A stretch of 64,000 nucleotides of DNA from Nitrospirales bacterium (GTDB taxonomy: Bacteria; Nitrospirota; Nitrospiria; Nitrospirales; UBA8639), in the NCBI GenBank assembly GCA_021604005.1, contig BQIV01000008.1:62001-126000 (forward strand). Direction: 5' to 3'. Below, one piece after another: positions 1-64,000 of this stretch. Position 1 is the stretch's first letter, and the number at the start of each line of letters is the position of its first letter. A model generated the notes under the pieces. The model was not told the DNA's origin, searched no databases, and saw nothing but the letters and a program-made list of their open reading frames with translations. The translations under genes were made by a program, and so were the position numbers.

Positions 1-1
1 G

Positions 2-154
2 ATTGGCATCATTGTGGGGTTTTACCTGCTGAACATCATGGGAGAGTTTCTTGTTACGACGTACGTCGTGCATCCCTTTGTCGGGGCATGGTTTCCCAAT
101 GTGATGATCTTGGGAGTGACCAGTCTACTATACGTGCGGGCGAGTAGGAATTAA
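2..154 (+). CDS. lptF: LptF-type LPS export permease, C-terminal end (partial)
   Basis: This is the last 50 codons of a gene that enters from the left edge. The translated tail is hydrophobic (two membrane segments) and ends VRASRN before a TAA stop. The next gene is a clear LptG, and lptF-lptG is the standard order, so this should be LptF, the partner transmembrane subunit of the LptB2FG transporter that extracts lipopolysaccharide from the inner membrane. The identification rests mainly on context because the diagnostic parts lie outside the window. Confidence 0.7.
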   Translation: MGIIVGFYLLNIMGEFLVTTYVVHPFVGAWFPNVMILGVTSLLYVRASRN

Positions 155-155
155 T

Positions 156-1247
156 GTGATGGGTGTGTTGTTTTGGTACATGTTTCGTCAGTACGCCAAA
201 GTGTTTTTCATGTGTGTGAGTGCGTTGTTGACGGTCTATCTGGTTGTCGACTTTTTTGAAAAACTTCGAAAATTTCTCAAATACGATGCAGACCTCCCGT
301 CCATGCTGCTCTACTTTTTCTATCGCATTCCGGATATTTGTTTCCAAATTACGCCGTTGGCCGCACTTATGGGAACATTATTGACGCTGGGGTTTCTCAA
401 TAAAAGTGCGGAAATTACCGCGATGCGCAGCTGCGGCATAAGCTATTATCAAATTGCCTCGCCGTTTTTTGCGGTAGGCATTATTGTCAGCGCCCTCCTG
501 TTTAGTTTTACGGCTGTGTTTGTGCCGCTTGCCAATATTCAAGCCGATTATGTCAGGACGGTGCTTATTGAGAAAAAACCCGCAGCGCTGTCGGTGTCTC
601 CTGATCGAGTGTGGTTACGATTAGGACAAGATGGCCTGCTCAAGATTGGAGCGGTCAAGGACGAGGGGCAGCGTCTCGCGACCCTCAGCTTGTATCGAGT
701 CAATGAAGCCTTTCAACTTCATGAAATTATCGAATCTGAAGAGGCACGATACACGCTTGCAGGATGGCAGTTGCGAAATGCCACTCGCCGGGTTGTGCAA
801 GCTGGTGGCGAAGTGACGGCGCATCGCTATGCGCAGTTTGCCCTTGGGCTTCCACTGACCCCTGAAGACTTTCGGACGTGGTTAGCGTTGGATTCAAAAA
901 ACATGACGCTGAAACAGTTAGGCGCATATGTCGAACGGTTGAAACGCGACGGGCACAGCAGTAGTCGTTTTGCGACGGATTATTGGGGGAGAGTCGCGTT
1001 TTCGGGGATGACGTTGGTGATGACGATTTTGGGGTTGGCCATCAGTCTGTTGAAAACAGGTCAGCGAGACCATGCTGTGGCTAAGGGGATCGGCCAGGCG
1101 CTGGGCATTGGATTTCTCTTTTGGGTGACACATTCTTTTGGCATGGTGCTTGGGAAAAATGGCGCGCTTATGCCACTTGTGGCTGGCTGGTTTGCGTGTA
1201 TGATGTTTCTGGTGATTGGACTCAATTTGTTCTTGCGAGCACGGTGA
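156..1247 (+). CDS. lptG: LptG, LPS export ABC transporter permease
   Basis: This YjgP/YjgQ-family membrane protein of about 362 residues is the usual length for LptG. It has membrane helices near residues 10-30, 55-75 and 95-120, a large periplasmic (beta-jellyroll type) domain in the middle, and three more helices after residue ~275. The segment around residues 75-100 (LLTLGFLNKSAEITAMRSCG) is the conserved coupling helix that contacts the LptB ATPase. The gene begins 1 nt after the upstream stop. GTG at 156 and ATG at 159 are both possible starts. It acts in the inner membrane, moving LPS to the periplasmic bridge. Confidence 0.93.
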   Translation: MMGVLFWYMFRQYAKVFFMCVSALLTVYLVVDFFEKLRKFLKYDADLPSMLLYFFYRIPDICFQITPLAALMGTLLTLGFLNKSAEITAMRSCGISYYQIASPFFAVGIIVSALLFSFTAVFVPLANIQADYVRTVLIEKKPAALSVSPDRVWLRLGQDGLLKIGAVKDEGQRLATLSLYRVNEAFQLHEIIESEEARYTLAGWQLRNATRRVVQAGGEVTAHRYAQFALGLPLTPEDFRTWLALDSKNMTLKQLGAYVERLKRDGHSSSRFATDYWGRVAFSGMTLVMTILGLAISLLKTGQRDHAVAKGIGQALGIGFLFWVTHSFGMVLGKNGALMPLVAGWFACMMFLVIGLNLFLRAR

Positions 1248-1316
1248 TTGTGCATGGTTGTGTCTGAGATCCCTCGAGATACGTCGTGTGCGTGGACCTG
1301 TCTAGTTCGATAGGTA

Positions 1317-1413
1317 CTATAGCGAATCCAAATAAGTTCCAGCTGAGGTCGATCAACTAACCCTGCGCGATTACTCACTTCAAGCATGTGGAAGTTATTT
1401 GAAACGGCTATAG
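1317..1413. mobile_element. 97-bp MITE-like element, copy 1 (IS630/Tc1-like ends)
   Basis: A 97-bp stretch bounded by CTATAGC on the left and GCTATAG on the right. The outer ~28 bp form an imperfect terminal inverted repeat: the left end and the reverse complement of the right end share CTATAGC, then CAAATAA and TTCCA in register. A copy of the same length lies at 8276-8372 with only a few differences. It has no coding capacity. Both copies sit in a CTAG context with a duplicated TA, the known target preference of IS630-family transposons, so this is probably a non-autonomous derivative of such an element. This copy lies harmlessly between lptG and the riboswitch. Confidence 0.75.
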
Positions 1414-1671
1414 CCTTGCGGTCTTCCCTCCCGTGCGTTCGTGACATCACCCCTCAGTGGCAACAATTTCCATACTATCCGTTGACGGTGAATGCCTTCT
1501 GTTTTCCGTAAAAACATGAAGAATTCGACTCGTTCCATGTTGTTTCTGCCATAAGGCCGCCCTTAACTCTTTTCCGCATTATCCCGACACATACTAGTAG
1601 TGCACACATATGTCGACGAATCACTCTATTGGAGAGCATGTATCGTGATGACATGACCACACGAGACATCG
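1414..1671. other. Intergenic stretch upstream of the riboswitch
   Basis: No convincing gene, repeat or RNA is seen here beyond the MITE on its left. It should contain the promoter for the riboswitch-sigma factor transcript, but I could not pick out unambiguous -35/-10 boxes. Confidence 0.4.
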
Positions 1672-1764
1672 TGATAAAGGCAAACTATCCGCAAGGGTAG
1701 GACGCAAAGCCGAGAGACCTGTGCCGTACTCATCGATGCGTGCAGGTTCGTCTGGTTGCCGAAG
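1672..1764 (+). ncRNA. Cyclic di-GMP-I (GEMM-I) riboswitch
   Basis: The sequence matches the GEMM-I consensus closely. GGCAAAC at 1679-1685 pairs with GGTTGCC near 1754-1760 to close the element. A hairpin with a GCAA tetraloop follows (CCGCAAGGG), then the conserved GGACGCAAAGCC receptor segment, then the second arm ending AGGTTCGTCTGG. These are the c-di-GMP pocket and the tetraloop-receptor contact of the class. It is followed by an intrinsic terminator at 1795-1830 and then a sigma factor gene, so binding of c-di-GMP probably decides whether transcription continues into that gene. The direction (on or off) cannot be read safely from the sequence. Confidence 0.93.
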
Positions 1765-1794
1765 GGGAAGCCCAGGGAATTGTGGTAATGGCTA

Positions 1795-1830
1795 AAGCGT
1801 TCGTCCGAGAGGATGGGCGCTTTTTTTTTT
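1795..1830 (+). terminator. Intrinsic terminator, riboswitch expression platform
   Basis: AGCGTTCGTCC pairs with GGATGGGCGCT around a GAGA loop (with G-U pairs) and runs directly into ten T residues. It stands between the c-di-GMP riboswitch and the sigma factor start, the position expected for a riboswitch-controlled attenuator. Confidence 0.88.
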
Positions 1831-1885
1831 GCACGATGCAGGATTGCGGTTTCCGCTTGGGTCTATGCGTATGCAGGAGAAGACT

Positions 1886-2767
1886 ATGGCTAAACACTCT
1901 CAACACCGTAACCGGCAAGACTGCACTCCCCCCTCTGACGTCCCGGTCGATGCATCTGAAACCGTTTGTTCATCAGTCTCGTCTCAAGATCCTGCTGAAA
2001 TCTTGAAAGAGTTTTTTCCCATGATTCGCCGCATTGCCGGTAGCTTGGCCTCACGAAACCCTGCGTCACTGGACATTGAAGATCTGACCAGTGCCGGGGT
2101 GATTGGATTGTTGGGGGCATTAACGCGTTATGATCCAAATAGGGAAACAAAGTTTTGGACATTTGCGGAATATCGTATTCGCGGAATGATGCTTGATGAA
2201 ATTCGGGCCATGGATTGGATTCCACGTTCTGTCAGGGCGCGCAACGATCAAATTCGGCACGTCAGTCTAGAGTTTATGCAAAAAGAAGGACGATATCCGA
2301 CGCGAGATGAAGTCGCCGTATTACTCGGTGTCACGCAGCAAGAGTTAGACGCCACATCGCTTCACGATACGCGATTGCTCAGTCTTGATGTCCCGATGGG
2401 AGCTCACGACGAAATCTTCACACTCAAGGATGTCTTGCCGGATGAAGAACAAGTTGACCCGTATACAGCCTGTCTCTCTTCGGAATCCAGTTGCGCGCTT
2501 GATCGTGCGATGGAACGTTTAACGAGTCGTCAGCAAGACGTCGTGCAACAGTATTATTTTCAAGGCTACACGATGAAAGAGATTGGCATCCGGTTAGGAT
2601 TAACCGAGTCGGGCATCTGTCGTATCCATAGTGAAGCACTACGGAAGTTGCGTCTCCGGCTCAAAGATTTTGAGGGTAACCCGTCAGATAAACCGAAGAA
2701 TTCTTCGTCAAAAAAAGGACGTGTGAGGAAACAACCAGGCGTTCACGCAAAACGCGCACGCGTGTAG
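1886..2767 (+). CDS. Sigma-28 (FliA/WhiG)-type RNA polymerase sigma factor
   Basis: A 293-residue sigma-70 family protein. Region 2 (about residues 45-110) contains DLTSAGVIGLLGALTRYDP and a WTFAEYRIRGMMLDEIR segment typical of FliA, followed by DWIPRSVR. Region 3 follows, and region 4 near residues 225-260 has a helix-turn-helix (MKEIGIRLGLTESGICRIHS). The C-terminus has a basic Lys/Arg-rich extension. I chose ATG 1886 because AGGAGA lies 6 nt upstream; longer in-frame starts overlap the terminator T-run. The c-di-GMP riboswitch upstream implies control by the motile/sessile second messenger. No flagellar genes are in the window, so whether it is FliA itself or a related alternative sigma is open. 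Confidence 0.88.
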   Translation: MAKHSQHRNRQDCTPPSDVPVDASETVCSSVSSQDPAEILKEFFPMIRRIAGSLASRNPASLDIEDLTSAGVIGLLGALTRYDPNRETKFWTFAEYRIRGMMLDEIRAMDWIPRSVRARNDQIRHVSLEFMQKEGRYPTRDEVAVLLGVTQQELDATSLHDTRLLSLDVPMGAHDEIFTLKDVLPDEEQVDPYTACLSSESSCALDRAMERLTSRQQDVVQQYYFQGYTMKEIGIRLGLTESGICRIHSEALRKLRLRLKDFEGNPSDKPKNSSSKKGRVRKQPGVHAKRARV

Positions 2768-2779
2768 AGTCGTATGTCG

Positions 2780-3412
2780 TTAAACCTGCAGTCTGCCTGG
2801 AGGCACAAAGAATTCATGCCCGCCAATAGATGCGACTTTATGGCTCACCGTCGCCCACCGGGGCGTCTCAACTATACGAGGGTTATAAAACAACAATGCA
2901 CCGTGGACGATTCGTCGTCCATCCTGAACCATTCGCCAGGCCAATAGGCTATCGTGCATTCGTGACTCACTAATTCGATGCCGGACATCTTCCGGTGTTG
3001 CATGATTCCAGGGTTGAAACTGTAAGCGTTTCAATACGGTGCCTTTGACCGTTCCGTCGCTCTGGTATTTGGCCTTCATGCGATTTCTTATCACTGCCGC
3101 AACCGCCAATTTTCCCGCAAAACTCTCTCCACGTGCCTCAAGGTAAATCGTGAGGGCTGCGAGTCGATCATCAGATAATGGCATGACAGTATCAATGAGT
3201 GGTTCTGTGACGACTGCTTGTGGTTCAGGTGTATTTTTTACAAGGATAAACGGAGAAAAGGCCGCAGAATTGTTTGTTCCAGTCGGCAAGATAACGATCA
3301 AAAGGATGACAGCCCCCAAGCTGATTGTAAATTGACAGATATGTTGTAGCGCGTGCAGCATCGTGTATGTACCGTCAGGCATGGGGTTGTGGAATCTCAG
3401 GGTTATTGCCAT
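2780..3412 (-). CDS. SleB-type cell wall hydrolase (Hydrolase_2 family)
   Basis: A 210-residue protein with one N-terminal membrane segment (about residues 28-46) and a C-terminal domain of the SleB/CwlJ hydrolase family. The conserved core YLEARGES (Glu92 and Glu96) holds the likely catalytic glutamate, followed by AVIRNR and QFQPWN motifs and the terminal GGHEFF signature. It probably cleaves peptidoglycan in the periplasm. Despite the name, such proteins are common in non-sporulating Gram-negatives. It is convergent with the upstream sigma factor gene (12 nt between stops). Shorter in-frame Met starts at residues 11 and 18 are possible. Confidence 0.85.
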   Translation of the reverse strand: MAITLRFHNPMPDGTYTMLHALQHICQFTISLGAVILLIVILPTGTNNSAAFSPFILVKNTPEPQAVVTEPLIDTVMPLSDDRLAALTIYLEARGESFAGKLAVAAVIRNRMKAKYQSDGTVKGTVLKRLQFQPWNHATPEDVRHRISESRMHDSLLAWRMVQDGRRIVHGALLFYNPRIVETPRWATVSHKVASIGGHEFFVPPGRLQV

Positions 3413-3841
3413 TTCAATGTGTGCCTTGCGTTCGCAGTTCTATATGGCAAGGGTTATGCCTCGGGATCTGAGTGGTGACTGTTATGCATATTTGTGAGGG
3501 AATTGGGTGTATTGTAGGAGGTCTTCAGGAAAACTAAAGAGGTAGTTTATAGATCTATCGCAAAAAGTCAATGCATGTACTAAGTTTTCCGTTAAGGAAG
3601 TTGACATTCAAAAGATTTCTCACTTCACTTTTCAGGCATTATTCATGGAACTTCCTGCAAAACCGCCATATATTCGGCATGACAAGAATATCGACTTCTT
3701 GCGGTTCGAGAGCCACATACTGAAAAAACCCATTACAATCTGTCAGAATGATGGCAGAACTGTATGTATCTGTATGAATCAGTTCCATGCAGTTTCTTGT
3801 GCCGTGTGCCGGCAAGCATACATTATCTGGGAGGTATGGTG
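3413..3841. other. Intergenic, divergent promoter region
   Basis: 429 bp between two divergent genes. No repeat, RNA or terminator is recognised. It is AT-rich around 3480-3640 and presumably holds both promoters. Confidence 0.4.
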
Positions 3842-4399
3842 ATGAATGGTCAGAGAGTTCAGGCCTTGATTATCAGCAAGCTTGTCATCGTAGTCATGAT
3901 GATAAGTGTTTTTTTCGTTTCACCTCAAACAGGATTTGCCGGGAAAAGAATTCAAGAGGCTATTTCATCTTCGCATCTTCATCGGGCCAAGCTCTATGTG
4001 GCTGCAGGGGACTATCGACGTGCGGTTGAAGCGTGTCAGCAGTATGTGGATGAGGTGCCTTCCGTCGAAGGGTATGTGTATCTTGCGTATGTGTATGAAG
4101 CGATAGAGGGGTATCTCGCTGAACTGCAGAAACGTGATGATTGGGTCAAAGTGGGGCAGGTGGCACTCAATCTGACATCGCGAAAACTTATTGATATCAT
4201 CGATCCTCCAAACGTCATGCCACGTATGGCGCGAGAAATGATTCACGAAGGGCTTCGGCAACAATTTGATATTGTGTCAGCTATGGCCAATCGCCTCGAT
4301 ACGAAACGAACAGAGAAGTTGTGGATTCAACAGACCGTGTGGCGGGAGGCCCATCCAGATGATTGGTGGTCTGGTGTTCCGGACGCATGGGATTGGTGA
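3842..4399 (+). CDS. Secreted TPR-like protein of unknown function
   Basis: A 185-residue protein that starts with a signal peptide (hydrophobic residues ~12-30, cleavage around GFAG). Next comes one helical repeat pair that looks like a TPR (residues ~50-90; LYVAAGDYRRAVEACQQYV) and an all-helical remainder rich in Trp at the C-terminus. I do not recognise the family. ATG 3842 was chosen because GGGAGG at 3829-3834 sits 7 nt upstream; ATG 3836 is too close to that site. It is probably periplasmic. Neighbours (a cell wall hydrolase on one side, thioredoxin on the other) do not define a role. Confidence 0.65.
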   Translation: MNGQRVQALIISKLVIVVMMISVFFVSPQTGFAGKRIQEAISSSHLHRAKLYVAAGDYRRAVEACQQYVDEVPSVEGYVYLAYVYEAIEGYLAELQKRDDWVKVGQVALNLTSRKLIDIIDPPNVMPRMAREMIHEGLRQQFDIVSAMANRLDTKRTEKLWIQQTVWREAHPDDWWSGVPDAWDW

Positions 4400-4410
4400 A
4401 ATCGTGAAAC

Positions 4411-4468
4411 GGCGCTTGTGAAGCGTGAAGCCTAAGGCGAGATACGAACTACGAGCGACGAAATACGC
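4411..4468. repeat. Dispersed GAAGCGTGAAGC / ACGAGATACG repeat, copy A
   Basis: Intergenic stretch composed of GAAGCGTGAAG and CGAGATACGA-type words. The same vocabulary recurs at 12303-12399, 53465-53500, 55761-55860 and 56397-56445, always outside genes. Confidence 0.55.
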
Positions 4469-4555
4469 AGAAATGTTGACACTATCTGGAATCTCAGTTT
4501 AGGATGAAGACTGGTTGAAAACTGACTTCACTCATGTATAGCAAAGGGGGCGCGC

Positions 4556-4903
4556 GTGTCCACATTGGTTGCACAAGCTACTGCAGAAAACTGGGAAACG
4601 GAAGTTGCGACATCCTCAGATATTGTCATGGTAGATTTTTGGGCAGTGTGGTGTGGCCCCTGTCAAATGGTTGCTCCTGTCGTCGAAGAATTGGCCCAAG
4701 AGTATCAGGGAAAACTAAAGGTCATGAAGCTGAATACGGATGAAGTTCCTGAGGTTGCCGGCAAGTTTCAAATCATGAGTATCCCGACCATTTTGTTTTT
4801 TAAAGGTGGTGAGCCTGTCGAAAAAATCGTCGGTGCTCGGTCCAAACAGCAATTTAAACAAGTGATTGATTCCCTCCTGGCACAGTCATCTGCAACGGCA
4901 TAA
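4556..4903 (+). CDS. trxA: Thioredoxin
   Basis: A 115-residue single-domain thioredoxin. The redox motif WCGPC gives Cys33 and Cys36, and the cis-proline region (MSIPT) lies about 40 residues later, both in canonical positions. It lacks a signal peptide, so it is a cytosolic dithiol reductant. The start is GTG at 4556, supported by AAGGGGG at 4544-4550. It lies immediately upstream of recN on the same strand, 26 nt apart, possibly co-transcribed. Confidence 0.96.
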   Translation: MSTLVAQATAENWETEVATSSDIVMVDFWAVWCGPCQMVAPVVEELAQEYQGKLKVMKLNTDEVPEVAGKFQIMSIPTILFFKGGEPVEKIVGARSKQQFKQVIDSLLAQSSATA

Positions 4904-4929
4904 GCCCGTTGCGTGGATGACGGGGTTCT

Positions 4930-6633
4930 ATGCTCACTGAGCTCCGCATTTCCAACTTTGCCCTCATTGATCAACTGCACCTCGAATTTCCGGAAGGATT
5001 CATTGTCCTCACCGGCGAAACCGGCGCAGGCAAGTCACTGCTTGTCGATGCCTTGGAGCTGATTGCCGGTGGGCGTGCTTCGGCTGAACACATCCGGTCC
5101 GGTGCCGAACAAGCAACCATCGAAGCTGCCTTTACTTTACCCTCCAACAGTCCGCTAATTGTCCAACTTCGGGAGCAAGATCTCTTGAGTGATGAGGGGA
5201 CTGACCTCATTATTCGACGTGTCCTTTCCCGAAACGGAAAAAACAAAACCTACATCAATGGAGCTCTGACGCCGATACAAGGCGTTCAAGCATTGACCTG
5301 CTATCTGCTTGATATTCATGGCCAGCATGATCAGCAGTCGCTGTTGTCCGCACAGGCGCAACTCGACGTCTTGGATGGGTTTGGCCGAACGAAGACCTTA
5401 CGAGACGCTTATACGCAAACTTTTCAGGATTGGCGTCGTCAAAAGCACGCATTGGCTGACAAAATAGCGAAACGTGACGAACAGGATCGCCACCTTGAGA
5501 TGAAGCAATTTCAACTTCACGAGTTGCAAGAGGCGAGGCTTCAAGCTGGTGAAGAAGAAACCTTAACGCAGGAGCATCAACGGCTTCGTTATCGAGAACG
5601 AATTGGGGAAATCGTCGAACAGTCCTATCAACGACTCTATGAAGGCGAGGCCTCGGTTGTAGAGCAATTCCAGGTTATTACCACTCATATCCAGGAACTT
5701 GAAACGATAGATGCAAGCGTCAAAGAATGGTCGAGTTTGGGTGAAACAGTAGCCGTGACGCTTCGAGAATATACTGACGGACTTCGACAGTATCGCGATA
5801 CGCTTGAGTACGATCCAGAGAGGCTTGGGGAATTAGATGATCGTATCGCCAAGCTTCAGCGGCTCAAAAAGAAGTACACAGCTTCTATCGATGAGCTAAT
5901 GCTGTTGCAACAAGAACTAGAAGGTGAATTGAGCGGTAATGCTGATGTCGAACAGCAGATAGAGCAACTACAGCAACAGGTCAATGCCTTATGTGGTCAG
6001 GTTGAAAAAACAGCCCAAACGCTTTCAGGTAATCGGGAGGATGCAGCCAGGAAACTCGAGAAGAGAATTTCTGAGGAACTCACTGAACTGAAAATGAGTA
6101 ACGTCCGTCTCTCCGTTCAGATAGATGCCATGTCCGATGTTGAGACGTTTGGTCCTACCGGTAAGGATGTAGTCGAGTTCATGTTTTCCGCCAATCCTGG
6201 AGAGCCGTTGCATCCACTGGCCAAAATTGCCTCAGGCGGAGAACTGTCTCGGGTCATGTTGGCCATGAAGTCTGTTCTGTCTGAAGCCGACGAGATTCCC
6301 GTCTTAGTATTCGATGAAGTCGATGCAGGAGTGGGTGGGGGAGTTGGCTGTGTGATTGGAAAACGACTTCGTGATGTCGCGCAATACCACCAAGTCTTTT
6401 GCATTACGCATCTTCCACAACTCGCCTCCCAGGCTCACGCCCATTTTCACATTGAAAAAGAAGTGAGTGAGAACAAGACAGTCACGCGAGTGCGTCAGCT
6501 TGATGACAAGGAAAGAGAAAACGAAATCTCTCGTATGCTTGGCGGAGTCGAAGTCACAACAGCGGTGCGTCAAATGGCCGCGGAGATGCTAAAGACTGCT
6601 GTTCATCCCAAAAAGAGAAAATCTACTACATAA
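4930..6633 (+). CDS. recN: DNA repair protein RecN
   Basis: A 567-residue SMC-like ATPase of full family length. Walker A is GETGAGKS at residues 29-36. The middle (about 160-390) is predicted coiled coil rich in Glu, Gln and Lys. The ABC signature (ASGGELSRVMLAM) is near residue 434, and Walker B (VLVFDEVDAGVGG) starts near 458. RecN acts at double-strand breaks and helps bring ends together for RecA-dependent repair. The order of features and intact length indicate a functional gene. Confidence 0.97.
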   Translation: MLTELRISNFALIDQLHLEFPEGFIVLTGETGAGKSLLVDALELIAGGRASAEHIRSGAEQATIEAAFTLPSNSPLIVQLREQDLLSDEGTDLIIRRVLSRNGKNKTYINGALTPIQGVQALTCYLLDIHGQHDQQSLLSAQAQLDVLDGFGRTKTLRDAYTQTFQDWRRQKHALADKIAKRDEQDRHLEMKQFQLHELQEARLQAGEEETLTQEHQRLRYRERIGEIVEQSYQRLYEGEASVVEQFQVITTHIQELETIDASVKEWSSLGETVAVTLREYTDGLRQYRDTLEYDPERLGELDDRIAKLQRLKKKYTASIDELMLLQQELEGELSGNADVEQQIEQLQQQVNALCGQVEKTAQTLSGNREDAARKLEKRISEELTELKMSNVRLSVQIDAMSDVETFGPTGKDVVEFMFSANPGEPLHPLAKIASGGELSRVMLAMKSVLSEADEIPVLVFDEVDAGVGGGVGCVIGKRLRDVAQYHQVFCITHLPQLASQAHAHFHIEKEVSENKTVTRVRQLDDKERENEISRMLGGVEVTTAVRQMAAEMLKTAVHPKKRKSTT

Positions 6634-6730
6634 TTCTTTCTCGTCTCTTGAGTCCCTTTGGTTCTCTCAATTAGGGTCTTACCAAAAGTGTGTTCAAAAA
6701 GCCTGGCTTCTGGTCTGTTTTTGTGTCGTG

Positions 6731-6771
6731 ACTTCCTCTCAAATAGGGTGTACCCTATTTGAGAGTAGGAA
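6731..6771. repeat. Long perfect palindrome downstream of recN
   Basis: CTCTCAAATAGGGT at 6736-6749 is the exact reverse complement of ACCCTATTTGAGAG at 6752-6765, with a 2-nt centre. The arms extend outwards through ACTTC/GAAGT after a small bulge. The stem is strong enough to end recN transcription, but no T-run follows in the plus direction, so it may instead be a small mobile or protein-binding palindrome. Confidence 0.6.
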
Positions 6772-6844
6772 GTGTCAGGTTCTGATACACATTTTACTCT
6801 TACAGGAGTCGTCAATAGGCAAGTTTTATCTCATTAGAAAATTT

Positions 6845-7005
6845 ACGAACCCTTCACTTTTCCAAAAAAGACGACGGCCATGCGTTTAGACGCCAGCTAG
6901 TGGCTCCAGCCGAAATAGGAGGTGGCCGAATGGAATAAATCGGATTTGTAGATTAACAAACGATTAGAGACGTACGGGACTTCTAGGAATTCTTGAAACA
7001 TCGTG
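6845..7005. repeat. Direct repeat R3, copy a (downstream of mazF)
   Basis: About 160 bp that aligns without gaps to 7805-7965, exactly 960 bp away. The shared block AGACGACGGCCATGCGTTT is the best conserved part, and CGGATTTGTAGA further on also matches. The two copies bracket mazEF, and each lies just beyond the 3' end of a minus-strand toxin-antitoxin gene. I see no integron attC core sites in them. Confidence 0.7.
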
Positions 7006-7067
7006 GGTCAACATCTTGGGCATATTAAGGATTTTACTAGTACTTTCGTATTTGGAACATGTCACTG

Positions 7068-7409
7068 TTAGAGCAGAAACATCGTGTTCAGACATTCGAG
7101 AATATCGGCTTTAGTTTTTGCATGGACCACCCCATCCAATTTGTGTAGTCGTTTTTTGGAAACAACTCGTATCTGATCAAGCATGATCTGTCCTTTGGTT
7201 TTCTTATGAGTCACAGGGAGACGAAATGGCCAGGCTTTGACTGTTGTGGTCATAGGAGCAACGATGACCGTTTGTAATCCTTGATTCATGCTATCTGGCG
7301 AGATGACGACGCATGGCCGTGTTTTTTTTACTTCCGCCCCAATCGTGGGGTCAAGATTGATCCAGTAGATGTCAAAGCGTTTAGGATGAGGGCGTTTCAC
7401 CATTCCCAC
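7068..7409 (-). CDS. mazF: MazF/PemK-family mRNA interferase toxin
   Basis: A 113-residue PemK/MazF-like protein. The N-terminal RFDIYWINLDPTIGAEVKKT block, followed by RPCVVIS and later the IMLDQIRVVSKKRL motif, is typical of the family, whose members cut RNA at short sequence motifs. The start overlaps the antitoxin gene (ATG at 7409 or 7403 against the antitoxin stop at 7397), the usual translational coupling in such pairs. Reading frame and length are intact. A direct repeat follows its 3' end. Confidence 0.92.
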   Translation of the reverse strand: MGMVKRPHPKRFDIYWINLDPTIGAEVKKTRPCVVISPDSMNQGLQTVIVAPMTTTVKAWPFRLPVTHKKTKGQIMLDQIRVVSKKRLHKLDGVVHAKTKADILECLNTMFLL

Positions 7410-7645
7410 TCTTCCAAGATGCTTGAATCTTCCACTCCATCCATAAATACTGCCTCGTGGTTAGTAGGCGGGTCATTCTGGATTTCATCTAGCCAATCTG
7501 CTCTTGGGTGTTTGACGGCCTTCACAATAATGCAGTCATCTTTGACACGCATATCAGCCACTTTCCCAATGCCTGCTTCCTTCAAGGTATGTGAGGGGAT
7601 AATAATCCCTTTTGAATTTCCAATGTCACGAATCAGTACATTCAT
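7397..7645 (-). CDS. mazE: MazE-type (AbrB/SpoVT fold) antitoxin
   Basis: An 82-residue protein with an N-terminal swapped-hairpin DNA-binding region (IRDIGNSKGIIIPSHTLKEA) characteristic of MazE/AbrB antitoxins, followed by an acidic C-terminal tail (VEDSSILEEWEW) that would occupy the toxin surface. It precedes and overlaps mazF. It should both neutralise MazF and repress its own promoter at 7665-7692. Confidence 0.9.
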   Translation of the reverse strand: MNVLIRDIGNSKGIIIPSHTLKEAGIGKVADMRVKDDCIIVKAVKHPRADWLDEIQNDPPTNHEAVFMDGVEDSSILEEWEW

Positions 7646-7664
7646 GGCAGGCTCCTCTTCTTTT

Positions 7665-7692
7665 GATATTATAACGTTATTATAACATAAGG
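7665..7692 (-). promoter_or_regulatory. mazEF promoter and likely autoregulatory operator
   Basis: Directly upstream of mazE, the minus strand reads two TATAAT boxes 13 nt apart. Between them is the perfect palindrome ATAACGTTAT (7671-7680). A palindrome overlapping the -10 region just ahead of an antitoxin gene is where MazE-type repressors bind. The pairing with MazE is an inference. Confidence 0.65.
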
Positions 7693-7804
7693 TTCTGGAT
7701 ATGAAAAGAATGATGAATGTAGGACAACCGTTGATGGCCGTGGGAGATTAGTCCCCTATTAGAATCTATCTGGTCATCCTGTGCTTTGAGTTATATGTTA
7801 CGAA

Positions 7805-7965
7805 CTTAACTTCTCACTTTCCTCAACAAGACGACGGCCATGCGTTTTTAGGCCAGTTCGTGGCTTTAGCCAAAATGAGATGCGGCGGAGTGGATCAACC
7901 CGGATTTGTAGACTTATAAACGAATAAAGACGTATGGGGTTTCTAGGATTTATTGAAATGTCGTA
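7805..7965. repeat. Direct repeat R3, copy b (downstream of the XRE pseudogene)
   Basis: Second copy of the ~160-bp repeat at 6845-7005, in the same orientation and phase. It follows the 3' end of the interrupted XRE antitoxin gene, just as copy a follows mazF. It has diverged by roughly a quarter of positions, so the duplication is not recent. Confidence 0.7.
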
Positions 7966-8033
7966 GAGATTGGGTCGTTACTTGATACTTTACTTCCCAT
8001 TTTAAGGATTCTTCGTCTCTGTAGGAATGGACG

Positions 8034-8453
8034 TTAAAGCTGTATATGGGCCATTGCTCGTGTGCGACGTCGGATAGGACGGACTGTGACCTCAACTCTA
8101 CGGTTAAGTTTATTTAAAACCTTGACCAATCGATCAATCGTAAAGCCTTTCAGATCACTATTTCTGATTCGGCAAATGTTCGCTTGATTAATGCCCGTCT
8201 GGAGAGAGGCTTGCCGTTGAGACCAGCCTTTTTTGTCGAGAATATCGATGATGTTTCCACGCAAATCTGCTTTGACTATAGCGAATCCAAATAAGTTCCA
8301 GCTGAGGTCAACCAACGAACCCCGCGCGATTACTCACTTCAAGCATGTGGAAGTTATTTGAAACGGCTATAGCTTTGTGTTCGCATCAGGTAACCCGACA
8401 TCTCGAAAAGGATTGTCACTGCCCTTGATGACTGCCAGTTTTTCTTTCTTCAT
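8034..8453 (-). pseudogene. XRE-family antitoxin gene interrupted by a MITE
   Basis: The minus strand from 8453 encodes MKKEKLAVIKGSDNPFRDVG and then LPDANTK. The MITE at 8276-8372 follows, introducing a TAG stop two codons later. After the element the frame resumes with KADLRGNIIDILDKKGWSQR and a helix-turn-helix (TGINQANICRIRNSDLKGF). Removing the 91-bp element plus one TA (93 bp, 31 codons) rejoins the two halves exactly in frame to give a 108-residue HTH_37/HigA-like protein of normal length. An ATG inside the MITE (8315) could restart translation of the C-terminal part. No toxin partner is visible next to it. Confidence 0.85.
8276..8372. mobile_element. 97-bp MITE-like element, copy 2, inside an antitoxin gene
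   Basis: Same length and ends as the copy at 1317-1413 (CTATAGC at the left, GCTATAG at the right). The best boundary model is C-TA-[91 bp]-TA-G, that is, insertion into a CTAG with TA duplication. This is supported by the host gene: excision with one TA restores its reading frame without any change. Confidence 0.8.
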
Positions 8454-8491
8454 GATCACAAATCCTTTTGACTGTTTTATTCTTTCCTCAA

Positions 8492-9279
8492 TCATGTGGA
8501 GTTTTTGGGGGATGATTTGATGTTATGATCGACTTTCCTGGCCGAGAAACGTATACGAACGTAGTCAGCTATCCAATTTCCTTCCTCATTGCATAACGTA
8601 CCGCGGAGGTGTTCTACAACTTCAGAAATGAACTCTTTTCTCGACAAAGTCGGTACTGCCACGATATACGGTTGCGCAAACGTTTCCAGCCAAGAGGCCA
8701 TATCCCCGGGTAGGGATGTCGGCCTTTGGAATAGGCGGATACTGTCGACCGCAAAAGCAGATGACGCTAGTAGTTCTTCATATTCCTTGGCACTTGGAAA
8801 GAACCATGGGTTTTTCATGATGATCCCGCGAGACGCAAGCGTCGATTCGACCGCGCTGACGATCGTGGCGACATTATCTTGTCCGCCAAACTCACCCACG
8901 AATCGCCCAGATGGTTTCAGGGCACGCCAGACTCTAGCGATCACTTTTTGAGGCTCATTGATCCAATGCAATGTGGCGTTCGAAAACACGGCATCAAACT
9001 CAGAATCAAACGGTAGATCTCGTGCATCCACCACAAACGCATTCAGGCCGCGCGATTGGGCCGCATCAACCATTTCAGCACTTGCGTCTATTCCAATGAC
9101 GTCGCATCCGGCCTCCACTAACTTGATTGTCAGTGCTCCATCACCACACCCAAGATCGAGAATGCGTTCGTGTGCCTGTGGGGCAAGTAGGTCAACGACA
9201 GGTGCCCAAGATCGGAAACGAATCTCGCATTCTCACCATATTGTTTGGGGTCCCAATTCTGTGCAGGTAACGCGTTCAT
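8492..9279 (-). pseudogene. SAM-dependent class I methyltransferase, frameshifted
   Basis: Starting at ATG 9279 the minus strand reads MNALPAQNWDPKQYGENARF and continues to VSDLG, then loses frame at a CCC run on the plus strand (9205-9207). In the next frame it continues APVVDLLAPQAHERILDLGC with the SAM-binding LDLGCGDG motif, and runs to 8492 with HWINEP and LKPSGR blocks typical of trans-aconitate methyltransferase-like enzymes. One missing base explains the break. The start overlaps the GrpB stop (ATGA). It is either a pseudogene or a sequencing indel; without the motif-bearing N-terminus the remaining piece from 9118 would be inactive. Confidence 0.75.
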
Positions 9280-9805
9280 GTTGCAGCCTGCTTAGCCTCA
9301 GTGAGAAGCTTGCGCACGATCGTTTCTTTAGTAGCGGTGTATGCTTCCCTGTCATTGGTATAGCACTCGGCAAGCCGTTCCTTTTCCAGTACGTATACCT
9401 GTCTTGCTTCGCGATGTGTCCTCAAAAAGTCACGAAACCGGAGATACTCCTCCCATTGCCGGCCATTCACATCCACCATGTGGACATGATGCGTTCTCAC
9501 ATGTGGATCTGCCTCGCTATGAAGAAATACCCGCCAGCTTCTCCTAAATCGCCTCCGTATTGGTATCCAATGTCTTGCATCAGATCTACAACGCTCTCTA
9601 TGGGAGGATCAACGGAAACCCCTATGGCGATGTCTAAAATCGGTTTCGCCCACAGCCCTGGTACAGCCGTACTTCCAACGTGTTTAATCTGACACGGAAT
9701 AGCAGACAGTGCGGCAGCAAGTCGAGTGCGCTCTTCGGCGAAAGCTGTGACCCATGCGGGATGAAAAGGCACAAGTTTAACTGTGCCATTATGAAGTCCG
9801 AGCAC
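9276..9805 (-). pseudogene. GrpB-family (UPF0157) protein, frameshifted
   Basis: The N-terminal part shows the family core: VKLVPFHPAWVTAFAEE, IKHVGSTAVPGL and KPILDIAIGV. Near 9510 the frame ends ARQIHM-stop. The next frame carries on with DPHVRTHHVHMV and WEEYLRFRDFLRTH to the C-terminus at 9276. A single missing base rejoins them. GrpB proteins are nucleotidyltransferase-fold proteins of uncertain function. I take GTG 9805 as the start because a perfect hairpin lies in the longer reading upstream; ATG 9883 is the alternative. The stop overlaps the methyltransferase start, so the two were an operon. Confidence 0.7.
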
Positions 9806-9832
9806 AATGAGTTGTCCTTTCAATTTGTGATT

Positions 9833-9853
9833 CCCCGTGGTCTTGCCACGGGG
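9833..9853. other. Perfect hairpin between GNAT and GrpB genes
   Basis: CCCCGTGG and CCACGGGG flank a 5-nt loop. It lies just downstream of the GNAT gene on the minus strand. There is no T-run, so a terminator role is uncertain. Confidence 0.5.
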
Positions 9854-9903
9854 ATCTTTATTTGGCTCAACTGCAAGTTGCAATCGTTTGGTCCAGTATG
9901 TTG

Positions 9904-10341
9904 TCAGACATGTGTATCATCAGAGGATACGAACGACATCATTCTAATATCGTGACGATGTTGCCACCCTCGTTTTTGCCAGTATTGAATTGCCTTGGTG
10001 TTCTCGTTTAAGACAAATAGGTGACATTTCTGAATGCCATTCTGCTGCAAGGCTGCAATTACCTGTTCGGTTAACTTCTTACCAACCCCTTGACCTCTGT
10101 GCTCGTGTGCCACGGCAAGGTGGTGCAGATAGCCTCTTCTTCCATCATGACCACACAACACCGTTCCGATGAGTTGTCCATTGCTTCGGGCCACAAAACT
10201 CAGTCCAGGGTTTCTTCTGAGATATGCTTCGATTCCTTCCCTTGAATCAGCGACTCGTAGACACATGCCCTCTGTCTGCTGCCAAAGAGACATGGCTTCA
10301 TGGTAGTCGGATATCATCATTTCTTTGATTTCGATTTGCAT
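9904..10341 (-). CDS. GNAT-family N-acetyltransferase
   Basis: A 145-residue single GNAT domain. Motif A, the acetyl-CoA pyrophosphate loop, is EHRGQGVGKKLT (about residues 80-91), preceded by the YLHHLAV strand. Motif B contains NENTKAIQYWQKRGW. The substrate cannot be predicted. It lies upstream of the GrpB/methyltransferase pair on the same strand, and unlike them its frame is intact. Confidence 0.85.
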   Translation of the reverse strand: MQIEIKEMMISDYHEAMSLWQQTEGMCLRVADSREGIEAYLRRNPGLSFVARSNGQLIGTVLCGHDGRRGYLHHLAVAHEHRGQGVGKKLTEQVIAALQQNGIQKCHLFVLNENTKAIQYWQKRGWQHRHDIRMMSFVSSDDTHV

Positions 10342-10558
10342 AAAAGATTTCGCCTTATGGGCAAGAGCTTACCAGCTTTCTAATTGATAAAATAGTTGCT
10401 TGAGAAGTCTATTTGAAACCACTTCATTCAGGTTGGCTTCCAAGATTGTCCAGATTTTGTGGCTCCCGTCGTTGATACAGTTAGTGAGCTTACACACCGT
10501 TTCTTTTGGCACATGATGCACTCTCCAGCTATTACCCCCACTATACACGTTTTGGAAA

Positions 10559-11029
10559 TCAGGTATCTGAAGGACTCGAGCCTGCAATATCTTTTATGGA
10601 ATGGAGCCGTTTATGGGCGGTAACAAGTACATCCGCTTTTATCCGAAGCGCGACTGCGAAAATGGCCGAATCATTGGTCATGAGCCTATGGCGAGTTTGG
10701 AGAGCACGGGATGTTTCAATGAAATCAGTAGATGTGCAAGGTTCAAACTTCAATCCGAGTCTTACTAAAGCTCTCACTTTTTCTTTGTACAGCTTGAGTT
10801 CTTTGATGCCTTCTGGCTTAGTGGCAAGTTGGTGAGCCAGTTGATGACCTTTCACGATCCCTAAGGTGGAAGCTTCTGCCAACATGAGTTTGCGTGAGAG
10901 TTCTTGCCAGACGGGTTGCGGAAGTACTCCAAGGACCTCACCGTTTCCCACTCGACGAAGAAGCCGCTGAGCTTGACCTGAAGCCCCTTGTTCTGCGTAC
11001 AACAGCACATTTGTATCTAGCACACACAC
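10559..11029 (-). CDS. PIN-domain ribonuclease toxin (VapC-like)
   Basis: A 156-residue PIN domain. LDTNVLLYAEQ at the N-terminus carries the first catalytic Asp, the middle Glu lies in VWQELSRKL, and TNDSAIFAVALRIKADVLVT supplies the C-terminal acidic residues. The start used is GTG 11029, 24 nt after the antitoxin stop. The C-terminus ends oddly (AGSSPSDT). In the next frame the bases at the same place read RVLQIPDF, which is what a PIN domain would be expected to end with, so a one-base insertion near 10585 is possible. The pair would be a type II toxin-antitoxin module. Confidence 0.75.
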   Translation of the reverse strand: MCVLDTNVLLYAEQGASGQAQRLLRRVGNGEVLGVLPQPVWQELSRKLMLAEASTLGIVKGHQLAHQLATKPEGIKELKLYKEKVRALVRLGLKFEPCTSTDFIETSRALQTRHRLMTNDSAIFAVALRIKADVLVTAHKRLHSIKDIAGSSPSDT

Positions 11030-11053
11030 TTCCAGCTTTGATCTGAGCCAGAT

Positions 11054-11296
11054 TCATGAATCCCAGCAGTTTTCTTCAAGAATGTGGCGGAATTGTGCAC
11101 GTGAGAGCTTGAGGGGACGTTCGCAGAATACTTGGTAGGCCATCTCGCGCTCGTTTGCTGAGGCGGCTCCCCCATTCAGATATTGAGTCAAGGCGTCTTC
11201 GATGAGTTCATAGAGCGGACGGCCTTCTTCCGCTGCGCGTCGTTTCGCGAGACGCATGACGTGTTCTTCTATTAAAGTCCCCAGTTTCTGTTTCAT
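11054..11296 (-). CDS. Antitoxin-like small protein paired with PIN toxin
   Basis: An 80-residue protein. Its N-terminus (GTLIEEHVMRLAKRRAAEEG followed by RPLYELIEDALTQYL) resembles a ribbon-helix-helix antitoxin, and the C-terminal helix region would bind the toxin. It precedes the PIN gene on the same strand. Two inverted repeats of TCTAG words upstream (11335-11394) are likely its operator. Confidence 0.7.
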   Translation of the reverse strand: MKQKLGTLIEEHVMRLAKRRAAEEGRPLYELIEDALTQYLNGGAASANEREMAYQVFCERPLKLSRAQFRHILEENCWDS

Positions 11297-11334
11297 AGTG
11301 ATGCTCCTGTGTGAGTAGCATTACAGGAAGATTA

Positions 11335-11394
11335 TTCTAGAAATCTAGATTTATTAAGATTTGTAAGGCTATGAGTATTCTAGCTTTGCTAGAA
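11335..11394 (-). promoter_or_regulatory. Operator-like inverted repeats upstream of the PIN operon
   Basis: Two TCTAGA palindromes at 11336-11341 and 11344-11349 are followed by TTCTAGC-TTT-GCTAGAA at 11378-11394. Repeated half-sites of this kind ahead of an antitoxin gene fit autoregulation by a ribbon-helix-helix dimer. This is inferred from position and symmetry only. Confidence 0.5.
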
Positions 11395-11562
11395 ATACAT
11401 TTAGGGTACATCTAAAAACCTGGTTTGTAGCGGTGCTCATAAGCGAGTGTGGCCAAGAGATGAATGAACCTGCCTATTCATGGTACATTGCGTTCGGCTT
11501 GTCCAATTATATCTGCGAAATGACACATTTGTGATGGATAGAGAAAGGTTGAGCGTTTTCCG

Positions 11563-12294
11563 ATGAACTCGATGACAGCAAATATAAAAGAAGAGATCAG
11601 TGAGGCTATCAACCGTCAAGATGAACAGGCCGTGTTGCACAGGTATCAAGAGCAGGGGGAGTTTTTATCGCTTGATTCTTTTCTCTCTCAAGAGGCGATT
11701 CATGAGTTGATGCAGGATGTCGAACATGTTCGTCCTCAACTCAACCGCAATTTTATTCCCGGGCATAAAAAAGGTGGAAGCGTCAGTTATTTTATTGTAA
11801 AGAAATCTGCTCCATTACTAATGGCGTTGTATAAAGACCCAGCCTTACTTGCGTGGCTCAGTCAGCTTGCCGGTGAACGGTTGCTGCTCTGCCCTGAAGA
11901 CGATCCGCATTCCTGTGCCTTGTATTTTTATACCGAAGCTGGTGATCACATTGGCTATCATTATGATACATCGTACTACAAAGGTGCGCGCTATACGGTC
12001 TTGATCGGGTTGCTTGACCGTTCAACGAGCCGCCTTGCATGTCGCCTCCATACGAAAGATCCTTCCAAACAAACGAAAGAATTATCGTTGGATACGAAGC
12101 CTGGGTCCTTCATCTTTTTTAATGGCGACAAACTGCATCATGCCGTGACGCCACTTGGGGAAAATGAAGAGCGTATTGTCCTCACGCTGCAGTATGTGAC
12201 CAATCCTGAAATGGGACGATTCAATCGGTGGTTTTCGAATATGAAAGATGCGGTAGGGTATTTTGGACTACCAGCTCTGTTCCGACGCTCATAG
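11563..12294 (+). CDS. 2-oxoglutarate/Fe(II)-dependent oxygenase family protein
   Basis: A 243-residue protein with the double-stranded beta-helix iron site: His133-Tyr-Asp135 (HYD) and a distal His192 or His193 (KLHHAV). Arg204 (ERIVLTL) is placed to bind 2-oxoglutarate. Asp in the HxD motif is present, so this is a hydroxylase-type rather than a halogenase-type site. The substrate is unknown. The gene stands alone, with an AT-rich leader upstream and a strong bidirectional terminator downstream. Confidence 0.8.
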   Translation: MNSMTANIKEEISEAINRQDEQAVLHRYQEQGEFLSLDSFLSQEAIHELMQDVEHVRPQLNRNFIPGHKKGGSVSYFIVKKSAPLLMALYKDPALLAWLSQLAGERLLLCPEDDPHSCALYFYTEAGDHIGYHYDTSYYKGARYTVLIGLLDRSTSRLACRLHTKDPSKQTKELSLDTKPGSFIFFNGDKLHHAVTPLGENEERIVLTLQYVTNPEMGRFNRWFSNMKDAVGYFGLPALFRRS

Positions 12295-12302
12295 GGGAAG
12301 CT

Positions 12303-12399
12303 AACGTATCTCGTTACTCGTGAAGCGTATCTCGCCTATCTTATCTGCTCTTTCGCTTCACGCTTCACGAACGACGCTTCACGAGTAACGAGATACGTT
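12303..12399. terminator. Bidirectional terminator made of dispersed repeat words
   Basis: AACGTATCTCGTTACTCGTG (start of a 25-bp arm, 12303-12327) is perfectly complementary to 12375-12399. The loop contains further GCTTCACG repeats, and a T-run follows the right arm. It separates the convergent oxygenase and PP2C genes and is the most complete member of the dispersed repeat family (see 4411-4468). Confidence 0.8.
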
Positions 12400-12406
12400 T
12401 TTTCTT

Positions 12407-13156
12407 TTAAGTTTCAGCGCCTACCAAGACGACGGTGATGTTGTCCTTCCCGCCTAATTGATTAGCTTTTTCGATGAGCTGTTGACAGGCTTCTTTCAGG
12501 GAATGGTTATGTTGTCGGATCACGGTAAAAAACTCGTCGTCAGTCATCATTTTCGTTAATCCATCAGAGCACAAGAGAATTTTGTCTGTTGGGTGTAGCG
12601 AGAGGGTTTGTACCGATGGCTCGACAGTGGATTCAATACCCAAGCCTTGCGTCAGGACATTACGGAGTGGATGAGTGAGTGCTTCTTCCCGTGTGATAAT
12701 GCCCAAGTCAATCCGGTCTTCCACGAGGCTATGGTCTCGCGTTAGTAATGTCATGGCATCGTCTTGAATACGATAGGCACGGCTATCGCCAACGTGGGCG
12801 ATTGTCGCCTCACCGGGAGAGTCTTCTGAAATCTGAAGGACGACAGCTGTTGTTCCCATTCCGGAAAATTCTTGGTGGTTTTTCGCATGGGTTCGAATTG
12901 CCTGATTTGTTGCTATAAGCGCATTTCGTAAGAGGGTTTCACGTTCTTGCTTGGGCTGGGGTTTCTTAGTTTGATGCTCCTCAACATACGGCCCAATGGT
13001 GTCGATGACCAACTGACTGGCGACTTCACCTCCGGCATGGCCTCCCATCCCATCTGCCACGATCCACAGACCGAGGGCCTGGTGTATGGCAAAGGTGTCT
13101 TGATTGACCTTACGGACGCGACCAATATCGGTTTGTCCCCATCCTTGCCACTTCAT
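12407..13156 (-). CDS. PP2C-family serine/threonine protein phosphatase
   Basis: A 249-residue PP2C domain of the bacterial Stp/PrpC type. The metal-binding motifs are all present: RKVNQD near residue 15, VADGMGGHAGG near residue 34, GDSRAYR, and the C-terminal CSDGLTKM and GGKDNITVV. It dephosphorylates Ser/Thr phosphoproteins in the cytosol. Its start overlaps the stop of the upstream nuclease-like gene by 4 nt (ATGA), so they are co-translated. No Ser/Thr kinase gene is in the window. Confidence 0.93.
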   Translation of the reverse strand: MKWQGWGQTDIGRVRKVNQDTFAIHQALGLWIVADGMGGHAGGEVASQLVIDTIGPYVEEHQTKKPQPKQERETLLRNALIATNQAIRTHAKNHQEFSGMGTTAVVLQISEDSPGEATIAHVGDSRAYRIQDDAMTLLTRDHSLVEDRIDLGIITREEALTHPLRNVLTQGLGIESTVEPSVQTLSLHPTDKILLCSDGLTKMMTDDEFFTVIRQHNHSLKEACQQLIEKANQLGGKDNITVVLVGAET

Positions 13157-13950
13157 CGTGATTGCGTGTTCCTAGGTTTCATGTAATCTGGAAGGACTGT
13201 TGGCTGATACCGTTGTTTGAGTTTCTGAAAGATACGCTCAGCGAGCGGTTCAAGATTCTTGACATCCATCTCATTATATTCGAGTAAGCGAGCACCTGCA
13301 TCGGCATCCCCGGTACACCAGGCTTGCCATAGCAGAACCGCATCCCATCCGGTGAGTCCTTCAACGTTGGAGGGCCGCTGTAAATCAAACTCTCCCTCAA
13401 TGTGTTTGAGTCCCCCTTTATAGCCAAGCCGTCTGGCCGCAAAGCACAAATCGAAGTGTGGATGGTCGAGTGAAATGCGAGGGAATTGGTTGCGAATGTA
13501 AGGCAAATCAAATCCAGATCCGAAAAATGTGACGAGAAGATCATATTGTTCTAACTCTTCACGGAGTCGGTCGTGGGTTAGAGTGTCCTCATGCACGAGT
13601 GCGGTCATGCCGTGCCTTCCATAGATGCCTACTACGGTGATGTACCCGGAGTCTGCCGGAGCGCCGTTTGTCTCAATATCCAGAAACGCCGTGTTTTCTC
13701 GAAAGTTTTCAAAGAGCCGCCAATGATCGCGAGATTTGAGGCACTGTGCAAAATACTTTGCATCGCCACATTCAAGATGGTGAAGCGCGGTTCTGAGTTC
13801 TGCATCGTACAGGGCTTTCCGGGCTTTGGGAATACCTGGGATCGTTGAAACCGTTAAGAAAGTTTGCCAAGTATCAATACCCTGATCCCAGAGACGCTGT
13901 TCGGTGGATTCGCCGATTCCGTCAAGAAAGATAAAGGATGATTCTAGCAT
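13153..13950 (-). CDS. RNase H-like exonuclease (YprB family)
   Basis: A 265-residue protein. The N-terminal half has a helix-hairpin-helix-like segment (FLDGIGESTEQRLWDQGI). The C-terminal RNase_H_2 domain has the acidic residues FLDIETNG, FGSGFDLPYI and EYNEMDVKNL expected of a DEDD-type 3'-5' exonuclease. I chose Met at 13950 because homologous numbering starts near MLESSFIFLDGIG; a start at 14007 is also open. It is the first gene of a two-gene operon with the PP2C phosphatase. Confidence 0.8.
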   Translation of the reverse strand: MLESSFIFLDGIGESTEQRLWDQGIDTWQTFLTVSTIPGIPKARKALYDAELRTALHHLECGDAKYFAQCLKSRDHWRLFENFRENTAFLDIETNGAPADSGYITVVGIYGRHGMTALVHEDTLTHDRLREELEQYDLLVTFFGSGFDLPYIRNQFPRISLDHPHFDLCFAARRLGYKGGLKHIEGEFDLQRPSNVEGLTGWDAVLLWQAWCTGDADAGARLLEYNEMDVKNLEPLAERIFQKLKQRYQPTVLPDYMKPRNTQSR

Positions 13951-14190
13951 GGCATGGGGCCCAATAGACTTTCGTAAAATACCAGAGGAGAGTGAGTACG
14001 GTCTCACATCAACACGTCACAGTGTTGATTGCTTGTCACAAGCAGGATGAAACGTCAGTCCCTTCTCTCTCGTCAATAGAGGCATTACCCAATTGACTGA
14101 CCGGACGCAAGTCCTTGATTTCATCGGGAGGACACGCTACATTCCAGATCATCCAATTATGTTTGATTATTCACGGTAAGGGTTATGATT

Positions 14191-14577
14191 ATGGAGTTGC
14201 AAGCACGACGTATTCGGATATCGATCGGCGGTGTCAAGCTGGAAGCGGATCTTAAACCAACCAGAACGGCTCAGGCAATCTATGAGGCATTGCCAATTGA
14301 AGCCTCGGTAAATATGTGGGGTGAGGAGTTTTATTGTAAGGTTCCTGGCGTCAAAGACTACCGTGAGACGGCCACAACACAGGTAAAAGTGGGAGATGTG
14401 GCGTTTTGGGGGGTTGGTGAAATGTTTGCAGTATTTTTCGGACGGACTCCCATGAGCCTGGGTGAAGATCCTGTGCCTGCTGATCGTGTGAATATCATTG
14501 GGAAAATCGACGGTGATGCGAAAAATCTCAGAGAGGCCGTGGGTGCGACGATGATGAAAGTTGAACCGGTTTCCTAA
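14191..14577 (+). CDS. Cyclophilin-like fold protein (TM1367 family)
   Basis: About 128 residues matching the small bacterial cyclophilin-like family: ISIGGVKLEADLKPTRTAQA, WGEEFYCKVPG and a VGDVAFWG block followed by FFGRTPMS. The fold is that of a cyclophilin, but prolyl isomerase activity is not established for the family. ATG 14191 is preferred over 14185 because GGTAAGGG ends 8 nt upstream of it. It heads a short run with two DUF507 genes. Confidence 0.8.
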   Translation: MELQARRIRISIGGVKLEADLKPTRTAQAIYEALPIEASVNMWGEEFYCKVPGVKDYRETATTQVKVGDVAFWGVGEMFAVFFGRTPMSLGEDPVPADRVNIIGKIDGDAKNLREAVGATMMKVEPVS

Positions 14578-14585
14578 GTATTGTC

Positions 14586-14867
14586 ATGCGTTTGACCAAA
14601 GAGCGTATTCATACGATGGCATTCAAGATTCTCCAGCGATTGCAGTCGCAGAAGTATCTGGATGGGACCGGTCCATCGGAATCGCTAGTGCGAGCACTGG
14701 AACATGCGATTACGGAAGAACTCACGGTCGAAGATCGGTTAAATACCGAAGTTCGCGAGATGCTGAAACAGTTTGACGCTGAGTTTCAAAGTGGGAAAGC
14801 GGACTATCAAAAAATGTTCTCAATGGTTAAACAAAAACTGGTTCGTGAACGCAATATTGTTCTGTAA
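14586..14867 (+). CDS. DUF507 family protein, copy 1
   Basis: A 93-residue, all-helical, charged protein of the DUF507 family (RLTKERIHTMAFKILQRL; EDRLNTEVREMLKQF). The function is unknown. It starts 8 nt after the cyclophilin-like gene and is followed by a second, diverged DUF507 gene; tandem pairs of this family are usual. Confidence 0.8.
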   Translation: MRLTKERIHTMAFKILQRLQSQKYLDGTGPSESLVRALEHAITEELTVEDRLNTEVREMLKQFDAEFQSGKADYQKMFSMVKQKLVRERNIVL

Positions 14868-14914
14868 ACACTCACAGAACATGGCAATTGTTTAGGTAGC
14901 ATTCGTTTTCCAGG

Positions 14915-15214
14915 ATGAAATACACGATGATGTCTCCTCTGATTTCTGACGAGAAGCAAACTCATTTAGCACATACGATTCTTCAGTTTCTTCAGACAAA
15001 TCGCGATGCGAATTTGAAGGGTGAGCCGGCGATTGTCTTAAAAGAAATTAAACGAGTGTTGAATGAGGAGATGAAAATCGAGCAAGAGGTGACACAATCC
15101 GTCCGTGCCAAGTTGGAGTCCTATTCCCGCAACATTCCCGAAGGTTCTCAGGAATGGGATGTGTTATACCGCAAAACCTACGCTGAAGAACTCCGGAAAC
15201 GGAATCTTGGTTAA
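14915..15214 (+). CDS. DUF507 family protein, copy 2
   Basis: A 99-residue helical protein, paralogous to the gene 48 nt upstream. The layout is shared: an N-terminal LAHTILQFLQ helix, then a conserved KIEQEVTQSVRAKLESY helix, then a basic C-terminus. The function is unknown. A start at Met5 or Met6 is also possible. Confidence 0.75.
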   Translation: MKYTMMSPLISDEKQTHLAHTILQFLQTNRDANLKGEPAIVLKEIKRVLNEEMKIEQEVTQSVRAKLESYSRNIPEGSQEWDVLYRKTYAEELRKRNLG

Positions 15215-15386
15215 AATCCCTCCCATCTTTTCATTTTCCTTCAGTTCTTGATTGCGTTGTGCGTTTTTCACCATGTGAGCTCTGCCACGTGTGATGTCTA
15301 GTCATTTCTCATACCTAGAACTGATTATGAAGCACATGGTAATGTTTCCTGCACACTGAGTCGATCACTTGTGAGAGAGGGAATCT

Positions 15387-15638
15387 ATGTCCGAGCTTGA
15401 TGATGAACGCGAAAAAACTTGGTATGGCATTGGAGCGGCAACTCTGTCGGTCATTGCCGGCATGGGGCATCTTTACTTAGGTGTTTCACGTGGCTATTGG
15501 TTTATCGCTTCCGGTGTCGTCATGCTGATCATTGGTGAATGGTATTGGCATGTGGCAACGTGGATTTACATTCAATTTGCGATTTTTGCCGCTTTTGACG
15601 CGTTCTCCTTTGGGAAACGCGGTCATGGTCTTTTTTGA
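15387..15638 (+). CDS. Small membrane protein of unknown function
   Basis: 83 residues with two or three membrane segments (about 15-35, 38-52, 57-75) separated by a GHLYLGVSRGYWF loop. The Gly-rich first segment and spacing resemble TM2-type small membrane proteins, but I cannot assign a family. The next gene starts 31 nt downstream. Confidence 0.6.
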   Translation: MSELDDEREKTWYGIGAATLSVIAGMGHLYLGVSRGYWFIASGVVMLIIGEWYWHVATWIYIQFAIFAAFDAFSFGKRGHGLF

Positions 15639-15669
15639 GTATCCGTCAGCGAGACCGAGTGAGGGAGTA

Positions 15670-16557
15670 ATGAGCACAAACAAGAAGACTCTTATGAACG
15701 TTTTTGTGGTCATGCTCGTGGCTGTTGGGCTGCCGGGGGCATGGATCGCGATGTCTCCGACGGCGTTTGCCGAAGAACGGGTCGATGCGAAGCTTGTGGT
15801 GGAAGATGTGCTGATTCTGCCTGGAAAAGCAACGCAATTGAAGGCCTTTCTCTATCGCGATGGGTTGCTGGGTAAGCACATTGGGCTTGGTGGTGAGCCA
15901 ATAGACTTTTTCGTACAAACACGTTTGCTAGGGCAGACCATGACGGGCGGAGATGGGTATGCGTATCTTGACTATACGCCACGGCTTCGCGGAAATTTAT
16001 CTATTACCGCAAAGGTGCGTGATAGCCCTCGTGTCTCAGCTCAAGAAGGCACAGGCTTACTGCTTGTTTGGGAGAGACGCAGACCAATTCTCCTTGTGGA
16101 TATTGGGGCGTTGCTTCCAGTCGACGCGCAGAGTGATGTGATGCAGTCGTTGATTTCCTTATCTATGGGAAGTGATTTTTTGCCCGAACCTAATCCAGAG
16201 GCCAGTTTTGAACTTGAAAAGTTAGGGGAGTTTTACTACAACCTCGTCTATCTCTATCGGGGAAACATTGAATCCAATCACGCCGTGCAATCGTGGTTAA
16301 AGCAACATGGTTTTCCTCCCGGAATTCCTATGATGGTTCAGCCCGGCCCGAAGGCTTTCATCGCCTTCCTTGAACGCATGTATGAAGATGGGTGGGAAAA
16401 TGTTTCGGCCGGTATCGGTCGAACGGTCGAGTTTGCCGAAGTCTTGGTTGAACGTCGAATCCAAACCGTCATTATCCAAGAAACGGAGAGTGGGAAAAGA
16501 TTCCCGCGACGTGCCAATGTGGTGACCGGCTGGAAGAAGGTTCGTCGACATTTGTGA
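15670..16557 (+). CDS. Secreted protein with Ig-like and HAD-like regions, unknown function
   Basis: 295 residues with a signal peptide (residues ~8-35, ending around AFAEE). A beta-rich region (about 40-130: LPGKATQLKAFLYRDGLLGK, then GGDGYAYLDYTP) looks like an Ig-type domain. The second half starts ILLVDIGALLPVD and ends with VEFAEVLVERRIQTVIIQE, which recalls HAD-like domains, but without the canonical DxDGT nucleophile motif. ATG 15670 was chosen because GAGGGA precedes it by 3-8 nt. Probably periplasmic. Confidence 0.6.
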   Translation: MSTNKKTLMNVFVVMLVAVGLPGAWIAMSPTAFAEERVDAKLVVEDVLILPGKATQLKAFLYRDGLLGKHIGLGGEPIDFFVQTRLLGQTMTGGDGYAYLDYTPRLRGNLSITAKVRDSPRVSAQEGTGLLLVWERRRPILLVDIGALLPVDAQSDVMQSLISLSMGSDFLPEPNPEASFELEKLGEFYYNLVYLYRGNIESNHAVQSWLKQHGFPPGIPMMVQPGPKAFIAFLERMYEDGWENVSAGIGRTVEFAEVLVERRIQTVIIQETESGKRFPRRANVVTGWKKVRRHL

Positions 16558-16591
16558 AGTGATGGAACCGTGATGACCATGAGGCTACAAC

Positions 16592-17650
16592 TTATCCGTC
16601 AATAGAGGATTCACCTAGCAGGGCATCTATCGGTTTTTTGCCTTTTGGTCCCTGTAACTTAATACTTTGTAGCCATAGCTTACTACACGTTGTATGGCCT
16701 GGTGTCAGAAGAAGAAATGGCCGCACCGAAAACTTGTGCCATATTCTTCTTGTGCCGGGAAATTCGTGGAGAATTTCCCTCTGGCAATTTTCTCCAGGTT
16801 CCCCTGCATAGTGAACAGAGAGAAATGTCCAACCCTCTTTCAGTAGCGTACTTCCGTCCCGTTCAAACATAGAAATTTCCAACCCGGTGTCCGGTTTCAT
16901 AGGCTGAATGTGTGGGGCGGGATACGGAATCAGGTCACCAAATTTTATGAGCTGGCCCTTTTCAAAAGATTCTCCTCCAATCTGTTTGTATTGAACTCCG
17001 TATTGGTTTCCAGGTGGATTGACATAGTTGCTTTGAGGGGTAACGCGAAACTTGTAATCTCTCCATCGTGCCTCCTGAATGAAATGCGGCATTTGTGCGG
17101 GACCAATGACATAGATCTGTGATGCAGGCGGTCTTCTGGGAATCACTGATGACCGTTGAGGCCGAATGTTCCAACGAAGATAACGAGCTGGGTTCCCCGG
17201 CGTTGTGATTTTGAGCGTTACTTGGGTGTTTTTAGGAAATGTCTTGAGTCCATCTTTTTTCGCACGGCACGAGCCCTGCACCACCCCTTTGTTCGCGTTG
17301 AGGCTCGGGCAGGAGATGACGTTTTGATAACTCATGGGCGTAATCGTCGCGACCGTATTTTGTCCTCCGCCTAATATGATGCGAAACGTGGAAAGGTAGT
17401 CGTCTTGAATGGAGTTTTTGTTAGGCAATGTGGTGGTTAGGGATTGTCGATCTCGCGACCGGGTCGTCGTGGCACCTGGGTGAATCCAATCGGTTTGCCA
17501 CTCCACGCTACTCACGTTCCTGGGTTTGGCCAAGACAGGATCGATGCATAGCAGACTCACTATCATCACAAAGGAATACGTGATCCATGCCGTCAGATGC
17601 TGACGACCGTGAATAGAGAATCGACTGAACTGGGAATGAAGCAATTTCAT
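16592..17650 (-). CDS. Secreted protein of unknown function
   Basis: A 352-residue protein with a signal sequence (residues ~20-42, ending DPVLAK). The mature part is beta-rich and Pro/Gly-rich (QGSCRAKKDGLKTFPKN; RYLRWNIRPQ) with few Cys. No family is recognised. I use ATG 17650 because GGGGG lies about 6 nt upstream; 17662 is also possible. Neither neighbour suggests a role. Confidence 0.55.
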   Translation of the reverse strand: MKLLHSQFSRFSIHGRQHLTAWITYSFVMIVSLLCIDPVLAKPRNVSSVEWQTDWIHPGATTTRSRDRQSLTTTLPNKNSIQDDYLSTFRIILGGGQNTVATITPMSYQNVISCPSLNANKGVVQGSCRAKKDGLKTFPKNTQVTLKITTPGNPARYLRWNIRPQRSSVIPRRPPASQIYVIGPAQMPHFIQEARWRDYKFRVTPQSNYVNPPGNQYGVQYKQIGGESFEKGQLIKFGDLIPYPAPHIQPMKPDTGLEISMFERDGSTLLKEGWTFLSVHYAGEPGENCQREILHEFPGTRRIWHKFSVRPFLLLTPGHTTCSKLWLQSIKLQGPKGKKPIDALLGESSIDG

Positions 17651-17931
17651 GAAATCCCCCATCTTCTGAATGGCCAACAGGAATATCGTCTGTCCTGACA
17701 GTCCTTTATAGCATAGGTCCAGAGTCACATTTCCAGATTCTTGAGACAAATCGAAGCCTTCCCTTCTCACATTTCACGGCGATTCAGTCTAATTTTCTTG
17801 GTTTGGCCAGCGGAGTAAAAACTATGTACAATGTGAGTGGTTGAGATGAGGTTATGGATTCGTGAGATATCGTCAGCATTCCCTACGCATTGCTGGCTCC
17901 GTATAGACCCTTGAAACCGATCAAAAATAAA

Positions 17932-19287
17932 ATGACGTTCTGTTGTCAGGCCTGTGGCTATCAGGCTCCGCGGTGGAGTGGGCGGTGTCCTGATTGTAAT
18001 GAATGGAATTCCATGAAAGAGGAAGTCATTCGGAAGGCTGGAGGCAATCGGTCTGCTGGTGTTGGGATTGAATCGCACACACCGATGCTCATTGACGAGA
18101 TCAATGGTTCGGAGGAAATGCGCTTGCCCACCGGGATCGGAGAGTTGGATAGAGTTTTGGGCGGTGGGGTGGTGCCGGGTTCAGTCATGTTAGTTGGAGG
18201 AGATCCAGGCATCGGAAAGACGACGTTACTCCTTCAGGCGCTTCCCTCATTGAGTCGTGGAGGGGGGAATGTACTCTATGTATCTGGCGAGGAGTCGGTG
18301 CGGCAGATTAAAATGCGTGGGGATCGACTCAACGTTTCCTGCCCGTCGCTATATATCCATGCGGCGACCTCATTGCAAGAAATTTTACAGGTTGCCAAAG
18401 AATTAGAGCCGCAAGCCCTGGTTGTGGATTCCATTCAAACCGTGTTTACCGAAGACATCAGTTCAGCGCCTGGAAGCGTGAGCCAAGTACAGGAGGTGGC
18501 ATGCCAACTTATGTGGTATGCCAAGCGGACGGCAGTACCCGTATTCCTTATTGGTCATGTGACCAAAGAAGGTGTGATTGCCGGGCCTCGGCTGCTTGAA
18601 CATATTGTCGACACGGTCTTGTATTTTGAAGGCGATAAAGGGCATGCCTATCGTATTCTTCGCTCCGTGAAAAACCGCTTTGGGGCGACAAACGAAATTG
18701 GCGTTTTCGAAATGAACGATAGCGGGTTGACTGAGGTAGACAACCCATCTGAACTGTTTTTGAGCGGTCGTCCTGAGCAGGGAACGGGGTCGGTTGTCGT
18801 CTCAAGTCTTGAAGGTTCACGTCCGATTTTAGTTGAGCTCCAGGCTCTTGTTGCTGAGACAGGTTATGCGATGCCCAAACGTATGGCAAATGGCATTGAG
18901 CTGAATCGGGTGGCCTTGCTCTTAGCCGTGATGGAAAAGCGTTTGGGGTTACATCTTTCAGGTCAGGATGTCTATCTCAATGTTGTAGGAGGATTACAGA
19001 TAGACGAGCCCACGATGGATCTGGGTATTGTCGTTGCCGTCGTCTCGAGTCTTCGCGATCGTCCGATTGATCCTCGGACAATCGTTCTTGGAGAAGTCGG
19101 ACTCGGTGGTGAAGTCCGACCCGTCAATCAAGTTGAAGTTCGAGTCCGGGAAGCCATGAAGCTCGGCTTTGTACGCTGTCTGCTTCCGGAGGGAAACCTG
19201 AAAAAATGGAAACCGATTTCAGGGATGGACATGATTGGCATTCAAGAAATTCGTGCTGCGTTTGATCTGGTGATGGCTGATGCCTGA
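17932..19287 (+). CDS. radA: DNA repair protein RadA
   Basis: A 451-residue RecA-like protein with an N-terminal zinc finger (Cys5, Cys8, Cys19, Cys22). The Walker A motif GGDPGIGKTT is near residue 89, the RadA-specific KNRFG motif at 247-251, and a C-terminal Lon-like domain follows. It drives branch migration in recombination. ATG 17932 is adopted because it places the zinc finger at the usual distance; no strong ribosome binding site is visible. The stop overlaps the following lipoprotein gene by 8 nt. Confidence 0.96.
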   Translation: MTFCCQACGYQAPRWSGRCPDCNEWNSMKEEVIRKAGGNRSAGVGIESHTPMLIDEINGSEEMRLPTGIGELDRVLGGGVVPGSVMLVGGDPGIGKTTLLLQALPSLSRGGGNVLYVSGEESVRQIKMRGDRLNVSCPSLYIHAATSLQEILQVAKELEPQALVVDSIQTVFTEDISSAPGSVSQVQEVACQLMWYAKRTAVPVFLIGHVTKEGVIAGPRLLEHIVDTVLYFEGDKGHAYRILRSVKNRFGATNEIGVFEMNDSGLTEVDNPSELFLSGRPEQGTGSVVVSSLEGSRPILVELQALVAETGYAMPKRMANGIELNRVALLLAVMEKRLGLHLSGQDVYLNVVGGLQIDEPTMDLGIVVAVVSSLRDRPIDPRTIVLGEVGLGGEVRPVNQVEVRVREAMKLGFVRCLLPEGNLKKWKPISGMDMIGIQEIRAAFDLVMADA

Positions 19288-20101
19288 AGCGAAGAGTGAA
19301 TATGGCTGGCGAACGAGTCCTCGGCGGTTGTGCCTTTTCAGTCTCTTCATAGCATGCGTTCTGCTGCATGGCTGTGCAACGGTGGCTATTCACCCAGAGC
19401 AGACCGTCTCGCAGAAGAAGGCTCAAGAGATTCTTGCGGCGTTGCGTGCCAAAGAATCCAATATTCGCAATCTCAAAGGCTTGTTCCAAGCTTCGATAGC
19501 CGGTTCGATACTGCCGATTTCTAAAACCCTGCCTGGGGTCGTGTTTTATACACGGCCCAACTCTATTCGATTGAAAGGTTTTACCCCGGTTGGCGGGACG
19601 TTTTTTCAGTTTTTGCGTGAAGGCGATGTCTATCGGTTGATGATGCCGGCCAGTGGCCGTTTGACAACCGGTAATATTCAGGAGCTTGGACGTGCTGGAG
19701 ATATTGGACGAGTCGTTGAGCTGAGTTTGCGTGCGATAGATGCGGTACTTGGGATAATCTCAGGAGCCAACCTTGCTACGATGGATGTGTATGAAGAGGA
19801 GGAAGGGTTTCGTTTGGACATTCCAGCATCTACGGACCAGCGTATCGAAGAGAGCGACGTGACGCTGACACGTTACTGGGTAGAGAAACAGCGTTATGAT
19901 ATTGTGCGTGTTGAGTATAAAAATCAGGAGCATGAGACGCTTATGAGTATTGCCTGTCGTGATTTTCGCATGTTTTCGACATCATCTGAACTGTCTGAGG
20001 CGACCATGTACTTGCCGTTTCATCTTAAGGCTGAAGATGACCGGTTGTCTGGGTCGGTTACCTTATTGTTTCAAGAGCTCGCCATTAACGAAGAATCATA
20101 A
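19280..20101 (+). CDS. Outer-membrane-type lipoprotein (DUF4292/LolB-like)
   Basis: 273 residues with a lipoprotein signal; the lipobox LLHGC gives Cys32. The mature part (residues ~40-260) is a single beta-rich domain with NIRNLKGLFQASI and VVFYTRPNSIRLKGF blocks, resembling the DUF4292/LolA-LolB fold that binds lipid chains. The precise role is unknown. It overlaps radA and is followed by tsaB and rimI. Confidence 0.7.
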   Translation: MPEAKSEYGWRTSPRRLCLFSLFIACVLLHGCATVAIHPEQTVSQKKAQEILAALRAKESNIRNLKGLFQASIAGSILPISKTLPGVVFYTRPNSIRLKGFTPVGGTFFQFLREGDVYRLMMPASGRLTTGNIQELGRAGDIGRVVELSLRAIDAVLGIISGANLATMDVYEEEEGFRLDIPASTDQRIEESDVTLTRYWVEKQRYDIVRVEYKNQEHETLMSIACRDFRMFSTSSELSEATMYLPFHLKAEDDRLSGSVTLLFQELAINEES

Positions 20102-20162
20102 CAGGGGCCACCCTCTAACGTTGTATCTCGTACATTCGGTAACGATCGAGGACGCCATTACG

Positions 20163-20858
20163 ATGCGTATTCTTGCTGTGGAAACGGCTACAAGCCAACA
20201 AAGTGTCGCTATCTTAGAAGATTCAGAGGTGTTGGGATCTCAACGCATTGATGCGCAAGGTTCTCATACACGTCGATTGATACCGACCATTGATGCATTA
20301 TTACAGTCTCTTCAGCTCAAACTGGTAGATATGACCGGGCTGGCCGTGTCGATTGGACCGGGGTCATTTACCGGATTACGCGCCGGGCTTGCAACGATGA
20401 CCGGATTTCGTGTGGCTCTTAACCTGCCGTTGGTGACGGTGCCGACGCTTGAAGCCATGGCCTGGAATTTTCGTGTAGAGCATCAGCTTGTGTACCCGAT
20501 GCTCAAGGCAAGATCGAACGAACTCTATTGGGCAGGGTTTCGGTGGGAAATGGGGGAGTTGAGACGTGTGACAGATGATCAAGTCGGGTCGATTGAGACT
20601 TTACTGCAATCTCTTAAAGAACCGGTCTTGAGTTTAGGAGAAGGCTGGCTTCATTGCCAGCACGCTATTAAAGAACTTTCGCCCTTATTAAGTTCAGCGC
20701 CATCGGATACTCACATGGCAAGTGCGGTGAGCGTGGGCTTGGCCAGTCTTCAACGTTTCGCATCTGGTGACGTTGCTGCAGTTGGAGTGACTCCGCGCTA
20801 TATTCTCCCTCCATACGCTGAGATTCAGAAACGTGACGTCAAGAGTCAAGCGGTATGA
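20163..20858 (+). CDS. tsaB: tRNA t6A biosynthesis protein TsaB
   Basis: 231 residues of the ASKHA-fold TsaB family: AVETATSQQSVAI at the start and the signature SIGPGSFTGLRAGLATM near residue 66. TsaB supports TsaD in making threonylcarbamoyl-adenosine at position 37 of ANN-decoding tRNAs. Start ATG 20163 puts the conserved MRILAVETA at the N-terminus. The stop overlaps rimI by 4 nt, a common tsaB-rimI arrangement. Confidence 0.95.
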   Translation: MRILAVETATSQQSVAILEDSEVLGSQRIDAQGSHTRRLIPTIDALLQSLQLKLVDMTGLAVSIGPGSFTGLRAGLATMTGFRVALNLPLVTVPTLEAMAWNFRVEHQLVYPMLKARSNELYWAGFRWEMGELRRVTDDQVGSIETLLQSLKEPVLSLGEGWLHCQHAIKELSPLLSSAPSDTHMASAVSVGLASLQRFASGDVAAVGVTPRYILPPYAEIQKRDVKSQAV

Positions 20859-21388
20859 TAAAAGGTGTCGATGATATTGCCGGTCTCGTCATTTCTCAAG
20901 CTTCACTTGAAGATTTAGATGAATTGGAAGCGCTCGAACGTCGGGCATTTTCAGTCCCATGGTCTCGAAAAGCCTTTGAAGCGGAATTGAGTGGAAATGA
21001 ATTTAGCCTTATTTTGATTGCACGGTATGCTGGAGCTTCTCCCCATGTGGCTGGGAAGCCGCTCAATGAAAGGCCGAGGGTGGTTGGCTATATTTGTGCC
21101 TGGACGGTGTTTGAAGAATTACGTTTTATGAATATCGCAGTCGAGGCTGATATGCGGAGGCGAGGTATCGGGTCGGAATTATTGAAGAAAATCATGGAAA
21201 TCGGCATAAGCCACGGGACGCAACGTGCCCTGTTAGAGGTCCGGAAGTCCAATGACTCCGCGCAAGCTCTGTACGCGCGATTTGGATTTACTTCCTACGG
21301 GGCACGTCGAGACTACTATACGAATCCTACCGAGGATGCTATGCTTATGTCTTTGGAGCCTCTTACTCTATCACGCACGATAATTTAG
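20855..21388 (+). CDS. rimI: Ribosomal protein S18 alanine N-acetyltransferase RimI
   Basis: A 177-residue GNAT enzyme. The acetyl-CoA loop is RRRGIGSELL (about residue 108), followed by LEVRKSNDSAQALYARFGF and YYTNPTEDAMLM, the RimI signature. Translationally coupled to tsaB (ATGA overlap). A ~15-residue insertion (ASPHVAGKPLNERPR) lies before the central strand. Confidence 0.93.
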   Translation: MIKGVDDIAGLVISQASLEDLDELEALERRAFSVPWSRKAFEAELSGNEFSLILIARYAGASPHVAGKPLNERPRVVGYICAWTVFEELRFMNIAVEADMRRRGIGSELLKKIMEIGISHGTQRALLEVRKSNDSAQALYARFGFTSYGARRDYYTNPTEDAMLMSLEPLTLSRTII

Positions 21389-21466
21389 AAATCTGTGCGG
21401 AGCGTGCAGATAGGGGAAAAGGAGGCCTCGTCTTTTTCATGAATCACTCAACGAAGGAGGGTTCTC

Positions 21467-21709
21467 ATGGTGACAGACGAAGAAATTGCAGCACAGCTTC
21501 GTGCCTCTAATTCAGAGTTTCGTGAATTAGAGGAAGCCCATCACCGGCTTGATGTTGAATTACAAACACTTCTCAAAAATCATGTATTGACCCCGCAAGA
21601 GGAAACGTTAAAGAAACAATTACAGAAGGAAAAGCTGGGGAAAAAGGATCGTATGGCCTGGTTAGTCCGTCAATGTCGAGATGATTCGTGTGACGTGACT
21701 GTCTCCTAA
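21467..21709 (+). CDS. DUF465/YdcH-like small helical protein
   Basis: 80 residues forming one helical hairpin (ELEEAHHRLDVELQTLL; PQEETLKKQLQKEKLGKKD). Size and pattern fit the DUF465 (YdcH) family of unknown function. GGAGG lies 6-10 nt before ATG 21467. Confidence 0.75.
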   Translation: MVTDEEIAAQLRASNSEFRELEEAHHRLDVELQTLLKNHVLTPQEETLKKQLQKEKLGKKDRMAWLVRQCRDDSCDVTVS

Positions 21710-21782
21710 GGAATGTCGCAGGTCCATTGAGGGCCCTGAGCCTTCTCTGGGCCTGCTGCCTTGTTCCCCTCGCGATGATGTT

Positions 21783-22580
21783 ATGCCCACCCTCGCTCAT
21801 CCGTTAAACCGGCATGTTTCCGAACTCAAAAGACGCTTGATCATTATTGGGGCGACGGTGTTAGTCGCCTTTATGGTCGCATTTTCATATTCTTCGGTAT
21901 TGATTGATTGGTTTAAGCGACCCTTCGAAGACACGCTGATTTTTTATTCCCCGGCTGAAGCCCTGTTTGCGTCCATTAAGATTTCGTTTTTGGCAGGTAT
22001 TGTCGCGAGCGTTCCGGTCATGCTCTATCAGTTTTGGAAATTTATCGAACCGGCCTTATTAAAGAAAGAACAAGGTTGGGCTATTCCTCTATTCTGTTTA
22101 GGGTTGGCCTGTTTTGTTTTGGGGCTGGTGTTTTGCAATCTGATCATCCTTCCCCTTGTCATTGATTTCTTTGTGTCCTTTGGTATGGATCGATCAATCA
22201 GTCCAGAACTGGCCGTGGGAACCTATGTAGATTTTAACGTCAAGTTTTTGTTGGCCTTCGGATTTGCGTTTGAAATTCCTCTAGTCTTGTCCCTCCTGGC
22301 TCGTGCGGGGTTTGTGCCTCCGGCCATGCTTGTGCAATACCGCAAGCATGCTGCCATGATTGCGTTGATCCTATCAGCTATTGTGACGCCGGATGCGACG
22401 CTGTTCACAATGCTCCTTATGGCGGTTCCCCTTATTGTTCTCTATGAAATTGGGATTATCGGAGCAAAAATGTTTTGGCAGCCAAGGCTATCCGCCACGG
22501 CTGCAGAGCACGGCACTGAAGAAGACGAGGGCATCTCTCCAGAGTCGGATGTTCCCCCTCACGAAAGGCGTGATGCGTGA
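21783..22580 (+). CDS. tatC: Sec-independent translocase subunit TatC
   Basis: A 265-residue six-helix membrane protein. The N-terminal HVSELKRRLI motif and first helix, the LYQFWKFIEPALLKKE loop, the conserved FGFAFEIPLV segment and the late ALILSAIVTPDATLFTMLLM region are all diagnostic. TatC recognises twin-arginine signal peptides of folded, often cofactor-bearing proteins. No tatA/tatB is adjacent. The stop overlaps the next gene by 4 nt. Confidence 0.97.
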   Translation: MPTLAHPLNRHVSELKRRLIIIGATVLVAFMVAFSYSSVLIDWFKRPFEDTLIFYSPAEALFASIKISFLAGIVASVPVMLYQFWKFIEPALLKKEQGWAIPLFCLGLACFVLGLVFCNLIILPLVIDFFVSFGMDRSISPELAVGTYVDFNVKFLLAFGFAFEIPLVLSLLARAGFVPPAMLVQYRKHAAMIALILSAIVTPDATLFTMLLMAVPLIVLYEIGIIGAKMFWQPRLSATAAEHGTEEDEGISPESDVPPHERRDA

Positions 22581-23674
22581 TACAGACTTTTCAGTATAGA
22601 AAATGGCATGACTCTTCCGTCGCGATCAGGATTGTCCTGGGTATGTGTGTGACATGGAGTCTCTTGGGATTTGCGTGGGAGGTTGCTCGCGTACAGTCGA
22701 CGCCCCGTATTCATGGGGATCCATCAGCTCAAGCGGAAGTACCGTTTTCTCCGAGTGTGCAGGCTCTTGCCGTGACGAAACATGGTGTCCTCTTTGCTGG
22801 TTCTTTTGGCACAGGGGTATTTCGCAGCCATGATCGTGGAGAATCCTGGACGCCTATGAATGAAGGCTTATCGGATCTGTTTCTGCTCTGTTTAGCCGTT
22901 GATGCGAAAGGTCGGGTCTATGCTGGAACCGTTCGGGGTGGTGTATTTCGTACGACCGACGATGGTCAGCAATGGGTGTCGATAAGCAAAGGTCTGAAAC
23001 ATGTTGAAGTGAAGTCGCTGCTGGTCAATTCGAAGGGCGTGTTCGCAGGGACGGGACGGGGAATCTATCGTTGGAATGCGTCCCTACAAACCTGGAGTGC
23101 CGTTGCCGATGAGTTGGATCAATTACTGATCGCCAGTATGATCATGATTGAAGATCATATTCTCCTTGCTGCCACTGCCGGGAAAGGACTGTTTCGGTAT
23201 GACATCAGTGGGGCGACGGCATCGAAGTGGCAAGGAAAGGCATCAGAATTGATCGATCCTAAAGAACGCTTGTCGCATCGTTTTCTACGGATTGTGGCAA
23301 CTGGAACGAACAATCACATTTTTTTAGGGACCCAAGACGGCGGGATTTTCAGAAGCACGGATATGGGGTCTTCCTGGCATACCATTAGTCGTTCACTGCC
23401 CAATGATTCCATCCGTGGCATTGTCGCCGATGATTCCGGTTTGTATGTAGGGACCGGTCGAGGTATCTATCAATTAGACGAAGAAAGTCGTCGGTGGCAG
23501 CCTCGGAATACGGGGCTCACTGAAACGGCGATTGAAACGTTACTGATTGCTCCTCAAGGCATCTTGTATGCCGGCACGAGTGCCGGGGCGTTTCGAAGCG
23601 ATAACGGTGGAGTCAGTTGGGTCAATGTGAGCGAAGGGTTAGGGCAACAAATGCTGCGATCTGGTCCATTTTAA
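22577..23674 (+). CDS. BNR/Ycf48-like beta-propeller protein, exported
   Basis: 365 residues: a signal-anchor (about 17-38), then five or six repeats with FRSHDRGESW / FRTTDDGQQW / FRSTDMGSSW / FRSDNGGVSW motifs, the Asp-box pattern of BNR propellers. Glycosidase active-site residues are not evident, so it is probably a binding or assembly propeller in the periplasm. It overlaps tatC. Confidence 0.75.
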   Translation: MIQTFQYRKWHDSSVAIRIVLGMCVTWSLLGFAWEVARVQSTPRIHGDPSAQAEVPFSPSVQALAVTKHGVLFAGSFGTGVFRSHDRGESWTPMNEGLSDLFLLCLAVDAKGRVYAGTVRGGVFRTTDDGQQWVSISKGLKHVEVKSLLVNSKGVFAGTGRGIYRWNASLQTWSAVADELDQLLIASMIMIEDHILLAATAGKGLFRYDISGATASKWQGKASELIDPKERLSHRFLRIVATGTNNHIFLGTQDGGIFRSTDMGSSWHTISRSLPNDSIRGIVADDSGLYVGTGRGIYQLDEESRRWQPRNTGLTETAIETLLIAPQGILYAGTSAGAFRSDNGGVSWVNVSEGLGQQMLRSGPF

Positions 23675-23718
23675 CGACTGCATATTTTCTATTTCGCGTA
23701 TCTGAGAAAGGGTATAGT

Positions 23719-24231
23719 ATGAGTGATGTTGTGGTAAATGAACACACACGGGCGACCATTGCTGTGTCAGTCAACGGTGAAGCGTGGGGAGACATTCAAC
23801 TAAAGTTTTATGTTGATCTGGCTCCCAAGCATGTTGAAAATATGGTGAAGCTTGCCAACGAAAAATTTTATGACGGGACGACGTTTCACCGGGTGATTCC
23901 AGGATTTATGATACAAGGCGGTGATCCAAACAGTAAGAATCCCGATCGTGTCACGCATGGGACCGGAGGGCCTGGGTATCGAGTTGCGGCCGAGTTTAGC
24001 CAACAGCCCCATAAACGTGGAGTATTGTCGATGGCACGGTCTCAAGATCCTAATAGTGCTGGTTCACAGTTTTTTATTTGTGTGGCCGATGCGAATTTTC
24101 TCGATGGACAATATACGGCGTTTGGTGAGGTAGTGAGTGGGATGGAAACGGTTGATCGAATTGTAGCTGTAAAACGTGACGATCGAGATAATCCGCACGA
24201 ACGTGTGGAAATGACGGTCTCGATTTCTTAA
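23719..24231 (+). CDS. Cyclophilin-type peptidyl-prolyl isomerase
   Basis: 170 residues of cyclophilin A fold: FYDGTTFHRVIPGFMIQGGD, then GVLSMARSQDPNSAGSQFFI and YTAFGEVVSGMETVD. The catalytic Arg is in FHRVIP. No signal peptide, so cytosolic. ATG 23719 starts MSDVVVNEHTRATI; GAAAGGG upstream serves as ribosome binding site. Confidence 0.94.
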   Translation: MSDVVVNEHTRATIAVSVNGEAWGDIQLKFYVDLAPKHVENMVKLANEKFYDGTTFHRVIPGFMIQGGDPNSKNPDRVTHGTGGPGYRVAAEFSQQPHKRGVLSMARSQDPNSAGSQFFICVADANFLDGQYTAFGEVVSGMETVDRIVAVKRDDRDNPHERVEMTVSIS

Positions 24232-24235
24232 GGTC

Positions 24236-24910
24236 ATGCGGAAGTCTTGGGTGTCGATTGGGGGGCTGTGCGCGGTACTGTTTGTTGCAGGCTGTGCCGC
24301 CCCCCAGTTCTATGCTCAAGTGGTCTATGAAGATCCTGCTGCCTTTGTCCGCCTTGAACGTTCTCCTGCGGCGCGAGCCGATGAGCCTCAGACGTTGCAT
24401 GCCCATCCTGCTCATTTAACGGACGAACAGCTCACTCACATTTTCAACGGGTTGTTCGTCCAAGAAACCCGATCGGCCTTGCTCTTATTATTTATGGAGC
24501 CGGCTCAGATCGTACCGGCTTTTACAGAAAAAGAAGTGGCGTTTCTTACGCAACATATTGGCACAGCATTACGGAAGGCGATGCCGGAAGAAGTGGTCAC
24601 ATTTTATTTGAGTACACCCTTGAATGCGACAACCAGAGAAGTGACCTCAGGCGCAGTCTTTCTACAGAAGGAGCAGTTTCATTTTATGTTGAGCAATTAC
24701 CGGACAGTGTACAGCATTCCACCGTTTGGTATGATCTATGATCGCCGTCATCCCTCCTATTCCCTCACCCCAAGAACGCTTGATGTTGTCTTTGAACCTT
24801 CCGACTATACGATTCCGAATACGGTCAGTTTTCTTGAACGCCTCCTAGGTGAGGCACATGAAGAAAAAGTCATTCTGGATCTTTCTCACTTTTCGGCCAT
24901 GCGTATGTAG
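24236..24910 (+). CDS. Lipoprotein of unknown function
   Basis: 224 residues with a lipobox VAGC (Cys20). The mature region has ANI-type helices (HLTDEQLTHIFNGLFVQE) and a C-terminal beta region (VFEPSDYTIPNTVSFLERL). No family recognised. It starts 4 nt after the cyclophilin gene. Confidence 0.65.
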   Translation: MRKSWVSIGGLCAVLFVAGCAAPQFYAQVVYEDPAAFVRLERSPAARADEPQTLHAHPAHLTDEQLTHIFNGLFVQETRSALLLLFMEPAQIVPAFTEKEVAFLTQHIGTALRKAMPEEVVTFYLSTPLNATTREVTSGAVFLQKEQFHFMLSNYRTVYSIPPFGMIYDRRHPSYSLTPRTLDVVFEPSDYTIPNTVSFLERLLGEAHEEKVILDLSHFSAMRM

Positions 24911-25128
24911 GGATCTCTCCCCTTCCTTTGCGTATACGACTTACTCGACTTCTTCATGTACTGAGAAAAAGTTACAAGACTCTAGTTCGTAGGATAGAGA
25001 ATGAGTGAGACGGCTGAGAACTGGTTGTCGTGACAGGAGTCATGAGGGGCAGGCGTTCATCTTCACTGTCCGAATGTTGACGGCCTGTTCATTGTGAACA
25101 AGCTCATGGCTTTGTCCGTGCCGAATTC

Positions 25129-25494
25129 TTACTTGGTTCGACACGTATTGCCATCGAATAATTTACAGGGAGACTCGCTTCTGGCCAGTTTCCACGTTTT
25201 AAGAATCGGGGGTAAATTATCGGGACGAAATTCAACGACAACGTCAATCATGTCTCCAAGGCTCAATGTTTTGAGATGAGGTTTGACATGATTTTCCACC
25301 TGAATCCAGAGTATTCCAGAATCGGTGGTAATAAGAAAAAACCCCTTTTCCATTTCAATGCGAACAATAGGACTGTAATAACTTTTGGTTACTCCTGGGG
25401 TTTGCGAGGCACTGGCTATGGAACCGGAGAGGAATGAGACGCAAAGAATGAGAACGATAATCCGAATGCACCAAGTTCGGAATGGGGTAAACAT
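25129..25494 (-). CDS. Small secreted protein of unknown function
   Basis: About 121 residues: signal peptide (IIVLILCVSFLSGSIASAS) and a short beta-domain (VRIEMEKGFFLITTDSGILW). No family recognised. Met at 25494 or 25509 could start it. The 218 bp to its left hold no recognisable feature. Confidence 0.55.
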   Translation of the reverse strand: MFTPFRTWCIRIIVLILCVSFLSGSIASASQTPGVTKSYYSPIVRIEMEKGFFLITTDSGILWIQVENHVKPHLKTLSLGDMIDVVVEFRPDNLPPILKTWKLARSESPCKLFDGNTCRTK

Positions 25495-25622
25495 AAAGAA
25501 TGCCTCCAACTAAGTTGTCCTTTTGAAGGTGCCTATTATGTCAGGCTGTGCTTGCGTAAGTCTAGAATTTTTTTAAACATGTGAGGAAATTTTTTTTGCG
25601 CAATTGCTCAGGAGGGAACGGT

Positions 25623-26135
25623 TCAGGATCGAGTGATGGGAACTTCAGTGGCCTCACCATTGTGAATTCGATAGGCACGGATATCCGGTGAAGCGGCATC
25701 TAACAACGAGATAATGATGTGGAGTGGTTCTGGAAGATTGAGCTTCTCGCGATAGCCTTCAAACTCCATGGCAATGGTAATGTCGGTTTGCGATGGACGA
25801 GCTGGACTCATCGTATGGGAATGATAAAACGCTTGAAGCATGAGCTCTTTTTCTCGAATGTCCCGCAGAGCTTTTCCCATTTCCTGTGAGTCCATTTGAA
25901 ATGCAATGTCAGCACGTTCTTCCGGTGACAGTTGTTTCAGGTCCGACAGTTTGGGCGCATCGAATCGCTCCAATTCATCTTCTGATAACGTCGCAAGGAT
26001 ATTGGTGATGCGATAATGCGCTGACACGTCGCCGTGGGTTCCACCTAAGATGCCACAGCATTCGTGTGGAGCCAGCTCACGAGCATGAGCAATCATCGCT
26101 TCAGCAATGGTTGCAGGAATGGTTAGCATGGACAA
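25623..26135 (-). CDS. JAMM (Mov34/MPN) metalloprotease of the sulfur-carrier cluster
   Basis: 170 residues with a complete JAMM site: Glu25 (PHECCG), His105-x-His107, Ser115 and Asp118 (HSHTMSPARPSQTD). In characterised systems such enzymes (Mec+ of Mycobacterium, QbsD of Pseudomonas, HcyD of Wolinella) trim or release C-termini of ThiS/CysO-type carriers. Here both carriers in the operon end one residue past Gly-Gly, so C-terminal trimming before activation is the likely job. It is the last gene of the minus-strand operon, 3 nt after the E1-like gene. Confidence 0.88.
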   Translation of the reverse strand: MSMLTIPATIAEAMIAHARELAPHECCGILGGTHGDVSAHYRITNILATLSEDELERFDAPKLSDLKQLSPEERADIAFQMDSQEMGKALRDIREKELMLQAFYHSHTMSPARPSQTDITIAMEFEGYREKLNLPEPLHIIISLLDAASPDIRAYRIHNGEATEVPITRS

Positions 26136-26138
26136 TGA

Positions 26139-26939
26139 TTAAATGCTACAGGACCCGTCATACTCTGTGAGTGTCGTAATCGATGGGTTGGGCCCACACA
26201 ATGGGCAATTTGGAGCTTTGGGACGCTTCACGTTTCTAAAAGTCATGTCGAGCGCATCATACAACAGGAGGCGAGTGGCAAGGGACTCGCCAAGACCAAG
26301 AATTTCCTTGATGGCTTCATTTGCTTGAAGGACACCAATCGTTCCTGCGAGCACGCCAAGCACGCCTGCTTCTTGGCAATTCGGAACCAGTCCTGCCGGC
26401 GGTGGCTCAGGATATAAGCAGCGATAGCACGGATAGCCTTCATGTGGCTTGATCGTTGCCAATTGTCCTTCAAAACGAAAGATACTTCCCGAGATGAGCG
26501 TCTTTTTTTCAAAGTAGCATGCATCATTGACGAGGAACCTTGTTGAAAAATTATCCGAGCCGTCAAGCACGATATCGTAACCTTGAATCAGTTTGGAAAT
26601 GGTTGCCGCGTTGACATGTTCGGTGTAGAGGTTTAGTTGGACGTCAGGATTCAACGCGGAAAGCATGGTCTGTCCCGACTCAACTTTCAATGTTCCGACC
26701 CGATCGGTCGTATGAAGAATTTGGCGCTGAAGATTTGAGAGGTCCACAACGTCGCCGTCGGCAAGTCCCAAGGTGCCAATCCCTGCGGCGACGAGATAGA
26801 GTGCCGCCGGGGAACCCAGGCCGCCTGCACCAATAACCAGCACTTTGGCCTGTCGAATTTTTTGTTGGCCTTTGCCGCCGACATTATTGAGGATGATATG
26901 CCGGCTATACCGTTGAACTTGTTCGTCGGTAAATTCCAC
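26139..26939 (-). CDS. moeB: ThiF/MoeB-type E1-like adenylyltransferase, copy 2
   Basis: 266 residues. The nucleotide loop is VIGAGGLGSPAALYL (near residue 35), followed by DVVDLSNLQRQILH. A zinc site is formed by CYRC and CPLC, and the catalytic Cys region is PNCQEAGVLG. It adenylates the C-terminal Gly of a sulfur carrier protein so that a thiocarboxylate can form. It lies beside the NIL and MoaD-like genes. The presence of a second, diverged copy at 28736 suggests each serves its own carrier. Confidence 0.9.
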   Translation of the reverse strand: MEFTDEQVQRYSRHIILNNVGGKGQQKIRQAKVLVIGAGGLGSPAALYLVAAGIGTLGLADGDVVDLSNLQRQILHTTDRVGTLKVESGQTMLSALNPDVQLNLYTEHVNAATISKLIQGYDIVLDGSDNFSTRFLVNDACYFEKKTLISGSIFRFEGQLATIKPHEGYPCYRCLYPEPPPAGLVPNCQEAGVLGVLAGTIGVLQANEAIKEILGLGESLATRLLLYDALDMTFRNVKRPKAPNCPLCGPNPSITTLTEYDGSCSI

Positions 26940-26950
26940 TAGTTTGATTC

Positions 26951-27190
26951 CTACTCTACGATGTTAAGTTCGATTGGATCAACGATGCAGCCTTTATCGC
27001 GAAGTCCTGATATGGCGTTGTCAATCTCATCGACTTCTCCGGTAAATTCGACATCAAGCCATCCGGTGGTTTCGCGGACATCGGCTCTCCGAATGCTGGT
27101 GATGACATTAAATTCCTGTCCAATTTCATACAGAATCGGATCGGGAATTTTTTCTTCTGGATATCGAATATGAAATCGCAATTTAGCCAT
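26951..27190 (-). CDS. NIL-domain protein
   Basis: A 79-residue stand-alone NIL domain (KLRFHIRYPEEKIPDPILYE, then a VITSIRRADVRETTGWLDVE block). NIL domains are ACT-like modules linked to methionine/sulfur metabolism and to anaerobic homocysteine synthesis in methanogens. Its ATG overlaps the stop of the MoaD-like gene (taATG), so the two are co-translated. Confidence 0.85.
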   Translation of the reverse strand: MAKLRFHIRYPEEKIPDPILYEIGQEFNVITSIRRADVRETTGWLDVEFTGEVDEIDNAISGLRDKGCIVDPIELNIVE

Positions 27191-27465
27191 TATCTCCCCC
27201 CTGCGATGGCGGGAATGATCGAAACCTCATCGGTGTCCTTGAGCGGTGTATTCTTTCCTTCAAGAAATCGTATGTCTTCTTCATTGAGATAAATATTTAA
27301 AAACCGTCGAATCTCACCGGTTTCATCACAAAGGCGTTCTTTAATACCAGGATACGACGTTTCTAAATGTTCAATCATTTCGGAAATGTTTGAGGCGGAA
27401 ACTTCGACTTCACTCTTTCCGCCGGTTTTTGGTCGAAGGGGTGTGGGAATGCGGACTTTGGTCAT
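27190..27465 (-). CDS. MoaD/ThiS-family sulfur carrier protein, C-terminus GGR
   Basis: A 91-residue ubiquitin-like protein ([49 protein letters not shown]). Functional carriers must end in Gly-Gly; this one ends Gly-Gly-Arg, so the Arg has to be removed first, presumably by the JAMM protease of the same operon. It overlaps threonine synthase upstream and the NIL gene downstream. The length and [11 protein letters not shown] motif resemble CysO-type carriers. Confidence 0.88.
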
Positions 27466-28700
27466 GCCGGCTCCTCTAATTCAAATTTCTTAGTAAAGTG
27501 GGATAAGCTGGGTTGGATGCGAATGGGTCGTCCGACAGAATCGATCACCGCTTCCTGTGTTTTCAAACCATTGCCGGTAATATAGGCAACGGTGACATCA
27601 TGCTTTTTGATGATACCCTGTTTGGCAAGTTTACGTAGGACTCCAATGGTGACCCCGCCAGCTGTTTCGGCAAAAATCCCTTCCGTTTGCGCTAAGAGTT
27701 TAATCCCTTCAACAACTTCATCATCGGTCACGGAATCCATGGCACCCTGGCTCTCTGAAACCGTTTTCAAAGCATAGTAGCCGTCGGCGGGGTTCCCAAT
27801 CGCCAGAGACTTGGCGATGGTGTCCGGCTTGACAGGCTTAAAGAAGTCTCGACCATTTTTATATGCCGTAGCAATTGGCGAACAGCCTTCAGCTTGTGCG
27901 CCATTGACTTTCGTGTTGACTTGGTCAAGTAACCCAAGTTTTTCAAATTCTTTGAGGCCTTTCCAGATTTTCGTCAACAGGGAACCTGAGGCCATGGGTA
28001 CCACAACTTGATCGGGTGCGCGCCATCCCAATTGTTCTGCCGTTTCAAACGCGAGAGTTTTTGAGCCTTCGGCGTAATACGGACGGACATTGATATTGAC
28101 GAATGCCCATCGGCGTTCTCCCGCTATTTCGCTGCACAAACGATTCACGTCGTCGTAGGTTCCTTCAATTTCGATGACATTGGGCCGATAAATTAAATTT
28201 CCAAGTACTTTGGCTGCTTCGAGGTCACCTGGGATAAAGACATAGCATTTCATGCCTGCAGATGAAGCATGGGCCGCGACCGAATTGGCTAAATTTCCGG
28301 TTGAGGCGCAGGCAACTGTTTCAAACCCCAGTTCGCGTGCACGGGTTAACGCAATCGCGACAACGCGATCTTTAAAAGAAAGGGTTGGATGATTCACACA
28401 ATCGTTTTTGATGTACAGCTCATCAATCCCAAGATAGGCTCCAAGGTTATGCGCTCTGACAAGGGGCGTGAATCCCGCGTATTTCCCAACCGTGGGCTGA
28501 CCCTCGACAGGCAATAAGTCAATGTAGCGCCAGAGGCTTTTCGGTCCGGCTTCGATCTTTTCTCGCGAGATGGTCGTCTTAATTTCATCGTAATCATATT
28601 TGACTTCCAAGGGACCGAAGCAGAGTTCACAGACATGGATGTCCTTGGTGGGATATTCTTTGCCGCATTCGCGGCAAACAAGAGATTTCATTTTAGCCAT
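27462..28700 (-). CDS. thrC: Threonine synthase (PLP)
   Basis: 412 residues with an N-terminal zinc ribbon (Cys9, Cys12, Cys24, Cys27) and a fold-type II PLP domain; the PLP lysine is Lys110 in LSFKDR, and the phosphate loop is [11 protein letters not shown]. It converts O-phosphohomoserine to threonine. Location between two E1 genes and overlapping the carrier gene raises the alternative that a homologue here uses thiocarboxylate to make homocysteine from O-phosphohomoserine; that is a guess from context. Confidence 0.9.
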
Positions 28701-28735
28701 ATGTCTATCCTCCCACTAAAGGGATGTAGGTAATG

Positions 28736-29563
28736 TTACGAGACGCTGAGGCCAGCAGGGGGTTGTAGTTGACAGGCTTCTTGCTCGTAGTCGATTAATT
28801 CTGTGATCGTCGCGTGGTCTCCGCAGAGCTGACATTTGGGATTTCGTTTGGTGCGAATTTCCCTGAAATTGGTTGTCTGTGCATTGAAGTCCAGAATTCG
28901 ATTGGTCAACGGCTCTCCAATGCCCAAGATAAGTTTCAAGGCCTCCGTCGCTTGCGTCATCCCGATGATTCCAGCGACGACACCAATGATGCCTGCTTCC
29001 TGACAGGTTGCCACGAGTCCAGGTGCTGGTGGTTCTTTGAATATGCACCGGAAGCAGGCGGACTGATCGGGAATAATGGTGAACACCCGACCGTCGAATC
29101 GAAGAATCCCGCCATGAACCAGTGGCTTCTTCGCAAAGTAACAGGCATCGTTTATGAGAAATTTTGCAGGAAAGTTATCGACTCCATCGAGGACGACATC
29201 ATACTGACTAATGAGCTCCAAGGCATTGTGTGACGTGAGTCGCTCTTCATACGCCTTGACGGTCACATCAGGGTTTAATGCCTGAATTTTTTCTTTCGCA
29301 GAGGCAACCTTAGGGCGGCGTACGTCAGCGGTATGATGCAATATTTGACGTTGCAGATTTGAGAGGTCGACCACATCGCTATCAATGACTCCAATTGTCC
29401 CAACGCCTGCGGCCGCGAGATACAAGGCAGCCGGTGAGCCAAGCCCTCCGGCTCCAACAATAAAGACGCTGGCCTTGGCCAGTTTTTTTTGTCCCTTTCC
29501 CCCAACTTCCGGAAGGAGAATATGGCGACTATATCGATTGATTTGTTCTTCAGAAAAATTCAT
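28736..29563 (-). CDS. moeB: ThiF/MoeB-type E1-like adenylyltransferase, copy 1
   Basis: 275 residues, close paralogue of the enzyme at 26139. It has VGAGGLGSPAALYLA, DVVDLSNLQRQIL, zinc Cys pairs (CFRC, CQLC) and the active-site region ATCQEAGIIG. It probably activates the GGGQ-ending carrier at 30566 and lies downstream of cysteine synthase in the same operon. 35 nt separate its stop-side neighbour thrC. Confidence 0.9.
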   Translation of the reverse strand: MNFSEEQINRYSRHILLPEVGGKGQKKLAKASVFIVGAGGLGSPAALYLAAAGVGTIGVIDSDVVDLSNLQRQILHHTADVRRPKVASAKEKIQALNPDVTVKAYEERLTSHNALELISQYDVVLDGVDNFPAKFLINDACYFAKKPLVHGGILRFDGRVFTIIPDQSACFRCIFKEPPAPGLVATCQEAGIIGVVAGIIGMTQATEALKLILGIGEPLTNRILDFNAQTTNFREIRTKRNPKCQLCGDHATITELIDYEQEACQLQPPAGLSVS

Positions 29564-29639
29564 ACGCTGACTCGACTATCCTTCGTAGGGCATTTCCTGC
29601 ATGCCGATTGTCACGGACATGCAGTCGTGATGCTGTCTC

Positions 29640-30569
29640 TCAGATATTAAAGTATTTTTCCATGCTCAAGTATCGTTCACCTGTATCGCATAGCACGGTG
29701 ACGACCTGTTGGTCTGATGACATTTGCGCGGCAATTTTTTGCGCGGCAAAGACATTGGCTCCGGCTGAGATACCGACCAAGAGCCCTTCCTTTTTGGCCA
29801 ATTGTTTCGTGTATTGGTAGGCTTCTTCATCGGTCACCGTGATAACGTCATCCACGATCGTGCGATTGAGGACTTTGGGGACAAATCCGGCACCAATGCC
29901 TTGAATTCTATGTGGGCCAGGTTCCCCGCCCGATAGGACTGGCGAACCTGCTGGTTCCACCGCAATAATCTTGACAGAGGGGTTCCGTTCCTTAAACACT
30001 TCTCCGCATCCTGTAATGGTTCCCCCCGTGCCGACGGCGGCAACGAATGCGTCGATTTTGCCATTGAGTGCATCCCAAATTTCAGGGGCCGTTGTCTTTT
30101 TGTGTATGGCTGGATTCGATAAATTTGAAAACTGGTCAGGCATAAAATATTCAGGGTTTTGCGCTAAAATGCTTTCAGCCTCTTTAATAGACCCACGCAT
30201 GCCTTCACGTGCTGGCGTTAAGACGAGTTGGGCGCCGTACGAGGATAAGAGGCTGGCGCGTTCAAGACTCATCCCTTCCGGCATGACCAGAATTAATTTA
30301 TACCCACGAACCGCTGCGACTAATGCTAAGCCGATTCCCGTATTGCCACTCGTGGGTTCGACAATTGTTCCTCCGGGTTTGAGTCGGCCTTGACTTTCCG
30401 CCTCATTGATCATGTTGAGGCAGATTCGGTCTTTGACGCTTCCGCCAGGATTGTAAAATTCCGCCTTTCCATAAATCGTAGCGCCACCAGGAGGAGATAG
30501 CCGATGTAAGCGTACCAGCGGAGTTGAGCCAATACCCTCGGTAATGTGTGTCAGTGTGGAGGTGTTCAC
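29640..30569 (-). CDS. Cysteine synthase (CysK/CysM family)
   Basis: 309 residues of fold-type II PLP enzyme. Lys46 in GGSVKDR is the Schiff-base lysine, the substrate loop is PTSGNTGIG (72-80), and VGTGGTITG binds the phosphate. Its GTG start overlaps the TGA of the ThiS-like gene. That coupling suggests sulfur is delivered as a protein thiocarboxylate, as with CysM/CysO in Mycobacterium, rather than as free sulfide only. Whether O-acetylserine or O-phosphoserine is used is not evident. Confidence 0.92.
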   Translation of the reverse strand: MNTSTLTHITEGIGSTPLVRLHRLSPPGGATIYGKAEFYNPGGSVKDRICLNMINEAESQGRLKPGGTIVEPTSGNTGIGLALVAAVRGYKLILVMPEGMSLERASLLSSYGAQLVLTPAREGMRGSIKEAESILAQNPEYFMPDQFSNLSNPAIHKKTTAPEIWDALNGKIDAFVAAVGTGGTITGCGEVFKERNPSVKIIAVEPAGSPVLSGGEPGPHRIQGIGAGFVPKVLNRTIVDDVITVTDEEAYQYTKQLAKKEGLLVGISAGANVFAAQKIAAQMSSDQQVVTVLCDTGERYLSMEKYFNI

Positions 30570-30766
30570 TGACCGCCACCCATGTAAAAAAGGAACTCCA
30601 ATTTGTCTCCATCTTTCACGGTTGTTGTCGGCATGTGTTCCCTTTCAACGACTTCGGTATTTAACTCAACAGCCACGAGTTGTGGATCAATATCCTTCAT
30701 TTTCAGGACATCAGAAACTGTACGTGCTTCGATTGTTTCAGCTTTACCATTTATGCTGATTTGCAT
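30566..30766 (-). CDS. thiS: ThiS-family sulfur carrier protein, C-terminus GGGQ
   Basis: About 66 residues from Met at 30766 (MQISINGKAETI; 30778 is an alternative). The ubiquitin-like core includes VAVELNTEVVERE and DKLEFLFYMGGGQ. As with the other carrier, one residue (Gln) follows the Gly-Gly, so trimming is needed before adenylation. It is the first gene of the eight-gene minus-strand operon. Confidence 0.85.
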   Translation of the reverse strand: MQISINGKAETIEARTVSDVLKMKDIDPQLVAVELNTEVVEREHMPTTTVKDGDKLEFLFYMGGGQ

Positions 30767-30778
30767 TGAAAACTCCAT

Positions 30779-31156
30779 ACTTTTTCGACTGATAACCTAA
30801 TCAAAAAAACGTAACAGACTTCCGTATAACCAGTCAAGAAAATGGCCGGCATGTCACATTCTTCGCGTCATTCATGTGTCTCAAGACCTATTCATTTAAT
30901 TTTCTCGAGAGATCTTCCGATCTCTACGATGTAGGAATATCTCAATCATGCAATGGCAAGTCACCCCATTTTTTTGCTCATACACACACAATAACGCCGA
31001 CCCCTGAAACAGGTGTTTGTTTCTGAGATTGGAATGAGAATGCAAAGGTGCCCAATGTAGGTTTCTGCTGTGTGTAACGTTGTGAGTACGAAGCTCGTGT
31101 GAACGTGATTGATTAACGTAGATTTGTGCGCACAAAGCGTGAAAGAACACAATACC
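30779..31156. other. Divergent intergenic region
   Basis: 378 bp between the sulfur-carrier operon and a glycosyltransferase. No riboswitch (for example SAM or T-box type) or repeat is recognised. It should hold both promoters. Confidence 0.4.
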
Positions 31157-32257
31157 ATGAGAGTCTGCCTCATCTGTGTGGAATTTTTTGGCTGGGGAAA
31201 ATATGGAGGGTTTGGGCGGGCCGCACGGCTTATCGGACGGGAGCTGGTGAATCGAGGCGTAGAGGTGTTTGCTGTCGTTCCTAGGCGGCAAGATCAAAAG
31301 CCTCGAGAAGAGGTCGATGGTATCCACGTATTAAGTTTTTCACCACTGCATCCCTGGTCGTCACGATCGCTGTATGCGCAGTGCGATGCTGATGTGTATC
31401 ATTCCTGTGAACCGTCCTTCGGCACGTATTTGGCTATGAAAGCCATGCCACAGAAAAAACATGTGGTGACCATGCGAGATACACGAGATCATGTTGATTG
31501 GAAAATGGAATATGCCCTTCCATCAATTGGAAAGCTGCAAGTGTTGTCCAATTATCTCTATGAAGATAATCCGCTTGTGCGAAAAGCTGTACAAAAGGCC
31601 CATGGCGTGTATTGTGCCGCTCACTTATTAATCCCGAAAGTGAAAGAGAAGTATACGCTCTTGGAAGACCCCTCTGTTCTTCCAACGCCTGTGGTGATAC
31701 CGCAGACAGTTCAAAAAGCTGACAAGCCTACGGTGTGTTTCATGGGTCGCTGGGATCGAAGAAAACGGCCAGAGCTATTTCTGCAATTAGCCGAGTCATT
31801 TCCCGATGTGCAGTTTATCGCGGTTGGCAGTTCACGGGATCGGCAGTGGGATGCACATCTCAGAAAGACGTTTGCGCATGTACCAAATTTAGACATGCCT
31901 GGTTTTGTGGATCAGTTTGATTCCACCGTGCATTCACGAATTCTTGAACACAGTTGGATTCTGGTCAATACCGCGACTCGGGAAGGATTGCCGAACTCGT
32001 TTTTAGAAGCGGCCGCTCATGGTTGCGCTATTTTGAGTGCCGTCAACCCGGATGGGTTTGCATCCGACTTCGGCTATCATGTCACAGATGGCCGTTTTGA
32101 TAAGGGTCTGAAGTATTTACTTGAACATCGTCGTTGGGAAGAACGTGGTATCCTTGGCCGGGTGTATGTCCAAAAGAATTTTGAACTCAACCATGCTATC
32201 TCTCTGCACCTTGCACTCTATGAACGGCTTCTCAACGAAGTTGTCACGGCCGGATAG
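31157..32257 (+). CDS. GT4-family glycosyltransferase
   Basis: About 366 residues of GT-B fold. The Gly-rich acceptor-side motif (FFGWGKYGGFGRAARLIGRE) is at the N-terminus. The C-terminal half has FMGRWDRRKRPELFLQLAE and the E-x7-E motif region (TREGLPNSFLEAAAHGCAIL) that binds the sugar nucleotide. Cytosolic. Start at 31157 gives MRVCLICVEFFG, the usual first strand. Target glycan unknown. Confidence 0.83.
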   Translation: MRVCLICVEFFGWGKYGGFGRAARLIGRELVNRGVEVFAVVPRRQDQKPREEVDGIHVLSFSPLHPWSSRSLYAQCDADVYHSCEPSFGTYLAMKAMPQKKHVVTMRDTRDHVDWKMEYALPSIGKLQVLSNYLYEDNPLVRKAVQKAHGVYCAAHLLIPKVKEKYTLLEDPSVLPTPVVIPQTVQKADKPTVCFMGRWDRRKRPELFLQLAESFPDVQFIAVGSSRDRQWDAHLRKTFAHVPNLDMPGFVDQFDSTVHSRILEHSWILVNTATREGLPNSFLEAAAHGCAILSAVNPDGFASDFGYHVTDGRFDKGLKYLLEHRRWEERGILGRVYVQKNFELNHAISLHLALYERLLNEVVTAG

Positions 32258-32303
32258 TTTTCCGGAACGTCATTGCAAAACTAATGATCAGCGAAAGCGT
32301 GTT

Positions 32304-33050
32304 TCATCCTCTGTTGCCCGAGGATGTCACTAGCAACGGAACGATATCTCTCGCACGGCCTTGGAAGGAGACATCGACAAGATCGGAATTGGGGGTGGGG
32401 TCTAGATTCAATTCGACGACAAAGGCACCATGCTCTTTGGCGATTGGCGCGAATGAGGCGGCTGGATAGACGACGCCGGATGTGCCGATGATGAGCAAGA
32501 GTTCACAGTTTTGCAAGGCGCTGAAACTAGCATCAAGATCTTCCCGGGCCAATGATTCCCCAAACCAGACGATATGAGGACGCAAAAGGCCTTGGCAACT
32601 CGTGCAGCTTGGGAGAATGTCAATCGGAACGTCATGATTCGATTCAACCATTCCGCAATTTGTGCAACGGACCTTCCAGATGTTGCCGTGAATCTCCGAC
32701 ACCTGTGTCGAACCGGCGGTACGATGAAGACCATCGACGTTTTGCGTGATCAGCCAGAAGTCAGCTATTCGTTTCTCAAGTTCAACTAATGCCTCATGCG
32801 CGGCATTCGGTGTCTTGGTGCTCAATAATTCTCGACGCCAGTCATACCATTCCCAAACTAACCTGGGGTCTCGTTCAAAGGCATCAGGCGATGCAAGTTC
32901 CTCTGGCCGAAAATTCTTCCAAAGACCATCAGCTCCTCGAAACGTGGGCACTCCACTGTCCGCTGAGATACCTGCGCCAGTGAGAACCGTCACCGAGCGA
33001 GCTTGGGTAATCCGTTCCTTAATGTCAGTTATGGTCGGTTTGTGTCCCAT
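32304..33050 (-). CDS. cobB: Sirtuin (CobB-type NAD-dependent deacylase)
   Basis: 248 residues. GAGISADSGVPTFRG binds NAD, TQNVDGLH and catalytic His (EIHGNIW) follow, and two Cys pairs (CTNC, CTSC) bind zinc. The Tyr-x-x-Arg pair in WEWYDWRRE marks class III sirtuins, which favour succinyl- or malonyl-lysine. Single-gene unit, convergent with the glycosyltransferase. Confidence 0.93.
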   Translation of the reverse strand: MGHKPTITDIKERITQARSVTVLTGAGISADSGVPTFRGADGLWKNFRPEELASPDAFERDPRLVWEWYDWRRELLSTKTPNAAHEALVELEKRIADFWLITQNVDGLHRTAGSTQVSEIHGNIWKVRCTNCGMVESNHDVPIDILPSCTSCQGLLRPHIVWFGESLAREDLDASFSALQNCELLLIIGTSGVVYPAASFAPIAKEHGAFVVELNLDPTPNSDLVDVSFQGRARDIVPLLVTSSGNRG

Positions 33051-33114
33051 GTTCCTGATTGGGTCTACCCTAACAAAAGGACGAAAGGTTTCCTAGGTCA
33101 TTCATTATGAGAGC

Positions 33115-33538
33115 CTAGAGTTCCTCTTGCTCCATCAGACGTGCCAGTGCCTGTTGAGCGGTTATAATCGGAATGCCATGAATCGTTCGAAGCGTAAGGA
33201 GATCGGCCTTGTCTCCACTGGCCAGACCTTCGACCCGGCTAGCTACCGCAGTGGCGAGAATCACATTGTCAGTGGAATCATAGGCAAAGTAATGGTTGGA
33301 AGGTTCGACACGATGACGGCCAGGGCCCCAAGATTGCCCGTAAGTCGGCTGCGTGATCTGCAGGAATTCTAGTCTGAAGTTTGTTATGGGCGAGGACACG
33401 GGTCAGTTCATCGACTTGCGCCTGTGAAGCGGCCAGTTCATAACAGCCTTCCAACCACCGTTGGAGCAACTGTACAGGCGATGCGGTCTGGGACAGGAGC
33501 TCAGAAACCAGAATGTTGGTATTAAGAACGAGTCGCAC
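33115..33538 (-). pseudogene. PIN-domain toxin (VapC-like), frameshifted
   Basis: The 5' part reads MRLVLNTNILVSELLSQ and HAADLRAILG. The remainder continues in another frame as RHRVEPSNHYFAYDSTDNVI with a GDKADLLTL motif. Removing one G from a GGGG run (minus strand, near 33330) gives a continuous PIN domain of about 140 residues. So a one-base insertion has inactivated the toxin, or there is a sequencing indel. Its antitoxin gene upstream is intact, the usual direction of decay in toxin-antitoxin pairs. Confidence 0.78.
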
Positions 33539-33764
33539 GAACCCACGTTACCGCCTCTTGGGCTAATTGCTTAGCGTCTTGCTCACTCAAATCCGCATTG
33601 CAGGCCTGCAGATCCCAAATAGTCGGGCGCAGAATTTCCCGGCGCATCGCCTCGGTGGCGAACTTGGACAGATCTCTTTTCTTGCCACCCTTCCGAGCCA
33701 AGAACGAGTGGACTGCTCGATCTGTTTCGTTGGGAATACTGAGCGTCCAGCGTGTCATCCTCAC
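33522..33764 (-). CDS. VapB-like antitoxin (ribbon-helix-helix type)
   Basis: 80 residues. The N-terminus (WTLSIPNETDRAVHSFLARK) resembles a ribbon-helix-helix DNA-binding domain, and the C-terminal half (LSEQDAKQLAQEAVTWVRAT) would contact the toxin. It overlaps the PIN gene by 17 nt. Only this member of the pair is intact. Confidence 0.65.
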   Translation of the reverse strand: MRMTRWTLSIPNETDRAVHSFLARKGGKKRDLSKFATEAMRREILRPTIWDLQACNADLSEQDAKQLAQEAVTWVRATRS

Positions 33765-33831
33765 TTCAACATTCTACGTTTATATACTTATGCGTACATC
33801 CTACTATGTCCAAACTATTTTCGCACAGTTA

Positions 33832-34115
33832 AGACTCTAAAGACCGCATGTGTTGACATTTTTAATGAAACGGTTCACGATCTTTATCTAACCAAGGCCG
33901 GTCCGGGAGGGATTCGGCATGGAATCAGTTGTTCGACAAAAAAGAATCTCGAAAAAGCCCTTGGGATCGTATGTGCCCCAAGGGCTTTTGTGTTTTGTGG
34001 CTCCTTGTAGGATTTGCCACTGTGTGGGGGAAGCCACCTTATTATTAGTGCCGAAGACATAGAGTGAGAATGAGGCGAAAAAAGGAGAGAATTTCTAATG
34101 AATTTGATGGCGAAA
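33832..34115 (+). repeat. Module repeat R1, copy a
   Basis: About 280 bp similar to 45346-45622 in the same orientation. The conserved core runs from TTGACATTTTTAA through AAGGCCGGTCCGGGAGGGAT and GATTCGGCATGG to a strong terminator. Similarity fades in the GA-rich tail. Conservation around the hairpin and a TTGACA-like box suggest a transcribed small RNA or leader, but this is unproven. Each copy opens one module of the dockerin/PEP-CTERM region. Confidence 0.75.
33954..33996 (+). terminator. Intrinsic terminator in R1a
   Basis: GCCCTTGGG (33957-33965) pairs with CCCAAGGGC (33977-33985), with AAAA before and TTTTGTGTTTT after. Confidence 0.88.
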
Positions 34116-34302
34116 AGTTAGGGGCCCAGTGAGCGTGTTCTTATGGGTCTTCATTAACGATAACTGTGGATCTCCTTTCACATTCGTCGCTCGACTTTCT
34201 CTCCTTAAAGTGTAAAGCAACAAATGGCGTGTTCTTGATGAAGGGATCAGGTCAGTGTCTCAAGACGACCGCATCTTCTAATAGTCAGTTTTGGAATGTT
34301 GG

Positions 34303-35574
34303 ATGCTAACCCTTCGAAACACGAGCAGTTTTCTCTGGGATCATTTCCTGAATGATTCGGCGGGCACGACTATTGTCTTACCATCTTCACGTGGGGAACC
34401 TAAGCACGGCATTAGCCCACGCGATGCGTGTGCTATGGCAGAAATTTACGCCCGGCTTCAACACATCACGAATCTTGATGTGCGCACGCCCGAACTACTA
34501 GGTCGTGACATTAAAAGAAACCTCATTCTTTTGGGTGGACCAAAAGCTAACCCTGTGACCAAGGAGTTTTACGCCGCCCACAAGAAAGAGTTAACCTTTA
34601 GGCTCGACGACGGTGTGATCTATGATGGAGAACAACACGTCATCGTCATCCCTGGTTACATTCAAGAAGCCACACATAGCATAGAACATCTCGTCGTTGA
34701 TTATGGCCTCGTTCTCTATGCGGACAATCCATTTGGTTCCTCCACAAAGGTGTTGCATCTCGCCGGCATTAGGGGTTGTGGGACTTTGGCCGCGGCGTTA
34801 GCGGTCACAGATGACACGTCTCTTCACATAATCGAGCAATGGCTCACCACGTGGCATGCCGGGGGTTGCGAACATTCCTTTATGGAAATCTTGGTAAAGA
34901 TCAGAGCAAGGCAAGGGACAGTCGTTCGTGGGACGTTGAGCATCGAAAAACTCATCGTGAATCACTCTCCGAAGCAGTGGAGTTGGGCATCAACCAACCA
35001 CCAAGAGCTCCAGCCTGTCACACCCCATCAGCTCTCCATCACTCTGAATGGGAGTGGCAAGAAGGAGAGTTCTGTAGAAGCTATTACGATTAACGGCCAG
35101 GAGTTGAATTGTGCAAGAAGTCCTGATCGACGAAGGCTTCTGTATGCGTTAGCAAAACACTCGAAAGAGGATTTTCTTGCTGCGCGATCCGAAACCAATG
35201 GGTGGATCATGCCCAGCGCCTTGGCGAAAGAAATGTGGAACATCAACGCTGAGACTGGCGCCTTAGAACTCTCTCCAGATCTCCGGAGAGTGGTGGCAGA
35301 TTCAATCATTACCTGGGCCCGGCACCTTTCCAAAAAGGGGCAACTCAAACTCGATAAAAAAATCTGCCTTGACCATCACTATGTGAACAATAACATTTTA
35401 GTCTTTGACCACGATCTGAAAAAACGGATCACCGATCTCGTGTACATGATCAATCACGATGCGAAGGCTACATTTGGCAACGACTTTCACCTCATCGAAG
35501 CACAGCATGGCTGTGGTTATCGGCTAAACGTTCACCCAGCCCTTATCTCCTTCACTAATCCCGGGCATAAATGA
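34303..35574 (+). CDS. Large protein with C-terminal winged-helix-like region, possible regulator
   Basis: About 423 residues, no signal peptide. The N-terminal half has a Rossmann-like alternation with NLILLGGPKANPVTKEFY and YGLVLYADNPFG and a Gly-rich AGIRGCGTLAAALAV stretch. The last 90 residues (KRITDLVYMINHDAKATFGN; HGCGYRLN) resemble an OmpR-type winged helix. I suggest a transcription regulator or sensor for the module, with low certainty. A decayed copy of its 3' end lies at 50495-50580. ATG 34303 is chosen over TTG 34291; no good ribosome binding site. Confidence 0.55.
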   Translation: MLTLRNTSSFLWDHFLNDSAGTTIVLPSSRGEPKHGISPRDACAMAEIYARLQHITNLDVRTPELLGRDIKRNLILLGGPKANPVTKEFYAAHKKELTFRLDDGVIYDGEQHVIVIPGYIQEATHSIEHLVVDYGLVLYADNPFGSSTKVLHLAGIRGCGTLAAALAVTDDTSLHIIEQWLTTWHAGGCEHSFMEILVKIRARQGTVVRGTLSIEKLIVNHSPKQWSWASTNHQELQPVTPHQLSITLNGSGKKESSVEAITINGQELNCARSPDRRRLLYALAKHSKEDFLAARSETNGWIMPSALAKEMWNINAETGALELSPDLRRVVADSIITWARHLSKKGQLKLDKKICLDHHYVNNNILVFDHDLKKRITDLVYMINHDAKATFGNDFHLIEAQHGCGYRLNVHPALISFTNPGHK

Positions 35575-35984
35575 GAAATCTCGACGTTGGCTCAGAACAA
35601 TCTACTTTCTCGATCATAGTTCGATAAAAATTGTCCTTCGCCCTATTCACTCCAAACTCATTTTGTCTAAATAAAGCAAGGACATAGAGTCAAGCCCTCA
35701 AAGTGACGCACTCGAATGATCCGTGATGCCATTCGATCATAATGTGATCGACTTGAGTATCTTGGTCAATTATCTTTTTTAAAAACCATCCCTAACATCA
35801 ACGTAGTTGATCGTTCGAGGAAGTACGCAATTACTCCTAATGGAATATCAAAGGCTTCCTCTAGAGATCCAAGATAATTCTGGTAATTGCAATTGTTTTT
35901 TCGGATGCAAAAAGGCACGCGGGATATGGACGACTATTAGGAAATGAAACTCCTCAGAGAGAGGTACGAGTAGGAGGTTTCGTT
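35575..35984. other. Intergenic leader of the tyrosinase gene
   Basis: 410 AT-rich bp with no gene or repeat recognised. AGGAGG at 35972-35977 is the ribosome binding site of the tyrosinase gene. Confidence 0.4.
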
Positions 35985-37721
35985 ATGAGCAAGACTGTCC
36001 AGTTTTTACTAATTTCTGTGGTCTTAACCTCTCCCATAGGAGTTTCATGGTCACATGGAGGGTATGCTCATGCCGCTATGGTAGGCGACATCGATGGTGA
36101 CAACGATGTAGATCGACTAGACCTAAGTTTGGTGCTTGCCGATCGCAATAAGTTGGTAAGCGAGAGTAGCTGTGGGATGGCCTGTGATCTTGACGGCGAC
36201 GGTCGGATCACGGTGTTGGACGCTCGCAGGTTGGTTGTGCTCTGCACCAACCCTCGGTGCGTCGAAAACGTCGTCGTGGAGATTCAGGTCAACAACACTT
36301 CCGGCGGAGACGATGATTATATCACTTGGAGTCCAAACTTTAGTCGGGCGCGAGTGATTGGGGCGACATCAGATGTCCAAGTCATTCTGAGCAATGAGCC
36401 GGGTGGAGGTGATGTGTATTTTGGAGCCTTCAGGGATCCGTGGCCACCTAATACCACAGCAACAGCCAACACGCTTAGCCTCACCCTCCCAGCAGATCAA
36501 CGTTGGATACCCTTCGTGATTGCTGGCCAAACAGCCAGTACCAATGACAAAGATGCGGTGATCAATGTAATGAGACAGAACCCCATCGTCCAAATGGTTG
36601 GCACCCACCGGCTGATGGTCCGGATTAGGAAAAACGCAAATACGCTTACGGTAGGTGAGCGGGATCGGTTCCTCAATGCGTTGAAAGCTTTGCGAAACAG
36701 TAATAGCGCGAACTACCTCAACTACCTCACGTTTGGTGAGTTGCATCGACTAGCGTCTACTGCTGGTAATGAGGCTCACGGTCAGCCCGCATTTCTTCCC
36801 TGGCATCGAGCCCTCATCCTACAAGTCGAACGAGCTCTTCAACAAATTGATCCAAGCGTTGCCCTGCACTATTGGGACTGGGATGCCGCGGCACCAAATA
36901 TCTTCACAAAAGACTTCATGGGTGCAGGAATCAAAAACCGTCCAAGACAAAACAGCGATCCCATAAGCTTACCGGAATTCTCCATGTTGAATCCCCTGCA
37001 CGGTTGGAACACAGATTTGGTGTTCGCTGGTGGTACGATCCAGCGAAGGCTCTTTGATCATACGACGAAGCCTCAGGCCGGCTTCTTCACGCCACTCAAC
37101 GATCCGACCCAGGCATCGCTGGTCGATGCGACTAACTATGGTCCGCGGGCTAACCCGTGTAGTTCGAACTTCAGCTGTGCAGTCGAGAGATTCTCGCACG
37201 ACCAAGGCCACGTATGGGCTTGTAACAACGGTCTACTGCGTTTTCCTTCAAGGGCAGCAGGTGATCCGCTGTTCTACCTGCTTCATTCGCAGGTCGATCG
37301 GCAATGGGCTTTCTGGCAACGAAAGTTTGCGCGCCATGGAGTTGGAGTTGGAGGAATCCTGATATTCCGAGCGCCACAAGATTATGATAACACCGGGAAC
37401 TGGGATGATCCGAAGAACGTGATGTTACCCCAAAATTGGCAAAAAGGCTCGTTCCTTGAGGATACGATGTGGCCATGGGATGGGGACACGGATGGACCTG
37501 GTGGGCGAGCCCAGCGACCCATCAACCAGGGTGGACCGGGCGCCAATGTACCCAACAGTGCACCCATGGTGCCACGCACAGCCTTCCCGCAATCACGAAT
37601 AGCCAACCTTTGGCCGCCTGTTCCAACCAAGGTCAAGGTACGAGACATGATCGACTATCTTGGGAAGTTCAGGCCGCAAGACGGTCTCGGGTATGCCTAC
37701 GACGATGTACCCTTTAACTGA
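35985..37721 (+). CDS. Secreted tyrosinase with N-terminal dockerin-like repeat
   Basis: 578 residues: signal peptide (1-31), then a dockerin-like pair of calcium loops at 34-92 (DIDGDNDVDRLDL and DLDGDGRITVLDARRL, 34 residues apart). A beta region follows, then a type-3 copper tyrosinase domain. CuA ligands are His254, His265 (EAHGQPAFLPWHR) and His274; CuB ligands are His405, His409 and His434. It should oxidise phenols to quinones outside the cell. The dockerin sits at the N-terminus, whereas its relatives in this region carry it at the C-terminus. It leads a run with two HEAT proteins and a Sco-like protein. Confidence 0.9.
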   Translation: MSKTVQFLLISVVLTSPIGVSWSHGGYAHAAMVGDIDGDNDVDRLDLSLVLADRNKLVSESSCGMACDLDGDGRITVLDARRLVVLCTNPRCVENVVVEIQVNNTSGGDDDYITWSPNFSRARVIGATSDVQVILSNEPGGGDVYFGAFRDPWPPNTTATANTLSLTLPADQRWIPFVIAGQTASTNDKDAVINVMRQNPIVQMVGTHRLMVRIRKNANTLTVGERDRFLNALKALRNSNSANYLNYLTFGELHRLASTAGNEAHGQPAFLPWHRALILQVERALQQIDPSVALHYWDWDAAAPNIFTKDFMGAGIKNRPRQNSDPISLPEFSMLNPLHGWNTDLVFAGGTIQRRLFDHTTKPQAGFFTPLNDPTQASLVDATNYGPRANPCSSNFSCAVERFSHDQGHVWACNNGLLRFPSRAAGDPLFYLLHSQVDRQWAFWQRKFARHGVGVGGILIFRAPQDYDNTGNWDDPKNVMLPQNWQKGSFLEDTMWPWDGDTDGPGGRAQRPINQGGPGANVPNSAPMVPRTAFPQSRIANLWPPVPTKVKVRDMIDYLGKFRPQDGLGYAYDDVPFN

Positions 37722-37754
37722 TAACTGAAAATTCCCGGAATGGGGGATTTCATC

Positions 37755-38828
37755 ATGACAAGAATTCACTCGGGCGTATGGTTAGGACTGTTATATAGCA
37801 TGGCAGTTGGCTTAAGCAGTGCTTCCCAACTGCATGTCGAGGGCGGGCCTTTGGATAACCTCGAGGTAGAAACTGTTCGAGAGATGCGACAAGAGGCGTT
37901 GCAACGGTTCCTTAATACGGAGCTGTCCCCACAACAGCGCCTGGAACATGTTCAGATGATTGGATCCGTCAGCAATAAGGATTTCGAATCTCTGCTGCGT
38001 ATAGCCTCGGATCCGAACGAAGAAGATGAGATCAGACTAGTCGCGGTGAAGAGGCATCCATTAACTCGACGACTCATCGATTTAGAGCTGTCGATCCTCG
38101 GAGATGCTAAGAACGGAGGGTCACAGCTCAACGCGAATCTGATTTCGGATCTCGCACTTCGGACCCGGCCCACGATTGATGCGGAAACGCGTCAACGTAT
38201 CCAAGCTGGAATCAAAACATTGCTCAACGATTCTCGCGACACGGTGCGTCTCAACGCGTTTCGCGCCCTGGTGCCTAGCAACGAACCGACGGCGCTTCAG
38301 CTTTTGGAGAATGGATTGGGAAATCCGGACGTCGCACCCGTGTCAACGACGGAAGCACTGGCGCTCCTTGATCGTGCAGGCTCGGTGAATCATCTCGACG
38401 TGATTCGCCCCTTCCTTAATAGCGAGGATCCAGAGGTCCTCCGCCTCGCGGTACAGGCCTTGGCAGTCGATCCGGTAAGCCGCCCCAAGATCGTGTTGTT
38501 GCTTCAGGATCAAAATACTCCGGAACCTATTCGCGTTGCGTCTTTGCGGCGGCTTAGTCGTGCGGATGACGATTTTGTGTCGTACGCACTAGAACTCTTT
38601 GAGAATGAAGACGAAAGCACAGAGATCCGAAGGCAAGTTACACGCGCAATCATCGGTCGCATGAATTACCAGAGTGTGAGTGCAGATGATCAAGTGCGAT
38701 TCGCGCAGGCCGTAGAACGGCTGAGCCCCGATATCGCACCGAGCGTTCTGGAAGGAAGCTCACCTGACCAGTTTATTGAGCATCTAAGATTGACGTTCCC
38801 CGCTATCAAGGAATATCTCGACCAATAA
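37755..38828 (+). CDS. Secreted HEAT-repeat protein 1
   Basis: 357 residues with a signal peptide (to about residue 25), then all-helical repeats (ALQLLENGLGNPDVAPVSTT; VLRLAVQALAVDP; PIRVASLRRLSRADDDF) typical of HEAT/armadillo scaffolds. ATG 37755 follows GGGGGA by 7 nt. It sits between tyrosinase and a second HEAT gene, so it may help fold, load or arrange the copper enzyme; no catalytic motif. Confidence 0.7.
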   Translation: MTRIHSGVWLGLLYSMAVGLSSASQLHVEGGPLDNLEVETVREMRQEALQRFLNTELSPQQRLEHVQMIGSVSNKDFESLLRIASDPNEEDEIRLVAVKRHPLTRRLIDLELSILGDAKNGGSQLNANLISDLALRTRPTIDAETRQRIQAGIKTLLNDSRDTVRLNAFRALVPSNEPTALQLLENGLGNPDVAPVSTTEALALLDRAGSVNHLDVIRPFLNSEDPEVLRLAVQALAVDPVSRPKIVLLLQDQNTPEPIRVASLRRLSRADDDFVSYALELFENEDESTEIRRQVTRAIIGRMNYQSVSADDQVRFAQAVERLSPDIAPSVLEGSSPDQFIEHLRLTFPAIKEYLDQ

Positions 38829-38839
38829 GAGGACTTTGT

Positions 38840-40531
38840 ATGTGGATGGCTAGGCCTTTCATGAGCTCCAAACGGTCCCGTGACTACACTCTGGTCGTCG
38901 TTTTGGCGACGACCCTCGGGGGGGTCGCGATTGTTTCCTATCCCACCCCGGTGGCGTCGGAAACGGGGGAGGTTCTTGAGCGAAGTCTGCGAAAACTGGC
39001 CGAGGCCAGAGACGATCCGTATCGTTGGCTTGCCATCCTTAAGGATCTCTCCCTGGAGCCAGCCCGAGGTGTTCCCGCCTACACGGGCCTCCTCAGTGAT
39101 GTGCGCGAGCCAGTGCGGCGTCACGCGCTCCGCGCCTTGCAGGCATACGGTATCGCAGCGAGGCCTGCGGCTCATACCATCGTTTCACTTCTTGATGACA
39201 TTAGCGTTTCACCGGAGACACAGGTTCTCGCCGTGAATACGCTGGAAACCATAAAACCCCAGCAATCGACCCTAATTCGCGCGCTCATCGACTATCTAGC
39301 AGCCTCTGATAGCAAGGCACATGTGATCGTGCGTGTCATTCCACTGCTCGTCTTGCTTAGACCCGAGGCGAGTGTATTAAAGGCTCAGATTCTCCCACTG
39401 CTTAGGCACGCGGATTTGGGGGTTCAATTCGCGGCGTTCCGAGCTCTAGGGGAGCTGGCGTCGACAGGTGACGACAACAGATTACTCACCGGGCCCAAGA
39501 CAGCGAACACTCTGTTAGAGGGCGGATACCGGTTGTTCATACAGATTCGACATGCCGGTGCCGAGTCGTCGAGTTGGTTGCCGGCACTGGTTCGACTCGT
39601 CCAGGAAGATGGGACCCCAGCATTCGTCAGAGTGGCAGCCATTGAAACTCTGGCACATATCGGTCGGATAGACGCGAGCGCAGCTCGAGCTCTCTTCAAC
39701 GCAGTGGGAGCAGTCGACGAATTCATTTCACAGAGTGCTACAGAGAATCTGTCGCATCTAGACATGGGGAGGCCCCATCTGCTGACAATCGCCAGTGAGG
39801 GGCTCCGCCATGATAATCCACGCGTAAGGCGTCAGGCTGCGGTTATCTTGAAAGCGATGGGCCCAAATGCCGCACCTGCGACAGAAGCGCTCTGTGCTGC
39901 GTTGAGACGTGCGAACGGGCAAACTGCATCGTTTCTGATTGCTGCCTATCTAGACGCTCTTCGGACTATCGGGCGAGCGGCAGACAGCGCGAGCGAGACG
40001 ATCTCAGATTTGTTGTCATATCGATCTGTGATCTACGCCGACCGCGACACGCTTGACGTTTTGCGAATGCGCGCGTATCTGCTCGTGGTCCTTTCGGACA
40101 TTGGGGCTCCAGAGTCGTCTTATCCATACATACTGGATGCGCTGGCCCACGTCGATGAACAGTTGCTTGCCTACGAGGCCGCGGCTGCAGCAAGAGTAGC
40201 AGGATCCATTGGCCCACGAGCGCGGCCCTTCGTACCCTACCTGCTTCGCGCACTGGGGAAGCGTACCGCCGAGGAAGAGTTTTCCCTAGAACGGTTCGAC
40301 CCAATTTTTCCGAGAGAAGAGGCTACTACGTTTCAAATCGAGGCGATCCGAGCGCTCGTTCAGATCCAACCGGTCGATGATCCGGACGTCATCCATGTCC
40401 TGACAAAGCTCTCGACCGCCTCTGCACCCTTTGCCCATCTCGATTCCCGCCTGTTTAGCGAAGCGCGACGTGCGCTTCAGATGTTTGCAGACCATGGGCA
40501 GGGAAAGACAGCCACGGGTCTTGCCAACTGA
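38840..40531 (+). CDS. Secreted HEAT-repeat protein 2
   Basis: 563 residues: a membrane anchor or signal peptide (about 17-38), then ten or more HEAT-like helical pairs (REPVRRHALRALQAYGIAAR; NPRVRRQAAVILKAMGPNAA). It begins 11 nt after the first HEAT gene and ends 13 nt before the Sco-like gene, so these form an operon. Met1, Met3 and Met8 are alternative starts. A scaffold in the cell envelope is likely. Confidence 0.72.
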   Translation: MWMARPFMSSKRSRDYTLVVVLATTLGGVAIVSYPTPVASETGEVLERSLRKLAEARDDPYRWLAILKDLSLEPARGVPAYTGLLSDVREPVRRHALRALQAYGIAARPAAHTIVSLLDDISVSPETQVLAVNTLETIKPQQSTLIRALIDYLAASDSKAHVIVRVIPLLVLLRPEASVLKAQILPLLRHADLGVQFAAFRALGELASTGDDNRLLTGPKTANTLLEGGYRLFIQIRHAGAESSSWLPALVRLVQEDGTPAFVRVAAIETLAHIGRIDASAARALFNAVGAVDEFISQSATENLSHLDMGRPHLLTIASEGLRHDNPRVRRQAAVILKAMGPNAAPATEALCAALRRANGQTASFLIAAYLDALRTIGRAADSASETISDLLSYRSVIYADRDTLDVLRMRAYLLVVLSDIGAPESSYPYILDALAHVDEQLLAYEAAAAARVAGSIGPRARPFVPYLLRALGKRTAEEEFSLERFDPIFPREEATTFQIEAIRALVQIQPVDDPDVIHVLTKLSTASAPFAHLDSRLFSEARRALQMFADHGQGKTATGLAN

Positions 40532-40544
40532 CGGAGGAGATTTG

Positions 40545-41225
40545 ATGAGGGTCACGGTTCAGATCAGCTGCTTTTGTCTCCTATCAGGGTTATGGTGCTT
40601 CTCGAGCGTGAGTGCCGAGGAGGGTCACGCACACAATGATGCGACGGCAACCGTTTCTCGTTTGTCGGCTGAGCCGATCCAGATTTTTCTGGCTTCGCCA
40701 TGGGTTTCTGTCCAGGATCGGACTCGTTTGCGGAGCCTCAGCATCGGCTATACCGACCAAGATGGCAACCGTGGGTCTCTCGAGGATCTAGTGGATAGAC
40801 CAATGGCCATCGTGTTTTTCTATTCGCGCTGTCCGAACACTTACAAGTGCAGTGCGGCTATCACCAAGTTCGCAAGCTTGCAGCGGGCAATGAACAGCGT
40901 CGGGGTCGAGCGAGACATTCGATTGCTTGCGATTACATACGAGCCGCAGTTTGACACACCAAGGCGAATCAAACGCTTTGTCACCAGTCGTGGACTCGTG
41001 ACTAATTCCACGACGATGGCCATACGTCTCAAGCCCAAGCAGCATGCGGCCTTTATCGAAGACTTGAAGCCGCCGGTCGCCTACAACGCGGACTGGGTCA
41101 CTGCCCATGGTATTGAATTGAATCTACTCGATAGCAAAGGTCGCTTTGTACGAAAATACGGAACAATACTCTGGGATAATGGCGATGTAGTGCAAGATTT
41201 TAAACGCTTGCTTGACGAAGGTTGA
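40545..41225 (+). CDS. Sco1/SenC-like copper chaperone, variant Cys spacing
   Basis: 226 residues with a signal peptide (to about 24) and a thioredoxin-fold SCO domain. The metal/redox pair is Cys96 and Cys102 (YSRCPNTYKCSA). The spacing is five residues rather than the classical three. The later RGLVTNSTTMAIRLKP and AHGIELNLLDSKGRFVRKYG regions match the family. SCO proteins load copper into cuproenzymes. Placement after tyrosinase suggests it matures that enzyme. GGAGGA at 40532-40537 precedes ATG 40545. Confidence 0.8.
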   Translation: MRVTVQISCFCLLSGLWCFSSVSAEEGHAHNDATATVSRLSAEPIQIFLASPWVSVQDRTRLRSLSIGYTDQDGNRGSLEDLVDRPMAIVFFYSRCPNTYKCSAAITKFASLQRAMNSVGVERDIRLLAITYEPQFDTPRRIKRFVTSRGLVTNSTTMAIRLKPKQHAAFIEDLKPPVAYNADWVTAHGIELNLLDSKGRFVRKYGTILWDNGDVVQDFKRLLDEG

Positions 41226-41383
41226 ACAATCCAAGGAGTGAAGAAGCCTCTCTTGCATTAGGTAGATAGAGACCAAGTCTTTCAGGATTGCTACCTAGGG
41301 TACCCCCGAGAACCTTGGCCGTTGGAATGTCAAGCTCGTAGCGTATGTGATCATGATCAGGCGTCACAGAAAATAACAGAATT

Positions 41384-41529
41384 ACAATAGGCACCCTTTC
41401 CTTCTCGCTCGGAATTCGCCGGCCATAGGGCCCGATGATCCCCGAGACCTTGATGATGATGGGACGATTACGGTTCGCGATGCCAGAAAACTAGTTCTCT
41501 TCAGTGACAAGGATAGTTGTGCGAGGTAA
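41384..41529 (+). pseudogene. Orphan dockerin fragment
   Basis: In one frame this short stretch encodes FLLARNSPAIGPDDPRDLDD followed by DGTITVRDARKLVLF and ends SCAR-stop. That closely follows the second half of the dockerin in the BNR protein (RNTPAVSGDPRDADGDG). There is no start or upstream domain, so it is the 3' remnant of a lost dockerin-bearing gene, immediately ahead of the cohesin-like gene. Confidence 0.7.
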
Positions 41530-41564
41530 TCCACACCACACAATCAGTCAACGGAGGTAGAAAA

Positions 41565-42224
41565 ATGAACACGAGTAAGAGATTGCTCAGCTTTGTGTTT
41601 AGCGTAGTGATGGTGTTCAGTGTCGGGCAAGCCCAGGCTGTAAGCCTAGATTTTAAAACGCCTGGGCAATCAGTCTTGGTCGGCGAGAGATTTACGGTAG
41701 ATCTGACGATTTCGGGCCTGGGGAATTTCACCGCTCCTTCACTCGGCGCTTTTGATCTGTTTGTAAGTTTTGAAAAGGACGTATTGAGATTTGTTGATGT
41801 GGGCTATGGGGATCCCATCCTTGGTGATCAGTTGGACATCTCTGGGTTCGGTGCGATTACTTCAACGACCGCCACGAATATCGTAAACCTGACCGGTTTC
41901 GTAAATCTTGCTGAGATCTCGCTAGACCCAGCGGCCATTCTGAACACCATGCAACCAGGAGCCTTCACGCTAGCACGATTGAGCTTTATTGCCGAGGAAA
42001 ATGGTCAATCCCCGTTTCGCATCGAAGGACCGGGGCCTCTTCCAGGTGTCCGGGCTTTGGGTGATTCTTTTGGCAACCAAGGTCCCCTTGAGCCGATCAC
42101 TACGCCGACGGGGCCGCGGTTTGTGAATGTGGTCCCTGAACCCGGCACGGTTCTGCTTTTTGGGTCAGGCCTTGCTGGCCTCTTAGGATGGCGGTGGAAA
42201 CGGTCGAGAATTGGCAAAGAGTGA
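41565..42224 (+). CDS. Cohesin-like domain protein with PEP-CTERM anchor, 1
   Basis: 219 residues. Signal peptide (1-25), then one domain (27-175) with the cohesin pattern: SVLVGERFTVDLTISGL, then LGAFDLFVSFEKDVLRFVDV. A classical PEP-CTERM signal ends the protein: VPEPG at 190-194, a hydrophobic segment, and WKRSR. It would be exported, then processed by exosortase. As a single cohesin-type module with a sorting signal it is a candidate anchor for the dockerin enzymes nearby. GGAGGT at 41553-41558 supports ATG 41565. Confidence 0.82.
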   Translation: MNTSKRLLSFVFSVVMVFSVGQAQAVSLDFKTPGQSVLVGERFTVDLTISGLGNFTAPSLGAFDLFVSFEKDVLRFVDVGYGDPILGDQLDISGFGAITSTTATNIVNLTGFVNLAEISLDPAAILNTMQPGAFTLARLSFIAEENGQSPFRIEGPGPLPGVRALGDSFGNQGPLEPITTPTGPRFVNVVPEPGTVLLFGSGLAGLLGWRWKRSRIGKE

Positions 42225-42325
42225 GATGCGCTCAAGGTACCTATGTACTGTTAACGGACCGTAAACTCTGTAAGAGTCGCAAGGATCTTTAGGTGCGGGA
42301 GGGCCAGGATGGTCCTAGATCTTGG

Positions 42326-42375
42326 AAGCGCAATCGGTGTCTCTCCCTCAAGGGGGATATTTGATTGCGCTTTTT
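42326..42375 (+). terminator. Intrinsic terminator after cohesin-like gene 1
   Basis: AAGCGCAATC and GATTGCGCTT form a perfect 10-bp stem enclosing a smaller TCCC/GGGGA hairpin, followed by TTTTT. Confidence 0.85.
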
Positions 42376-42539
42376 CATTGGGTGGTAGCTATAGCGATGG
42401 TGGATCGACAAAATCAAGACACGTGAGAAAGGCCTGCATCGCACCCCAAGGTATGTTCCCGGCTAAGGCCAAGAGTTCTTCCTGGAGAAGGACCGTTGAA
42501 AACACACTGTGCTGTCATAAACGTGAGCAAATAACAGCG

Positions 42540-42602
42540 ACCGGGACTAGTCAGGTGTTTGAGTGGACTGATGAAGCCGAGGAAAATGGCCAATCTCCGT
42601 AA
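42540..42602 (+). pseudogene. Fragment of a cohesin-like gene
   Basis: The end of this stretch (42580-42602) repeats 41991-42013, which encodes AEENGQSP in the intact gene, with only third-base changes, and then stops. The remaining ~200 bp on each side show no gene. It is probably a leftover of a duplicated cohesin-like gene. Confidence 0.45.
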
Positions 42603-42746
42603 ATTGCCCTCGCCCCTTTGGGGAAAACAGTTAGGGCGAAGAGACAAGCTCATTTGAAAGTTCAACCACTATAGTGCTCAGGATTAAAAAGAATATCGGT
42701 ATGGGGTGTTGAGCAAAAACCAACAATAGCAAGAGGAGAGATTCCT

Positions 42747-44912
42747 ATGTTGGGACAAAGACACATCAATCGTTCCGCTCTGGTTTCGGCTATCTTGGCC
42801 GTCCTCTTACCAGCATCTGGAGCCCTCGCGGAGTTCCTGGTTAATGACAGGACTACCGACACATTTCCGGTCATCACCCAGAGCGAGCCCACCGTGGCCG
42901 TTTTCAATAACCAGATCCTGGTGGGCTACAATGACTCCAGGTTCGGGTCCGGCTTCCAAAGAACCGGCTACTCACGTTCTACCGACGGTGGGGCAACCTG
43001 GTCCGAGGTAGGTATCGGCACGCTCCCTACGCAGCGTGGCAATTTCTGCATCTCTGGAGATGATCCCGTGATCGTGGCGGATCGGATTCGAGCGCTGGGC
43101 CAGACCGGCGTCTTCTACTACGCGGTCCTTGGCAAGGTCCCAGGGCCGGGAGGTTCATGCCCGATCGCCCCGGATTCGATTGTCAGCGTCTGGAAGACTA
43201 TTGACGGCGGCGTGACCTGGACGCCGGCCAACGCCAGCCCACTGGCTACCCCAACTGACGACCAGGACAAGGAGTGGATAGCGGTGGACACCCGTGCCTC
43301 CGGGACTGGGGCAGGGAATGTGTACGTCTGCTGGACGCGATTTGGTGGTGGGGGTGGCGTCCAGTTCTCGCGCTCCACCGACGGCGGCGCCACTTTCACG
43401 CAAATGCCAGCGAACCTCTCTTCAAACAATAACGGTCTGGGATGCGTAGTCGCGGTGAATCCGAAAAATGGCCAGGTCTATGTCGCCTGGCTGGACCTTA
43501 GCAGTCCCAACCAGATCCGGTTCCGTCGCTCGGATGACTTCGGCGTGACCTTTACACCGGAGAACCACATTGGTCCTCCCTTCATTGGTGGTGAGAATGG
43601 CAGCGCTTGCGGACGTCCTGTGTTTTTGGACAGCGACCCCGACCCTGAGGACCGCGCCATCCGCTCTCGGCCCTTCCCTAGCATGGCAGTCAATCCCACC
43701 AACGGCCACATCTACGTAGTCTGGCACAATGGTGGACTGCTGGGGGGGACCGGGGCCGACATTGCCTTTAGCCGCTCCACCGACGGCGGTGCAACCTGGA
43801 ACACGCCAACGCGCATCAACAGCATTACGACGGGCCAGCAGTTCTTCCCCTCAATCGCCGTCAACACCGACGGTGTCATGACGATCATGTACTATTCTAC
43901 CCAAAACAACTCGCCCCCTGATCGCCTGATCGACACCTTCATCGCGGTTTCCAGCGATGGCGGCATGACCTTTAGTGCCCCCACCCGAGTCACGGATGTC
44001 TCCTTCGACCGGCCGATCACTAACCCCAACTTCGATTCCGTTTTCGGCAGCGCCTGTTACATGGGCGACTATAACTCCATCACGGCGCCGGCGCCAGGGC
44101 TGGGGAACAGCGATTTTTTCATGGTTTGGGGCGACAACCGGAATGATGGCGATCCTTCCAGTCCTGGGGTCCAGCCAGATCCGGACGTTTTCTTTGAGAG
44201 GGTAGAGGTGGACTTCTTCCCGGACTCCCGTGCGCTGATAGGGATAGAGACCCCGTCCGGGTCGGACACCGTCATTCTTGCAGGGCCGACAACGATCATT
44301 GTTGACATCCTCACTATCGCGGATGCTGACGGTAATAGCCGGGAGCAGGTTAAGACCACGATGGTTCAGTTGGAGCTCACTGGTACCAGTACTCTACTAG
44401 GTCCCGTGATCCTCAGGCTCCGCGACCCTGCCAAGTCGCCCTTCCAGCGGTCGACAGGTGAAATCGAGGAGGAAATGGACGTCCAGGCGGGGCGGCTGGA
44501 CGTTCCGCCCTTTGATCCCGCTGGCGGAGCAGCGGATAGCTTCTTCGATGTGTTCTTCGAAATCGACGTTGCCGGACAGCTATTCCATAATGACGCTCCG
44601 CTTCGGTTAGAGACTATGATTAGGACTAAACCCCCTGCCGAGGGTGATTCATACACCAAGCCTGGGGGGATCACTGAGCTCCTTGACGAGAATGATGCCC
44701 CGACCCCGGTGAGCCTGGTTTCAGCTCGTCACTGGCCGGATCCTGTGGCTTCGCTTTGTGATATTGACGGTAATGGAGATGTCGACCAGACTGACATCCG
44801 TGCCATCTTTGAGTCGCGCAATACTCCAGCTGTTTCTGGTGACCCTCGTGATGCTGACGGTGATGGATTAATTACGGTGAAGGATGCCCGTATCTGTGTC
44901 TTGCTGCAATAG
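42747..44912 (+). CDS. Secreted BNR-propeller protein with C-terminal dockerin
   Basis: 721 residues: signal peptide (to ~28), a six-bladed propeller region with Asp-box repeats (SRSTDGGATW three times or more, RRSDDFGVTF, SSDGGMTF), a beta-sandwich region (about 500-660), and a dockerin-like pair at 671-721 (DIDGNGDVDQTDIRAI; DADGDGLITVKDAR). Sialidase catalytic residues are not obvious, so it may bind or cut an unknown glycan. GC is higher than in the flanks, suggesting transfer. Confidence 0.82.
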   Translation: MLGQRHINRSALVSAILAVLLPASGALAEFLVNDRTTDTFPVITQSEPTVAVFNNQILVGYNDSRFGSGFQRTGYSRSTDGGATWSEVGIGTLPTQRGNFCISGDDPVIVADRIRALGQTGVFYYAVLGKVPGPGGSCPIAPDSIVSVWKTIDGGVTWTPANASPLATPTDDQDKEWIAVDTRASGTGAGNVYVCWTRFGGGGGVQFSRSTDGGATFTQMPANLSSNNNGLGCVVAVNPKNGQVYVAWLDLSSPNQIRFRRSDDFGVTFTPENHIGPPFIGGENGSACGRPVFLDSDPDPEDRAIRSRPFPSMAVNPTNGHIYVVWHNGGLLGGTGADIAFSRSTDGGATWNTPTRINSITTGQQFFPSIAVNTDGVMTIMYYSTQNNSPPDRLIDTFIAVSSDGGMTFSAPTRVTDVSFDRPITNPNFDSVFGSACYMGDYNSITAPAPGLGNSDFFMVWGDNRNDGDPSSPGVQPDPDVFFERVEVDFFPDSRALIGIETPSGSDTVILAGPTTIIVDILTIADADGNSREQVKTTMVQLELTGTSTLLGPVILRLRDPAKSPFQRSTGEIEEEMDVQAGRLDVPPFDPAGGAADSFFDVFFEIDVAGQLFHNDAPLRLETMIRTKPPAEGDSYTKPGGITELLDENDAPTPVSLVSARHWPDPVASLCDIDGNGDVDQTDIRAIFESRNTPAVSGDPRDADGDGLITVKDARICVLLQ

Positions 44913-44954
44913 GAGACATTCTACTTTTTCGCACCATGTTAGATGACGCGAAGT

Positions 44955-45200
44955 CGATTCCTTGAGCTGCTCCCCGTGTACATGGGTTACACGGGGAGCA
45001 GCTTACATGTCTGCTGACGTCAGACGTCCACTGTTACGGATTTGATTGCCGACTTGACTTTCGCAGCCATATCAGGTGGGAGGTTCGACATGCGGTGTGC
45101 GATCTTTCCATGCTCGGAGGCGAGTCGCACACTTCCTCTTCCGTCTCAGCGCGTACTTCAAACGCACACCCGCAATTAGGATCGACCTCGAGAGCTCCAT
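44955..45200. repeat. Module repeat R2, copy a
   Basis: 246 bp matching 50881-51126 in the same orientation with about 75-80% identity. It opens with a strong hairpin and then carries decayed minus-strand coding sequence. The copies close the two halves of the dockerin/PEP-CTERM region. Confidence 0.78.
44965..45003. terminator. Hairpin (terminator-like) in R2a
   Basis: GCTGCTCCCCGTGTA (44966-44980) and TACACGGGGAGCAGC (44988-45002) form a perfect 15-bp stem with a 7-nt loop. It ends transcription of the BNR gene most likely, although no long T-run follows here. Confidence 0.7.
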
Positions 45201-45260
45201 CCAAAATGGAAAAGTTAGCTCTTCAACGTCCAGCGTCGGCTCAACGGCGAGCGCGTAGGC
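45020..45260 (-). pseudogene. Decayed gene in R2a, minus strand
   Basis: The minus strand keeps coding-like segments in shifting frames: DGALEVDPNCGCAFEVRAE, then LASEHGKIAHR, then MSNLPPDMAAKVKSAIKSV with TVDV-stop (45091-45020). The last segment differs from the R2b copy almost only at third codon positions, so it evolved as protein-coding sequence. No family recognised. Frame breaks indicate a pseudogene or very short overlapping genes. Confidence 0.5.
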
Positions 45261-45345
45261 GGGTGAATACGTGGAGGAGGTTGCGGGCGGAAAGCGAAGC
45301 GTATCCACTTGGATAACAGACTTTATCCACACTATTCCCTCCAAT
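45201..45345. other. Junction between module 1 and module 2
   Basis: 145 bp between R2a and R1b, locally GC-rich, with no second copy in the window and no gene. It is where the two modules join. Confidence 0.4.
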
Positions 45346-45622
45346 CAAAGACTCCAAAGACTGCATGGGTTGACATTTTTAACGAAACAGTTCACACTCA
45401 TTCCCTAGCCAAGGCCGGTCCGGGAGGGATTCGGCATGGGATCAGTTGTTCGACGAAGAAGAATCTCGAAAAAGCCCTTGGGGTCGTATGTGCCCCAAGG
45501 GCTTTTGTGTTTTGTGGCTCCTTGTGGAGTTTACACTGTGGAGGAGAGACAACCTGTGAGAACCGAAGGCATAGGAGAAGATGAGACGAAACAAAAAAGG
45601 GATTTCTATTGCACGTGATGGT
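45346..45622 (+). repeat. Module repeat R1, copy b
   Basis: Second copy of the repeat at 33832-34115, 11.5 kb downstream in the same orientation, preceding the multicopper oxidase gene. The block from AAGGCCGGTCCGGGAGGGAT to the terminator is nearly identical. Confidence 0.78.
45471..45513 (+). terminator. Intrinsic terminator in R1b
   Basis: GCCCTTGGGG (45474-45483) pairs with CCCCAAGGGC (45493-45502), followed by TTTTGTGTTTT. Confidence 0.88.
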
Positions 45623-45741
45623 GAACATATTTGGGTACCAGTGGGTTTATTCTCATGTGTCATATCAACCAATGACTCTATTTCTTGGCCATGCCCCCCT
45701 GTTCTCACCCTCCCCCAGTGCTCTACTTAAGAGGGAGAAAT

Positions 45742-47796
45742 ATGATGAAAAAGCGCTCTATTGTTTTCAATATTCTGGGTATGGTGATGGGAGTCCTCTT
45801 CGTGCAAGCTGCTCACGCGAGTCTGAGCCTGGTGTCCGCTACAGATGTCAATCCCGACCCGAATATCTTTGAAGCCTATCTTACGGCTGATGAACAGGAT
45901 GTGATGATCGATGGCACCACCGTGCATGCGCTGGTCTACCGCGATGATCCCCCTGGTGGTGGGGGCGCACCCGCAGGCATCCCTGCCCCCATGATCGTCG
46001 TGACCGTCGGTGACAAGCTCATTATTCATTTGAGAAACGAGCTCGACGGTATTTTTCAGGAGAACTTTCTCGTTAACGAAAAGACGAGCATTCACTGGCA
46101 CGGGATCGAGCTTGACAACAACAGCGACGGTACGGCGGTCACCCAAGATCAGCTTCGTCATGGTGATACCTACGTGTATCGATTCACCGTTACTCGTCCA
46201 GGCATTTTTTGGTATCACCCGCATATGAAGCCAACGGGCCAAGAATTCGCAGGCATGTACGGTGCCCTCATCGTCAAAGATTCCCGCGAGGATGACCTTG
46301 AAGAAAGGGGAAGGATCCCAAAGAACGTCCGTACCATCATCCTGAGTGATATTGAGTTCGTTGACAGGACGGATGTGCAACGTGACCCTCGCCTGGAATC
46401 TCACATCGGTGTTGTCGGATTTCAGGACGGGGGCGGGATAGGAAACTTTAAAACCGTGGACGCGATCGTCGAGTTCTGTGCAGAGGAACTCAGCCGTGGT
46501 GCCCTTATTGACCCCAATACAGGGTGTAGGATTCTTTCCGGTGATACGGTGTTGGTGAATGGGGGGGTGGTAAGAGCATCCACGCACACGATCGTCGCGA
46601 AATCCGGCGAAGGCATTCGGCTACGTCTGATTAATCCTTCCATTACGCGATATTTTCGACTGAAACTCGTTGGCAATACAGACACAAATGGCAATCCAGA
46701 CTCCAATTTGTATCGCATCGGCGGTGAAGGTGGCTTACTGGAAAGCGTGCGCTTAGAGGGCGGAGTGCTGGGTCGGTGGAATACTGGCTACGAGAAAGGC
46801 GAAGTCGTCTTGGCGCCCGCTGATCGGGCTGATGTTGTGTTGGTGCCTCGTGGAAAGAATGGAGACATAATTAAGATTGTCAGTTCATTTTTTGATCATA
46901 GGCCTAAACCTGGAGGGGGAGGTGCCACAGTAACAGAACCGTTCGATGTGTTATTTGTTGAGATTCAAGGAGTTGAGACTCCTGCATATAGCGTTGCCGA
47001 GGGTGACAAAGTTCTTGGTTCCGGAGCAATAGAGAACCTCAAGGCTCGCGTGATCACTCACCATTTCCAGCCAGTGCCAGCTGGTCAACCTGGGTCGATG
47101 GACGAAACCATCAGATTTACGACTCAAGACATTTTTACAAATATCCCCACGGAGGGCAAGGTCATAGGCCCAAGGATAGATACAATCCTTGGCCGTTTTG
47201 AAGACAGTGGTATTAATTTCACCGCGGTGGCTCATGCCGCGTCCACGCGCTATGCCGTCGCCGGAGAGGTCCTCGAGCTCACCATCAAAAACGAAACTCA
47301 GGCCCATCATCCATTCCATTTACATGGTGCGTCATTTCAGCCTGTGAAAATCTTAAACAATGCTGGAGCCACGCTGTTTACCTTCACACACAACGAATTT
47401 GTGGACAACTTTGATATCCATGATGGCCAGCAGCTTGTTTTTCGGGTCCGGTTTGATGATCGGGCCGTGATTTGTGATGATGTCATTTTCCCATATGCTT
47501 GCTCCAATTCAACGTCTAGAGGCGCGGCTGGCCGTTGGCTGTTTCACTGCCATATTTTTCATCACGCCGCATTGGGCATGATTTCCGAAGTAGTGGTGCT
47601 GACTCCCGACCTCAATGGTGATGGGTGTGTGGATCAACGTGATGTGAGTGTGGTGTTCGCCGATCGCAATAACGGGGTAGGCGACAGTAACTGTGGGGTG
47701 GCGTGTGATCTGGATGGCGACGGTCAGATTACGGTGTTGGACGCGCGTAGGCTGGTGACGCTCTTCACTAATCCTAGCGGGACGCCGTGTCGTTAA
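45742..47796 (+). CDS. Secreted multicopper oxidase with C-terminal dockerin
   Basis: 684 residues with a signal peptide (to about 28) and three cupredoxin domains. Copper ligands are all visible: HWHG at 118-121, WYHPH at 157-161, HHPFHLHG at 522-529 and HCHIFHH at 602-608. A dockerin-like pair follows at about 620-684 (DLNGDGCVDQRDVSVVF; DLDGDGQITVLDARRLV), nearly identical to the one in tyrosinase. It should oxidise phenols or metal ions with O2 outside the cell. Start ATG 45742 (or 45745) follows GAGGGAGAA. Confidence 0.92.
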   Translation: MMKKRSIVFNILGMVMGVLFVQAAHASLSLVSATDVNPDPNIFEAYLTADEQDVMIDGTTVHALVYRDDPPGGGGAPAGIPAPMIVVTVGDKLIIHLRNELDGIFQENFLVNEKTSIHWHGIELDNNSDGTAVTQDQLRHGDTYVYRFTVTRPGIFWYHPHMKPTGQEFAGMYGALIVKDSREDDLEERGRIPKNVRTIILSDIEFVDRTDVQRDPRLESHIGVVGFQDGGGIGNFKTVDAIVEFCAEELSRGALIDPNTGCRILSGDTVLVNGGVVRASTHTIVAKSGEGIRLRLINPSITRYFRLKLVGNTDTNGNPDSNLYRIGGEGGLLESVRLEGGVLGRWNTGYEKGEVVLAPADRADVVLVPRGKNGDIIKIVSSFFDHRPKPGGGGATVTEPFDVLFVEIQGVETPAYSVAEGDKVLGSGAIENLKARVITHHFQPVPAGQPGSMDETIRFTTQDIFTNIPTEGKVIGPRIDTILGRFEDSGINFTAVAHAASTRYAVAGEVLELTIKNETQAHHPFHLHGASFQPVKILNNAGATLFTFTHNEFVDNFDIHDGQQLVFRVRFDDRAVICDDVIFPYACSNSTSRGAAGRWLFHCHIFHHAALGMISEVVVLTPDLNGDGCVDQRDVSVVFADRNNGVGDSNCGVACDLDGDGQITVLDARRLVTLFTNPSGTPCR

Positions 47797-47910
47797 AGCA
47801 TAGAGATAAATATTAAAAGCTCAGTCCAACACCATGTTACGGAATCCAGCACTCGAGACTAGGTGTGACTAATCGTAGCTACATAGACAATCACTTACAG
47901 GAGGTAAAAA

Positions 47911-48564
47911 ATGAAAACGACTTGTTCAGCTGTTCTTGCGGTCTCGCTGCTTTGTCTTATGCCCCTTACTTCCCAAGCGATTGAATTTAGCTTTCGCCCG
48001 ACACCTCAAGTGGCGGATGTCGGAGAGTTAGTAGAGGTGCAGCTTAGGATCGAGGGTCTGGCCGGTACTTCCCTAGGTACCTTTGATCTGCTTGTTGGGT
48101 TTAATCCGAGTATCCTACGTTTTGCTGGCGTCACGTTTGGTGACTCCGACTTTAACTTCAACGATCAACTTGCGTGTCCTGGGCTCCCAAGCACGTGTAC
48201 TTTCTTTGGTAGTTTGACCAGTTCCACAGGGCAGACGTCCCCCTTAGATTCCAACATCAACCTATTCGAGGTTTCATTTGCACCCGTTCCACCCCTTGCA
48301 CCTGTAGACGTCCTCGCCACCATGCAGGCGGCCGCCTTTAATATCGGGACATTGTCCTTTGAAGGGCTATCCGTTGGCAATAGCCCGTTGCAACTAGGCG
48401 TCATTGCATTGGGTGATTCCATGGGAAATCCACTACTGACTTCCACCATAAGCCCAGGCAGAATCTTGGTTGGAGAACAGGTTCCTGTGCCGTCAAGTCT
48501 TCCATTACTTCTCCTCGGCTTGGCGGTGCTGGCTGGTGTCGTCAGAAAAACATCGTTACGGTAG
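47911..48564 (+). CDS. Cohesin-like domain protein with PEP-CTERM-type anchor, 2
   Basis: 217 residues: signal peptide (1-23), a cohesin-type domain (25-170; VADVGELVEVQLRIEGL, LGTFDLLVGFNPSILRFAGV) and a C-terminal sorting signal with VPVPSSLP at 191-198, a hydrophobic stretch and a basic end. This VPxP form is a known variant of PEP-CTERM. It follows the dockerin multicopper oxidase and precedes exosortase, repeating the enzyme-cohesin order of module 1. AGGAGG precedes ATG 47911. Confidence 0.82.
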   Translation: MKTTCSAVLAVSLLCLMPLTSQAIEFSFRPTPQVADVGELVEVQLRIEGLAGTSLGTFDLLVGFNPSILRFAGVTFGDSDFNFNDQLACPGLPSTCTFFGSLTSSTGQTSPLDSNINLFEVSFAPVPPLAPVDVLATMQAAAFNIGTLSFEGLSVGNSPLQLGVIALGDSMGNPLLTSTISPGRILVGEQVPVPSSLPLLLLGLAVLAGVVRKTSLR

Positions 48565-48648
48565 ATCTCTGATGAAAGTCCGTGGTGCTCTCTATTCACT
48601 GCAATCTGGTTTCTGGCACCCTTGGAACGATTCACGAGTTTATGTAGC

Positions 48649-50328
48649 ATGTGTGAAGCCAAGCCCAATTTCACCTACGCAGTGACTCAAACCGGCCAGG
48701 GCTCTCACTTGGCAGGTTTGAGTGCCACAGATAATAGCCATCGTAAGCGTCTCTCAATCATCCGCAATGATGACCCTTTAACACGTTCTCTATGGAAGAG
48801 AGCGGGACTGCTCATGGCTGCGGCCTGGGTTGTTGTTGTATTCCTCTTCTGGGACACGGCAACGTCAATGGTGCACGTCTGGTCCAACTCCGACACCTTT
48901 GCCCATGGGTTCGTGATTTTGCCGATCAGCCTGTATTTAATGTGGGCCCGTCGGCATCGAATTACGGCGGTTCGACCAAGCCCTAATCTGTGGGGATTGT
49001 TGCTGCTCGTGGGCTTGAGCGTTGGGTGGTTCCTGGGCGAGTTAATGAATGTGCGGGTCGTCCAGCAGTTTGCCGTCGTGGGTATGTTGCCTGGGCTAGT
49101 CTGGACGGTGTTAGGGACAGGTGTCTTGCGTGCCCTAATTTTTCCGTTGGCCTTTCTTGTGTTTGCGGTGCCCATGGGCGATGAGCTAGTGTCGCCACTT
49201 CAAGATTTCACGGCGTACTTTACGGTTACCGCGTTGCAGCTTTCTGGGATTCCGGTCTTTTGGGAAGGTCGCTTTTTTACCATCCCCACTGGGACGTGGC
49301 ACGTGGCTGAAGCCTGTGCGGGCGTGCGGTACGTCATTCCATCAGTCACCTTGGGATTTCTGTTTGCTGGGGCGGTGTACCAGAGCTGGTTTCGGCGTTG
49401 CACCTTCGTGCTGGTCTCTTTTTTCGTGCCCATTCTGGCGAATGGGTTCAGAGCGTTTGGCTCGGTTCTGCTGGCTCATCTGACCAACAACACCTTCGGC
49501 AAAGGCGTGGAGCATTTCATTTCAGGATGGCTGGGGTTTGGTGTGGTGATGTTCGTGGTCTTCTGGCTGGGTCTAAAGTGGCGTGACACGGCCGATGCAG
49601 CCTCGGGCAAGCGTGGTCACTCAGCTCCCCCCTCTGCGGAGGCCGGCACCGCGGAGGAGAAGACGAGACGCGGCTCTGTGCCCTCCCTTACCCGCCTGGG
49701 GCCGATGGCGATCGGCGGGGTCTTGCTGCTGGCCCTGGCGCCGCTCTCGGTGAAGGCTCTCTCGCACCAACCGGTGGTGTCGGTTGCGCTCAATCCAACA
49801 GCCCCATCGGTGTTGTTGCCCTGGGAAGCTGTGGCGCAGTATGTCGGTAATTGGGTCCCTCAGTTTCGTGGGGCTGATGCGGAGCTGACCCACAGTTATC
49901 GTCACGATGCGCAGCAAGTACACCTCTATTTGGCGTACTATGCTAATTCCCGACAAGGTGCCGAGTTAATTAGCCGAATGAATTTACTAGTCGATGGAGA
50001 ACGCTGGGCCTTGTTGACCGAAAGAGATCGAGAAGTGGTGGTCGATGGCCGTTCGCTCCACGTGCATGAAAGCCACATACGCGCCGCGCAGCGAACCCGC
50101 GTGGTGTGGAGTTGGTATTGGGTCGCAGGGGAGTTTACGTCAAATCCGTACGTGGCCAAACTACTTCAGGCGAAAGCTCGCCTATTTGGAGAAGCGTACG
50201 GTAGTGGTAGTGCGGTGATGGCTCTGGGTACGGATTACGATGGTCAACCCGATGACGCGATCAACATCTTACAGGACTTTCTGCAGCATACGTCGCTCGA
50301 TACACACCTCATTAGCTACTCAAAATGA
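48649..50328 (+). CDS. xrtA: Exosortase A fused to EpsI domain
   Basis: About 559 residues. The N-terminal part has eight or so membrane helices with the exosortase triad: Cys223 (AEACAGVRY), Arg268 (NGFRAFG) and His289 (EHFISGW). The C-terminal 200 residues are a soluble EpsI (DUF3485) domain. Exosortases are thought to cut PEP-CTERM signals and pass the protein to the cell surface. Fusion with EpsI is known for XrtA. The start is uncertain (ATG 48649; TTG 48622 also possible). It lies right after a PEP-CTERM cohesin gene rather than in the usual polysaccharide cluster. Confidence 0.92.
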   Translation: MCEAKPNFTYAVTQTGQGSHLAGLSATDNSHRKRLSIIRNDDPLTRSLWKRAGLLMAAAWVVVVFLFWDTATSMVHVWSNSDTFAHGFVILPISLYLMWARRHRITAVRPSPNLWGLLLLVGLSVGWFLGELMNVRVVQQFAVVGMLPGLVWTVLGTGVLRALIFPLAFLVFAVPMGDELVSPLQDFTAYFTVTALQLSGIPVFWEGRFFTIPTGTWHVAEACAGVRYVIPSVTLGFLFAGAVYQSWFRRCTFVLVSFFVPILANGFRAFGSVLLAHLTNNTFGKGVEHFISGWLGFGVVMFVVFWLGLKWRDTADAASGKRGHSAPPSAEAGTAEEKTRRGSVPSLTRLGPMAIGGVLLLALAPLSVKALSHQPVVSVALNPTAPSVLLPWEAVAQYVGNWVPQFRGADAELTHSYRHDAQQVHLYLAYYANSRQGAELISRMNLLVDGERWALLTERDREVVVDGRSLHVHESHIRAAQRTRVVWSWYWVAGEFTSNPYVAKLLQAKARLFGEAYGSGSAVMALGTDYDGQPDDAINILQDFLQHTSLDTHLISYSK

Positions 50329-50494
50329 GCACCGACTCTTGCTTTGGATTGATGCTTCTGGCAATAACGCGACCAAATGTTTCGACATGAGAAAAGATTT
50401 TCTTGATAGAGTTATCTTCTTCTTGGCTCTTCTTCGTTCTCTACGTTTATAGGATGCGTAACGTCTCAGGAGCATGCAGTGCAACTGTACCATT

Positions 50495-50580
50495 CTTCTT
50501 TGGTAACCCGTCTTTGGCCACGATCGGCTAAACATTAACCCAGCTTTTATCTTTTTCACCAATGTCGGGTCCCGAGAATG
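50495..50580 (+). pseudogene. Remnant of the module regulator gene
   Basis: TCGGCTAAACATTAACCCAG and the following ATCTTTTTCACCAAT closely repeat the 3' end of the gene at 34303-35574 (RLNVHPALISFTNPG). No longer open reading frame remains. A paralogue of the regulator has decayed here, between exosortase and R2b. Confidence 0.6.
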
Positions 50581-50880
50581 ATCTCCCTTTCGAGTCCGGA
50601 TACCATATCCCCGCAATTCTCTTCGATCACGATTTTGATCAAGTAACCCGGGCTACCCACTCATTTTCCTCTGCTGACGACCTGTTCAATCAAGCAACAT
50701 AAAGACTTAACGCGGGTAATCTCTCGGTCTTAAATCAAGTAAGGTAGTTTAAGGGAGTTTCTTGGTCATATACTATTGCTATGTTTCCAAAGCGTTAAAT
50801 TAGGATGCACCCTCAATTTCAAATTTCTACATCCACAAGGGACATTTTAGTTTTTTACAATATATAGGATTAGGTAAGAT

Positions 50881-51126
50881 CAATTCCTTGACCTGCTCTC
50901 CGTGTACGTCAGAGACACGGGGAGTTTTGCCAACGTTTCTGCTGACGTCAGATGGTCATCGTTACAGATTTGATCGCCGACTTAACCTTTGCTGCCACAT
51001 CAGGTGGGAGGTTCGACATCTGATGTGCGACTGTTCTATGTTTGAGGCGAGTCGTAGGATTCCTCTTCGGGCTCAGCACTTTCCTCAAATGCACACCCGC
51101 TATTGGGATCGACCTCTAGACACCCC
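50881..51126. repeat. Module repeat R2, copy b
   Basis: Second copy of the repeat at 44955-45200. It includes a terminator hairpin (CTCTCCGTGT / ACACGGGGAG, then TTTT, 50896-50928). On the minus strand at 51019-50948 it keeps MSNLPPDVAAKVKSAIKSV with TMTI-stop. Confidence 0.78.
50896..50928 (+). terminator. Intrinsic terminator in R2b
   Basis: CTCTCCGTGT (50896-50905) pairs with ACACGGGGAG (50915-50924), one wobble pair, followed by TTTT. Confidence 0.75.
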
Positions 51127-51424
51127 AGGTTGTTTATATTCTTTTTGTGCTCAGGTTAACTTCTTTCCTCATCTTAGCCTCGTCGGTAGCCCCGTTGTTT
51201 CCAATGACTGTTGTGAAGTCTTGAGCTTGTCTCGATTTACCTCCTTTCTCGAATACGAAGTTTTCTTCGCCATTCAAGCGTTTCAATTGGTTTGTAACTA
51301 TCAAAGGATGGCATTGTTGCTCGAATACAATAGAGATTCCTGCTCAGGGCCGGCTGATTTCCATTGAGGTTATCGTATGGTTTCAGATAGGCTCGTGATC
51401 AAAGTACCTTTGTTTTTATATGCC
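51127..51424. other. Intergenic stretch upstream of the cyclase gene
   Basis: About 300 bp between R2b and the cyclase gene. I see no supported gene or repeat. Confidence 0.35.
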
Positions 51425-52117
51425 ATGCAATCTAAGTACACTCATACCGTCTGGGATATTTCCCTGCCTATCTCTTCGAAGACGATCGTGTACCCGGGTG
51501 ATTCTTCTCCACGTCTGACCAATACTTCTGACATTGAAAAAGGCGATCGACTAACCGCTTCCCAGCTTTCCATGAATTGCCATATCGGCACGCATGTTGA
51601 TGCGCCGGCTCATTTCTTGGGAGATGGGGAAACGTTAGATGAATTGAGTCTCAATCGATTCCATGGGCCGGCTGTGGTCTATGAATTTCTCGATCGCGAT
51701 GTCATTACACAAGACGACATACAGAATGTGTCTATTCCTGAGCGCCAGCATATTTTGCTCAAAACCAAGAATTCAGCATTGCTTCAACGTGATGCGTTTT
51801 CGTCCACATATTGTACAGTTTCTCCGACCGTTGCTGAATGGCTGCGTGCCCTTCAACCTCTGTCCGTTGGGTTTGACTATTACAGCCTCGATCCGTATCA
51901 CGTAGAAGGTGGGCATCTGGCGCATATGGTTTTTGCGCGAGCTGGAATTCCAACCTACGTGTGTCTGAATTTACTCGACGTCCCTGCTGGCGAATACCTG
52001 TTTTCAGGATTTCCTCTGCGCTTGGCTGGAGCCGAAGCCTCACCGGTCCGTGCGGTGTTGATGCAGACAGGCGAGAGGGGGTTGCTCAGTGAAAATCATT
52101 CAAGCGAGGGAACTTGA
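51425..52117 (+). CDS. Cyclase family protein (kynurenine formamidase-like)
   Basis: About 230 residues of the PF04199 cyclase family. The metal-binding motif HIGTHVDAPAHF is present, with later SVGFDYYSLDP and HxxF (GGHLAHMVFARAG) segments. The family hydrolyses amide or ester bonds using Mn or Zn. The substrate is unknown. Met at 51425 gives the usual N-terminus (YTHTVWDISLPIS); 51377 is a longer option. It overlaps the next gene by 4 nt. Confidence 0.85.
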   Translation: MQSKYTHTVWDISLPISSKTIVYPGDSSPRLTNTSDIEKGDRLTASQLSMNCHIGTHVDAPAHFLGDGETLDELSLNRFHGPAVVYEFLDRDVITQDDIQNVSIPERQHILLKTKNSALLQRDAFSSTYCTVSPTVAEWLRALQPLSVGFDYYSLDPYHVEGGHLAHMVFARAGIPTYVCLNLLDVPAGEYLFSGFPLRLAGAEASPVRAVLMQTGERGLLSENHSSEGT

Positions 52118-53466
52118 TGATGCAAATCATGATCGTTGGAGCTGGGTCGGTGAGTGGGTTCTTTGGCGCCCAGCTTGCCCGCAAGGATCCTGACGTGTCG
52201 TTTTTGCTTCGGCCGAAGACGCTTGAAGCCGTGAAGGCGAATGGCTTGACGATACGCAGTCAGTCTTTCGGGACCTTTTCTGTTTGTCCGCACTATCTGG
52301 CTTCCGACCCGACTGAGTTACCTGCTCCAGATCTCATTATTCTAGGAGTCAAAGCGTACGACCTTGATGAGGTCTGTCGTCAGATTGAACCAGTTCTGCG
52401 ACACGAGACGATCCTGTTGACCCTACAAAATGGAGTGACTATAGAGGAGACGCTCGCGGAGCGGTTTGGGAGGGAACGTATCGTTGGAGGGGTGGCCTTC
52501 ATCTATTCCAAAATCATTCGGCCAGGCGTGATTGAACATTATAAGCGTGGGGCACTCAAGATTGGGGAGTTGGATGGACGAACGACGCCACGCGTCACTC
52601 AGATCGCAGCATGGCTGACCGACGTGGGTATCACGTGTCAAATCAGTTCCGATATCCGTCGGGCTAAGTGGGAGAAGATGTGCTGGAATTGTGTATTTAA
52701 TCCTCTCACGGTTCTCCTGAACGATTGCGTGTCGAAAGCCTTGGATCACCCTGAAATGTCATCGGTCATTTCGACAATCGTTCAAGAAGTGGTGGCCGTT
52801 GCCATGGGACATGGTGTGTCACTTGGTGAGGCTATGGCTGAGAAAGTCGTACAATCGTCCAAAGAGCTTCGAGATATTCATACGTCGATGTATGATGATT
52901 GGAAGGCTGGACGTCCAACCGAAATTGATGATCTGAATGGGTATATTGTTAGAAAAGGTAAGGAATTTGGCGTGCCGACGCCCGTGAATGAATCGTTAAC
53001 TGCAATGGTGAAGGTGATGACTGAACACAATCCAACAACTAAGGATACATTTTCAATTGAAGGTCTGGTCCTTCAGCGTCTTTCATTCGATCGAAAAAGT
53101 CTACGTCAGCTCTCGGATGAAGCGCAGGTGCCGGATATCAGTGTCGTGATGCCGAAGATGAACGGACGTGGCGTGCGAATGAGTGGTCTGCTGGACGTTG
53201 CCACGTTACAGGCTGAGGCCGATCACGTCACGTTTCATTCGCAAGATGGTCAATTTGCCGCCACGCTGACCATTGCACAGGCACGAGAGTTCGGTATTCT
53301 CATCTACGAAGTCGATGGTAATCAACTTTCTCCAGAGAAGGGGGGCTCTTTCCGTTTGGTAACACCCGGCCTTGGCGATTTGTGTGCCAATGTGAAGCAT
53401 GTGGCAAGAATTGAAATCACCAAAGGGGTGGGCCGAGATACCCGACCACCAGACGTGTGCACGTAA
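52114..53466 (+). CDS. Ketopantoate reductase-like protein with a C-terminal extra domain
   Basis: 450 residues. Residues 1-315 match ApbA/PanE: NAD(P) motif VGAGSVSGFFGAQLA, the QNGV loop, the catalytic Lys region (RRAKWEKMCWNCVFNPLTVL) and the C-terminal helical domain. Residues ~335-445 are additional (PKMNGRGVRMSGLLDVATLQ; PEKGGSFRLVTPG) and resemble the small substrate domain of sulfite-oxidase-type molybdopterin enzymes, but too short for a full cofactor site. Such a fusion is unusual. Coupled to the cyclase by overlap, so its true substrate may not be ketopantoate. Confidence 0.78.
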   Translation: MMMQIMIVGAGSVSGFFGAQLARKDPDVSFLLRPKTLEAVKANGLTIRSQSFGTFSVCPHYLASDPTELPAPDLIILGVKAYDLDEVCRQIEPVLRHETILLTLQNGVTIEETLAERFGRERIVGGVAFIYSKIIRPGVIEHYKRGALKIGELDGRTTPRVTQIAAWLTDVGITCQISSDIRRAKWEKMCWNCVFNPLTVLLNDCVSKALDHPEMSSVISTIVQEVVAVAMGHGVSLGEAMAEKVVQSSKELRDIHTSMYDDWKAGRPTEIDDLNGYIVRKGKEFGVPTPVNESLTAMVKVMTEHNPTTKDTFSIEGLVLQRLSFDRKSLRQLSDEAQVPDISVVMPKMNGRGVRMSGLLDVATLQAEADHVTFHSQDGQFAATLTIAQAREFGILIYEVDGNQLSPEKGGSFRLVTPGLGDLCANVKHVARIEITKGVGRDTRPPDVCT

Positions 53467-53500
53467 TTCGTATCCTGTCGTTCGTCGTTCGTATCTCGTT
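53465..53500. repeat. Dispersed CGTATCTCG repeat, copy C
   Basis: CGTATCCTGTCGTTCGTCGT followed by TCGTATCTCGTTG, the reverse-strand form of the family described at 4411-4468. Confidence 0.5.
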
Positions 53501-53632
53501 GACAGACGCTGTGAGTTGAAATGTATATGGTGGTCTCATAGAATGCGTCTGCGGGCTTGAGAGTATACATAATTTCGGCATTTTTTCTTCTTTTTTACAA
53601 TTCACTGAAAGTTCAAGAAAGGATTGACGTGT

Positions 53633-54046
53633 ATGAAGGAGCGTACGCTTGCGATTATTAAGCCGGATGCCGTGAAAAAACATGTGATTGGGGACATTAT
53701 TCGGCGATATGAAGAGGCGGGAATTCCACCCATTACCCTAAAAATGATGACCCTCTCGAAAGAACAAGCTGAAGGGTTTTATGCTGTGCATAAAGAGCGT
53801 CCCTTTTTTCATGATCTCACGACGTATATGGCGTCTGGTCCTGTCGTAGTCTTAGCGCTGGAAGGAGAGAATGCCATTAAAGTGAATCGTGATTTGATGG
53901 GAGCCACCGATCCAACCAAGGCCGAGGCCGGAACTATTCGTGCGGCACATGGGGCGTCGATTGAAGCCAATGCGGTGCATGGGTCGGATGCGTCGGAGAC
54001 TGCACAGGTTGAAATCGCATTCTTTTTTCCAGAACTGCAGTCATGA
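53633..54046 (+). CDS. ndk: Nucleoside diphosphate kinase
   Basis: 137 residues, full length. [10 protein letters not shown] at the N-terminus, and the phosphorylated His116 lies in NAVHGSD. It balances nucleoside triphosphate pools in the cytosol. AAAGGA upstream of ATG 53633 is somewhat far; TTG 53624 is the alternative start. Confidence 0.96.
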
Positions 54047-54115
54047 GCGTTAGAAGCTAAAGAGAGCCGAGCGGACAGGTTGCGTCTACTGGGTTCGCAC
54101 AGCGAGGGCATCTGA

Positions 54116-55678
54116 ATGGTGGCGACGCGAACAAGAAACGATGCTGGGCTTCAGGAAATGGCCGGAGTAGCGGTTTGGTTTGCGCTCCTGCTTGTGTCGG
54201 TCATGTTTTCGGCTTGCGGAAAAGCCGTTCCAATTGAGAAGCCGGTTCAGGTTCAAGATCTACAGATGCGCTCGCAAGAGCGGCTCTTTCATTCGGCAAA
54301 GTCGGACTTTCTCGAAGCGCGGTACTCCCAGGCTATTCAGCGGCTTCAGCGTTTTTTATCCACCTATCCGCGTTCGAATTATAAAGCCGAGGTGATATGG
54401 TTGCTGGCTCGCTCATACCATAAATCTGGAAATATCAAGGCGGCGTTGAAGCAGTACCGGCAGGTGGTGGATCAAGAGCAAGCTGCCGAACATCACCAAG
54501 AAGCGCAACAGTATATGGAGGAACTTCATGCGCGGTTAACTCCGCCGCCGCCTCCGCCTGCGAGTCAACCTACACGTCCTACTCTGCCTCACCCTTCTCT
54601 TCCACGTGTTCGTCCGTCTGCCGACGTCTTTGCCTTGCAAATGACGTTCAGGCAATGGCGTGAAGGGCATGATTGGAATACACGGCTTAAAAATATGTCC
54701 AGTCGTGGCGTGACGACGCAACTAATCAACCTTGAGTGTGGGATGCTGAGAAAAGACGTTGCGGGGCTAGTTGAATCGCCTTTGAGCAAAGTCGTCGATG
54801 GCGCGAGGGATCCGAAGCGTTTTGTCTCTTTTGTTAAACAAGCTCATGAATATGGGCTCACGATATTTCTTGGAGTAAATGTACGGTGTCTCGGGCGTTT
54901 AGATGTCGACTCCGGCACGCGTTGGGCGGATCGTGCCTATGATCAACATTCGAAAGGGCTTCGTTCGACAAAGTATTTCGATGTCTTTAATCGGGAATAT
55001 CAAAATTTTCTTGAGAATATACTTGTACAGCTTGCCAGTTCTGGAATCGACGGCCTTGTTTTTCTCGGCGATGCACCCATGGGCATGTTTGATGGCGTGA
55101 CGCCTATTGCGTTGAAGAAATTTCAAGAAGAGTTTGGGTTGTCCTTTCAGCCGCAAAAGGTTTTTTCGGATAAGGCTGTAAAGCGAAAGCTTCGACGGCG
55201 CATTGCACCTCCGAAAGAGTCTGAGTTTTGGAGATGGATTGGCTGGAGAGCTCGGACGCAGTTGAAGGTCCTGGAGAATCTCATGGGTCATATCAAGCAG
55301 GCTAATCAAAATATTCAAGTAGCACTTGAGGTTTATGCCGGTGGGATTCACGATCCGCTCCAAACACTCTTGCAATTCAATGAGGATGTTCTTGAGAGCC
55401 ATAAACTTGATTTTTCGTTTTTGGTGGTTGATGTCGATGGCCCACTCCGCATGAAGAAACGTGCTAAGGGGGTACGCAGCCGTTCGCAGCAACAGTCGCT
55501 TTCCAAAATCGCTAAGCAGTTTTTGGAGATCTTCAAAGATCCTCATCGGCTCTGGTTAACGGTCCCAAGAAAGCTTGGGATGAAAGCCTGGACTTCAGAC
55601 TCGTTAAAAGAGCTGACGGGAGATGCCAATGTGCCGCAGGGCATTGGATTGGTCTATGATTTACGGCCGTTTTCCTGA
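54116..55678 (+). CDS. Lipoprotein with TPR segment and PgaB-like glycoside hydrolase domain
   Basis: 520 residues. Lipobox-like FSAC gives Cys34. Residues 55-140 contain TPR-like helices (ARYSQAIQRLQRFLSTYPRS). A Pro-rich linker (PPPPPPASQPTRP) leads to a C-terminal domain (about 175-515) with the TIM-barrel pattern of PgaB C-terminal domains (GVTTQLINLECGM; YGLTIFLGVNVRCL; GIDGLVFLGDAP). PgaB acts on poly-N-acetylglucosamine in the periplasm; the deacetylase half is missing here. Confidence 0.65.
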   Translation: MVATRTRNDAGLQEMAGVAVWFALLLVSVMFSACGKAVPIEKPVQVQDLQMRSQERLFHSAKSDFLEARYSQAIQRLQRFLSTYPRSNYKAEVIWLLARSYHKSGNIKAALKQYRQVVDQEQAAEHHQEAQQYMEELHARLTPPPPPPASQPTRPTLPHPSLPRVRPSADVFALQMTFRQWREGHDWNTRLKNMSSRGVTTQLINLECGMLRKDVAGLVESPLSKVVDGARDPKRFVSFVKQAHEYGLTIFLGVNVRCLGRLDVDSGTRWADRAYDQHSKGLRSTKYFDVFNREYQNFLENILVQLASSGIDGLVFLGDAPMGMFDGVTPIALKKFQEEFGLSFQPQKVFSDKAVKRKLRRRIAPPKESEFWRWIGWRARTQLKVLENLMGHIKQANQNIQVALEVYAGGIHDPLQTLLQFNEDVLESHKLDFSFLVVDVDGPLRMKKRAKGVRSRSQQQSLSKIAKQFLEIFKDPHRLWLTVPRKLGMKAWTSDSLKELTGDANVPQGIGLVYDLRPFS

Positions 55679-55760
55679 TACATTCAGTCAACGCTGAGAA
55701 AGTTTGCCCGTTGCGTTCTTCTGAGTCGTCGCTCATGCCTGCGCGCTGTGGCGCTCCGGC

Positions 55761-55860
55761 GCGAAAGCGTGAAGCGTATTTTGTGAAGCGTGAAAGAATA
55801 GCGAAGACTTTTCTTGTAAAATACGAAGGACGAGATACGTTTTTTCTTCTACGAACGACG
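55761..55860 (+). repeat. Dispersed repeat, copy D
   Basis: Contains GCGTGAAGCG, TGTGAAGCGTGAA and ACGAGATACGTTTTTTC, the latter matching the right end of the terminator at 12303-12399. It may end the preceding transcript. Confidence 0.5.
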
Positions 55861-55935
55861 TTTCATCAACTTAGCCTTATTGGACGGTCTTATTGAACAT
55901 TCCCTTTTCTTTTTCTTACAACTATGGAGGACTGC

Positions 55936-56319
55936 ATGGAGCCGAGTAATCTGCGGTTTCACAAAGAACATGAATGGGTTCGAGTTGATGGTCAGCAAGC
56001 CACGATTGGCATTAGTCAGTTTGCACAAGATGCCCTTGGTGATGTGGTCTTCATTGAAGTCCCAAAAGTTGGGACTGTCTTTGAAGTGGAGCAAGAACTG
56101 GGAGAAATCGAATCCACCAAGGCCACGTCGACCATTTATACGCCCGTGAGCGGAAAAGTCCTTCAAGTAAACGAAGAGCTTGATGAACATCCAGAGCTGA
56201 TAAATAAAGATCCGTATGGGCAAGGGTGGATTGCTGTTCTTGAGTTAACAGCACCTTCCGAAATAGAGCAATTAATGACGGCTGAACAATATGATGAATT
56301 TCTGAAGTCGCAAGCCTGA
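55936..56319 (+). CDS. gcvH: Glycine cleavage system H protein
   Basis: 127 residues. The lipoyl-lysine is Lys62 in ESTKATS, followed by YTPVSGKVLQVN and NKDPYGQGW. It carries the aminomethyl group in glycine cleavage. GGAGG at 55926-55930 supports ATG 55936. No gcvT or gcvP is in the window; the lipoamide dehydrogenase gene downstream fits as the L protein. Confidence 0.95.
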   Translation: MEPSNLRFHKEHEWVRVDGQQATIGISQFAQDALGDVVFIEVPKVGTVFEVEQELGEIESTKATSTIYTPVSGKVLQVNEELDEHPELINKDPYGQGWIAVLELTAPSEIEQLMTAEQYDEFLKSQA

Positions 56320-56396
56320 GACGGGAAACGGGAAAAGTAAGAAGGAAAAGAAAGGAAAATGCAAAAGGCAAAGTGCAAATTGAAAAATGGAAAAAA

Positions 56397-56445
56397 CCGA
56401 GCGACGAGATACGAGCAACGAGATACGAGCAACGAGATACGAATT
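56397..56445. repeat. 14-bp tandem repeat (dispersed family, copy E)
   Basis: ACGAGATACGAGCA occurs in tandem at 56404 and 56418 with a third partial unit at 56432. It is the most regular form of the words seen in copies A-D and lies between gcvH and lpd. Confidence 0.7.
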
Positions 56446-56476
56446 TATATCCTGAAACTTTGAACCTGAAACTTTT

Positions 56477-57880
56477 ATGAATTCTCAAAAGCATATCGCA
56501 ATCATCGGAGCCGGGCCTGGTGGATACGTGGCGGCGATTCGTGCTGCACAGTTGGGCGCAAAGGTAACGCTGATAGAAAATCAGGCCTTGGGTGGAGTCT
56601 GTCTCAATTGGGGCTGTATTCCAAGTAAAGCGCTTCTTTCGGTTGTCGAATTAGGCGAGAAGGTGAAGAAAGCTGGGGAACTGGGTCTTCAGGTTGAAGG
56701 GCCTGTGCAGTATGACGTGGTTCAAATGGTCAAACGAAAAAATCAGGTTGTGACGAATTTGGTAAAGGGCATTGGCATGCTGTTGAAAGGCGGAGGCGTG
56801 AGTCATGTGCAAGGAACTGGGGCCCTTGTCGATGACCGGACGATTCACGTCTCCATGGTGGATAGATCTGACACAACGGTTCAGGCCGATGCCATCATTA
56901 TCGCCACGGGTTCGTCTTGGCCGAATCTTCCACTCTTTCCCATTGATGGAACTCGAATAATCACAAGTAAAGACGCTCTTGAATTGAAGTCTATTCCTCG
57001 GCGCCTGTTGATTGTCGGAGGAGGCGTGGAGGGGTGTGAATTTGCCTCGCTGTACAACGGATTGGGTTCTGACGTGTCGGTTGTCGAAATGATGCCGTCT
57101 CTCCTCCCTGAAGAAGATGAAGAACTCTCATTCTTGATGGCCCGTGAGTTTAAAAAACGTCAGATCAAACAATATATCGGGACAAAGGTGGAAACCTGTC
57201 AGCTTGAGGACTCAGATGTTTCGGTAACACTCAGCTCGGGTGAAGAACTCAAAACGGATGTGGTGTTGGTCTCAATCGGGCGTGGGTTCAATACACAAGA
57301 GATTGGATTAGAACACGTCGGTATCACACTGGGAGAGCGCGGGGAGATTCTGGTTAATGATCGAATGGAGACGAATATTTTAGGAGTCTATGCAATCGGA
57401 GATGTCGTGGGTAAAGCCATGCTGGCTCATGTGGCATCAGCACAAGGAAAAGTCGCAGTTGAAAATATTATCGGTCGTTCCCACGCAATCAATTACGATG
57501 TGATTCCCGCAGGAATTTTTACGCTACCGGAAATAGGACGAGTCGGACTGACAGAACAGCAGGCACGCGAACGGGGCATAGAAACAAAAATTGGACGCTT
57601 TCGATATAGTGGGTTGGGGAAGGCGCAGAGTGTCGGTGAGATAATGGGACTGTTTAAAGTCATTGCCGATGCAGAGTCCGGTCGTCTCTTGGGTGCGCAT
57701 ATTATAGGAGCACATGCCGCCGATCTCATTCATGAGGCTGCGATGGCCATGGAAACCGGTTCGACCATTGAAAGGCTGGCTTCGATGATCCATGCCCATC
57801 CCACACTTGCCGAAGGTCTGATGGAAGCTGCTGAAGATGTTGATGGACTCGCAATTCATCAGGCGAAAAAGCGCTTGTGA
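56477..57880 (+). CDS. lpd: Dihydrolipoyl dehydrogenase
   Basis: 467 residues. FAD motif IIGAGPGGYVAA (9-20), redox disulfide Cys42/Cys47 (GGVCLNWGCIPSK), NAD motif IVGGGVEGCEFAS, and the C-terminal catalytic His region (MIHAHPTLAEGLMEA). It reoxidises lipoamide; next to gcvH it most likely serves glycine cleavage and also 2-oxoacid dehydrogenases. Stop overlaps the comEA start (tgATG). Confidence 0.96.
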   Translation: MNSQKHIAIIGAGPGGYVAAIRAAQLGAKVTLIENQALGGVCLNWGCIPSKALLSVVELGEKVKKAGELGLQVEGPVQYDVVQMVKRKNQVVTNLVKGIGMLLKGGGVSHVQGTGALVDDRTIHVSMVDRSDTTVQADAIIIATGSSWPNLPLFPIDGTRIITSKDALELKSIPRRLLIVGGGVEGCEFASLYNGLGSDVSVVEMMPSLLPEEDEELSFLMAREFKKRQIKQYIGTKVETCQLEDSDVSVTLSSGEELKTDVVLVSIGRGFNTQEIGLEHVGITLGERGEILVNDRMETNILGVYAIGDVVGKAMLAHVASAQGKVAVENIIGRSHAINYDVIPAGIFTLPEIGRVGLTEQQARERGIETKIGRFRYSGLGKAQSVGEIMGLFKVIADAESGRLLGAHIIGAHAADLIHEAAMAMETGSTIERLASMIHAHPTLAEGLMEAAEDVDGLAIHQAKKRL

Positions 57881-58320
57881 TGTCTATGCAGAGTTCAGTG
57901 CGATCCTCCGTCTTGACAAAGGCGGGAATTCTGGGTGTTGGTATTGTATGTGTGGCATTCATTGGATGGCCAGGTTCAGATATTCGAACCTCTGTTGAAC
58001 GTCCATCTTCGTTTGCCGCATTATCTATCTCGGGTCATCTGACGAAACCTCGTTCGGTCCATGTCCCTGCACGTACTGTTGAAGTAGACAGTCTTCGGGT
58101 TGATATGAATCAAGTACAGGTTGCAGCCTTGCGTAAGCTTCCAGGCATTGGCGGTGTGCTGGCTCAAAGAATAGTCGAGTATCGTAAGACGCACGGACCG
58201 TTTCATACGGTGGATGATCTGAAAGCCGTGACAGGTATTGGAGATGTGCGGATTGAACGGCTTCGTCCGCTCGTCACAGTGACGCAAGAAGAACGACACG
58301 GAAGGCCATTAGGATCGTGA
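57880..58320 (+). CDS. comEA: ComEA-like helix-hairpin-helix DNA-binding protein
   Basis: 146 residues: one membrane segment (about 15-32), then a ComEA HhH domain (VDMNQVQVAALRKLPGIGGV; FHTVDDLKAVTGIGDVRIER). It is anchored at the inner membrane and binds DNA in the periplasm, as in natural transformation. Met at 57880 overlaps the lpd stop. Confidence 0.85.
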   Translation: MSMQSSVRSSVLTKAGILGVGIVCVAFIGWPGSDIRTSVERPSSFAALSISGHLTKPRSVHVPARTVEVDSLRVDMNQVQVAALRKLPGIGGVLAQRIVEYRKTHGPFHTVDDLKAVTGIGDVRIERLRPLVTVTQEERHGRPLGS

Positions 58321-58356
58321 TCAGCCTCTATTCAATTTGTCATCAAATATTCTGAT

Positions 58357-59583
58357 ATGTCAGACAAAAAATTTCAGCATCAGTTAGAGCTTATTCTTCG
58401 TGGAACGGTGGAGGTCATTCAGTTCGATGAGTTGAAGGACAAACTTACCACGTCACTCAAAGAAAACAGACCGCTTCGAATAAAAGCTGGGTTTGATCCC
58501 ACTGCGCCAGATTTGCATCTCGGTCATACGGTTCTCATTCAAAAGCTGAAGCATTTTCAGGATCTCGGACATGATGTGATTTTTCTGATTGGTGATTTTA
58601 CCGGAATGATTGGCGATCCGACGGGTGTATCGGAAACGCGTGTAGCGCTGACAAAAGAGCAGGTATTAGACAATGCCAAAACCTACGAAAAGCAGATCTT
58701 TAAAACGCTCGATCCGCAAAAAACACGCATTGAATTTAATAGCCGCTGGATGAGTGAGATGCATGCGGAGGATATGGTGCAGTTATGCTCGCATTACAGT
58801 GTGGCCCGCATGCTGGAGCGTGACGATTTTGCGAACCGTTATCGCGAGCAAAAGCCCATCAGTGTACATGAGTTTCTGTATCCGCTGGTTCAGGGGTATG
58901 ATTCTGTCGCACTCAAGGCTGATGTGGAGTTGGGAGGGACGGATCAGAAGTTTAACTTGCTGGTCGGGCGAGATTTGCAGCGGGATTACGGGCAAAAGCC
59001 CCAGACCGTGATCACAATGCCGTTGCTCGAAGGAACCGATGGCGTTCGAAAGATGAGTAAAAGTTTTGGCAACTACATTGCGCTTGAGGATAAGCCAGGG
59101 GACATGTACGGCAAAATTATGTCGATTAGTGATACTCTAATGCGCCGGTATTATGAACTGCTGACGACCGAAGACTTATCGATCATCGCTGCCCAACATC
59201 CGATGGAAGCGAAGAAAGCATTGGCTGAACGTATTGTCTTTCAATATCATGGTGAAGCAGGCGCCGAACAAGCCAAAGCTGACTTTCAACAACGGTTTCA
59301 GTCCAAAGACTTTCCTGATGAGCCTGATGCCCATGTTGTCCTCACGTCGTTAGACGTAGACAGTGCTGATGCGCCGGGGCTTGGTGTTGTTGATGTGCTC
59401 ATGCGAACGGGCCTTCTTCCTAGTAAGGCCGAAGCTCGTCGTCTTCTCGCGCAAAATGCGATTCAACTTGATGGGCAAAAACTGACTGATCCTAATGGAC
59501 ATATCGCGTTTGAAGTACACCGACAATATCATATGAAAATTGGTAAACGGAAGTTTGCCCTATTGGAATTCAAGAAAGACTAA
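58357..59583 (+). CDS. tyrS: Tyrosyl-tRNA synthetase
   Basis: 408 residues, class Ic synthetase. HIGH motif as HLGH (54-57), KMSKS at 232-236, and a C-terminal S4-like RNA-binding domain ([20 protein letters not shown]). The sequence type ([12 protein letters not shown]) corresponds to the TyrZ-like branch. Confidence 0.96.
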
Positions 59584-59656
59584 TATCGTCTTTGTCCCTT
59601 TCTTATTTCCTTGACTAAGTTTCAGCACACGCATAGAATGTGAATACTTCTAGAGA

Positions 59657-59731
59657 GCGGGCGTAGCTCAGCGGTAGAGTTCTTGCTTCCCAAGCAAGCT
59701 GTCGTGGGTTCAAATCCCATCGCCCGCTCCA
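59657..59731 (+). tRNA. tRNA-Gly (anticodon CCC)
   Basis: Acceptor GCGGGCG pairs with CGCCCGC, the D-arm is GTAGCTCAGCGGTAGAG, and the anticodon stem CTTGC/GCAAG encloses TTCCCAA with anticodon CCC. The T-arm is GTGGGTTCAAATCCCAT, and CCA is encoded (59729-59731). It reads GGG codons. A degenerate copy of its 3' end lies at 59900-59931. Confidence 0.96.
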
Positions 59732-59899
59732 ATATTTCCTGCACAATCGAATAGTGAATTCCATGCCAAATTTTTTGTTGTCTTTGTTTTGAATCACGAC
59801 CAGAGGTTTCAAAGGGGATGTGTCTCCTTCGCAAGGAGCCTAAGGGCTGGCCACTTCAGCGGGAGTCTGTGAAGTAGGTCTCAGGGCTGAGCAGACGAC

Positions 59900-59931
59900 G
59901 GAGTTGGTTTAAACCCCATTGCCCGTACCAT
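59900..59931 (+). repeat. Degenerate tRNA-Gly 3' end
   Basis: GTTGGTTTAAACCCCATTGC followed by CCGTACCA copies the T-arm, acceptor strand and CCA of the tRNA-Gly 170 bp upstream, with several mismatches. It could be an old attachment site of an integrated element, or the remains of a second tRNA. Confidence 0.6.
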
Positions 59932-60385
59932 ATGCATAATGAGACTCAATATCCAAGGCCGTTTTCTAGATTTTCTCGTCAGGTAGCAGAATGTCCTAGA
60001 CTCAGCCGTCCTCTATTCGGGGAATCTTTTTGGAAACCTCTCGATCATTATTTCGGTTCATGGATCACAACCAGCATTTCGATTGCTGGACTTGGTGCAG
60101 AAATTAAGCCCTCAGATGACGAACAAGGAATGTGTTCTTTGATGCGTTTCTTCTCTAAGCCAGGCTTGGCCTGGACTGGGCGTTGCCCAGACTTGACACA
60201 GCTCAGCTAACCCTCGGTTTTTCCATAGTTAAAAAAAGATATGAAGCATTCACTGAGTCAACGTGAGCACCCTTCAGTTTCTCAACAAAAGGCAAACGGT
60301 TTCAGTCGTTTGGACAGTGTACGTCGGATTGAGGGATCTACAGTAGATAAGCAACGATAACCCATTTAGCAAAAGAAAGGAGACT
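59932..60385. other. Intergenic stretch after the tRNA
   Basis: About 450 bp without a supported gene. TCTAAGCCAGGCTTGGCCTG near 60160 is a local inverted repeat; nothing else stands out. Confidence 0.35.
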
Positions 60386-60835
60386 CTATAGACAAGGGTC
60401 TTGTAGCTTGAATTTTATATTACCCTTGCAATTGGAGCATTGGCATAAGCGACGATTCCAGAAGCCCGCCCAGGCAATGAGACTCGCACCTAGTACATCA
60501 AGAGTGATTTCTTCTGTGCTGAAATGATTCGTCGTTAATCTGGCAAGTAGCAACAAGAGCAACCCAAGTGCAGAAAGATAACCGGGACGTTTATCTTGAT
60601 GGATTGAATATGTAGTCAGCAGACCAAACCCTCCAAACAAACAAATTACCCCGAGAAGCAACCACTCAGTGGTCTCCCCCAGGATTGAACTCAAAACGGC
60701 ATACCATTTCGACGAAACATGTGTCGTAAGAACCGGTAAGGCCAAGATCACTATTGGAGTGAGTGCACAATGTATGGCACACGCCAATGATGCACAAGAC
60801 CCCACTTGCGATAAGCGATTGCCAAGTGTGTTCAT
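60386..60835 (-). CDS. MerC-family metal-related membrane protein 1
   Basis: 149 residues with four membrane helices. The first holds the CASLACAIHCALTP motif whose Cys residues are typical of MerC, and the tail has CQCSNC. MerC proteins move Hg(II) or similar soft metals inward, but many such homologues lie in zinc or iron contexts. It starts 4 nt after the restored end of the Fur-family gene, so the two form an operon. Confidence 0.8.
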   Translation of the reverse strand: MNTLGNRLSQVGSCASLACAIHCALTPIVILALPVLTTHVSSKWYAVLSSILGETTEWLLLGVICLFGGFGLLTTYSIHQDKRPGYLSALGLLLLLLARLTTNHFSTEEITLDVLGASLIAWAGFWNRRLCQCSNCKGNIKFKLQDPCL

Positions 60836-60839
60836 AGAC

Positions 60840-61265
60840 TTACTGGCAGTCTGGGCATAATCCGCTGAGTTCGAAAGATTGGAGGTTAACCAAAAATCCG
60901 GTCTTGTCTTATATGAAATGTTTCAGGCGTTTTAAGGAAGGCACTGGCAAGGAGATGATGTCACCACATTGTTCGCATCGCATATACTGAGCCTGGGCGC
61001 GTCCCTCAGACCAGGCATATCGGAACTGACCTTCATGAGCAAAACCTATCTGTACCACTAATCCGAGATCCGATAACATGTGCAGGTTTCGGTACACCGT
61101 GGCTAAGTCGATTTTCGTACAATTCTGCTGAAGTCGTTCAAATACCTCAGAAGCAGTCATTGGATGATCAGCCTCAAGGAGCGTATGTAGGACTGCTTCA
61201 CGAGGCTTCGTGCAACGGTATCCAAAATCCCGCAACTGTTGTCTGTATTTTACTGGTGTTGGCAT
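60840..61265 (-). pseudogene. Fur-family metal regulator with in-frame stop
   Basis: From Met at 61265 the protein has the Fur winged helix (PREAVLHTLLEADHPMTASE; KIDLATVYRNLHML) and the first zinc pair CEQC. A TAA at 60909-60911 stops it after HFI. The same frame continues without a break as DKTGFLVNLQSFELSGLCPD and C, restoring the second zinc pair and a 141-residue family length. A single G-to-T change (GAA to TAA) explains it. Upstream GAATAGC/GCTATTC may be its operator. The truncated form would lack a structural zinc site. Confidence 0.8.
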
Positions 61266-61358
61266 TGGTGAAGCCTCATATCGAGAGCCCCTACTATGCG
61301 TATCGGGTTTCATGTAAATACTAGTAATATTTTTTGTCATCTGCACGGAAATATTAAC

Positions 61359-61380
61359 GAATAGCTATTATTTGCTATTC
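61359..61380 (-). promoter_or_regulatory. Candidate Fur/Zur-type operator
   Basis: GAATAGC (61359-61365) and GCTATTC (61374-61380) form an AT-rich inverted repeat between the divergent-facing start of the Fur-family gene and the ZIP gene. Position suggests metal-dependent control; binding is unproven. Confidence 0.45.
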
Positions 61381-61462
61381 AGTAGTCAGAAATAGCCGTT
61401 GAAATAATCGAAATTGACAGTTCTTTTAGGGGATTGATTAAATTCCGCTGGCCGACGCCAAG

Positions 61463-61538
61463 GTGAGATAACAGTAGGTTGCCAGTCCAAAGATCTTATC
61501 CAGAAATCAGGCGGTGGGGTTCAAGCCCCCAATCTCTT
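61463..61538 (+). other. tRNA-like remnant with perfect T-arm
   Basis: TGGGG-TTCAAGC-CCCCA at 61515-61531 is a perfect T-arm. GTGAGAT at 61463 is roughly complementary to ATCTCTT at 61532-61538, which gives a tRNA-sized 76-nt span. D and anticodon arms are not convincing, so it is a remnant at best. Confidence 0.35.
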
Positions 61539-61591
61539 CTTCTCTTAGCATCAACAGAAAAAAGAATGGCAATCCTTGAATGTGATGTCGA

Positions 61592-62326
61592 TCAATCAGC
61601 CAACAAATGAATGCCGTAAATAAACAGGCTACCGAGTAACGTAACCAGAGGTAGCCATTGAGGCTGATGGCCTTCGTGGGCAGCCGGCAGAAGGCTGCAG
61701 GCCCCAAGATAGAGAAAACCTCCGGCAAACCAGGCCAGCAACAGTGCGAGCAACGGTTTGGTCAACACGAAAAACTCTTGAGTGATCACTCCAACCAGGG
61801 GGGCTACGGCGATGAGAATAAGAACCGTGCGCGTTGAGGACACCGAATGGTTCGTACTCACCATTATTCCTACAGCGCTGATGCCATCGACTAATTTATG
61901 CAGGAGAACAGCCATAGCGATGACCATTCCTGTTTTTTCTCCAGCCTGAAACGCTTGCCCGAGGACAAATCCATCAAAATAACTGTGCAGTCCGACCCCG
62001 ACACTTCCCCAGATTCCCGTCTGATGACGATGGCGATAATGCGTGGGACCTTCATGTGGTTCGTTATGCGGTGTCGCGTATTCTAAAAAATAAAAACCTA
62101 AAAACCCGGCGATACATGAAAAGAATAAATGGTGGTGATGCCAATGACTGGTGTCGGTTTCCAGCATTACCAACACATCGGGAAACACATTCAATAACGC
62201 ACCAGCGATTAAGACACCAGAGCAAAATGCCAAGAGGAGGGACTTGTGTGCCCGTACCTGCAACGCCAGAAACCCTGCAACCAATGTGACGGTGGCCGCG
62301 AGACCAGCGAGCAAATAAGACTGCAT
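61592..62326 (-). CDS. ZIP-family metal transporter
   Basis: 244 residues with about eight membrane helices. The metal path is marked by HSYFDGF (helix 4) and HKLVDGI (helix 5). A His-rich loop (HWHHHH and HYRHRHQ) lies between helices 2-4. It imports Zn or a similar divalent ion. Neighbouring MerC and Fur-family genes support a metal role. Confidence 0.87.
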   Translation of the reverse strand: MQSYLLAGLAATVTLVAGFLALQVRAHKSLLLAFCSGVLIAGALLNVFPDVLVMLETDTSHWHHHHLFFSCIAGFLGFYFLEYATPHNEPHEGPTHYRHRHQTGIWGSVGVGLHSYFDGFVLGQAFQAGEKTGMVIAMAVLLHKLVDGISAVGIMVSTNHSVSSTRTVLILIAVAPLVGVITQEFFVLTKPLLALLLAWFAGGFLYLGACSLLPAAHEGHQPQWLPLVTLLGSLFIYGIHLLAD

Positions 62327-62994
62327 GGCTAACTCAGGACCATGGTTGAACTCGAATGAGGGCTGTTGAATTTTTCACGCAGCCCTCCATAGATCTTCAA
62401 GACAAACATTCACAAATAGGAAAATCATTAAAGAACAGAGCCTTATTCGGTTGGGATATTGTTCAAAAAAGGAGTAGACTCAAGCGGAAAGGAAGGGGAA
62501 TTAGCCATCGAACCCTTGGTTAAGGGCACCGCTAGTAACCCATATTATTGAGATTGATACTAAGGACGGTCGTCCCTTTGTAAAACCGTTGAGCCTCTTC
62601 TGTATGTCCCTGTTATTTTGCAAAAAACCCTCAATAGTAAGGCACTCGGCACCTGATTACAACAAGTACTTCTGCCTGGTACAGCTGCATATATCTGGGA
62701 CAAGCCTAGTTGATCTGGGAGCACACCCACTCGGGTGCGCAAAAAATGATTGCCCTGGCGTTCAAGCTGGCTGTGTGCCTGTCAACATCTCACAAGTGAG
62801 GGTTGTAACTTACGGGGAGGAGGAAAGTGTCTTCAAGAGATCTCTCGGGAACAGTTATTTTATTCAGATGAATTGACATTATTCACCAACGAATGGCTTT
62901 CAAGATTCTTTCTCTTCTTGCAACTTAAGCTTTTTTCCTTTTCTTCCGACATTTATGAATAGTCACACGTTACCAATCCAGGTGTTTTCGCAAG
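62327..62994. other. Intergenic stretch upstream of the second MerC gene
   Basis: 668 bp without a gene I can support. Codon patterns and start sites are poor throughout. Confidence 0.35.
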
Positions 62995-63156
62995 ATGAAC
63001 TCAAGTCTTCTTATTGCCCTTCTCATATTTCTTTCGATTGTGAGGCCTGCATTTGGGCTGGCCGTCCTTGCTTTCATGCTCATCCACTTTGGGCTTCAAT
63101 TACGTCAGGTACGGCTGAATCCTTCCTTACGGACTGCTAAATTAGAGGCGAAATGA
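62995..63156 (+). CDS. Small membrane protein coupled to MerC 2
   Basis: 53 residues with a hydrophobic stretch (LLIALLIFLSIV, then AVLAFMLIHF) and a basic tail. The stop overlaps the MerC start as ATGA, which argues that it is translated. No family is recognised, and the ribosome binding site is weak. Confidence 0.4.
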   Translation: MNSSLLIALLIFLSIVRPAFGLAVLAFMLIHFGLQLRQVRLNPSLRTAKLEAK

Positions 63157-63578
63157 AATCTTTACGGGTCAAACTGGCGAATACAGGAGTTGTTGCCTCT
63201 ACCTTGTGCGCAATCGAATGCGCCATCACACCGTTTATTTTCATGGCCCTCCCGTTTGTCACAGGAGGTGCCCAATGGCATGCGGGAATGGAACCTTCGG
63301 AGCCAGCTCACTTCCTGGAATGGGTCATGATTGGGTTCGTGGGACTTTTTGCTTTTAGTGGAGTCGCGTTGACATTTACTTCACATAAACAATGGAAGCC
63401 AGTGATCATCTTAGGCATCGGATTTTGTATCTTGCTGTTTAGCCGATTAGGCCCACTTGAACATTCAGTCATTGAAACCGTCATCACATTCGTTGGCACA
63501 GGGATCATGATTTGGGCTGGCATGCTGAATCGACGACTGATCCAATCTTGCGCCTGCCATTCTCATCACACCTCCTGA
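63153..63578 (+). CDS. MerC-family metal-related membrane protein 2
   Basis: 141 residues, four membrane helices. CAIECAITPF in helix 1 matches the MerC Cys motif, and the tail ends SCACHSHH. It shares the layout of the protein at 60386 and the MIWAGMLNRRL / IAWAGFWNRRL end, so they are paralogues. Confidence 0.8.
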   Translation: MKSLRVKLANTGVVASTLCAIECAITPFIFMALPFVTGGAQWHAGMEPSEPAHFLEWVMIGFVGLFAFSGVALTFTSHKQWKPVIILGIGFCILLFSRLGPLEHSVIETVITFVGTGIMIWAGMLNRRLIQSCACHSHHTS

Positions 63579-63614
63579 ACATATCGTCGAGTGAACAGGA
63601 GTTGACTGCTTATA

Positions 63615-63639
63615 GCCGATTCCGTTATACCGAATCGGC
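63615..63639 (+). terminator. Hairpin after MerC 2
   Basis: GCCGATTC and GAATCGGC enclose a 9-nt loop. No T-run follows. It lies at the junction with the damaged exbD. Confidence 0.45.
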
Positions 63640-64000
63640 TTCACGCTTGCGCTGAATAGAAACTCCCCCCGCGTAATTAAACATGTCAATATTCCCTTGG
63701 TGGATGTGATGCTCGTGCTTCTGGTCATCGTGCTGACGACGGCCACGTTTATCACCACCGGACAGATTCCTGTCGATTTGGCCAAGGCAAAAGAGGCGGG
63801 CGATCGTCAGGAGACGCCGGTCGTGATCACGCTGAAACAAGATGGGACGTTATTCCTCAACGATCAACCCTGTACGAAGGAGCAGCTCATCCCCTCCTTG
63901 CGAAGCATCCTCGGACAACGACCATCGTGGTGCGAGCCGATCGCATGCTCGTTCTCGAACGATTTGTCGAGGTTGTCGAGGTCGTCGATGACGTGCGTGG
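63640..64000 (+). pseudogene. ExbD/TolR-like protein, damaged and cut by the window end
   Basis: The frame reads NSPRVIKHVNIPLVDVMLVL and LVIVLTTATFITTGQIPVDL, the ExbD membrane helix and following strand, then LFLNDQPCTKEQL. Near 63925 the frame is lost and the next one continues TIVVRADRMLVLERFVEVV, the ExbD C-terminal motif. There is no ATG at the 5' end. So the gene lacks a clear start and has a frameshift; ExbD would otherwise transmit proton-motive force to a TonB-type transporter. Confidence 0.65.

Follow-up and report, generated by a model that had tools for sequence, protein, structure and literature searches.

The locus studied here raises the question of why a Nitrospirales bacterium carries dockerin-like modules on two secreted copper enzymes and a propeller protein, and what these modules would bind to. 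The preliminary description of the window (the whole 64,000-nucleotide stretch of DNA that was analysed) had proposed a small cellulosome-like assembly dedicated to copper oxidases. Our analysis points instead to a two-component surface-display module, deduced from sequence and given a probability of roughly 0.8, in which a PEP-CTERM protein with a single cohesin would hold a dockerin-tagged cargo protein.

Organization of the gene run

All genes concerned lie on the plus strand between positions 35985 and 50328, in a host genome of 4.7 Mb. They encode a tyrosinase, two secreted HEAT-repeat proteins, a SCO1/SenC-type protein, a first anchor protein, a BNR propeller protein, a multicopper oxidase, a second anchor protein and an exosortase A with an EpsI domain. 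The secreted tyrosinase (35985-37721; Pfam Tyrosinase, 103 bits) bears its dockerin at the mature N-terminus and is followed by the HEAT-repeat proteins (37740-38828, matching HEAT_2, and 38840-40531, a HEAT/Arm-repeat protein by Pfam). The next gene (40545-41225; PF02630, 39.4 bits) encodes the secreted SCO1/SenC-type protein, a possible copper chaperone that had been overlooked in the preliminary description.

The PEP-CTERM anchors

Anchor protein 1 is encoded at 41565-42224 and anchor protein 2 at 47911-48564, 114 nt 3' of the oxidase gene. Both possess a signal peptide (recognized by eye) and a C-terminal PEP motif followed by a hydrophobic helix and a basic end. The Pfam model PF07589 (cut-off 20.7) matched the sorting signal of anchor 1 (42132-42203) with 31.8 bits and the PEP-CTERM/VPLPA-like signal of anchor 2 (48478-48546) with 21.6 bits.

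With the Pfam cohesin model the two anchors reached 12.8 and 19.0 bits, both under the cut-off of 24.1, so that the cohesin call made previously went beyond standard annotation. A family member from Aliiglaciecola exceeded this cut-off (24.6 bits). Used as the sole query, protein P0009 yielded neither relatives in genome contigs nor a PDB match by phmmer, and family alignments were needed. The broad alignment A2, intended for the pattern search, was dropped as too diverse, and long lists of P0005 matches obtained through PEP-CTERM alone were discarded as mere signal matches. A profile built from nine family members had cellulosomal cohesins as its best PDB matches (E 2.3e-5).

The check proposed in the preliminary description, a comparison of structure models of both proteins with cohesins, was carried out. 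For the AlphaFold2 model of anchor 1, which was of moderate confidence (pLDDT 67), every one of the 50 best PDB matches in Foldseek was a cohesin or a cohesin-like module (best E 1.9e-6), and VIA gave a cohesin as the best match, with a Z of 12.1 and an rmsd of 3.1 over 131 residues. Anchor 2 was folded within a dockerin-linker-cohesin chain read through the stop codons of the oxidase gene, a computing device and not a natural protein, in which AlphaFold2 folded both domains well. The 50 Foldseek matches listed for this chain likewise belonged without exception to these two kinds (best E 8.8e-10), as did the 50 PDB entries listed by VIA, where the best match of anchor 2, a cohesin, had a Z of 14.9 with an rmsd of 2.0 over 133 residues. 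The models thus indicate that both small PEP-CTERM proteins are cohesins, with the jelly-roll fold; family profile, structure models and Pfam PEP-CTERM matches agree with the earlier view that each consists of one cohesin-type domain and a sorting signal. In the host genome, the cohesin profile found only these two PEP-CTERM single-cohesin proteins and no multi-cohesin scaffoldin.

The exosortase gene (48622-50328) begins 57 nt past anchor 2, directly 3' of it, and its product was identified as exosortase A (XrtA) by TIGR03109 (321.6 bits, cut-off 208), the EpsI domain by TIGR02914 (118.7 bits). The enzyme does not look dedicated to the cohesin anchors: PEP-CTERM matches in this genome number at least 23, and another contig encodes a second exosortase. 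Exosortase A probably acts on these 23 or more proteins.

The dockerins of the cargo proteins

Tandem calcium-loop/helix (F-hand) repeats were detected above the Pfam threshold in the tyrosinase and in the oxidase. PF00404 (Dockerin_1, cut-off 22.9) matched residues 34-83 of the tyrosinase with 27.8 bits (module at 36078-36260) and residues 642-690 of the oxidase, in the numbering of the open reading frame from 45685, with 25.1 bits (module at 47602-47778). The secreted BNR/Asp-box propeller protein (42747-44912; BNR_2, 36.8 bits) gave no match in the Pfam dockerin search, and its C-terminal dockerin (residues 670-720; 44754-44906) was recognized only by a specific profile made solely from dockerins of other species. 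It scored 66.4 bits, compared with at most 6.8 bits in 200 shuffles. With this profile all three dockerins reached 54 to 66 bits, the shuffled controls at most about 7. The loop pairs ascribed to the three secreted proteins were thereby recovered, in the BNR protein through a purpose-built profile.

The modules belong to a distinct class, termed class A, with the conserved pattern 'DGDVDRND...DPRDxNGDGxITxxDARxxVxLCTxPRC'. The BNR dockerin is truncated ('...DARICVLLQ*') and has no 'CTxPxC' end, which is present in relatives. The dockerins of tyrosinase and oxidase share 77% identity over 169 nt of DNA and 64% identity in protein. This DNA identity, which had escaped notice before, suggests copying of the tag from one gene to the other, and one cohesin could serve both tags because they are so close. 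Just upstream of the anchor 1 gene, at 41404-41529, a search of the genome with the dockerin profile A4 revealed a decayed half-dockerin within a 50-codon frame ('ARNSPAIGPDDPRDLDDDGTITVRDARKLVLF'; E 1.2e-9), a pseudogene tail corresponding to the C-terminus of a class A dockerin and likewise missed previously. The dockerin proteins found in the host genome are the tyrosinase, the multicopper oxidase, the BNR propeller and a PKD-like protein.

The copper enzymes

Across both copper sites the tyrosinase aligned with hemocyanins and tyrosinases. The secreted oxidase (45742-47796; Cu-oxidase_3 and Cu-oxidase_2) has a C-terminal dockerin. The ATG at 45742 is its most probable start codon, which corrects the start of the open reading frame at 45685; the protein contains the four copper-ligand motifs HWHG, HPH, HPFHLHG and HCHIFHHAALGM. 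Both enzymes have thus retained the expected copper-ligand motifs.

Homologues of the copper enzymes were dockerin-free. In another Nitrospirales genome (G122), a tyrosinase with 57% identity carries hemopexin repeats in place of the dockerin and adjoins a homologue of the HEAT-repeat protein at 37740-38828. A further tyrosinase (in genome G137) adjoins a HEAT/SCO protein, the latter a homologue of the SCO1/SenC-type protein. Homologues of the oxidase either stop where the dockerin begins here or have FG-GAP repeats at that place. By sequence comparison, a cluster of tyrosinase, HEAT and SCO genes and an oxidase without dockerin are the commoner state; the dockerin on both copper enzymes therefore looks like a module that was added later.

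Recurrence of the cohesin-dockerin gene pair

Homologues of the anchors were picked from other genomes regardless of their neighbours, and the surroundings were scanned afterwards. At 13 other loci (L069, L070/L082, L071/L084, L073/L083, L075, L077, L085/L097, L086, L099, L100, L101, L102 and L106) a single-cohesin PEP-CTERM gene was located within 6 kb of a dockerin gene, often adjoining it. The hosts are Nitrospirota of several genera (including those of the first seven loci and of L099) and an unrelated marine gammaproteobacterium, Aliiglaciecola (L086). The pairs occur in either gene order, the shortest gaps between paired genes on the same strand being 22-45 nt. Among ten cohesin proteins of the paired type, PEP-CTERM was found above the Pfam cut-off in six and weakly in three, and the protein of Aliiglaciecola gave no match.

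Cohesin and dockerin types also correspond. Divergent class B cohesins adjoin class B dockerins at L100, L101 and L102, a third cohesin type adjoins a third dockerin type at L106, and in genome G093 one contig has a class A pair and another a class B pair. The host genome itself has a single additional dockerin locus, on contig 4; the sequence immediately upstream is the tail of a PEP-CTERM cohesin, recognized through its intact relative at L100. At two loci with a cohesin-PEP gene (L076 and L098) no dockerin was found in the scanned surroundings; at L103 the dockerin lay about 10 kb away, and L072 was cut by a contig end. Four candidates (L078 to L081) were rejected as cohesin loci, the cohesin profile giving no match.

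The cargo differs between loci and comprises PKD, RCC1, PASTA, propeller and RHS proteins as well as BNR together with a metalloprotease. Because of this variation, the gene neighbourhoods argue for a general two-gene display module and not for a copper-specific cellulosome. The specificity for copper oxidases that had been claimed was not borne out, neither by the pairs of relatives nor by their tyrosinases and oxidases. Nor does the term cellulosome-like fit anchors with one cohesin each in a genome without a detected multi-cohesin scaffoldin. That tyrosinase, oxidase, propeller and SCO protein constitute one dedicated assembly for the oxidation of phenols or metals, for the sake of which the cohesins exist, is accordingly unlikely, even though the copper-ligand motifs are kept in both enzymes, a SCO1/SenC protein resides in the run and the two dockerins are so similar in DNA: the combination was absent from every other surveyed genome, homologous anchors go with other cargo, homologous copper enzymes have no dockerins, and the single cohesin per anchor does not fit such a complex.

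Is the pairing more than chance?

Linkage was assessed with Pfam dockerin matches and cohesin-profile matches of single-domain size in the same 197 Nitrospirales genomes; Pfam dockerins were used, and the A4 profile was left out, because its seeds had been drawn from loci beside cohesins. Five of 19 dockerin loci had a cohesin-PEP gene no more than 3 kb away, compared with 0.026 expected (P 4e-11, loci treated as independent). When the genome studied here was excluded, four of 17 remained (P about 4e-9, again with loci treated as independent). The distance matrices of cohesins and dockerins from 14 pairs were correlated (r 0.60, p 5e-5), as were those of the class A pairs alone (r 0.49, p 0.004), shared ancestry contributing to both values. 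Shared ancestry partly explains this correlation, but it does not alone account for the two pair classes of G093, which has them on different contigs. Judged by these counts, the neighbourhood of cohesin and dockerin genes is more than chance.

The figures bear on a second explanation, according to which the calcium loops are mere folding or stability elements, the PEP-CTERM proteins with a cohesin fold are unrelated to them, and the neighbourhood reflects chance or the clustering of genes for secreted proteins. Calcium repeats resembling dockerins are indeed common in secreted proteins, and in the 197 genomes 14 of the 19 Pfam dockerin loci had no cohesin-PEP gene within 3 kb. Yet the pairing recurs above chance, the cargo and the order of the two genes varying, and divergent types match inside a single genome, which makes this explanation quite improbable. 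Finally, it is most improbable that the dockerins bind another cohesin, such as the cohesin-like domain that secretins of many Nitrospirota have at the C-terminus, and serve as a tag for secretion rather than anchoring. Proteins of about 800 aa that combine secretin and cohesin are widespread in the order, but the host genome's only cohesin-profile matches are the two PEP-CTERM cohesins, and it is PEP-CTERM cohesins that take part in the gene pairing.

A model of surface display

The display module that we favour builds on what the computation shows, namely domain identities, folds, sorting signals and cohesin and dockerin genes that repeatedly occur as pairs of matching type. What we infer is that cohesin and dockerin bind, that this depends on calcium, that an exosortase processes the anchor, that the anchor resides at the surface and that the enzymes are active. 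The anchor, made up of one cohesin and a PEP-CTERM signal, would be secreted and processed by an exosortase; the outer surface or the exopolysaccharide would then retain it. There its cohesin would capture, with the help of calcium, the dockerin of a cargo protein that is secreted separately and encoded nearby. As each anchor has one cohesin, one cargo protein would be held per anchor, and display is probably one-to-one, without a scaffoldin. The bacterium studied here would have grafted the dockerin onto the N-terminus of its tyrosinase and the C-terminus of its multicopper oxidase; the BNR propeller carries one as well.

With some reserve, we incline to a broader view, namely that this is a widely shared natural form of display in outer-membrane bacteria. 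Single cohesins sorted by exosortase would keep exchangeable dockerin-tagged proteins in the exopolysaccharide; in the present case these would be copper enzymes that oxidize phenols or metals outside the cell. Part of the PEP-CTERM repertoire, and non-cellulosomal dockerins with it, would thereby gain a concrete function.

Comparison with known systems

Cellulosomes have single-cohesin surface anchors, OlpA and OlpC of Clostridium thermocellum with SLH and ScaE of Ruminococcus flavefaciens with a sortase signal. The structures 3ul4, 4dh2 and 2zf9 of this group are among the Foldseek matches. These anchors resemble the proteins described here in combining a single cohesin with a surface-attachment signal and in receiving cargo with a dockerin. 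The cellulosomal anchors, however, belong to Gram-positive bacteria, their cargo consists of glycoside hydrolases and scaffoldins occur alongside, whereas the Nitrospirales module relies on PEP-CTERM and exosortase in a bacterium with an outer membrane, and a scaffoldin was not found. In place of the multi-cohesin scaffoldin of a cellulosome, this genome yielded two single-cohesin proteins, and glycoside hydrolases are not among its dockerin proteins.

Non-cellulosomal modules are represented by structure 2xdh from Archaeoglobus fulgidus. For archaeal cohesins and dockerins outside cellulose degradation, a part in attaching proteins to the cell surface has been proposed, both in ANME (PMC5244752, PMC9012536) and in A. 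fulgidus, and the pair of the latter binds and has been used for display (PMC9705933). Cohesin and dockerin likewise occur there without cellulose degradation, but these systems are archaeal, ANME also have multi-cohesin proteins, and the papers do not describe a PEP-CTERM single-cohesin anchor beside its own cargo gene. What cohesins and dockerins do outside cellulosomes has been described as unknown (PMC5244752). Gene pairs of matched type and varied cargo would provide a role, the PEP-CTERM cohesins being docking points for secreted proteins.

According to a proposal made for PEP-CTERM proteins (Haft et al. 2006, PMC1569441), an EpsH-type exosortase processes them after export, and the exopolysaccharide or the outer surface retains them. 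Our system likewise comprises a signal peptide, a PEP-CTERM signal and an EpsH-type exosortase in an organism with an outer membrane. Little homology links PEP-CTERM proteins to known ones, however; a function is known for few of them, and the paper mentions neither cohesin nor dockerin (PMC1569441). Among the papers searched, a set that includes a minor part of the subscription literature, none combines PEP-CTERM with cohesin or with dockerin; as evidence of novelty this is weak. Pairs of cohesin and dockerin are already known, as are surface cohesins; the literature searched did not contain the version with PEP-CTERM, exosortase and natural copper-oxidase cargo.

A further parallel is man-made. 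In the engineered electrosome, a dockerin-tagged copper oxidase is attached to a cohesin on the surface of yeast (PMC5535219). It shares with the present locus a copper oxidase with a dockerin on a surface cohesin, but relies on yeast display and a scaffoldin. The Nitrospirales module appears to be its natural counterpart. If this is true, engineered cohesin-dockerin display of oxidases would have a natural equivalent, and the gene pairs would supply new orthogonal cohesin-dockerin pairs of small soluble domains for use in outer-membrane bacteria.

Two dispersed repeats were found in the window. The copies of the first repeat (213 nt; positions 33803-34015 and 45320-45532), which harbors a strong terminator-like hairpin, are 86% identical and lie 11517 nt apart, nearly the same spacing as that of the two dockerin copies of the tyrosinase and the multicopper oxidase (11521 nt). 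Both copies of the second repeat (108 nt, 81% identity; 45005-45112 and 50933-51040) are intergenic and reside within the cluster.

Contig 4 of the same genome contains the tail of a cohesin-PEP pseudogene (L068, 7266-7529) upstream of a gene for a dockerin-PKD-like protein. The intact counterpart of this pair is present at the class B locus L100 of another genome. At two other class B loci, L101 (9295-17213) and L102 (6749-15547), genes for dockerin proteins of more than 2000 aa are located directly downstream of the cohesin-PEP genes. Since Pfam disclosed RHS repeats in the long dockerin protein of L101, its sequence suggests that dockerin cargo can also include RHS proteins.

The loci L094 and L095 and more than 30 other Nitrospirota genomes encode secretin-like proteins, about 800 aa in length, that end in a cohesin-like domain at the C-terminus. 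The cohesin-like domain on such proteins is thus widespread in Nitrospirota.

Four Nitrospirales tyrosinases (L110, L111, L112 and L117) do not carry dockerins, and two of their genes are adjoined by a HEAT or HEAT/SCO gene. Tyrosinase together with this neighbor may possibly constitute a copper-enzyme cluster in its own right.
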